Shown: positions 1-39,600 of the stretch, one piece after another
Layout: every line of letters begins with the position of its first letter
Position numbering within the stretch: position 1 is the first letter of the stretch
From: Bacteroidales bacterium
Lineage (GTDB): Bacteria > Bacteroidota > Bacteroidia > Bacteroidales > AUK083
DNA: 39,600 bases
Direction: 5' to 3'
NCBI GenBank assembly: GCA_021158345.1
Contig: JAGGUV010000057.1
Span: 1-39,600 of the forward strand
Translations under genes and position numbers: made by a program
Notes under the pieces: model-generated
What the model was told of the DNA's origin: nothing
Seen by the model: only the letters and a program-made list of their open reading frames with translations
Database searches by the model: none

Positions 1-317
1 GATATTAATGTATAAATTAATGATTTTTGTTTTTTTTTTAATAATTTGTTTCTAAATATTTTAAAAATATATGCTTTAACATAAGTAACATTAGAATTTT
101 TGTTTTTCAATTCCATGATTTTTAAAAATATATTCTGTATTGTATCTGCAATGTGAGCATTATCGTTAGTTAATTTCTTTCCATAAAAAAATAAATCTTC
201 ATAAAATCTGTAAAATAATTTACTTAAGGCATCAGAATTACCTTCTCTGATTTCATTCCAAAGCTGCAAATCACTTTTATTTGAAAGGTTCGAATATTTA
301 TGAATATTATTATTCAT
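1..317 (-). CDS. ECF-type RNA polymerase sigma factor, N-terminal part (gene truncated by window edge)
   Basis: Manual minus-strand translation from ATG at 317: MNNNIHKYSNLSNKSDLQLWNEIREGNSDALSKLFYRFYEDLFFYGKKLTNDNAHIADTIQNIFLKIMELKNKNSNVTYVKAYIFKIFRNKLLKKKQ; sigma70 region 2-like. Open to the window edge, so missing from the ORF track. Confidence 0.8.
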   Translation of the reverse strand, partial: MNNNIHKYSNLSNKSDLQLWNEIREGNSDALSKLFYRFYEDLFFYGKKLTNDNAHIADTIQNIFLKIMELKNKNSNVTYVKAYIFKIFRNKLLKKKQKSLIYTLI

Positions 318-398
318 TAAAGTATTTTTTTGTTAATATAATCTGTCCTTAAGATAAAAATAAATAATTCTGATTTATTTATTAATTATTCTTTAGTT

Positions 399-538
399 GA
401 ATCCACTCCAAAAACCCCATTTTCAAAAATGCATATAAATCCATTAAAATTATATTGTTGATAATTAATGTTTTACATTTTGCAAAAATCATGTAAATTT
501 TGTTAATTTTGTCTAAAAACACTTTTGGGAGTGGATTC
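399..538. repeat. Imperfect inverted repeat flanking an AT-rich intergenic core
   Basis: GAATCCACTCCAAAA (399-413) versus TTTTGGGAGTGGATTC (523-538), its reverse complement with one extra G. Confidence 0.5.
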
Positions 539-602
539 TTAGTTGCAAATTTAATAAAATTTATTATGAATATAGAGCTTAAAAGTAATAATAAATTTGA
601 TA

Positions 603-1079
603 ATGAAAAATAATGCTAAAGATATATTTTGGAGAGAGAAAAATATTTTTTATAAATTATTTTTATGGATAAACAGGCACTTTAATTTTAAGATGGGAGC
701 ATTGGCAGGTATTTGTACAGGTTCAGTAGTTTTTATGATTAATATGAAATACAGTTTTATAATAGCTTTTTTCGCTTTTGGTAAACAGTTTTTTTATAAT
801 TTTTTTATGGCAGGTTATAATACAAAGATTTGTGAAAAACTGTCAAAAAATATTTCTAATAGAATACTTGCTACAATATTGTGGACTTTAATACCTACTT
901 CATTAGCCTTTGTAATTATTTATTCGGTTCATTATTTCTTAAATACACCTAACCCTCTTGCCAGCACTTTATGGCAGGCTTTTTCTAATTTGTTTATATT
1001 TTTCTTTACAGGATTGATTTTTAGAGAAGAATTAGAAAAAAAAATACAAATGGCTTCACATCTTCCTTGTCTCAAATAA
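603..1079 (+). CDS. Hypothetical integral membrane protein
   Basis: ORF of about 158 aa with several hydrophobic segments; ATG at 603 preferred over upstream TTG at 597. No family recognised. Confidence 0.6.
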   Translation: MKNNAKDIFWREKNIFYKLFLWINRHFNFKMGALAGICTGSVVFMINMKYSFIIAFFAFGKQFFYNFFMAGYNTKICEKLSKNISNRILATILWTLIPTSLAFVIIYSVHYFLNTPNPLASTLWQAFSNLFIFFFTGLIFREELEKKIQMASHLPCLK

Positions 1080-1129
1080 ACGGTTTAGATATTATTTTGA
1101 CAAATTTGGGAAAAATAAATGATGTTTCT

Positions 1130-1612
1130 TTATTCTTCATAAGTAACCCCATTTATAGGGAAAAAATATTTATCTCTTGCAACAGATTCAGGGAAAACAA
1201 AATATGTAGCAACAGATTTAGAACAAAGAACCCCGCCTGAATCGTATAGAAAAACGTCTATATTAACAAAATTTTTTTCCCTATTATTTACTGAAGCTTT
1301 AATAGTTAAAGGTCCGTTATCAGTATAAACAGGATTAATATATCTTGTTTCTATTTTTTTTGTTACACCTGCTGTTTTTAATTTAACAAGTACTACCCAA
1401 CTTGCTATTTCATCCATCAATGTTGTTTGTATGCCTCCATGTAATATATTGTTGTAACCTTGGAAATATTCTTTGGGCTGCCATTTTGAAATAATAAAAT
1501 CTCCATCTTCATAAAATTCCATTTGAAGTCCAGATTTGTTATCTGGAGAACAACCAAAACAATTATATCCTTTTAATCCTAAATAAGGATTTTTAATTTT
1601 TTTCATCATCAT
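1130..1612 (-). CDS. PaaI-like hotdog thioesterase family protein
   Basis: GCSPDNKSGLQM...LHGGIQTTLMDEIASW pattern typical of PaaI/4HBT hotdog thioesterases. Confidence 0.75.
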   Translation of the reverse strand: MMMKKIKNPYLGLKGYNCFGCSPDNKSGLQMEFYEDGDFIISKWQPKEYFQGYNNILHGGIQTTLMDEIASWVVLVKLKTAGVTKKIETRYINPVYTDNGPLTIKASVNNREKNFVNIDVFLYDSGGVLCSKSVATYFVFPESVARDKYFFPINGVTYEE

Positions 1613-1628
1613 AATTCCCGATTAAAAA

Positions 1629-2408
1629 TTATTTGGCAACACCTTTTTTGTATCTTATTACTTTAACAACTTTACCTTCTTCGTTATATTCTTTCCATTT
1701 ACCATGTTTCAGACCATCAGTATATGAGCCTTCAACTTTTATTTTTCCATTATCAAAATATTCATGATATATGCCAACAGGAATATTGTTTTTGTATGTT
1801 TCTTTTGTCATTATTTCTCCGTTAGGATGATAAGTGAATTGCTCACCGTCAAAGGCGTTGTTTTTATAGTTGTATTTTGCCATTAATCTACCATTTTCAT
1901 CATACCATTTTGATAAACCGTTTTTCAAGCCATTTTTATAATAAGTTTCTTCCAATATTCTATTAGCCCTGTTTTCGTAGTATATTTGTTTCAGTCCGTC
2001 AATTTTACCGTTTTTATATGATATTATTGAGCGAGGAACACTGCTTCTGGTATAATGTTTTGAAACTCCGTTTAATGAATCATTCTTAAAATATTCTTCA
2101 ACAAGGAAATACCCTCGTCTGTCAATTTTGATATGAATACCGTTTTTTTTGTTTTTATGATATATTTGTAATTCGTGAAAGAAATTATTTTTTTGATGTG
2201 TTACCCAAACACCTTCTTTCAATCCGTCAATATAATTTCCCGAATAGTTGAATTGTCTGTCTTTTTCTATCCAATATCCTTGTTTTAATTTATTGGAATC
2301 AATAAAATTAATCTGTTCTTTGGTCTTTAAATCTGTCTTTTTTTCTTGTGAAATGCCTGATAAAGAGATAAAACATATACACAATAAGCTGATAATTATT
2401 TTTTTCAT
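1629..2408 (-). CDS. MORN-repeat (YwqK-like) exported protein
   Basis: Repeated Y.NG....G.W..Y..NG motifs and an N-terminal signal peptide (MKKIIISLLCICFISLSGIS). Confidence 0.8.
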   Translation of the reverse strand: MKKIIISLLCICFISLSGISQEKKTDLKTKEQINFIDSNKLKQGYWIEKDRQFNYSGNYIDGLKEGVWVTHQKNNFFHELQIYHKNKKNGIHIKIDRRGYFLVEEYFKNDSLNGVSKHYTRSSVPRSIISYKNGKIDGLKQIYYENRANRILEETYYKNGLKNGLSKWYDENGRLMAKYNYKNNAFDGEQFTYHPNGEIMTKETYKNNIPVGIYHEYFDNGKIKVEGSYTDGLKHGKWKEYNEEGKVVKVIRYKKGVAK

Positions 2409-2496
2409 TTTTTATGATATTAAATAATATTGAATAATTTTAATTAGTAATAACAAAATTATAAAGTAATGAGAAAAAAACAAGAAAAATAATTAA

Positions 2497-3792
2497 TTAT
2501 TTTGCAAATAAATCGTATGCTCCCACGGATTCTATACGGACAGTAGAAAATTCTCCGATATTTATTTTTTTTGATTTTAAAGGTAATATCACTTCATTAT
2601 CAACATCAGGGGAATCAAATTCTGTTCTGCCGATATATGAATCACCTTCAATTTTATCGAATAAAACTTTAATGTTTTGTCCTATGAGTTTCAGGTTGTT
2701 TTGGTATGATATTTCTTGTTGGATGTTCATTATTTCTTCGGCACGGGCTTGTTTTATTTCTTCGGGCACATCATCATTAAGAGTCCCTGCGTAAGTGCCT
2801 TCTTCGTGTGAATAAGTAAATACGCCTAATCTGTCGAAACGTGTTTCTTTTATAAACTTTTTTAATTCTTGGAAATTTTCTTCTGTCTCTCCGGGATATC
2901 CAACAATAAATGTAGTACGGATGGCTGCTTCAGGAAGACGATTTTTTATCTTCTCAATTAATTTATATGTTTCCTGTTTTGTTACACCTCTTTTCATTGA
3001 TTTCAAAATATTGTCGCTGATATGCTGTAATGGGATATCAATATATTTACAGATGTTTTTGCGATCTTTGATTAAATCAAGAAGAGAATCAGGTAAATCT
3101 GAAGGGAAATTATAATGCAAACGTAACCATGATAAATTTTTGATATCTGAAATTTTTCCGGCAAGCTCTGTAATTTTTTGCTTTTTATACAAATCCATGC
3201 CATAATAAGTAGGATCTTGTGAAATAAGCAGAATTTCTTTAACCCCTTTGTCAACGAGCATTTTAGCTTCATCAATAATCGATTCCATAGGCCTTGAGAT
3301 ATGTCTGCCGCGGATTAATGGTATAGCACAATAAGAACATTTTTTGTTGCAACCTTCTGCTATTTTAAGATAAGCATAATGTTTTGGCGTGGATAATAAT
3401 CGTGGAGAATTATAATTGTTTTGTATCCCAAAGTCTTTTAAAATATCTTTTAAATCATTTACACCATAATATTTATCTACATCAGGAATTTCTTTAATAA
3501 GGTCGTTTTTATAGCGTTGTGAAAGGCAGCCCATAACATAGATTTTTTTTATAAGCCCTTGTTTTTTTGCTTTAACATATTCAAGGATTGTATCTATTGA
3601 TTGCTCTTTGGCATCATTAATAAACCCGCAGGTATTTATTATTACACTATCATAATCGTCTTTTTCATATTGATGATGAACATCTAATCCGTTAGCAGAT
3701 AATATTCCTGATAAGACTTCCGAGTCGACAGTATTTTTAGAACAGCCGAGAGTAACAATATTTATTTTAGGTTTTTTATTAATGGTTTTCAT
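2497..3792 (-). CDS. rimO: Ribosomal protein S12 methylthiotransferase RimO
   Basis: Radical SAM EGCNKKCSYCAIPLIRGRH, N-terminal VTLGCSKNTVDSE, C-terminal TRAM-like region. Start taken at internal Met (MKTINKKPKINIVTLGCSKN), giving tight packing with ftsY. Confidence 0.95.
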   Translation of the reverse strand: MKTINKKPKINIVTLGCSKNTVDSEVLSGILSANGLDVHHQYEKDDYDSVIINTCGFINDAKEQSIDTILEYVKAKKQGLIKKIYVMGCLSQRYKNDLIKEIPDVDKYYGVNDLKDILKDFGIQNNYNSPRLLSTPKHYAYLKIAEGCNKKCSYCAIPLIRGRHISRPMESIIDEAKMLVDKGVKEILLISQDPTYYGMDLYKKQKITELAGKISDIKNLSWLRLHYNFPSDLPDSLLDLIKDRKNICKYIDIPLQHISDNILKSMKRGVTKQETYKLIEKIKNRLPEAAIRTTFIVGYPGETEENFQELKKFIKETRFDRLGVFTYSHEEGTYAGTLNDDVPEEIKQARAEEIMNIQQEISYQNNLKLIGQNIKVLFDKIEGDSYIGRTEFDSPDVDNEVILPLKSKKINIGEFSTVRIESVGAYDLFAK

Positions 3793-3793
3793 A

Positions 3794-4750
3794 TTAGTTA
3801 AAGAGACTGTCAACGAAATCGAATTTATTAAATATTTGCAGGTCTTCGATTTTTTCACCTATTCCAATATATTTAATAGGTATTTTAAATTGGTCTGATA
3901 TTCCAATAGCCACGCCTCCTTTGGCAGTGCCATCGAGTTTTGTAAGAGCCAGGGCATTAACATCTGTGGCAGCTGTGAACTGTTTGGCTTGTTCAATAGC
4001 ATTTTGTCCTGTTGAAGCGTCGAGAATTAAAAGAATTTCGTGAGGTGCGTTAGGAATAATTTTTTTCATAACATTTTTAATCTTAGTGAGTTCATTCATA
4101 AGATTAATTTTGTTGTGTAATCTTCCTGCAGTGTCAATAATAACAACATCGGCATTTTTTGATTTAGCTGATTTTAAAGTGTCAAAAGCAACAGAAGCAG
4201 GGTCAGCGTTCATACCTTGTTTAACAATAGGTACCCCAACCCTGTCAGCCCAAATTTGTAGCTGGTCAACAGCAGCAGCTCTGAAAGTGTCAGAAGCTCC
4301 AAGTATTACTGACTTACCTGCTTTTTTGAATTGATATGCCAGCTTACCGATAGTAGTGGTTTTCCCGACACCATTTACTCCTACAACCATTATTACGTAT
4401 GGTTTTTGTTCTGCAGGAATATTAAAATCATCGAAAGTTTTAATTTCGTTTTCTTTTAGTAAATCAGATATTTCTTCTTTTAATATTTTATTAAGTTCAG
4501 AAGTGCCAATATATTTATCTTTGGCTACTCTTTTTTCAATTCTGTCAATGATTTTCAATGTTGTTTCAACGCCAACATCAGAACTTATTAAAATTTCTTC
4601 CAGGTTATCAAGTACATCGTCATCAATTTTTGATTTGCCGACAATAGCACGTGAAATTTTTGAAAAGACATTTTTTTTAGTCTTTTCTAATTTTTGATCT
4701 AATTTCGATTTTTTATCATTGCTTTTCGAAAAGCGTGAAAAAAGAGCCAT
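3794..4750 (-). CDS. ftsY: Signal recognition particle receptor FtsY
   Basis: SRP GTPase motifs GVNGVGKTTTIGKLA, DTFRAAAVDQL, DTAGRLHNK, TKLDGTAKGG. Confidence 0.96.
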   Translation of the reverse strand: MALFSRFSKSNDKKSKLDQKLEKTKKNVFSKISRAIVGKSKIDDDVLDNLEEILISSDVGVETTLKIIDRIEKRVAKDKYIGTSELNKILKEEISDLLKENEIKTFDDFNIPAEQKPYVIMVVGVNGVGKTTTIGKLAYQFKKAGKSVILGASDTFRAAAVDQLQIWADRVGVPIVKQGMNADPASVAFDTLKSAKSKNADVVIIDTAGRLHNKINLMNELTKIKNVMKKIIPNAPHEILLILDASTGQNAIEQAKQFTAATDVNALALTKLDGTAKGGVAIGISDQFKIPIKYIGIGEKIEDLQIFNKFDFVDSLFN

Positions 4751-4809
4751 AATCTTATGAGTTAATAAAAGATAAATTTTTATTTATAATACAAATAAAT
4801 AAAAAAAAT

Positions 4810-4833
4810 GCTTTTTTCTTTACAGAAAAAAGC
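4810..4833 (-). terminator. Rho-independent terminator downstream of rpmG-DUF4295
   Basis: Perfect 10-bp stem GCTTTTTTCT/AGAAAAAAGC with 4-nt loop, followed on the minus strand by ATTTTTTTTATTT. Confidence 0.75.
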
Positions 4834-4863
4834 AAAAATAAGGGTTTATGATAAAAAATGAAT

Positions 4864-5016
4864 TTATTTTTTTGCTAAAAATTCATTTACCATTTCGTTA
4901 GGTAACATTTTTTCTTTGAAAACATAAGCACCAGTTTTAGGTGACTTAACCATTTTTATAATTCTAGTATAATCTTTACTTAAAGATTGTAAACTAGCAA
5001 CAACTTTTTTAGCCAT
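4864..5016 (-). CDS. DUF4295 family protein (small, ribosomal-gene-linked Bacteroidota protein)
   Basis: Manual translation: MAKKVVASLQSLSKDYTRIIKMVKSPKTGAYVFKENMLPNEMVNEFLAKK*, 50 aa, directly downstream of rpmG. Below the ORF-track length cutoff. Confidence 0.85.
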   Translation of the reverse strand: MAKKVVASLQSLSKDYTRIIKMVKSPKTGAYVFKEKMLPNEMVNEFLAKK

Positions 5017-5024
5017 AATAAATA

Positions 5025-5213
5025 TTATTTTATCTCTTTATGAATAGTCATTTTTTTTAATATTGGATTGTATTTTTTCAACTCCAATCTACCCGGAGTA
5101 TTCTTTTTATTTTTAGTAGTAATATATCTAGAAGTACCGGGCAAACCACTTTTTTTATGCTCTGTGCATTCCAAAATTACTTGTATCCTTGCGTCTTTGG
5201 TCTTTTTTGCCAT
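5025..5213 (-). CDS. rpmG: 50S ribosomal protein L33
   Basis: [62 protein letters not shown] is a canonical bL33. Confidence 0.93.
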
Positions 5214-5320
5214 CTCTTTATTTGTTTTTTATTTTAGCGTGCAAAAATATACTCTTTATTTAAATAATCCTAATAATTATAATTTTTTTTTTTGAAACAG
5301 AAAGTTTTTTCAATTAACGA

Positions 5321-5600
5321 TAAATCCGCAAGCAGATTCTATTTGGACACGAATTTCACTAATTAACACGAATTTTGTATCACTAAAATAAGTGAACGAT
5401 TTTATATATAGTGCCTGCACGAAAACCCGTAAAATTTTAGTTATGCTGTCATTTCGAACAAAGTGAGAAATCTCATTCAACTTATATACACTATGTTATG
5501 AGATTTCTCCTTTCAGTCGAAATGACAATATGGGCGTTTTCGTGCAAACACTATATAATCAACTCAATCTATTACACTAAAAAAAATCCTTGCGGATTTA
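5321..5600. repeat. 280-bp nested imperfect palindromic element (REP/MITE-like)
   Basis: Four concentric arm pairs: TAAATCCGCAAG 5321-5332/5589-5600 (12/12); 5405-5426/5536-5557 (20/22); TGTCATTTCGA 5447-5457/5517-5527 (11/11); GAGAAATCTCAT 5465-5476/5498-5509 (12/12). Confidence 0.85.
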
Positions 5601-5849
5601 TGGACTAATAATAATGGTTCTACTGTTATTTTATTAATGGAAAATAATTTTTCTGTGATTCTATCAAACAGCTTACTTATAATGCTTAAATGTTTCAAAA
5701 CAATTAAATATCAGTTAATAAAGGATTTATTATAGACAATATTTTGTTTTTGTATCAGAACTGTTTTTGTATTTTCGCATTTAAGCATTTTATCATTTTC
5801 GCATTTGTCAATATTCCACTAAATTCGTGGTAGTAACATAATAATAAAT

Positions 5850-6974
5850 TTATTTTTTTGAATTTATTATTCGGATATTGTCGCCAATAAGTGAGTATGA
5901 TTTTGTTTTGCCGTTTTTATTTGTCTTGTGTGATAGTTTAATATCTTCTTGTGTTATTTTGCTAAAACTATTAACACCAAATTCTGCTACAACCCATAAA
6001 ATATTATTGTTGGATTTTTTTTCCAAGACTTTTTCTTTAATATTTAATATTTTTTTGAGAAAATTAACCCCCTTTTTTACTAATGTTTTACTTCTGCCTT
6101 GATTTTTTTGCTCTGCTAATAAAATTTCATCATGTAAATCAGAAAAATAAAGTAATTCAATAAATTCAAATCTTTTAAACATTATTAGTTCGTTATTACG
6201 AGCTAAATCAGAAACAGGTATAAAAATTTTGTTAATGTTCGAAGTATTAGTATTTTCTATTTTTAGACTGTTTCTGTATTTTAATTCATCGTTTATAACA
6301 GACGGATTTGTAGTAGCTAAAATTGAATTTTCATCATTAATGTGAATAGAAGTTTTTAAGATGTCTATTTCAGGTTTTTGTTTTTCTATTTTTATCGTAT
6401 TAATGTATTGTCTGTTGTTAATTTGAGCAATTTCGTAACGTGATGAAAAGTTTTGTTTTTCAGGCTTGTTAAAGAAAAAATATAAAACAATTAAAATAGA
6501 TGCTGCAATAGACACAGAATAATAAATATGCTTTTTAAAATATGCTTTAAAAGGATATTTTTTAAGAGATTTTTTATTTTCAAATACTATGCTTTCATCA
6601 GGTTTAAGATATGTTAATTTAAAAGTTTCGTATTCTTTTTTCAGGCAAGGATTTTTTTCAATAAAAGTTTTTAAATTTTCAGATTTTTCAGAAGAGATAT
6701 CTCCTTCAAGGTCAGCAATAAAAAAATTTTCGTAATTATTTTCATTAATATTATTACATGGAGTGATTATGTTTTTTTTTAGTTTGTCTTTATCTTTAAA
6801 TTCTATTGACATGTCAGGAGAAAGCGTGATGTTTTCGAAATTATCAAACTCTTCTTTTAACTTAGGATTTTCAGCTAAAAAAAGCATAAGCTCGTCAACC
6901 TGATTATCAGAGAGGTTACCTTCATAATAATCAAGGATATATATTTCGTAGTTATTTTTGTTTACTTTCTTCAT
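5850..6974 (-). CDS. Anti-sigma-factor-like single-pass membrane protein with duplicated N-terminal domain
   Basis: Two gapless N-terminal 59-aa repeats, one TM segment (HIYYSVSIAASILIVLYFFF), directly downstream of an ECF sigma gene. Confidence 0.6.
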   Translation of the reverse strand: MKKVNKNNYEIYILDYYEGNLSDNQVDELMLFLAENPKLKEEFDNFENITLSPDMSIEFKDKDKLKKNIITPCNNINENNYENFFIADLEGDISSEKSENLKTFIEKNPCLKKEYETFKLTYLKPDESIVFENKKSLKKYPFKAYFKKHIYYSVSIAASILIVLYFFFNKPEKQNFSSRYEIAQINNRQYINTIKIEKQKPEIDILKTSIHINDENSILATTNPSVINDELKYRNSLKIENTNTSNINKIFIPVSDLARNNELIMFKRFEFIELLYFSDLHDEILLAEQKNQGRSKTLVKKGVNFLKKILNIKEKVLEKKSNNNILWVVAEFGVNSFSKITQEDIKLSHKTNKNGKTKSYSLIGDNIRIINSKK

Positions 6975-7459
6975 TAAATTACAACTTCTAAATTACCAAT
7001 ATAATTTTTTAAAATAATTCTTGCTCTGTAAATATATACTTTTACCTGAGACTCGTTTAAATCTGTTATTTCTCCAATTTCTTTATACGAATAACCTTCG
7101 TAGTCACGTAATAATATAACAGATTTTTGTATGTCTGTCAATTTTTCCAATGCTTCGTTAATGATTTCTTTTGTATCGGAAAAGCCGGTATTTACAGAAT
7201 AATTGTCTTCATTGACATTTTCAAGAGAAGTTTGTTTTTTGTCTTTTCTGATATAATCAATCATAGTATGATAAGCAGTAGTAAAAAGATAAGAACGCGA
7301 TTTTTCAAAATTAATAGTTTCTCTTTTATTCCACATTTTCACAAATGCGTCTTGCACAATATCTTTTGCGTTATCTTCATCCTTAATATTTTTTAGGATG
7401 AAACGATAAACGCCATCTGAATACTTATCAACACATGAGTTATATTCCGCAACAGTCAT
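6974..7459 (-). CDS. ECF-type RNA polymerase sigma factor
   Basis: Region 2 KDEDNAKDIVQDAFVKMWNKRE and region 4 LEKLTDIQKSVILLRDYEGYSYKEIGEITDLNESQVKVYIYRAR. ATG at 7459 preferred over TTG at 7462. Confidence 0.92.
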   Translation of the reverse strand: MTVAEYNSCVDKYSDGVYRFILKNIKDEDNAKDIVQDAFVKMWNKRETINFEKSRSYLFTTAYHTMIDYIRKDKKQTSLENVNEDNYSVNTGFSDTKEIINEALEKLTDIQKSVILLRDYEGYSYKEIGEITDLNESQVKVYIYRARIILKNYIGNLEVVI

Positions 7460-7663
7460 CAACGATTATTGTTTTTATATTAAAAAGACGTGTAAAGATA
7501 ATAAAAAGTTACAAGATAAGTGGTTTATAATTTTTTAACATTAATTTAATTTCAGAACAGCTAAAAATATTTTTTGAGGGACTTCTTAAAACTTTGTAAA
7601 ACTAAGAAATGTATTTTATTGAAATCCTCCAAGTTTTTAATAAATCAGAAGAATTAAAATAAT

Positions 7664-9451
7664 TTAAATAGGTTGAGTTTTCTTTTTCAACCACAATTTT
7701 TCATCCTCATCAAGATAATTAACAAGTTTATCATAAACATTTTTATGATAATTGTTTAGCCATTTTTTTTCTTTTTTATTAAGCATAGAAATATCAATCA
7801 AAGAAGTATCAATAGGACAAAGAGTGAGGGTTTCAAATTTCAAAAACAATCCATAATCTTCAACTTTAGCATCTTCAACACAAAGCATCAGATTTTCAAT
7901 TCTTATACCATATTTATCTTTGATATAAATTCCCGGTTCATCAGTAATTAACATGCCCGGCACAAAAAAAGTATTTTTATCAGCAGTAGCACCTGCACCT
8001 AATGCCTGCGGACCTTCATGAATATTTAAATAGTATCCTACACCATGTCCTGTACCATGTCCATAATTTTTATGACCTTCCCAAATTGGCTTTCTTGCAA
8101 GTACATCAATTTGATATCCCTTGGTTCCCAAAGGAAATTTTACTGTTGCCAGATTAATATGACCTTTCAACACTAAAGTATAATCGTGAATTTGTTCATT
8201 TGTAGGTTTGCCAAGAGGTATTGTTCTTGTTAGGTCTGTTGTGCCGCCAAGATACTGACCACCTGAATCTAATAAAAACAGACCTTCTGCCTTTAATTCA
8301 ACATCGGTTTCATGAGTTGGCTCATAATGCACAATAGCGCCATGGGCATTATACCCGGCTATTGTCGCACAACTCAACCCCATATTTGTTTTCTGTTGTT
8401 TGCGTAATTCCTCTAATTTATCTGAAGCTGAAATCTCTGTAATCTTTTGTTTTCCTATATTTTTTTCAAGCCAATAAATAAATTTTGTCATTGCAATGCC
8501 GTCATAAATCATGGTTTGCTTAAAATTTTTAATCTCAACAGAATTTTTAACAGCTTTTAATGATGTTGTAATATTTAATTTTTCAATTATATTAGATGAT
8601 GATGGAATAAAATTATAGAGGTAAAAATTAGTTTTTTTAGGGTCAATAACAATAGAAGACTTATCATTTATTATTCGTAAATAATTTTCTACATCTTTAT
8701 AAGGTTTAATTGTAATATTATCATTTTTTAATATTTTTTTAATATCATCGGAAAGTTTTTTATCATCAACAAAAAAAATAAGATTATCCATAGATACTAA
8801 AACAAAGCTAATTGCAACAGGATTATAGTCCACATCAGCAGCACGAATATTAAGCAGCCATGCAATATCGTCGAGACTTGACAACAAAAAATAATCGGCA
8901 TTAAAATTTTTCATTTCAGCTCTCACCATATTTATTTTTTCTATGCGGGATTTACCTGCAAAAGCAATATCATGAACAAAAAGTTTTGTCATTGGCATTT
9001 CAGGCCTTTCAGTCCAGATAATATCAATAAGGTCGATATCTGATTTTATTGAAAGATTTTTCCGGCTAAGAGCATTTTTCAATTCTTTTACATTTTCTAC
9101 AGAGAAGGATTTTCCGTCAAAGCCGATACAAATATTATCAGAAAACATTTCAATAATCCAATCAAGATATTCAGGACCTCTTGTTATCATTTTATGAAGC
9201 TCAACTTCGGAATCAGCTAATTGTTTTTCAGCCTGAATAAAATATCGCGAATCAGTCCACAATCCTGCATGATTTTGAGTAATAACAACAGTTCCTGCTG
9301 AACCTGTAAAACCTGATATCCATTCTCTGGCTTTCCAATAGTTGGCAATATATTCACTCTGATGAGGGTCAGTACTTGGAATAATATATACATCAATTGC
9401 ATATTTCTTCATTAATTTTCTTAAGGCAGTAATTTTATTATTTATCTTCAT
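7664..9451 (-). CDS. Xaa-Pro aminopeptidase, M24B family
   Basis: 595 aa; IPSTDPHQSEYIANYWKAREWISGFTGSAGT, LDSGGQYLGGTTDLTRT, GHGTGHGVGYYLNIHEGP, DEPGIY motifs. Confidence 0.93.
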   Translation of the reverse strand: MKINNKITALRKLMKKYAIDVYIIPSTDPHQSEYIANYWKAREWISGFTGSAGTVVITQNHAGLWTDSRYFIQAEKQLADSEVELHKMITRGPEYLDWIIEMFSDNICIGFDGKSFSVENVKELKNALSRKNLSIKSDIDLIDIIWTERPEMPMTKLFVHDIAFAGKSRIEKINMVRAEMKNFNADYFLLSSLDDIAWLLNIRAADVDYNPVAISFVLVSMDNLIFFVDDKKLSDDIKKILKNDNITIKPYKDVENYLRIINDKSSIVIDPKKTNFYLYNFIPSSSNIIEKLNITTSLKAVKNSVEIKNFKQTMIYDGIAMTKFIYWLEKNIGKQKITEISASDKLEELRKQQKTNMGLSCATIAGYNAHGAIVHYEPTHETDVELKAEGLFLLDSGGQYLGGTTDLTRTIPLGKPTNEQIHDYTLVLKGHINLATVKFPLGTKGYQIDVLARKPIWEGHKNYGHGTGHGVGYYLNIHEGPQALGAGATADKNTFFVPGMLITDEPGIYIKDKYGIRIENLMLCVEDAKVEDYGLFLKFETLTLCPIDTSLIDISMLNKKEKKWLNNYHKNVYDKLVNYLDEDEKLWLKKKTQPI

Positions 9452-9459
9452 TTTAAAAT

Positions 9460-11649
9460 TTATTTAAATTTATCAATACGAGATGCATCAATAACACCAT
9501 CAAATTTTATGATTTTGTTTATCAAATCATTTAATTGTTCTTTATCAGAAACAAGTACTTTTATTTTTCCGTTAAAAGTATTATCATCATTTGATTTAAC
9601 GGAGATAGAACGCATATTAATTTTTAATTCATTAGTAATCATATTAGTAATTTTACTGACAATACCCATCTTATCATAACCGGTAAAATAAATAAAAGCC
9701 TGAAAAAGTGCTTTATCTTTTGCACTTTTCCATTTAACATCCAAGACTCTATATGGATATTTTATTTTAAGACGTCTGGCATTAGGGCAAGTATTTTTAT
9801 GAATTGTAATACCTCTTCCTATTGTAATAAAACCAAAAACATCATCACCCAAGATAGGATTACAACATTTTCCAAATCTATAATTTACATTATCCAAAGT
9901 ATTATCAATAATTAAATAATTTTTATTATTGTCTTTAACAGGAAGTTCCTGAATATTTTCAGATTTTTCGGGTTTTATGTTTTCCTCTTCTTGAGAAGTT
10001 AATATTTTTTTAATTTCAAGGGGAGCAATTTTCTCAATAGCGACATTATAATAAAAATCCAGATGAGATTTCAATTTATAATGATTGATTAATTTATTAA
10101 TAACTTCATCGGAATAAGTTATTTTCCAGTTTTTAAACTTACGTTTAATAATATCTTTTCCTATTTCAGCTTCTAAAAATTTATTTTGTTTAAGAGCTTG
10201 TTTGATTTTGGATTTAGCTTTAGAAGTAACAACAATATTAAGCCAATCTTGTTTAGGTTTTTGTTTTTTTGAAGTGATAATTTCAACTTTATCACCATTT
10301 TTAAGAATATGTTTTAGAGGGACAATTTTGTTATTAACTTTAGCGCCTGTACATTTTGAACCTACATTAGAATGAATTTCAAAAGCAAAGTCAAGAACAG
10401 TAGAGCCGGCTTTTAATTTTTTAAGATCACCTAAAGGTGTAAAGACAAAAATTTTATCCCTTACTGTATTAATTTTTGTTCTATTTTTTTTGTCAGATAA
10501 ATATTTTGAAGATGATTCAATTTTCTCTCTAATTTCTCTTAACCATTTATCGTCATCACTTCTGGCAGCAGTTTCTTTATATTTCCAATGCGATGCATCG
10601 CCTTTTTCAGCAATTTCATCCATACGTTTTGTTCTAATTTGAATTTCGACCCAACGATTTTTAGGTCCTTTAACAGTAGTATGCAATGATTCATATCCAC
10701 TATCCTTAGGTGTTGTAATCCAGTCGCGTAAACGTTTTGGATTAGGTTGGTAAATGTCTGTAACAAAAGAATACACCTTCCAGCAGTCTGCTTTTTCGCT
10801 TTCAATAATATTTTTAATTATTATTCTAATAGCAAAAAGATCATAAACCTTATCAAAGTCAACTTTTTTATTTATCATCTTTTGCCAAATAGAAAATATT
10901 GATTTTGTTCTGCTTTTTATTTCAAAATCAAAACCATACTTCTCAAGTTCAACTTTTATTGGTTTTAAAAAATCATTAATAAATCTCGTTCTTTGTTTTT
11001 CAGTATCTTTAAGTTGTATAGCAATAGCCCTGTAAATATCAGGATGATTATACAGTAAATATCTATCTTCGAGTTCGGTTTTAATATTATACAGACCAAG
11101 TCTGTGAGCAATAGGAGCATATAAATTATGAGTATCGGAAGATAATAATTTTTGTTTTCTCGGAGGCCTTTTGTCAATAGTACGCATATTATTAAGTCTG
11201 TCAGCAAGTTTTATTAATATTACCCTGACATCATCAGTAAGAGAAAACAATAATTCAATAAAATTTTCAGGTTGCAAAGAAGCTCTTTCAGTATCAATAA
11301 CAGAAATTTTGTTTAAATCCTTAACAATATGAGCAATAGTATCACCAAAATTTGTTTTAATATTTTGAACTGTAATATCAGTATCACGAATAATATCATG
11401 CATTAAAGCACAAACAATAGACGTTATTCCGAGACCAATATCCTGAGCTACTATTTTTGCTACTGCAACTGCATGTAATATAAAATATTCACCTGTTTCA
11501 TTTTTTTTATATTGATAAGCATCTAATATTAAATTATATGCTTTTCTAAGAATTTGTGCATCTTTTTTAGAAGTAAGATAAGGTTTACAAACTCTAAGCA
11601 ATGATCTGTATTTATTAACTAATATTTGCCTTTCTTCTTTGGTTGCCAT
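9460..11649 (-). CDS. RelA/SpoT homolog (RSH), (p)ppGpp synthetase with probably degenerate hydrolase domain
   Basis: HD-like domain, synthetase (YDLFAIRIII, KDSGYESLHTTVKGP, VEIQIRT), TGS and C-terminal ACT regions. Start at MATKEERQ, since a terminator hairpin lies just upstream. Confidence 0.9.
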   Translation of the reverse strand: MATKEERQILVNKYRSLLRVCKPYLTSKKDAQILRKAYNLILDAYQYKKNETGEYFILHAVAVAKIVAQDIGLGITSIVCALMHDIIRDTDITVQNIKTNFGDTIAHIVKDLNKISVIDTERASLQPENFIELLFSLTDDVRVILIKLADRLNNMRTIDKRPPRKQKLLSSDTHNLYAPIAHRLGLYNIKTELEDRYLLYNHPDIYRAIAIQLKDTEKQRTRFINDFLKPIKVELEKYGFDFEIKSRTKSIFSIWQKMINKKVDFDKVYDLFAIRIIIKNIIESEKADCWKVYSFVTDIYQPNPKRLRDWITTPKDSGYESLHTTVKGPKNRWVEIQIRTKRMDEIAEKGDASHWKYKETAARSDDDKWLREIREKIESSSKYLSDKKNRTKINTVRDKIFVFTPLGDLKKLKAGSTVLDFAFEIHSNVGSKCTGAKVNNKIVPLKHILKNGDKVEIITSKKQKPKQDWLNIVVTSKAKSKIKQALKQNKFLEAEIGKDIIKRKFKNWKITYSDEVINKLINHYKLKSHLDFYYNVAIEKIAPLEIKKILTSQEEENIKPEKSENIQELPVKDNNKNYLIIDNTLDNVNYRFGKCCNPILGDDVFGFITIGRGITIHKNTCPNARRLKIKYPYRVLDVKWKSAKDKALFQAFIYFTGYDKMGIVSKITNMITNELKINMRSISVKSNDDNTFNGKIKVLVSDKEQLNDLINKIIKFDGVIDASRIDKFK

Positions 11650-11725
11650 ATTAATTATCCCCTTTTGAAATATTATTATATGCTCACAATAAATTATTAA
11701 AACCTGTAATGGGAAAATATTAAAA

Positions 11726-11752
11726 GAAACGCTCAAAATTTTTGAGCGTTTC
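11726..11752 (-). terminator. Rho-independent terminator downstream of floA
   Basis: 12-bp perfect stem GAAACGCTCAAA/TTTGAGCGTTTC with 3-nt loop, followed on the minus strand by TTTTAATATTTT. Confidence 0.75.
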
Positions 11753-11763
11753 TTACATAAGAT

Positions 11764-12795
11764 TTATTTTTTTTTGTTTTTATCTTTCTTTGATTTTTGA
11801 GGAGTAGCAATAGATTCACGCATAGAAGTATCAGCCTGAATATTTTTAAATTTATAATAATCCATAATACCGAGGTTTCCTTCTTTAAAAGCCTGAGCAA
11901 TAGCAAAAGGTATTTGTGCTTCAGCTTCAATAACTTTAGCTTTTGCTTCCTGAGCCTTAGCTTTCATTTCTTGTTCGACAGCAACAGCCATAGCTCTACG
12001 CTCTTCAGCTCTTGCCTGAGCAATATTTTTATCAGCATTAGCCTGATCCATTTGCAAAACGGCTCCAATATTTTTACCTATGTCAATATCAGCAATATCA
12101 ATAGAAAGTATCTCGAAAGCAGTACCTGAATCCAGTCCTTTGTCAAGAACGAGTTTTGAAATTGAATCGGGATTTTCAAGGACTTTTTTATGAGAATCGG
12201 CAGAGCCGATAGAAGATACAATTCCTTCTCCTACTCTTGCAAGAACAGTTTCTTCACCTGCGCCACCAACAAGTTGTTTAATATTTGCACGTACAGTAAC
12301 TCTGGCTTTACAAATAAGCTGAATACCATCTTTAGCAACAGCAGTAACACTAGGAGTATCAATAACTTTAGGATTAACAGACATTTGAACGGCCTGAAAA
12401 ACATCGCGACCTGCAAGGTCAATAGCAGTAGCAATTTTAAAGTCAAGTTCCATATTAGCTTTTTCAGCTGAAATAAGAGCATTTACTACATCTTTAACAT
12501 TTCCACCCGCCAAATAATGTGCTTCAAGTTCATTTCTGTTAAGATATAATCCTGCTTTAGTAGCAGCAATAAGATTTCTTACAATAACAGCAGGAGGAAC
12601 TTTTCTCCAACGCATAAAAACCAATTGTAATAATGAAATTCTTACACCGGATAAAAGCGCTGTAAACCATAGACCAACAGGAACAAAATAAAATATCACC
12701 CAAAGACCAAAAATTACAGCTATACCAATGGCAATAATAACTCCAATATTTGCAGGAGTTTCTGCCGACAAAAGAATACTAAGTAAATTCATCAT
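11764..12795 (-). CDS. floA: Flotillin-like protein FloA
   Basis: Full-length FloA/UPF0365-like sequence: [45 protein letters not shown], Ala/Glu-rich C-terminal coiled region. Confidence 0.93.
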
Positions 12796-12800
12796 AGATT

Positions 12801-13268
12801 TTATTTTTTAAGTTTTACAATAATTTTATTAAAATTTATTTTTACGATTATTATTTTTTTCCCGGGATCAATAAAATCGCCTTGAGAATGGACTTCATAA
12901 TACTCACCGTTAAATAAGCCCTTCCCAGAAGGTGCAAGTCTCGAAATTGTTTTTCCTATGTCACCAACTTTTATTTTTTTCTCATCAACAGTATTTACTT
13001 TGCCTTCAATTTTTGAATTGAGCATCATTTTTTTCCATGTTTTTGATTTAAAAGAAAAATATAAAAGCAAAATAGTAAATACAAGAGTAGAAGCTAAAGT
13101 ATAATGACCAGCAACAAAGCCATAAATTTTATATGTCTGCCATATTGTGAAAACTAATAAAACAGTTCCTAATACTCCTGCAACGCCAACACCGGGAATT
13201 ACAAGTATTTCTAATAGAATAAATAACAATCCTACTAACAAAAGAATAATAATAACAGACCAGGTCAT
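12801..13268 (-). CDS. NfeD family protein
   Basis: N-terminal TM segments plus OB-fold-like tail ([43 protein letters not shown]); next to floA as usual. Confidence 0.85.
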
Positions 13269-13283
13269 AAATACAGATTTTAA

Positions 13284-13556
13284 TTATACAATTTCTACTG
13301 ATAATTTTTTTTGAGTCATCTTATTACAAAGAGATTTTAATTCAGAATAATCACCTGATTTTACAGAACATTTGCCCTTAAAATGAGCAATCAGAGCACA
13401 TTGTTCTGCCTGAGCAGGATTATGACCACAGACTTCTATTAATGTCTCAATAACAAAATCAAATGTATTAACATCATCGTTAAAAAGAATAAGGTTTTTA
13501 ACATCAGAATGTTTTTCCTTATTTTTAATATCAGTTTTTTGTTTTTCTTTAATCAC
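13284..13556 (-). CDS. clpS: ATP-dependent Clp protease adaptor ClpS
   Basis: LFNDDVNTFDFVIETLIEVCGHNPAQAEQCALIAHFKGKCSVKSG is ClpS-like. Confidence 0.88.
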   Translation of the reverse strand: MIKEKQKTDIKNKEKHSDVKNLILFNDDVNTFDFVIETLIEVCGHNPAQAEQCALIAHFKGKCSVKSGDYSELKSLCNKMTQKKLSVEIV

Positions 13557-13656
13557 CTTATTTAAATTTTTTTATAAAAATAATATTATTTTTTTAATAA
13601 CAAATAAAAAACAATAATAAAAATTATTATATTAGCATATAAAATAATTTTTAAAA

Positions 13657-14307
13657 ATGATATATTTTAAACATCTAATTGCAATATTAAAAAAAGAAAT
13701 AAATAATACACTACCCGGGAAAGAGGCTCATAAACTGATGAGGCCTGATATCAGTTTTACAGAAGAAAATAATGCAAGAAAAAGCAGTATTTTAATATTA
13801 TTATATCCTGAAGAAAATGAAATAAAAACATTACTAATTTTAAGAAAAGAATATAATGGTTTTCATAGCAATCAAATTTCTTTTCCAGGAGGAAAATCTG
13901 AAAACTTTGATAAATCATTAATTGATACAGCTCTAAGAGAAGCTCATGAAGAAATAGGTGTTGACATTAACAGCATTAAAATAATTGGTCAATTAACATC
14001 TTTATATATTCCTATAAGCAATTTTTTAGTATTCCCATTGCTTGGTTATTCTTATAACAAACCTATTCTTAAAAAAAATAATTTTGAAGTAGAAAAAATA
14101 ATTGAAATAAATATTTCAGACCTATTAAATCCTGTAAATATTAAAAAAGGGGAATTTTTAGTTCAGGATAGAAAAATTAAAGCACCATTCTATAATATAA
14201 ATAATTATAAAATATGGGGTGCAACAGCTATGATAATTAGCGAATTATTAGAAATAATTAAAAAAGTAAACACAGTTATTGAAACTGATGCCCTGCAACA
14301 ATCATAA
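13657..14307 (+). CDS. NUDIX hydrolase, CoA pyrophosphatase-like
   Basis: FHSNQISFPGGKSE...DTALREAHEEIGV: NUDIX box with CoA-pyrophosphatase-type upstream motif. Confidence 0.9.
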   Translation: MIYFKHLIAILKKEINNTLPGKEAHKLMRPDISFTEENNARKSSILILLYPEENEIKTLLILRKEYNGFHSNQISFPGGKSENFDKSLIDTALREAHEEIGVDINSIKIIGQLTSLYIPISNFLVFPLLGYSYNKPILKKNNFEVEKIIEINISDLLNPVNIKKGEFLVQDRKIKAPFYNINNYKIWGATAMIISELLEIIKKVNTVIETDALQQS

Positions 14308-14424
14308 CTGTGAGAGATTTAGATTTTAGAATTTAAGGAATTAAAAAATTAAATTTGTGTTAATCAGGATAATATGAGACGATTTCTTATTAATTAAATA
14401 AATATTTTTTCAAACCTGACTCAA

Positions 14425-14778
14425 TTATAATTTTGAAAGTTCATTTTTTTTCTTAATTGTTAAATTTTTCTTAACAAGATTATAAGAAATATTTATCCAC
14501 TGGTAAATCAATTCATCCTTAACAGAATTATCAAGAATAATTGTATTCCAATGTTTTTTATTCAAATGATATCCTGGGATTACACAAGAATATTTTTCGC
14601 GTAAATCGGTTGCTAAATCAGGCATACATTTTAGTCCAAGGCCTGGATTATCATCAAGATTCAACAGTGCAAACATTTTGTCCATAACTTTAAAAACAAG
14701 TGTGGTTTCATCAAAAGGGAAAGATTCTGTAACTCCTTTTTTATTAAGACAATATTCTCTAACTTTCTCAACATCCAT
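14425..14778 (-). CDS. MmcQ/YjbR family protein
   Basis: VREYCLNKKGVTESFPFDETTLVFKVMDKMFALLNLD and LNKKHWNTIILD motifs. Confidence 0.88.
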   Translation of the reverse strand: MDVEKVREYCLNKKGVTESFPFDETTLVFKVMDKMFALLNLDDNPGLGLKCMPDLATDLREKYSCVIPGYHLNKKHWNTIILDNSVKDELIYQWINISYNLVKKNLTIKKKNELSKL

Positions 14779-14859
14779 GCTTTACAATTATTTTTCTTTA
14801 AAATTACCAAATTTATAAAATTATTATACATTTGTAATTAAATATAAAAAATATATATT

Positions 14860-16407
14860 ATGACACCAAACACAAAAATAACAGACCTTAAAAAAAGAAT
14901 GCGAACAGCATTAAAAGGCGGCGGGGATAAAGCAATAAAAAAACAAAAGGCAACAGGTAAGATGACTGCACGTGAAAGAATAATTGCCTTGTTAGACCCC
15001 AAATCTTTTCAGGAATATGATCTTTTTGTAGAGCATACGGCTCATGATTTTGATATGGATAAAAAATATCTTCCGGGTGATGGAGTAGTAACAGGCACAG
15101 GTACATTAAGCGGGCAACCTGTATGTATTTACGCACAGGATTTCACAGTTGCAGGCGGTTCATTAGGATATATGCACGCTAAAAAAATATGTAAGATTAT
15201 GGATCATGCAATGCGGCTTCAAGTACCATTGATAGGTATTAACGATTCAGGTGGAGCTCGTATTCAGGAAGGAGTAAATGCTTTAGCAGGTTATGGAGAT
15301 ATATTTTTCAGAAATACTATTGCATCAGGTGTTATTCCACAAATATCAGTAATATTAGGTCCTTGCGCAGGTGGTGCTGTTTATTCTCCTGCACTTACTG
15401 ATTTTGTTTTTGTTGTTGATAAAATATCAAAAATGTTCATTACAGGTCCTGAGGTTATAAAAACCGTTCTTGGAGAAGAAATAAGTATGGAGGATTTAGG
15501 AGGAGCTAAAGTACAAGCAGAAATTACAGGAAATGCACATTTCTTTGCAAATAGTGAAACGGAATGTTTTGATCAGATTAAACAACTGGCAAGTTTTATA
15601 CCTTGGAACAACAAACAAAAAGCAAAAACTTTTCCTAAAAAACCACCTAAAACCAAAAAGTACAAAATTGATGAAATTTTTCCTTCCAATCCAAAACAAT
15701 CTTATGATGTAAGAAATATTATCAAGGCAATATGTGATGATTCCGAATTTTTAGAGATACACGAAAGATTCGCTAAAAATATTGTAATAGGATTCTCAAG
15801 GATAAATGGTGAAACTGTGGGTATAGTTGCAAACCAGCCATTATATCTCGCAGGTGTATTAGATGTAGATTGCTCTGATAAAGCAGCAAGATTTATTCGT
15901 TATTGTGATGCATATAATATTCCATTGGTAACTTTTGTTGATCTTCCGGGATATTTACCTGGTGTTGATCAGGAACATGCAGGTGTAATAAGGCATGGAG
16001 CAAAAATTCTTTATGCATATTCTGAGGCAACAGTTCCAAAAATTACTGTAATACTCAGAAAAGCATACGGAGGAGGATATATAGCTATGTGTTCACACCA
16101 TCTTAAAGCTGATTTTGTTTTTGCATGGCCAAGTGCTGAAATTGCTGTTATGGGTCCTGAAGGTGCTGCAAATATTATCTTTAGAAAAGAAATTAAAAAT
16201 TCTGAAGATCCTGAAAAAACAAGAAAACTAAAAATTAATGAATACAAACATAAATTTGCAAATCCATATATTGCAGCTGCTTACGGATATGTTGATGCTG
16301 TTATTGAGCCATCAGAAACACGTCGGTTCCTTATTCATTCATTAAAAATTTCAAAAAATAAGTCAATAGTAACTTCTCAAAAGAAACATGGAATTCCTCC
16401 ATTTTAA
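14860..16407 (+). CDS. Acyl-CoA carboxylase / methylmalonyl-CoA decarboxylase carboxyltransferase subunit
   Basis: 515 aa; KMTARERIIALLDP, NDSGGARIQEGVNAL, GPCAGGAVYSPALTDF, VDLPGYLPGVDQEHAGVIRHGAK, RKAYGGGYIAM: PccB/MmdA family. Confidence 0.92.
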   Translation: MTPNTKITDLKKRMRTALKGGGDKAIKKQKATGKMTARERIIALLDPKSFQEYDLFVEHTAHDFDMDKKYLPGDGVVTGTGTLSGQPVCIYAQDFTVAGGSLGYMHAKKICKIMDHAMRLQVPLIGINDSGGARIQEGVNALAGYGDIFFRNTIASGVIPQISVILGPCAGGAVYSPALTDFVFVVDKISKMFITGPEVIKTVLGEEISMEDLGGAKVQAEITGNAHFFANSETECFDQIKQLASFIPWNNKQKAKTFPKKPPKTKKYKIDEIFPSNPKQSYDVRNIIKAICDDSEFLEIHERFAKNIVIGFSRINGETVGIVANQPLYLAGVLDVDCSDKAARFIRYCDAYNIPLVTFVDLPGYLPGVDQEHAGVIRHGAKILYAYSEATVPKITVILRKAYGGGYIAMCSHHLKADFVFAWPSAEIAVMGPEGAANIIFRKEIKNSEDPEKTRKLKINEYKHKFANPYIAAAYGYVDAVIEPSETRRFLIHSLKISKNKSIVTSQKKHGIPPF

Positions 16408-16429
16408 TCTTTTGTTTATAAAAAAATCA

Positions 16430-16457
16430 TAGCGAATAAAATTTTTTTTATTCGCTA
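16430..16457 (+). terminator. Hairpin between carboxyltransferase and biotin-carrier genes (terminator or attenuator)
   Basis: 11-bp perfect stem TAGCGAATAAA/TTTATTCGCTA, 6-nt loop, AT-rich downstream. Confidence 0.5.
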
Positions 16458-16492
16458 CTTTATATATTTTATTTTAATAATAAAAATATTTA

Positions 16493-16885
16493 ATGATGGT
16501 AAAAAAGAAAATTAAAAAAAGCACATTGTCTAAAGACTCTGCAAAAAAAAGTAAGGAAGAAGAATCATCAACTCCTAAAAAAAAACATATACTTCTACGC
16601 ATAAATGATGCTGTATACAAAACTTATCCAACAAAAAAATATCTGTCAAGAAAAAAACATAAACCTCTTGACCCTAGAAAGTTAACATCTTTTATTCCCG
16701 GGACAATTAAAAAAATATATGTTAAAAAGGGTGATGAAGTATTGAAAAAAGATAAACTTTTTGTACTGGAAGCAATGAAAATGAACAATGTTATTTTGTC
16801 TCCAATGGATGGGAAAATAAAAAAAATTAAAATTAAAGTAAAAGATGTTGTTGCTAAAAACCAGGTATTGATAGAATTTGAATAA
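16493..16885 (+). CDS. Biotin/lipoyl attachment domain protein (biotin carboxyl carrier)
   Basis: Biotinylation motif EAMKMNN in GTIKKIYVKKGDEVLKKDKLFVLEAMKMNNVILSPMDGKIKKI. Confidence 0.9.
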   Translation: MMVKKKIKKSTLSKDSAKKSKEEESSTPKKKHILLRINDAVYKTYPTKKYLSRKKHKPLDPRKLTSFIPGTIKKIYVKKGDEVLKKDKLFVLEAMKMNNVILSPMDGKIKKIKIKVKDVVAKNQVLIEFE

Positions 16886-16891
16886 GAAATT

Positions 16892-16920
16892 AACCGTCTA
16901 ATTATTTTAATTAGACGGTT
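16892..16920. terminator. Bidirectional hairpin terminator between convergent biotin-carrier and ysxC genes
   Basis: 13-bp perfect stem AACCGTCTAATTA/TAATTAGACGGTT, TTT loop, followed by TTATAAATATTTTATTTG on +. Overlaps the ysxC stop. Confidence 0.75.
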
Positions 16921-17518
16921 TTATAAATATTTTATTTGTTTTTTCAATAAAATCAAGAATTTGTTCTTTTCCAATATTTTTTACAGCAGAGCTAATAAAA
17001 ATATCCGGCAATTCTTCCCATGATTTATGAAGTTCCTTAACATAAATGTCAATATTTTGTTTTTGTTTTAGTTTGTTAATTTTATCGATTTTGGTAAAAA
17101 CTATAATAAACGGCAATTCATTAATTCCCATCCACTCAATAAATTCCAAATCAATTTTCTGAGGTGATAGCCTGGAGTCAATAAGTATGAAAGTATTTAA
17201 CAAATTTTTTCTTTTCAATAAATAATCGGAAATCATTTTAGTCCATTTGCTTCTATTTACTTTAGAAGTTTTAGCATAACCATAACCGGGTAAATCGACC
17301 AAATACCACGAATCGTTAATAATAAAATGATTAATAAGTTGAGTTTTGCCTGGGGTTGAAGAAATTTTTGCAAGTTTTTTTCTCCCAATCAGCATATTAA
17401 TAAGAGATGACTTCCCTACATTAGATCTTCCTATAAAAGCATATTCGGGCAATAAAGCATTAGGGCATTTAGTATAAGTACTATTGCTTATAACAAATTC
17501 GGCCTTTTTAATATGCAT
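16907..17518 (-). CDS. ysxC: Ribosome biogenesis GTP-binding protein YsxC/EngB
   Basis: FIGRSNVGKSSLINML, TPGKTQLINHF, LVDLPGYGYAK, TKIDK motifs. Confidence 0.95.
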   Translation of the reverse strand: MHIKKAEFVISNSTYTKCPNALLPEYAFIGRSNVGKSSLINMLIGRKKLAKISSTPGKTQLINHFIINDSWYLVDLPGYGYAKTSKVNRSKWTKMISDYLLKRKNLLNTFILIDSRLSPQKIDLEFIEWMGINELPFIIVFTKIDKINKLKQKQNIDIYVKELHKSWEELPDIFISSAVKNIGKEQILDFIEKTNKIFIKPSN

Positions 17519-17536
17519 CAATAATTATTTTTTTTA

Positions 17537-18457
17537 CTATTTAATAAAAACATGTCTCTTTTTTTTCTCTTCAAAAATATCATCAATAGTAATAAGAATA
17601 CCTGTTTCCTCAACTTCGCCAAAAGAATAATTTACAGCAGTACCAAAAGTTCTCATTGTAGAAGATAAGTTCATATATGCGTTAACTAATGGAGGGATAT
17701 TTTCTTTATAAGATCTTACTTTCTGATTTAATATTTTGTAATTTTCTTTATAAGATTTTCCGGAAAAAATTTCTTCTAATTCTTTGGTTGGGATTACAAA
17801 GTCAATAGGTTTAAATGGTCTAATAAGATTTTCATTATCAGGAAAATATTTCTTAAGAAAATATAATATTAAATTTCTAACGTAGATATTTGTGTGTGTG
17901 TACATGGTTATTTTACCGAAGAAATATTTTGCTTCAGGATTATCTACAATAATAGAGCCAAGACCATTCCATAAATTATCAAGAGAGAATAAACTTTTTC
18001 GTAAATCAAATAAAGATTGATAAAGTGGCTGTACAAATGACCTGCCTAACTCAATAGAATAAGGCAAATATTCATCAATAAATTTTTTTGAAAAATTAAA
18101 TAATTTTGAAGTAGGAGAGTAAACATTATTATTTTCGTCTTTGGGCAAATCCCTACCTAACATGTATCTGTATCCCCCAATTATTTCTTTTTCCCTGGGA
18201 TCCCAAACTATCAATTGTTTAAAAGGCTTTTCAGAAGTATCAAATTTGTCTATGTCAAGTTCTTTACCTGTACCGCCACCAGCTTCACGAAATGTTATTT
18301 CTCTAAGTCTTCCCAGCTCTCGCATTAATATAGGTGAATCTTGGTAAGTAAAAATATAAATTTTATTTTCACCCAAATTTGTTTTTTTTACAAATCTACA
18401 TTTTAGAAGCTCCTTTTCTAATAATTCTCTATCAACTCGGGGAATAATTTCTTTCAT
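17537..18457 (-). CDS. GNAT-fold N-acyltransferase, OlsB/GlsB-like
   Basis: LREITFREAGGGTGKELDIDKFD, IIGGYRYMLGRDL, SIELGRSFVQPLYQ: acyl-ACP-dependent N-acyltransferase family; paired with a PlsC-like gene. Confidence 0.8.
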   Translation of the reverse strand: MKEIIPRVDRELLEKELLKCRFVKKTNLGENKIYIFTYQDSPILMRELGRLREITFREAGGGTGKELDIDKFDTSEKPFKQLIVWDPREKEIIGGYRYMLGRDLPKDENNNVYSPTSKLFNFSKKFIDEYLPYSIELGRSFVQPLYQSLFDLRKSLFSLDNLWNGLGSIIVDNPEAKYFFGKITMYTHTNIYVRNLILYFLKKYFPDNENLIRPFKPIDFVIPTKELEEIFSGKSYKENYKILNQKVRSYKENIPPLVNAYMNLSSTMRTFGTAVNYSFGEVEETGILITIDDIFEEKKKRHVFIK

Positions 18458-18495
18458 ATTTTTTTTTTAAAGATTTACAAAGTTAAAAAAAATCA

Positions 18496-19374
18496 TTATT
18501 CAAAAATCAAATCATTATCCTTTTCAAGCTTATAAATAAAATATTTTAGTTTTTGAGCCCAGACATAATCATTGTACCTTTTATCAAAATATCTGTAGTC
18601 AATTGGTTTGCCAATTGTAATGTTAATGTTTTTATTTTTTTGTTTAAACATTTCATTAGCAAGATACAGCATTTCAATATTAAATTTTATTTTAAAAAAT
18701 TTTCTAAGATTAGCAAGATTATAGAAGAAATTAGAATTTTTACCATCAATATGAACAGGGATAATATTACGTTTAAACTTTCGTGCCTGTGTAATAAAAG
18801 TCTTTTTCCATTCCAAATCAACAATTTTACCTGAAATTTTTCTTGAGCATAAGCCTGCAGGGAAATACATTATTGATTTATCAGAATTAAAAACACCTAT
18901 AAGTTTTCTGACATTTTGTGTGTTTTTCCCTACTTTATTAATTGGTGCCATTAAATTATTTATATTCGGAAGAAACATTAAAAAATCATTTACAGGAGCG
19001 ACTATATTTTTATTTACTTTGCCAATAGTACTCATTAATGCCAGGCCATCCAAACCTCCCAAAGGATGATTTGATGCAACTATATAACGTGTTAAGCCGG
19101 TAATGTTTTCAATACCATTTACATTTATTTTAACTCCAAATTTCTTTATTATTGCATCAACAAAATCAAAATTCTTCTTATTTCTATTAAAATACAAAAG
19201 TTCGTTAAGTTCTTTTATATGCAATATTCTATTCAAATAATTGATAAGAAATTTAGGTAGTTTTTTATATAATTTAGGATTCTTGCTCGAAATTATTTTC
19301 TCAATATTCAAAAATTCTTTTCCAATAATGTTTTTAGAATCCTGTATCTTCACTTCATCCATAACACTTAACAT
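18496..19374 (-). CDS. PlsC-like acyltransferase, GlsA-like
   Basis: NHPLGGLDGLALM acyltransferase motif and YFPAGLCSRK; immediately downstream of an ORF-free divergent region and upstream of the GNAT gene. Confidence 0.8.
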   Translation of the reverse strand: MLSVMDEVKIQDSKNIIGKEFLNIEKIISSKNPKLYKKLPKFLINYLNRILHIKELNELLYFNRNKKNFDFVDAIIKKFGVKINVNGIENITGLTRYIVASNHPLGGLDGLALMSTIGKVNKNIVAPVNDFLMFLPNINNLMAPINKVGKNTQNVRKLIGVFNSDKSIMYFPAGLCSRKISGKIVDLEWKKTFITQARKFKRNIIPVHIDGKNSNFFYNLANLRKFFKIKFNIEMLYLANEMFKQKNKNINITIGKPIDYRYFDKRYNDYVWAQKLKYFIYKLEKDNDLIFE

Positions 19375-19504
19375 TAATATAAATTAACACAAATATAATA
19401 AAAATAAAAATTATTAATAATAAAAATAAATTATTAAAAATTTTATTCGTAAATATCACAATGTCAATAACATACATTTATTTTTAAAAAGTTATTAACA
19501 ATAG

Positions 19505-19535
19505 TGGTAAATTGTGGTAAAAAATGGTAAATTTG
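19505..19535 (+). promoter_or_regulatory. Putative MraZ operator: three direct TGGT repeats at 10-bp spacing, overlapping a TAnnTTTG element
   Basis: TGGTAAATTG-TGGTAAAAAA-TGGTAAATTTG with TGGT at 19505, 19515 and 19525; TAAATTTG at 19528-19535; 46 bp upstream of mraZ. Confidence 0.65.
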
Positions 19536-19580
19536 CCATACATATAAAACATATATAAAAGCGTACAAAAGTACAAAAAA

Positions 19581-20093
19581 ATGATAAATATAAAAGGCAC
19601 ATATGAATGTAAAGTAGATTCAAAAGGCAGATTTATGTTTCCATTTAATTTTAAAAAACAATTGGAATCAATAATTGATAAGGGTTTTATTATAAAAAGA
19701 AGTGTGTTTGACAAATGTCTGGAATTATATCCTGATGAGGTATGGGACAAAGAATTAGAGCAAATAAACGGATTAAACAGGTTTGTAAAAGATAATATAA
19801 AATTTATAACAGCATTTATGTCGGGTCATACACCTGTAAGTTTGGATACAACTGGCAGGATATTAATACCCAAACATTTAATGGACTTTGCAGGAATAAA
19901 AACAGATAAGGATAAAAATAAAATTGTACTTGTATCAGCAATAGACAGAATAAATATTTGGGATAAAGAAGAGTATGATAAAGAAATATTAAAATTAAAC
20001 AAAGAATATTCTGAGTTAGCAGAAAAGGTAATGGGGAATAGAAACAAACAAAAAGACAATAACGATGTATCACAATCCTGTATTACTGAATGA
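19581..20093 (+). CDS. mraZ: Transcriptional regulator MraZ
   Basis: IKGTYECKVDSKGRFMFPFNFK and a second SpoVT/AbrB-like repeat VSLDTTGRILIPKHLMDFA; first gene of dcw cluster. Confidence 0.95.
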   Translation: MINIKGTYECKVDSKGRFMFPFNFKKQLESIIDKGFIIKRSVFDKCLELYPDEVWDKELEQINGLNRFVKDNIKFITAFMSGHTPVSLDTTGRILIPKHLMDFAGIKTDKDKNKIVLVSAIDRINIWDKEEYDKEILKLNKEYSELAEKVMGNRNKQKDNNDVSQSCITE

Positions 20094-20958
20094 AAGCATT
20101 AAAGCTCTGTCGATAAAGCCTGACGGAATATATGCAGATTTGACATTTGGTGGCGGTGGTCACTCAAGAGAAATTTTGAGAAATTTAAAAAATGGCAAAT
20201 TAATAGGTTTTGATCAAGATGAAGACGCTATAGCAAACGCTATAAATGACGAAAGATTTATTTTAATAAATCAAAACTTCAGATATATGTCGAATTTTTT
20301 AAAAATCAATAATGCTTATCCTATTGACGGAATTTTTGCTGATCTCGGAGTTTCATCACATCAAATTGATGTCCCTGAAAGAGGCTTCTCAAGCAGATTC
20401 GACAGTGAGCTCGATTCAAGAATGAACAGAAATAAAGAAAAAAATGCAAAAAAGGTTATAAATACTTATTCAAGAGAAAAATTAGTAAAAATATTTTCAG
20501 AATACGGAGAGATACAAAATTCTAAAAAGCTTGCTTTTGCAATCACAGAAAAAAGAAAAGAGCAAACAATAACAACAACAAAAGAACTTATAAATGCTAT
20601 CAGACCTTGTATTATCAGGGAAAAAGAAAATAAATATTTAGCACAAGTTTTTCAGGCTATTCGCATAGAAGTTAATGATGAACTTCAAGCATTGAAAGAT
20701 ATGCTGAAACAAACTCCAAAGGCTTTGAAACCCGGAGGCAGATTAGTTATTATTTCTTATCATTCATTAGAAGACAGAATTGTAAAAAACTTTTTTAAAT
20801 CAGGAAATTTTGAGGGGAAAATTGAAAAGGATTTTTATGGTAATCCTTTAGTTGATTTTAAAATAATAAACAAAAAACCAATTGTTCCAAGTGAAGAGGA
20901 AATTAAAAATAATAGCAGGGCAAAAAGTGCAAAATTAAGAATTGCAGAAAAATTATAA
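20065..20958 (+). CDS. rsmH: 16S rRNA m4C1402 methyltransferase RsmH
   Basis: YHNPVLLNESIKAL, DLTFGGGGHSREIL, GIFADLGVSSHQID, ISYHSLEDRIVKNFF. Overlaps mraZ by 29 nt. Confidence 0.97.
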   Translation: MYHNPVLLNESIKALSIKPDGIYADLTFGGGGHSREILRNLKNGKLIGFDQDEDAIANAINDERFILINQNFRYMSNFLKINNAYPIDGIFADLGVSSHQIDVPERGFSSRFDSELDSRMNRNKEKNAKKVINTYSREKLVKIFSEYGEIQNSKKLAFAITEKRKEQTITTTKELINAIRPCIIREKENKYLAQVFQAIRIEVNDELQALKDMLKQTPKALKPGGRLVIISYHSLEDRIVKNFFKSGNFEGKIEKDFYGNPLVDFKIINKKPIVPSEEEIKNNSRAKSAKLRIAEKL

Positions 20959-21320
20959 TGGCAAAAGAAGAAAACACATATAATTTACAAAAAAAAGAAC
21001 CTAAAAAAAAGAAGAAAAAAAGGAGTCTGATTTTAGATCTTTTTTTGGGAAGAATTATTACTAACTTTTTTTCAAGAAATATATCAATTATTTTTTTTGC
21101 TACTATACTTATTATTATTTACATAGCAAATGTTTACTATACTGAAAAAACAATAATTAAACTAAAAAAAATAAAACGTGAAAATAGAGAATTAAAATAT
21201 AAACAGATAACTTATAAAACATTATTGATGCATTTTGATAAGCAATCTGAAATACAAAAAAAAGTTAAAGAAACAGGTTTAAAGGAATCAGTAACTCCTC
21301 CAATAATAATTTATAAATAA
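20958..21320 (+). CDS. ftsL: FtsL-like cell division protein
   Basis: Small bitopic protein with one TM segment and coiled coil between rsmH and ftsI. Confidence 0.8.
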   Translation: MAKEENTYNLQKKEPKKKKKKRSLILDLFLGRIITNFFSRNISIIFFATILIIIYIANVYYTEKTIIKLKKIKRENRELKYKQITYKTLLMHFDKQSEIQKKVKETGLKESVTPPIIIYK

Positions 21321-21327
21321 AAGTAAA

Positions 21328-23439
21328 ATGTTGAAAAAAAATAACGACATATTTAACAAGATGTATTTGATGTTATTAATGACATTTATTTTATTTATAA
21401 CAATAGTAGTGCAAATATTTTACCTGCAACTTTATGAAGGAAACAAATGGCAAGAAAAGGCAGAAAAAGAAATATACAAACAAAATAAAATAAAAAGCAT
21501 AAGAGGAAATATTTATTCCTGCGATGAAAAACTATTAGCAACTTCAGCTATTTTATTTGATGTGTATTGGGATTCACAAATATACATGTCTGACAATAAA
21601 ACATTTAATGCTAAAATTGACACATTATCAGATTGTCTTTCAAAACTTTTCAGAATAAGAAGCAAAGCTTATTACAAAAAATTACTATTAAAAGCCAAAA
21701 AGAAAAAACAAAGATTTTTATTATTAAAACGAAATGTTAATTATTCAGATATAAGCAAACTAAAAACATTTCCAATATTCAGATTAGGGAAATACAAAGG
21801 AGGCTTAATTTTAAAAGAGAAATATAAAAGGCTGTTTCCGTTTTATCCATTGGCATACAGAACTTTAGGCTGGGATAAACCGGGAACAAAAAACGATTGT
21901 GGATTAGAGGGGAGTTTCAGTAAAATCCTTAGCGGCAAAGACGGGAAGAGATTAGAACAAAAAATTGCCAATGGTGAATGGAAGCCTGTTGATTTCAATA
22001 AATATGAAGTGGAACCAATTAACGGCAAAGATATTATCACAACCCTGGATATTAGCATTCAGGATATTACAGAAAATGCTTTAAGAAAACAACTTATTAA
22101 AAGTGAGGCATCTCAGGGATGTGCCATTGTTATGGAAGTGGCTACAGGGAAAATTAAAGCTATTGCCAATTTAACATTTGATAAAAAATCTAAAAAATAT
22201 AAAGAGCTATATAATATTGCCATAAGCAAAAAATACGAACCTGGGTCTGTATTTAAAACTGCTTCTATGATTTCAATATTAGAAGACAAAAAAATAAAAT
22301 TAAACGATAAAGTAAACACTTTTAATGGTTCAATAACATATTTTGGCAGGGATATGCGCGACTCTCATAAAATAGGGGATGGACTTATCTCGGTTAGAGA
22401 AGCCTTTGAAAAATCTTCTAATGTTGGCATGTCTAAAATTATTTTTGAGGCATATAAAGATAAACCCGGAAAATTCATAAATAATCTTTATAATATGAAT
22501 TTAAACAAGCCTGTTGGAATTGAAATAGAAGGAGAAAGAAAACCTTATATTAAAAATCCTAAAAGTAAATACTGGTATAAAACCTCTTTACCATGGATGT
22601 CAATAGGATATGAGCTTGAGCTTACACCTTTGCAAATACTTACTTTTTATAATGCTATTGCCAATAATGGCAAAATGGTTAAACCATTTATTGTCAAGGA
22701 AATTAAAGATGGGGCAAATACTGTTAAAACTTTTAAAACAGAAATAATAAAAGATTCAATTTGCTCAAAATCTACTATTAAAAAAATTCAAAGTTTATTA
22801 ATAGGTGTAGTGGAAAATGGGACTGCAAAAAATATTAAAAGCCGTGATTATAAAATTGCAGGAAAGACAGGTACTGCCAAAATATCATTAGGGAAATCAG
22901 GTTATAGTCATAAATACAATGCCACTTTCGTGGGATATTTCCCTGCAGAAAATCCAAGATATTCATGTTTTGTTGTAATAAATAAACCTACAAAAGGGGG
23001 CTATTATGGAAGTTCAGTTGCTGCACCTGTTTTTAAAGAAATCTCTGACCTGATTTATGCTACACATTTAGATAAATTTTATAAAGTAGAACCATTTTCA
23101 AATGATATAAAATATCCGCTTGCTAAAACAGCAAACTTAAATGACCTGAAAGTTTTTTATAATGAATTAAATTATAAAACCGAGAAAACAATTATTAATC
23201 AAGACTGGGTAGGGACAAATCAAAAAAATGACACGGTAAGATTTTATCCCAAAAGATATTCTGATAATACAATCCCGAATTTAAAAGGAATGTGTGCTAA
23301 AGATGCAATTTTTATTCTTGAAAATATGGGGTTAAAAGTTAAAATTGAAGGTAAAGGACGTATAAAAAAACAATCTCTAAGGCCGGGATCAAAAGTTAAG
23401 AAAGAAAGTTATATAACTTTAAAATTGTCAAAAATATAA
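21328..23439 (+). CDS. ftsI: Penicillin-binding protein FtsI with C-terminal PASTA domain
   Basis: SxxK (EPGSVFKTA), SxN (KSSNVGMSK), KTG (AGKTGTAK); PASTA-like tail IPNLKGMCAKDAIFILENMGLKVKIEGKGRI. Confidence 0.95.
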   Translation: MLKKNNDIFNKMYLMLLMTFILFITIVVQIFYLQLYEGNKWQEKAEKEIYKQNKIKSIRGNIYSCDEKLLATSAILFDVYWDSQIYMSDNKTFNAKIDTLSDCLSKLFRIRSKAYYKKLLLKAKKKKQRFLLLKRNVNYSDISKLKTFPIFRLGKYKGGLILKEKYKRLFPFYPLAYRTLGWDKPGTKNDCGLEGSFSKILSGKDGKRLEQKIANGEWKPVDFNKYEVEPINGKDIITTLDISIQDITENALRKQLIKSEASQGCAIVMEVATGKIKAIANLTFDKKSKKYKELYNIAISKKYEPGSVFKTASMISILEDKKIKLNDKVNTFNGSITYFGRDMRDSHKIGDGLISVREAFEKSSNVGMSKIIFEAYKDKPGKFINNLYNMNLNKPVGIEIEGERKPYIKNPKSKYWYKTSLPWMSIGYELELTPLQILTFYNAIANNGKMVKPFIVKEIKDGANTVKTFKTEIIKDSICSKSTIKKIQSLLIGVVENGTAKNIKSRDYKIAGKTGTAKISLGKSGYSHKYNATFVGYFPAENPRYSCFVVINKPTKGGYYGSSVAAPVFKEISDLIYATHLDKFYKVEPFSNDIKYPLAKTANLNDLKVFYNELNYKTEKTIINQDWVGTNQKNDTVRFYPKRYSDNTIPNLKGMCAKDAIFILENMGLKVKIEGKGRIKKQSLRPGSKVKKESYITLKLSKI

Positions 23440-24894
23440 ATGAAAATATTAAAAGACATATTAAAAAATATTAAGACAAAAAAAATTGTCGGGAAAATTG
23501 ATATTGAAATTCATTCAATATGTTTTGATTCCAGAGAAGCAAAGCCGCAATGTATTTTTGTTGCAGTGAAAGGGACAAAAACTGACGGACATAATTATAT
23601 TGAACAATGTATAAATGCAGGTGCTACAGTTATTGTTTGTGATGTTTTACCTGAAATTTTAATTGAAAATATTACTTATGTTCTTGTTGAAGATTCGAGC
23701 TTTGCCTTGGGAATTATTTCATCAAATTTTTACGATAACCCTTCATCACATATCAAAGTAATTGGGATAACAGGCACAAATGGCAAAACTACAACAGTAA
23801 ACCTTTTGCACGATTTGTTCACTGGCTTAGGCTATAAAGTTGGATTATTATCTACAATAGAAAATAAAATTGGAAACAAAATAATAAAATCAACTCATAC
23901 AACACCTGATAGTATTGAAATAAACAGATTATTAAAAGAAATGCTTGAACAAAATTGTTCGTATTGTTTTATGGAAGTCAGTTCACATGCAATAGTTCAA
24001 AACAGAATTGCAGGCATTAGATTTACAGGTGGAATTTTTTCGAATATTACTCACGAGCATCTCGATTATCATAAAAACTTTAAAGAATATCTTAAAGCAA
24101 AAAAAAGATTTTTCGACAATCTGCCTTCAACGGCTTTTGCTATCAGCAATATTGATGATAAAAATGGTGAAATAATTTTACAAAACACTAAAGCTTCAAA
24201 ATATTATTATAGTCTGAAACAAATAGCTGATTTTAAATGCAGAATTATTGAAAATAGAATTGAAGGATTACAAATAAATATTAACAATAATGACGTATGG
24301 GTAAAATTAGTAGGAGAATTTAATGCTTACAACATACTTGCTGTGTATGGTACAGCCATTTTACTTGGGGAAGAAAGCATTGAGATATTAAAAATTCTAA
24401 GCACTTTAGAACCTGTTGAGGGCAGATTTTATCATATTAAAAATAAAAAAAATACAACAGCAATAATAGATTATGCACATACTCCCGACGCTTTAAATAA
24501 TGTACTTGAAACAATAAAAAGTTTAAAAAGACCTAACAGTGAAATAATAACTGTAGTAGGAGCCGGGGGAGACAGAGATAAGTCGAAACGTCCTATTATG
24601 GCAAAGATAGCATGTAACTTAAGCAATAAAGTGATTCTTACTTCTGATAATCCAAGAACAGAGGAGCCTTTAAATATTATTGAAGATATGAAAAAAGGTG
24701 TGGAAAAAAAATATATTAAAAACGTATTAGTAATCTCTGACAGGGAAGAAGCTATTAAAACAGCCTGTATGTTATCAAATGAGGGAGATGTAATTTTAAT
24801 AGCAGGAAAAGGCCATGAAAAATATCAGGAGATAAATGGAAAAAAATATCCTTTTGATGATAAATTAATTTTAAAAAAATATTTTAATAACTAA
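23440..24894 (+). CDS. murE: UDP-MurNAc-tripeptide synthetase MurE, meso-DAP type
   Basis: GITGTNGKTTTVNLL, MEVSSHAIVQNRI, DYAHTPDAL, and DNPRTEEP. Confidence 0.96.
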   Translation: MKILKDILKNIKTKKIVGKIDIEIHSICFDSREAKPQCIFVAVKGTKTDGHNYIEQCINAGATVIVCDVLPEILIENITYVLVEDSSFALGIISSNFYDNPSSHIKVIGITGTNGKTTTVNLLHDLFTGLGYKVGLLSTIENKIGNKIIKSTHTTPDSIEINRLLKEMLEQNCSYCFMEVSSHAIVQNRIAGIRFTGGIFSNITHEHLDYHKNFKEYLKAKKRFFDNLPSTAFAISNIDDKNGEIILQNTKASKYYYSLKQIADFKCRIIENRIEGLQININNNDVWVKLVGEFNAYNILAVYGTAILLGEESIEILKILSTLEPVEGRFYHIKNKKNTTAIIDYAHTPDALNNVLETIKSLKRPNSEIITVVGAGGDRDKSKRPIMAKIACNLSNKVILTSDNPRTEEPLNIIEDMKKGVEKKYIKNVLVISDREEAIKTACMLSNEGDVILIAGKGHEKYQEINGKKYPFDDKLILKKYFNN

Positions 24895-24900
24895 CATAAG

Positions 24901-26145
24901 ATGCTGTATTATTTATTTGATTATCTCGAAAAATCCACAAATCTTCCCGGAGCTGGAATGTTTCATTACATTTCATTTAGAGCCGGTATGTCTGTAATCA
25001 CTTCTCTGGCAATTTCTTTATTGTTTGGCAAAAAAATCATCAATTATTTAAGAAAAAAACAAATAGGGGAAACTGTCAGAGACCTTGGATTAAAAGGACA
25101 AAATGAAAAACAGGGTACTCCAACAATGGGAGGGCTAATAATACTTGGAGCTATAATTATTCCCACATTATTATTTGCAAAATTAGACAACATCTACATT
25201 ATTATCATCTTAATATCCACAATATGGCTTGGTATTATTGGATTCATTGATGATTACATTAAAGTTTTTAAGAAGAACAAAAAAGGGCTTAGAGGAAAAT
25301 TCAAAATTCTGGGGCAGGTAGGTTTAGGCTTAATTGTTGGAATTACTATGTATTTTAACGATTCAATAGTTATCAAAGAAAAAATTACTAACAAAGAAGT
25401 AATTGAAAATATAAAAAATAATAATACTGAAAAAACTAAAAAAATATATTTTAAAGAAGCTGTAAAATCAACAAAAACCACAATACCTTTTGTAAAAAAT
25501 AATGAACTTGATTATTCTGTTTTGATAAAATGGGCAGGGAAAAATTACAAAGATTTTGCATGGATAATTTTCATACCAATAGTAATTTTAATAGTAACGG
25601 CAGTATCGAATGGTGCAAATATGACAGACGGATTGGATGGACTTGCCACAGGCTCATCTGCAATTATCGGAGCTACACTTGGAATTCTGGCATGGGTGTC
25701 AGGTAACACAATATTTGCCAATTACTTAAATATTATGTACATCCCTAATATTGGGGAGTTAACAATATTTATAAGTGCATTTGTAGGAGCGTGTATTGGA
25801 TTTTTATGGTATAACACTTACCCTGCACAAATATTTATGGGTGACACAGGCAGCCTCGCCCTTGGTGGAATAATTGCTGTTTTTGCTATTATGATACGTA
25901 AAGAATTACTCATCCCTGTTTTATGCGGTATTTTCCTCGTAGAAAACCTGTCAGTAATTATTCAGGTTGAACATTTTAAATTTACCAAAAAAAAATACGG
26001 TAAGGGGAGAAGGGTTTTTAAAATGGCTCCATTGCATCATCATTATCAAATGTTGGGATATCATGAAGCTAAAATTGTTCAAAGGTTTTACATCATTGGT
26101 ATTTTACTGGCAATAATTACAATAATAACTTTAAAAATCAGATAA
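24901..26145 (+). CDS. mraY: Phospho-MurNAc-pentapeptide transferase MraY
   Basis: [70 protein letters not shown]. Confidence 0.97.
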
Positions 26146-26161
26146 AAAAACATTATAAAAA

Positions 26162-27520
26162 ATGTCATTACAAAAAACAATAATATTAGGAGGTGGCGAA
26201 AGCGGTATTGGAGCAGCAGTACTTGCCAAAAAGCAGGGACTTAATATTTTTGTTTCTGATAGTGGAGTAATTAAGGATAATTATAAAAAAATTCTTATCG
26301 ACAATGATATAAAATTTGAAGAAGGTAAACATACAGAGACTATAATTTGTGAAGCTAATGAGGTGATTAAAAGTCCTGGAATTCCTGATAGCATCAAAAT
26401 AATAAAATTAATAAAAGAAAATAATATACCAATTATTTCAGAAATTGAATTTGCATCAAGATATACTAAAGCAAAAAAAATCTGTATTACAGGCAGTAAT
26501 GGAAAAACTACAACAACAGAGCTGATATATTATATCTTAAAAACAGCAGGACTAAATGTCGGAATAGCGGGTAATGTGGGGAAAAGCTTTGCCAGACAGG
26601 TGGCAGAAAACGATTTTGATTATTATGTTATTGAACTAAGCAGTTTTCAACTTGACGGCATGTTTAATTTCAAAGCAGAGATTGCAATACTAATGAATAT
26701 AACACCTGATCATCTTGACAGATATAATAATAATTTTCAGGAATATGTAAATTCAAAATTTAGAATTTGCAATAATCAAACTCCTGAGGATTATTTTATT
26801 TATTGTTTTGATGACAAGACTATAATTAAAGAAATTAAAAAAAGGACAATTAATTCTAAAAAGATACCTTTTTCAATCGATAGCTATCGGATGAAAGAAA
26901 AAATCAACGGACAAGGTGCAGAATTAATTAATAACAAAATGATTATAAACATTAATAATAAAATATTTGAGATGACAATAGAAGAATTAGCATTACAGGG
27001 AAAACATAACATATATAATTCAATGGCAGCAGGAATAAGCTCAAAACTTCTTAGCATTAGAAAAGAAACAATAAAAAAATGTCTGTCTGATTTTAAAAAT
27101 ATTGAGCATAGGCTTGAATTTGTTGCCGAGATTAATGGTGTTAAATTTATTAATGATTCAAAAGCAACAAATATCAATTCTACCTGGTATGCTCTTGAAA
27201 GCACAAAAAGTCCGATTATTTGGATAGCAGGAGGCAAAGACAAAGGAAATGATTATGAATTACTAAAAGACCTTGTAAAAGAAAAAGTAAAAGCAATAAT
27301 CTGTTTAGGTCTGGATAATACAAAAATTATTTCCGGCTTTTCTGATTGTGTAGAAAGCATTTTTGAAACAAAAACAGCCGCAGAAGCTGTAGGCATATCA
27401 TATAATATTGCTGATGAGGGCGATGTTGTATTATTATCTCCTGCTTGTGCCAGTTTTGATTTGTTTATTGATTATCAGGACAGGGGAAATAAATTTAAAA
27501 AAGCAGTATCTGAATTATAA
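26162..27520 (+). CDS. murD: UDP-MurNAc-L-alanine--D-glutamate ligase MurD
   Basis: ITGSNGKTTTTELI, LDGMFNFKAEIAILMNITPDHLDRY, NDSKATNINSTWYAL. Confidence 0.96.
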   Translation: MSLQKTIILGGGESGIGAAVLAKKQGLNIFVSDSGVIKDNYKKILIDNDIKFEEGKHTETIICEANEVIKSPGIPDSIKIIKLIKENNIPIISEIEFASRYTKAKKICITGSNGKTTTTELIYYILKTAGLNVGIAGNVGKSFARQVAENDFDYYVIELSSFQLDGMFNFKAEIAILMNITPDHLDRYNNNFQEYVNSKFRICNNQTPEDYFIYCFDDKTIIKEIKKRTINSKKIPFSIDSYRMKEKINGQGAELINNKMIININNKIFEMTIEELALQGKHNIYNSMAAGISSKLLSIRKETIKKCLSDFKNIEHRLEFVAEINGVKFINDSKATNINSTWYALESTKSPIIWIAGGKDKGNDYELLKDLVKEKVKAIICLGLDNTKIISGFSDCVESIFETKTAAEAVGISYNIADEGDVVLLSPACASFDLFIDYQDRGNKFKKAVSEL

Positions 27521-27555
27521 TTTTTTTATTTTAAACAAATAAATAATTTTTATTG

Positions 27556-28674
27556 ATGAAGAAATTTTCTAAGATATTAAAAGGTGACAATACAATATGG
27601 GCAATATTTTTCTTTTTTGCAATAATTTCTATTATTACAGTTTATAGCTCTGTTGGGTCACTGGCATATAGAGAGCATCAGGGAAACACAGAATTTTATC
27701 TCATCAAACAAGTTATAATTTTTTTAATAGGCTTTCTATTTATCTGGATAATTTCTTCATTTATTAATATAAATACTATCAAAAGAATCTCAAAATACGG
27801 TATTTATTTTATTATTCCATTATTATTATACACTTCATATAAAGGCATAAGAATCAACAATGCAAACAGATGGATATCAGTTTTTGGGCAGTCATTTCAG
27901 CCTTCAGACCTTGCTAAACCTTTGTTAATAATGTATGTGGCCTTTATGATTTCATACAAAAGAAAAAAAATACATGACTTTAAAACAGTACTAATTTATA
28001 TTTTTCTTCCTGTTTTTGTTATTTCAGGAATAATTTTTTACTCAAACTTGTCAACAGCAGGAATTTTACTTGTAACATGCTTTTTGTTAATGTTTATAGG
28101 CAGAATTAAATTTTTTCATTTATCAGCTTTTGCAGGTATAATTTTAATATCAGGATTATTGTTTTTTTTAATTCAAAAAGCAAGTAATAGTAACAAAGGC
28201 AGGTTAGATACAGGGAAAAATAGAATTGAACAATTTTTTGATTCAGAACCAAGCGAGCATGTCAACCAATCAAAAATTGCTATTTCAACTGCAGGAATAT
28301 TTGGAAAATTTGCGGGGCATAATATTCACAGAAATTTATTACCACTTTCGTATTCTGATTTTATTTTTGCTATGATAGTAGAACAATTTGGTATGGTTGG
28401 CGGGATATTTACTGTTTTATTATATTTCATTCTATTTTTCAGATGCATTATTGCAGCGCGGAAGAAAGAAAATTTATTCCAAATTTTATTAATTTTCGGG
28501 TTAGGTTTTATAATTACATTTCAGGCAATGATACATATACTTGTTAATGTTGGACTTTTTCCTGTTACAGGTCAGACCTTACCATTGATAAGTATGGGTG
28601 GAACATCAATAATATTTACTTGTATTTCATTAGGAATAATATTAAACATTACCAGGGAGGTTGAAAATGAATAA
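27556..28674 (+). CDS. ftsW: Cell division protein FtsW (SEDS glycosyltransferase)
   Basis: Polytopic SEDS protein: NANRWISVFGQSFQPSDLAKPLLIMY, HVNQSKIAISTAGIFGKFAGH, SDFIFAMIVEQFG, TGQTLPLISMGGTS. ATG at 27556. Confidence 0.96.
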   Translation: MKKFSKILKGDNTIWAIFFFFAIISIITVYSSVGSLAYREHQGNTEFYLIKQVIIFLIGFLFIWIISSFININTIKRISKYGIYFIIPLLLYTSYKGIRINNANRWISVFGQSFQPSDLAKPLLIMYVAFMISYKRKKIHDFKTVLIYIFLPVFVISGIIFYSNLSTAGILLVTCFLLMFIGRIKFFHLSAFAGIILISGLLFFLIQKASNSNKGRLDTGKNRIEQFFDSEPSEHVNQSKIAISTAGIFGKFAGHNIHRNLLPLSYSDFIFAMIVEQFGMVGGIFTVLLYFILFFRCIIAARKKENLFQILLIFGLGFIITFQAMIHILVNVGLFPVTGQTLPLISMGGTSIIFTCISLGIILNITREVENE

Positions 28675-31117
28675 AGTAAAAATAATTATAAGCGGAGGTG
28701 GCACCGGAGGTCATGTTTTTCCTGCAATTGCAATAGCAAATGCTTTGAAAGAAAAAATCAATAATCTTGAGATTTTGTTTATTGGAGCAAAAGGAAAAAT
28801 TGAAATGGAGAAAATCCCTGCACAAGGATATAAAATTATCGGATTAAATATTAGTGGCTTCCACAGAAGCTTGACAGCAAAAAACCTCTCATTTCCTTTT
28901 AAACTTATTTTAAGTATTTTTAAAGCAAAAAAAATTATAAAATCATTTAAACCCGATTTGGTAATTGGTGTGGGAGGATATGCCAGTGGTCCCACCTTGA
29001 GAGTAGCAGGCAAAAAAAATATTCCTGTTATTATTCAGGAACAAAATTCATATCCAGGCATTACCAACAAATTACTTGCAAAATATGCAAAAAAAATCTT
29101 TGTGGCTTATGAGGGTATGGATAAATATTTTGATAAAGATAAAATTATTATTGCAGGAAACCCTGTCAGACAAAGCTTAGCTGAATTAAAAGTTGACAAA
29201 ACCGAAGCTTTAAAATATTTTAATCTTGCGGAAGACAGAAAGACAATTTTAATTGTAGGGGGCAGTCAGGGAGCACGGACAATTAACGAAAGTATTTATA
29301 ATAAAATTAAACTATTTAATAATAGCAATTATCAGCTTATCTGGCAAACAGGAAAATATTTTTATGACACTGCTAATGAACTTATTAACAGTAAAAATTA
29401 TGATAATATTAAAATATTTAAATTTATCACTAAAATGGATTATGCTTATGCAGTTGCAGACCTGGTGGTTTCAAGAGCAGGAGCAATATCTATTTCGGAA
29501 ATCTGCGCAGTAAAAAAACCTGCTATTTTTGTCCCTTATCCTTTTGCTGCCGAAGACCATCAGACAAAAAATGCCATGGCTCTTATTAACAAAAATGCTG
29601 CTGTTCTCATCCCTGATAGAAATGCAAAAAGCAAACTCGCTGATGAAATAATTGAGCTGATTTCAAATGAAAATCATTTATTAAGACTTAGCGAAAATAT
29701 TTCAAAATTATCATTCAAAAACTCGGCTGAAATTATTGCCGAAGAAGTAAAAAAAATATTAAATATTAAAAGTATAAATCTACAAAATATAAAAAATGTC
29801 TATTTTCTTGGAATAGGAGGTATAGGCATGAGTGCTCTTGCAAGATATTTTAATGCAAAAAATATTATTGTTTCAGGCTACGACAAAACACAAACTGCTC
29901 TGACTGACAATCTTACTAAAGAAGGCATTGAAATTAGTTTTGAAGATGACATAAAAAATATTCCAAAAGATATTGATTTAGTGATTTACACTCCTGCAAT
30001 TCCCAAAGAAAATGCACAGTACCAATACTTTATAAAAAATAACTATGCCCTGATGAAACGTTCGGAAGTCTTGGGTTTGTTAACAAAAGATATTTTTACT
30101 ATTGCCATAGCCGGAACTCATGGGAAAACTTCCATCACGTCCTTAACAGCTCATATTCTAAAAAAATCAGGTTTAGATATTACTGCTTTCATTGGAGGTA
30201 TTTGTAATAATTATAATTCAAACCTTATTATTTCAGAAAAAAATGAAATGATAATTGTTGAAGCAGATGAATTTGACAAATCATTTTTATCGCTTTATCC
30301 AGATATTGCAGTAATCTCTTCTATTGATGCAGATCATCTTGATATTTATAAAGACAGAAAATCTTTAACAGATGCATTTTCCGAATTTGCAAATCAAATA
30401 AAACCTGATGGGACTCTTATCATAAATAAAAAAATTGATTTAAAATGTAAATCAAATAAAATTACATATTCATTAGACGAAAATTCTGATATTTATGCAA
30501 AAGATATTATAGTAAAAGATAATGAGTATAATTTTAATTTAAAATATAAAGAGAAAGAAATAAAAGACATCAAAATAAAAATACCGGGCAGGCATAATAT
30601 AGAAAATGCTGTTGCAGCTGCTGGTGTAGCTTATCTTCTTAATATTGATAAAAAGGATATTAAAACAGGAATAGAATCATTTAAAGGAGTAAAACGCCGT
30701 TTTGAATATATCTTAAAAACAGAAAAAACTATTTTTATTGATGATTATGCTCATCATCCTAACGAGATAAAAGCCTGTATTAAAACTGTAAAAGAATTAT
30801 ATCCGGGTAAAAAAATCACAGGAATATTTCAACCTCATTTGTTTTCGAGGACTAAATATTTCGCAGATGAATTTGCTGAAAGTCTTGAACCCTTGGACAA
30901 TATTATTTTACTCGATATATATCCTGCACGCGAAAAACCTATTAAAGGAATAAATTCTGAAATGTTGTTGAAAAAAATTGAAAATAATAATAAGTGTTTA
31001 ATGTCTGTAAAAGAAATTTTAAATAATTTTAAGGACAAAAAACCTGAAGTGATAATTACAATTGGAGCCGGTGATATTGATAAACTCATTGAACCTTTAA
31101 AAAATGTATTAATTTAA
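28667..31117 (+). CDS. murG-murC: Fused MurG-MurC: lipid II synthase (GlcNAc transferase) and UDP-MurNAc--L-alanine ligase
   Basis: One uninterrupted ORF of about 816 aa. MurG half: SGGGTGGHVFPAIA, IGVGGYASGP, EQNSYPGITNKLL, GGSQGARTINE, SRAGAISISEI, PYPFAAEDHQTKNA. MurC half: LGIGGIGMSALARYF, AGTHGKTSITSL, EADEFDKSFL, DDYAHHPNEIKA, QPHLFSRTKYFADEFA. ATG at 28667 with GGGAGG upstream. Confidence 0.95.
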   Translation: MNKVKIIISGGGTGGHVFPAIAIANALKEKINNLEILFIGAKGKIEMEKIPAQGYKIIGLNISGFHRSLTAKNLSFPFKLILSIFKAKKIIKSFKPDLVIGVGGYASGPTLRVAGKKNIPVIIQEQNSYPGITNKLLAKYAKKIFVAYEGMDKYFDKDKIIIAGNPVRQSLAELKVDKTEALKYFNLAEDRKTILIVGGSQGARTINESIYNKIKLFNNSNYQLIWQTGKYFYDTANELINSKNYDNIKIFKFITKMDYAYAVADLVVSRAGAISISEICAVKKPAIFVPYPFAAEDHQTKNAMALINKNAAVLIPDRNAKSKLADEIIELISNENHLLRLSENISKLSFKNSAEIIAEEVKKILNIKSINLQNIKNVYFLGIGGIGMSALARYFNAKNIIVSGYDKTQTALTDNLTKEGIEISFEDDIKNIPKDIDLVIYTPAIPKENAQYQYFIKNNYALMKRSEVLGLLTKDIFTIAIAGTHGKTSITSLTAHILKKSGLDITAFIGGICNNYNSNLIISEKNEMIIVEADEFDKSFLSLYPDIAVISSIDADHLDIYKDRKSLTDAFSEFANQIKPDGTLIINKKIDLKCKSNKITYSLDENSDIYAKDIIVKDNEYNFNLKYKEKEIKDIKIKIPGRHNIENAVAAAGVAYLLNIDKKDIKTGIESFKGVKRRFEYILKTEKTIFIDDYAHHPNEIKACIKTVKELYPGKKITGIFQPHLFSRTKYFADEFAESLEPLDNIILLDIYPAREKPIKGINSEMLLKKIENNNKCLMSVKEILNNFKDKKPEVIITIGAGDIDKLIEPLKNVLI

Positions 31118-31120
31118 TAA

Positions 31121-31897
31121 ATGAAAAAAATATTATACATATTACTTTGGATTTTTATTATATCGGGAATATCCTTTATAATCGTTATCTTTAGCAAAAA
31201 CCATTCAAACAGTCTTTGTAAGGGAATTGAAATAAATATTAAATATAATAATTGCCAGCCTATTATTTATAAAGATGAAATATTATCAAAAATTAATAAT
31301 ATTTACGATTCAATTGAAAAAATAAAAATATCGGAAATAAATACTGAAAAAATTAATAATGAAATTAAAAAAAATCCGTATATTGACGAAGCAAATGTCA
31401 AGATTAGTATAAATGGAAAATTAAAAATCAGAATTATACAAAAAAATCCTATTGTCAGAGTGATAAACAAAAAAAATCAAAATATGTTTATTGATATTAA
31501 AGGAGATATTATTACCCATAAACCAAATCATCCATTAAGACTATTAATAGCAAATGGAAACATTAATGAAATTTATAAAAATAAAACAAACATTAACAAC
31601 TCAAAGTACAAGAAAACAAAAACATATAAAATATATTATCTGGCAAAACATATTAAAGAAAATAAATTTTTAAATTCTCAGATACAGCAAATTTATATTA
31701 ATTCAAAAACCGGAGATATTGAATTGCTTCCTTATGTAGGGGAACATACAATAGTTTTCGGTGATATTGATAATACAGAAGAAAAGCTCGAAAAATTAAT
31801 AATCTTTTATAAAAAAGGATTACGAAATATTGATTGGAATAAATATAAAACACTTAATTTAAAATACAAACATCAAGTTGTTTGTTCAAAAAAATAA
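31121..31897 (+). CDS. ftsQ: Cell division protein FtsQ-like
   Basis: N-terminal TM, POTRA-like region (INNEIKKNPYIDEANVKISINGKLKIRIIQKNPIVRV), between murC and ftsA. Confidence 0.85.
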   Translation: MKKILYILLWIFIISGISFIIVIFSKNHSNSLCKGIEINIKYNNCQPIIYKDEILSKINNIYDSIEKIKISEINTEKINNEIKKNPYIDEANVKISINGKLKIRIIQKNPIVRVINKKNQNMFIDIKGDIITHKPNHPLRLLIANGNINEIYKNKTNINNSKYKKTKTYKIYYLAKHIKENKFLNSQIQQIYINSKTGDIELLPYVGEHTIVFGDIDNTEEKLEKLIIFYKKGLRNIDWNKYKTLNLKYKHQVVCSKK

Positions 31898-31901
31898 TAT
31901 T

Positions 31902-33179
31902 ATGGATTCATCAGAAATAATAGTAGGTTTAGATATTGGTACAACAAAAATAGCAGTAATTGTAGGTAAGAAAAACGAATCTGGAAAAATAGACATTATC
32001 GGTTCCGGTAAAACAGAATCAATAGGTGTTAAAAGAGGCGTTGTTTCAAATATTGAAAATACAGTACAGTCAATACGAAAAGCTGTTGAAGAAGCAGAGA
32101 TAAAATCAGGTGTAAATATAAGGAGTGTAAATGTAGGAATTGCAGGTCAACATATCAAAAGTCTTCAACATCATGGTAGTTTAATAAGAGACAACATTGA
32201 TAATGAAATCTCAAAGCAAGATATTGAGAAGCTAAAAGAAGACATGTATAAATTAGCTATGAATCCCGGAGAGGAGATAGTAGAAGTGATACCACAGGAA
32301 TATACTATTGATAATGAACAAGGAATTAAAATGCCAATAGGTATGTCGGGGGTATCCTTGGAAGCTAATTTTCATATTATCACATGCAAGACAACAGCAG
32401 CAAAAAACATTTATAAATGTATAAAAAAGGCGGGACTTGATATTGTTGATCTTATATTAGAGCCTTTAGCATCAGCAGAAGCAGTGTTAAGTGATGAAGA
32501 AAAAGAAGCAGGTGTAGCATTAATAGACATAGGAGGGGGGACAACAGATATAGCAATTTTTCAAGAAGGTATTATTCGTCATACTGCTGTATTGCCTATT
32601 GGCGGTGATATTATTACTGAAGATATTAAAGAAGGATGTAATATTATTAAAAAATATGCAGAAGACCTGAAGATAAAATTCGGTTCTGCATTGGCAAGTG
32701 AAAATAAAAATGAAGAAATTGTAGCCATTCCCGGCTTAAGAGGCAGACCACCAAAAGAAATATCCCTTAAAAATCTTGCCAGCATTATTCAAGCCAGAAC
32801 AGAAGAAATTATTGAGCATTTTATCTTTGAGATAAAAAATTCAGGTTACGAAAAAAAATTAATAGCAGGCATTGTCTTAACAGGAGGAGGTGCATTACTA
32901 AAACACATTGTTCAACTTACTGAATTTATGACAGGTATGGATACAAGAATAGGTTATCCTAATGAATATCTATCAAACGATATACCTAAAGAAGTTGCTT
33001 CACCTGTTTATTCCACATGTATTGGATTAGTTTCTAAAGGATTTAATAATAAAAATAAAAATTTAAATATTGCTCTGGAAAAAGATGAAAAAACAATAAA
33101 GCCAAAAGATAAAGAAACCAGAATAAATTTTTTCGATAAAATAAAAAATTGGTTAGAGCAAGACATTGAAGAAGAATAA
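31902..33179 (+). CDS. ftsA: Cell division protein FtsA
   Basis: VGLDIGTTKIAVIVG, ALIDIGGGTTDIAIF, GIVLTGGGALLKHI. ATG at 31902 begins MDSSEIIVGLDIG. Confidence 0.96.
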   Translation: MDSSEIIVGLDIGTTKIAVIVGKKNESGKIDIIGSGKTESIGVKRGVVSNIENTVQSIRKAVEEAEIKSGVNIRSVNVGIAGQHIKSLQHHGSLIRDNIDNEISKQDIEKLKEDMYKLAMNPGEEIVEVIPQEYTIDNEQGIKMPIGMSGVSLEANFHIITCKTTAAKNIYKCIKKAGLDIVDLILEPLASAEAVLSDEEKEAGVALIDIGGGTTDIAIFQEGIIRHTAVLPIGGDIITEDIKEGCNIIKKYAEDLKIKFGSALASENKNEEIVAIPGLRGRPPKEISLKNLASIIQARTEEIIEHFIFEIKNSGYEKKLIAGIVLTGGGALLKHIVQLTEFMTGMDTRIGYPNEYLSNDIPKEVASPVYSTCIGLVSKGFNNKNKNLNIALEKDEKTIKPKDKETRINFFDKIKNWLEQDIEEE

Positions 33180-33215
33180 AAAAATAATAATAATCTTTAT
33201 AAAAACCTACAAAAA

Positions 33216-34763
33216 ATGCAGAATCTAAAATTTAACGCACCGAAAAACCAATCGTCAATAATAAAAGTTTTAGGAGTTGGCGGTGGAGGAAGTAATGCAG
33301 TAAATCACATGTTCAATCAAGGAATCAAAGGAGTTGATTTTGTTATTTGCAATACTGATGCGCAGGCATTAAATATGAGTAATGTTCCTACAAAAATACA
33401 ACTTGGTGTAACTCTTTCGGAAGGCATGGGTGCAGGTTCAGACCCTGAAGTAGGCAAACAGGCAGCTTTAGAAAATATTGAAGATATAAAAGAAATTTTA
33501 GAAAACAATACTAAAATGCTGTTTATCACTGCAGGAATGGGTGGCGGCACAGGCACTGGCGGTGCTCCTATCATTGCCGAGGCTGCTAAAAATTTAGGTA
33601 TTCTTACCGTAGCAATTATTACAATACCTTTCTCTTTTGAAGGAAGAAAAAGAGCTCTTATTGCAGAAGAAGGTATTAAAGAATTAAAAAAACATGTTGA
33701 CACAATTTTAATTATCTGTAATGACAGACTAAGAGATCTTTATGGAAATTTAAAATTGTCTGAAGCTTTCCATAATGCAGATAATGTTCTTGCTACTGCT
33801 GCTAAAGGTATTGCTGAAATAATTACTGTCCCGGGATATATTAATGTTGATTTTAAAGATGTTAACACAGTGATGAAAAATAGCGGTGTTGCTATTATGG
33901 GTTCTGGAATTGCTGATGGAGAAAACCGTGCAATAGCTGCTGTTGAGCAAGCACTTAGCTCTCCTTTACTTAATGATAATGATATTGACGGTGCTAGCGA
34001 TATTTTATTATATATTGCTTCAGGCGAGGAAGACGAAGTATCAATGGATGAAGTTACTGAAATCACTAATTATATTCAAAATAAAGCTGGTATAAATACA
34101 AATACTATCTGGGGAACAGGAAAAGACAAATTATTAGATAATAAAATTAGTATTACTTTAATAGCTACAGGCTTTAATAAAGGAAAAACAAAAATTGAGC
34201 TTGAAAAAGATAAAATTGTTCACAGACTGGAAGAAGACTCAGAAAAAGATGAAACAAAAATAATTGATAACTTTCAGAAAGAAGAAAAATTAAAAAATTC
34301 AATAAAACTCATCCGGAAAAAAACTTATGAGGAAAATTCTCTAGAAAATTTTCAGGTAAAAGAAACTATTTATAATAAAGACAATGAAGTAAAACCCGAA
34401 AATAAAATTACTGAACATGTAACTTTAAACAAAGAAGAAGACCCTGGAAAAGACAAACTATTTTTTAAAACAAAATTACACTTAAGAAAAACTATTAATT
34501 TTCGAGATAATCAGGATAACGTTCTTAGCCCACTGACTAACGAAAGGATTATGCAAATTAAAAAACAAAGTCAAGAATTAAAGACAAAATCGGGGTTGGA
34601 AAGGATTGAAAGAATTCCTGCCTATATCAGACGAAACGTAAAATTACAAAATATTGAGCATTCATTAGAAGATAATATATCACATTACACTCTTTCTGAA
34701 AAAGATGATAATACGTCAGAAATAAAAACTAATAATTCATTTTTACACGACAATGTTGATTAA
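33216..34763 (+). CDS. ftsZ: Cell division protein FtsZ with long C-terminal linker
   Basis: GVGGGGSNAVNHM, NTDAQAL, GMGGGTGTGGAPIIAE tubulin signature; IPAYIRRNVKL-like conserved tail peptide. Confidence 0.97.
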   Translation: MQNLKFNAPKNQSSIIKVLGVGGGGSNAVNHMFNQGIKGVDFVICNTDAQALNMSNVPTKIQLGVTLSEGMGAGSDPEVGKQAALENIEDIKEILENNTKMLFITAGMGGGTGTGGAPIIAEAAKNLGILTVAIITIPFSFEGRKRALIAEEGIKELKKHVDTILIICNDRLRDLYGNLKLSEAFHNADNVLATAAKGIAEIITVPGYINVDFKDVNTVMKNSGVAIMGSGIADGENRAIAAVEQALSSPLLNDNDIDGASDILLYIASGEEDEVSMDEVTEITNYIQNKAGINTNTIWGTGKDKLLDNKISITLIATGFNKGKTKIELEKDKIVHRLEEDSEKDETKIIDNFQKEEKLKNSIKLIRKKTYEENSLENFQVKETIYNKDNEVKPENKITEHVTLNKEEDPGKDKLFFKTKLHLRKTINFRDNQDNVLSPLTNERIMQIKKQSQELKTKSGLERIERIPAYIRRNVKLQNIEHSLEDNISHYTLSEKDDNTSEIKTNNSFLHDNVD

Positions 34764-34774
34764 AAAAAATAATC

Positions 34775-35233
34775 ATGGAACTTTCAAAAAAAATTAATGA
34801 GGATATTAAACAAGCAATGCTTGCAAGAGACAAAAAAAAATTAGAAGCTTTAAGAGCAATAAAAGCATCGTTGCTTTTGGCAAAGACAGGTAAAGACGTA
34901 AGCGGTGGTGAAATACCAAATGAAGTTGAAATTAAACTTTTACAAAAATTAGTAAAACAAAGAAAAGAATCAGCAGAAGTATATATTTCACAAAACAGAA
35001 AAGATCTGGCAGATGTAGAACTTTATCAGTTAAGTATTATTGAAAAATATTTACCTGAACAAATGAGCAGGGAAGAAATTTTTGAAATTGTCAATAAAAT
35101 AATTTCAGAAACAGGGGCCTCAACAATAAAAGATATGGGTAAGGTAATGGGAATTGCATCAAAACAATTAGCAGGAAAAGCTGATAACAAAACAATTTCA
35201 AACATTGTTAAACAAATACTTACAAAAAATTAA
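34775..35233 (+). CDS. GatB/YqeY domain protein
   Basis: ALRAIKASLLLA, LVKQRKESAEVY, KYLPEQMSREEI, DMGKVMGIASKQLAGKAD motifs. Confidence 0.92.
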   Translation: MELSKKINEDIKQAMLARDKKKLEALRAIKASLLLAKTGKDVSGGEIPNEVEIKLLQKLVKQRKESAEVYISQNRKDLADVELYQLSIIEKYLPEQMSREEIFEIVNKIISETGASTIKDMGKVMGIASKQLAGKADNKTISNIVKQILTKN

Positions 35234-35278
35234 TACTTGCAGGGAAATTATACTCAAATATTTAACCCTATAAAAAAC

Positions 35279-35314
35279 AAAAAAGGGAAAACAATTAATT
35301 GTTTTCCCTTTTTT
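35279..35314. terminator. Bidirectional terminator between yqeY and tsf
   Basis: Perfect palindrome AAAAAAGGGAAAACAATT/AATTGTTTTCCCTTTTTT, A/T tracts on both sides; genes converge here. Confidence 0.8.
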
Positions 35315-35333
35315 AATATCATAAAAATAAAAA

Positions 35334-36170
35334 TTATGCCCCTAACATAAAACGTTTGAAAGCAGTAATTTTTAATTCTTTATCATTAGAATTAATATAT
35401 TCACGGATAGTTTGTTTTGGTTCTTTAACAAAATCCTGATTTAATAGAGTGTTTTCTTTATAAAATTTATTTAATCTTCCGAGTGCAATTTTTTCAGCTA
35501 AAGCTTCAGGTTTACCTTCTTGTATAGCCATTTCTTTACCCAACTGAATTTCATGTTCAAGAACTTTAGGATCAACATCATCTTTATCAATTGCAACAGG
35601 ATTCATAGCAGCAATTTGCATTGCAACTTCGTGACCAATTGTATCAATATTTTCTGAGTCAGTTTTGTTAACGCCTAAAACAGTAGCTAATCTGTTACCC
35701 TGATGATTATATGCAAAAACCTTAGGAGCACTAATAAAATCGTAATGTGCTAATTGAATTTTTTCTCCAATCTTACCAACAAATTCTATGATAGTATCAT
35801 TAACAGTAATATCATTTAATTTTAAGTTTAAGAGCTCATCTTTAGATTTGGATTCGTTAGCTAAGGCTAAATCTAAAATTTTATTAGCTAAATCAATAAA
35901 TTCTTGATTTTTAGCAACAAAATCAGTTTCACAGTTAAGCATTAAAATAGCAACGAAATTTTGTTTTTCATTAATTTTAGCAAGAACAACACCTTCGTTA
36001 GCGTCTTTGTCAGAACGTTTATTGGCAAGTTTTTGTCCTTTTTTTCTTAATATATCAATAGCTTTATCAAAATCGCCATCACTTTCAACAAGTGCTTTTT
36101 TACAATCCATCATTCCAACACCTGTTTGTTTTCTCAGTTTATTAACATCAGCAGCAGTTATCTTAGCCAT
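35334..36170 (-). CDS. tsf: Elongation factor Ts
   Basis: VNKLRKQTGVGMMDCKKALVESDGDFDKAIDILRKKG is the canonical EF-Ts N-terminus. Confidence 0.97.
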   Translation of the reverse strand: MAKITAADVNKLRKQTGVGMMDCKKALVESDGDFDKAIDILRKKGQKLANKRSDKDANEGVVLAKINEKQNFVAILMLNCETDFVAKNQEFIDLANKILDLALANESKSKDELLNLKLNDITVNDTIIEFVGKIGEKIQLAHYDFISAPKVFAYNHQGNRLATVLGVNKTDSENIDTIGHEVAMQIAAMNPVAIDKDDVDPKVLEHEIQLGKEMAIQEGKPEALAEKIALGRLNKFYKENTLLNQDFVKEPKQTIREYINSNDKELKITAFKRFMLGA

Positions 36171-36201
36171 ATTTATTTGATTTTTTTAATATTAAAATAA
36201 T

Positions 36202-37083
36202 TTATTTAGAAATAGGTTTTGAAGTTGTTTTTTTGATTCTTTTTCTAGTAGTTTTAGCTTCAGGAGTTTTTTTTGCTTCCTGTTCCTCAGAAACAACTTC
36301 AGTTTTTTGTTTTTCAGCTTCTTCTTCAGCTTTTTTCTTTAAAGCTTGTTGCTCTCTCTTTTTATCTTCTTCCAAGGCTCTTTTATCTCTTTCTAATTTT
36401 CTTTCAACTAAACCTTCTTCAATAGCTTTCACTATTGTTTCAACAATAATAGAAATAGATTTTGAAGCATCATCATTAGCTGGAATAGCAAAATCAACTT
36501 TATTAGGGTCTGCATTTGTATCAACAATAGCAAATGTAGGTATGTTTAATTTATTAGCTTCAGCAACTGCAATTTTTTCTTTATTAATATCCACAACAAA
36601 AATAGCAGCAGGTAAACGGTTTAAGTCAGAAATACTACCAAGGTTTTTTTCTAATTTAGCTCTTTCACGGGTAATTTGTAATCTTTCCCTTTTTGAAAGG
36701 TTGATAAAAGAATTGGTTTTCATCATTTTGTCGATAGAAACCATTTTTCTTACAGCTTTACGGATAGTAGCAAAATTTGTCAACATACCACCAGGCCATC
36801 TTTCAGTAACGTAAGGCATATTAATTTTTGAAACATGAGTTTCAATAATACTTTTAGCCTGTTTTTTTGTAGCAACAAAAAGTATTTTTTTGCCTGATTT
36901 AGCTATTTGCTTCATTGCTGAAGCAGCTTCATCAATTTTAGCTATGGTTTTGTATAAGTCAATAATATGGATACCATTACGTTCCATAAAAATATATGGA
37001 GCCATATTTGGATTCCATTTTCTTTTTAGGTGTCCAAAATGAGCACCTGCTTCTAATAATGATTCGAAATTTGTTCTTGGCAT
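36202..37083 (-). CDS. rpsB: 30S ribosomal protein S2 with charged C-terminal extension
   Basis: LLEAGAHFGHLKRKWNPNMAPYIFMERNGIHIIDL, VTERWPGGMLTNFATI; Lys/Glu-rich C-terminal tail. Confidence 0.97.
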   Translation of the reverse strand: MPRTNFESLLEAGAHFGHLKRKWNPNMAPYIFMERNGIHIIDLYKTIAKIDEAASAMKQIAKSGKKILFVATKKQAKSIIETHVSKINMPYVTERWPGGMLTNFATIRKAVRKMVSIDKMMKTNSFINLSKRERLQITRERAKLEKNLGSISDLNRLPAAIFVVDINKEKIAVAEANKLNIPTFAIVDTNADPNKVDFAIPANDDASKSISIIVETIVKAIEEGLVERKLERDKRALEEDKKREQQALKKKAEEEAEKQKTEVVSEEQEAKKTPEAKTTRKRIKKTTSKPISK

Positions 37084-37186
37084 GATTTTGATTTTTGTTT
37101 ACATTCTTAAATAAAAACAATTGCTAAGTAGTCCTTAAAAAAAAAGAAATCTTAACAATTTAGATACTAAACTTAATATAAAAATA

Positions 37187-37573
37187 CTAACGTTTACTGA
37201 ATTGGAATTTCTTTCTGGCTTTTTTCTGACCTGGTTTTTTTCTTTCAACCATACGAGGGTCTCTTTTTAATAAGCCTTTAGGTTTTAAGGCAAGTCTATT
37301 TTCAGGGTCAACTTCACATAATGCTCTTGAAATACCTAACCTTAGTGCCTCAGCTTGTCCTGAGATACCACCTCCGTCGAGATTTGCTTTAACATCAAAT
37401 TTGCCAACACTGTCTGTTAATTCAAAAGCCTGAGTTGCTACATATTGTAATGTAGAAGTAGGGAAATATTCTTTATAATCTTTATTGTTAACGATTATTT
37501 TGCCAGTACCTTCTTGAAGATATACCCTTGCAATAGCTTTTTTTCTTCTGCCTAAAGTGTTAATAACTTCCAT
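37187..37573 (-). CDS. rpsI: 30S ribosomal protein S9
   Basis: LGRRKKAIARVYLQEGTGKIIVN and C-terminal RDPRMVERKKPGQKKARKKFQFSKR. Confidence 0.97.
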   Translation of the reverse strand: MEVINTLGRRKKAIARVYLQEGTGKIIVNNKDYKEYFPTSTLQYVATQAFELTDSVGKFDVKANLDGGGISGQAEALRLGISRALCEVDPENRLALKPKGLLKRDPRMVERKKPGQKKARKKFQFSKR

Positions 37574-37574
37574 A

Positions 37575-38033
37575 TTATGATATTATTGTATTTAATTTTA
37601 CTGTTTTTGGTTTCTGTGCTTGATATTTGTGTTCATTTCCCTCAACAACATGAAGATTTTTGAATAGTTTAGCTCCCAGTCTGTTTTTTGGTAACATACC
37701 TCTAACAGATTTTTCAACTAAACCAATAGGGTTTTTTGTTATCAATTCTTTCGGAGTTGTTAACTTTTGACCACCCGGATATCCTGTATGACTAAAGTAA
37801 TGTCTGTCAGTCCATTTTTTACCTGTTAATCTTACTTTTTCGGCATTTATTACTATAACATTATCACCGCAATCAACATGAGGAGTAAAATTAGTTTTGT
37901 GCTTCCCTCTTAGTAAAAATGCAACTTTTGATGCTAATCTGCCTAATATCTCATTTTCAGCATCTACTAACAGCCATTCTTTATTTACTGTGTCTTTGTT
38001 TGCACTTTTTGTTTTATAACTTAAAGTATCCAT
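37575..38033 (-). CDS. rplM: 50S ribosomal protein L13
   Basis: WLLVDAENEILGRLASKVAFLLRGKHKTNFTPHVDCGDNVIVINAEKVRLTGKKW. ATG at 38033. Confidence 0.97.
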   Translation of the reverse strand: MDTLSYKTKSANKDTVNKEWLLVDAENEILGRLASKVAFLLRGKHKTNFTPHVDCGDNVIVINAEKVRLTGKKWTDRHYFSHTGYPGGQKLTTPKELITKNPIGLVEKSVRGMLPKNRLGAKLFKNLHVVEGNEHKYQAQKPKTVKLNTIIS

Positions 38034-38086
38034 CAATTTATATTATTTCTTTTATCAATTCTTTTCTACTATCTTAAAATGGGGTG

Positions 38087-38118
38087 CAAAAATATAACAT
38101 ATTTCTAAATTAACAAAA
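38087..38118 (-). promoter_or_regulatory. Predicted Bacteroidota-type promoter for rplM-rpsI-rpsB-tsf
   Basis: Minus strand reads TTTTG-N19-TATTTTTG, matching the -33 TTTG / -7 TAnnTTTG consensus, about 54 nt upstream of rplM. Confidence 0.65.
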
Positions 38119-38318
38119 TTTATAAACAATAATTTGTTGATATTTTTTTATTGACTTAGAAATCAATAATACAACCCGTAAAAAAACGCTGCAAAGATAT
38201 TGTTTTTTATCATTATCAAAATTTTATACGCATTTTTTTATAAATATTTTTATAAAAAATTACTCATCATGAGTTAAATAATTTGTTTAATTCTTTACAG
38301 AGTTTGTATATTTTGTTT

Positions 38319-38414
38319 CCGTATGATTCTCATACGGTTATTATTGTTTAATCCCTTACGGGATAAGGGTTATAAATTTATTAATCTTATTTTGAAATCC
38401 TATAAATTTCAAAA
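38319..38414. other. Array of three short hairpins in the rplM/gldA intergenic region
   Basis: CCGTATGA-TTC-TCATACGG (38319-38337); CCCTTA-CGGGA-TAAGGG (38353-38369); TTTTGAAAT-N7-ATTTCAAAA (38390-38414). Confidence 0.6.
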
Positions 38415-38438
38415 ATACAGAGGATAAATATTTTGCAT

Positions 38439-38598
38439 AAGATAGCCCCTGCGGCAAGGATAGAAGCGGTAGCCTGCTGAAATGGCAAGCTATGTTTTTG
38501 TTAGCTGGCGTAGGCTGACAGGGGAAGCCCACGTACAGCTTACAAAAATAAGCTTGGAATGAAGCAGCTACAAGCGTATAGCCTGTTTTAGCCGCCCA
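38439..38598. ncRNA. Candidate structured RNA or GC-rich dispersed repeat, strand uncertain
   Basis: Local GC rise in an AT-rich genome with nested pairing: CCCCTG 38446-38451/CAGGGG 38519-38524; AGCCTGC 38471-38477/GTAGGCT 38510-38516 (one G-U); AGCTA 38488-38492/TAGCT 38502-38506; AGCTTA 38537-38542/TAAGCT 38549-38554. Confidence 0.4.
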
Positions 38599-38676
38599 TA
38601 AAATTAAATTATAATATATTATTATTGTCATAAATAGTTTTTATTAATTTCGCCAAAAAATAAAACTTTTATAATA

Positions 38677-39597
38677 ATGTCAATCAAGGTAAAGAATATA
38701 ACAAAAATTTATGGAGAACAGAAAGCTTTAAACAATGTAAGCTTTGAGATAAAACCTGGTGAAATTGTCGGACTATTAGGTCCTAACGGAGCAGGCAAAA
38801 CCACTATGATGAAGATTATTACCTGTTTTATACCACCCACATCAGGTGAAGTTTTTGTTAAAGGTTTTGATATTTTTGACCAATCTATTGAAGTCAAACG
38901 AAGAATTGGATATCTTCCCGAAAACAATCCTTTATACACAGATATGTACGTTAAGGAATATCTTAAATTTATAGCAGGCATTCATAAATTAGGCAAAAAC
39001 ACTAAAAATCGTATTAAAGAAATAATTGACGTCACAGGCATAGAAATTGAACAGAACAAAAAAATCGGAGCTTTATCAAAAGGATATAAACAAAGGGTGG
39101 GCTTGGCACAAGCGCTTATTCATAATCCCGAAGTATTGATATTAGATGAACCCACCTCGGGTTTAGACCCTAATCAATTAGTTGAAATTCGCAACCTTAT
39201 CAAACTAATAGGCAAAGAAAAAACCGTTATATTATCGACACATATTATGCAGGAAGTTGAGGCTGTATGCAACAGAACAATTATTATTAACAAAGGTGAA
39301 ATTGTTGCTGATGATAAAACAGAAAATTTATACAACACCATTTCAAATAATAAAGAAATAATTAAAGTAGAATTCGATAAAAGTTTAAAAAAAGACTTTT
39401 TGTTAAAAAATATTCACGGCATAATAAAATTACAAAAGATATCAGACAAAATATGGCAGATAGAAGCAAAAAAAGACAAGCAAGATATACGCTCTGACAT
39501 TTTTAAATTTGCTGTTGATAATAATTTAACAGTATTATCGATGAACAAACAAGAAGAAAATTTAGAAAAAATATTTCAGAAATTAACAAATACTTAA
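38677..39597 (+). CDS. gldA: ABC transporter ATP-binding protein, GldA-like
   Basis: Walker A GPNGAGKTT, signature-like LSKGYKQRVGLAQAL, Walker B VLILDEPTSGLDPNQ; GRYLPENNPLYTDMYVKEYL-like region and C-terminal domain resemble GldA. Confidence 0.8.
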   Translation: MSIKVKNITKIYGEQKALNNVSFEIKPGEIVGLLGPNGAGKTTMMKIITCFIPPTSGEVFVKGFDIFDQSIEVKRRIGYLPENNPLYTDMYVKEYLKFIAGIHKLGKNTKNRIKEIIDVTGIEIEQNKKIGALSKGYKQRVGLAQALIHNPEVLILDEPTSGLDPNQLVEIRNLIKLIGKEKTVILSTHIMQEVEAVCNRTIIINKGEIVADDKTENLYNTISNNKEIIKVEFDKSLKKDFLLKNIHGIIKLQKISDKIWQIEAKKDKQDIRSDIFKFAVDNNLTVLSMNKQEENLEKIFQKLTNT

Positions 39598-39600
39598 TTA

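Follow-up and report, generated by a model that had tools for sequence, protein, structure and literature searches.

Does the long open reading frame at positions 28667–31117 of the window (the whole 39,600-nucleotide stretch analysed here) encode two cell-wall enzymes, MurG and MurC, as one protein, and if so, are the two activities coupled? A sequence-only reading had described this frame as a MurG–MurC fusion inside the dcw cluster and had proposed substrate channelling or feedback coupling between its halves. We confirmed that the fusion is a genuine single-frame gene. The best explanation, which we consider very probable, is that it encodes two complete enzymes joined by a short tether, arisen by loss of a stop and a start codon, with no channelling between them.

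The fused gene and its genomic setting

The fusion gene (+ strand, as are all window features given below) is an 816-codon ORF that runs from an ATG at 28667 to a TAA stop at 31115–31117 without internal stops, and its 816-aa product showed two full-length equivalog matches. The MurG half (residues 1–365, 28667–29761), a lipid II synthase of the GT28 family, matched the NCBIfam profile TIGR01133 (murG) at residues 3–360 with 316.9 bits against a cut-off of 250.25, covering profile positions 5–352 of 353. The MurC half (residues 370–816, 29774–31114), a UDP-MurNAc–L-alanine ligase, matched TIGR01082 (murC) at residues 377–810 with 407.5 bits against a cut-off of 335.1 (profile positions 1–447 of 449). 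A Pfam search of the whole protein returned the five domains expected for MurG plus MurC (PF03033 and PF04101; PF01225, PF08245, and PF02875), and the solved structures of MurG (1f0k) and MurC (9ir5) matched residues 5–365 (E 2.5e-49) and the MurC half (E 4.3e-80), respectively. When 28 sequences were aligned, G15 and H16 of the MurG loop fell in invariant columns, as did G483, H485, G486, K487, D693, H696, and H697 of the MurC half, which retains the ATP-binding GTHGKT motif and the catalytic residues. The retention of conserved residues in the MurG half is consistent with its predicted GlcNAc transferase activity. A complete MurG followed by a complete MurC in one stop-free ORF is what the sequence-only reading had described.

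The dcw cluster is otherwise usual for Bacteroidota, in the order mraZ, rsmH, ftsL, ftsI, murE, mraY, murD, ftsW, murG–murC, an ORF at the ftsQ position, ftsA, ftsZ, and a yqeY-like gene. The upstream genes from mraZ to murD (19581–27520) were assigned by NCBIfam/Pfam matches. The immediate upstream neighbour, ftsW (27553–28674), shares 8 bases with the start of murG; TIGR02614 was its best match, with 219.8 bits, under the cut-off of 337.5. Immediately downstream, the ORF at 31121–31897 gave no match in NCBIfam and Pfam searches and, from its position, presumably encodes a diverged FtsQ. It is followed by ftsA (TIGR01174, PF14450) and ftsZ (PF00091, PF12327) at 31878–34763.

The genome that contains the window is a 2.47-Mb draft of 190 contigs that is 95.5% complete; within it, no second MurG was found, and the fusion was the only MurC above the cut-off. 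A 476-aa MurC/Mpl-like paralogue, the only other close MurC-like protein in the genome, is encoded on contig 96 (L002:1480–2910, genome G000). It was rejected as an extra MurC copy since, with 30% identity, it reached neither the murC nor the mpl cut-off. Since no second MurG was found and this paralogue lies below the cut-offs, the fusion appears, from the gene content, to be the cell's source of both MurG and MurC activities. Scans of related genomes gave MurC-like matches of about 25–36% identity in many of them, and the contig 96 paralogue may represent an unnamed Bacteroidota Mur-ligase subfamily.

Occurrence and independent origins of the fusion

We examined how widely the fusion occurs using single full-length matches (E up to 1e-180), which require murG and murC to lie in one frame. 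Such a match was present in 59 of the 393 genomes of an order sample; at least one stop intervened in 54 of these genomes (exactly one in 46), and none in the remaining five, namely, the window genome, G196, G192, and the same-genus pair G187 and G085. A class sample contributed the stop-free genomes G750, G548, G713, G667, and G537. A phylum-wide trait was rejected because the window was the only stop-free full-length match in a 395-genome phylum sample, at a threshold that strongly diverged fusions could miss. Open frames of about 850 aa among the MurC-only matches of the phylum sample (e.g., G978, G1089, G673, and G470) proved to be unfused when their sequences were inspected.

We found 23 fused loci, every one in Bacteroidota. 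Three fused genomes of family f169 belong to genus g308 (all three g308 genomes with a match), the other f169 genera being unfused; both genomes of f182 and both of f86 were fused; and f91 had 11 confirmed fusions among 48 genomes, with G803 as an additional candidate and the rest separate or incomplete. Three named loci of the GTDB collection were also fused, in a Paludibacteraceae MAG (L085), a Bacteroidales MAG (L086), and a Tannerellaceae MAG (L097). In the fused frame of L148 (G667), about 200 open codons precede MurG, giving a 1054-aa open frame. As the sequence-only reading had held for most Bacteroidota, murG and murC were separate and adjacent in most relatives, often sharing one reading frame interrupted by a single stop, so that fusion by stop loss would be an easy, recurring step.

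The fusion state was mapped, as that reading had suggested, on a tree of 160 concatenated MurG and MurC pairs that included the 23 fused loci and whose deep branches are weakly supported. Parsimony gave seven changes for the fusion state, compared with a mean of 21.75 and a minimum of 19 for shuffled labels; the seven changes probably represent about six gains and one fission. The probable fission is at L173 (G790), an unfused locus with TGA and TAG between murG and murC that is nested in a fused clade. The window is a lone fused tip with an unfused nearest neighbour, L007 (support 0.685), and the f169 and f182 fusions may represent one or two events. Linker length varied from a few residues up to about 55 (L085), and the linker sequences were variable and unconserved.

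MurC and MurG act at non-consecutive steps, as had been pointed out; MurD, MurE, MurF, and MraY act between them in the pathway, making direct channelling implausible. The AlphaFold2 model of the window protein (mean pLDDT 87.6, pTM 0.62) consisted of two confident halves whose mutual placement was not confident, which suggests that they are joined by a tether rather than a channel; the model is a weak test of a fusion-specific interface, as 24 of the 28 rows in its alignment were read-throughs of unfused pairs. Channelling via a rigid composite structure was rejected on the same placement, which is not a strong test. Together with the scattering of the fusions over about six lineages, the unconserved linkers, and the probable fission, these points leave the proposed channelling or feedback coupling unsupported.

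A looser functional coupling, in which the fusion was selected because the tethered first ligase stabilises a membrane multi-enzyme cluster with MurG as the scaffold, or links the flux of early and late steps, seems to us unlikely, although several observations fit it. The fusion recurs among these lineages and was found in both genomes of each of two families and in all three matching genomes of g308, and MurG has been reported as a Mur-ligase scaffold (PMC6420597); conversely, the fusion is rare overall, its linkers differ in both length and sequence, L173 is a likely fission, and the two halves are placed without confidence. When five junctions between adjacent dcw genes were checked across 174 loci, MurG–MurC was the only one ever to form one ORF (23 of 166, against 0 of 153–163 for the others), but this contrast is biased because the loci were chosen by MurG–MurC similarity and each of the other junctions has a membrane protein, FtsW or FtsQ, as a partner: FtsQ–FtsA partners apart, MurG–MurC is the sole junction of two soluble or peripheral enzymes without an integral membrane protein. 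We infer that the effect of the fusion is co-localisation or is near-neutral. We regard as rather doubtful the idea that repeated fusion reflects selection for a physical complex in which MurG brings the first Mur ligase to the membrane; if true, the fusion would provide a natural one-gene module for testing the long-debated cytoplasmic Mur complex.

The junction and its proposed origin

The junction NIKS (residues 366–369, 29762–29773) was located by codon comparison with L007 and L117 and by protein-level comparison with L036. Counted backwards from the conserved VYFLGIGG, the window codons at 29762–29776 are AAT ATT AAA AGT ATA; the corresponding codons are AAA TAA GAA TAA TTG in unfused L007 and AAA TAA GAA AAA TTG in unfused L117. 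The murG stop position of close relatives is represented in the window by ATT (29765–29767) and AAA (29768–29770), and an ATA codon (29774–29776) occupies the site where relatives start murC with TTG or ATG. In the unfused relatives, MurG ends with a lysine followed by the stop and MurC restarts a few codons downstream; in L036, the murG stop is two codons ahead of the methionine start. TTG rather than ATG apparently starts murC in several relatives (L007, L116, and L117). The actual junction is about 3–5 residues long; the linker is thus short, as had been claimed, but the segment originally quoted for it is mostly the MurG tail and the normal MurC N-terminus.

In the window, no in-frame ATG, GTG, or TTG was found within the 22 codons preceding the MurC nucleotide-binding loop, and the next in-frame ATG is M388, within GIGGIGM, which is too late as a start for a working MurC. 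It is improbable that the fused ORF is processed, or that MurC is also made from an AUA or AUU start, to give two enzymes in the cell: AUA lies exactly at the ancestral start position and fused L141, L143, and L144 retain an ATG close to the old murC start, but initiation at AUA or AUU is very rare, and ATG, GTG, and TTG are as absent near the old murC start in fused L001 and in the fused relatives L086, L164, L169, and L174 as at the window junction. Several species in the fused clades lack a conserved murC start codon. The protein is probably made intact with both halves active, in which case MurC would be co-localised with membrane-associated MurG at a 1:1 ratio.

An assembly or sequencing error that erased the stop between two separate genes is highly unlikely, even in a draft genome that alone represents its family and whose nearest tree neighbour is unfused, because at least two codons (the stop and the start) differ from those of relatives, which a single base error would hardly explain, independent fused genomes exist within the same order, and frame and homology are unbroken on both sides up to the junction, which also rules out a frameshift or chimera.

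In the proposed route of stop and start loss, murG and murC would originally have been neighbouring genes of a Bacteroidota dcw cluster that shared a direction and a reading frame, with one or two stop codons lying a few bases ahead of murC; mutation of the stop(s) and of the murC start codon would then have produced one gene. Its product would comprise two complete enzymes, each folded independently and linked by a short tether, the MurG half converting lipid I to lipid II at the membrane face and the MurC half joining UDP-MurNAc and L-Ala. The fusion would fix the MurG:MurC stoichiometry and locate MurC wherever MurG sits, and substrate would not pass directly from one half to the other.

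Relation to known Mur fusions

Natural Mur fusions are cited in support of a multi-enzyme complex for cell-wall synthesis. The recurrent Bacteroidota MurG–MurC fusions, with their variable linkers and likely fission, offer natural cases for testing that argument; at the same time, the ease with which fusion can arise makes it, on its own, weak evidence for channelling.

This kind of fusion is already known. A 2016 review states that murG/murC fusions occur, naming Cellulomonas gilvus (PMC4929429), and a 2019 paper lists MurG/MurC among fused pairs of non-consecutive steps (PMC6420597). The sequence-only reading had allowed that the fusion might prove to be already characterised: it had indeed been reported, but the available excerpts of PMC4929429 and PMC6420597 contain no biochemical characterisation of the pair. 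The present analysis adds a member in Bacteroidota, the route by stop loss, and the repeated occurrence, of which we found no description in the open-access literature.

The fusion of C. gilvus, an actinobacterium, joins the same adjacent dcw genes as that in the window (PMC4929429); it belongs to another phylum, is compared here by description rather than sequence, and presumably represents a separate event from the Bacteroidota ones. The unfused pairs of most Bacteroidota (e.g., L007 and L036) have the same gene order and direction as the window and often the same frame but, unlike the window, possess a murC start codon and a stop a few codons before it. MurC is joined to a different peptidoglycan enzyme in MurB–MurC of Verrucomicrobium spinosum (PMC4803751) and in MurC–Ddl of Chlamydia (NCBIfam PRK14573). 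The PRK14573 profile matched the window protein in its MurC part only (273.5 bits against a cut-off of 1015, profile positions 6–446 of 809), and no Ddl domain follows MurC, with which the protein ends at residue 816. MurE–MurF of Bordetella pertussis likewise carries two Mur enzymes on one polypeptide, and its elongated, flexible shape with distant active sites matches the loose two-half model of the window protein (PMC6420597). Unlike the window fusion, it combines two ligases of consecutive steps and has been studied biochemically and by SAXS (PMC6420597).
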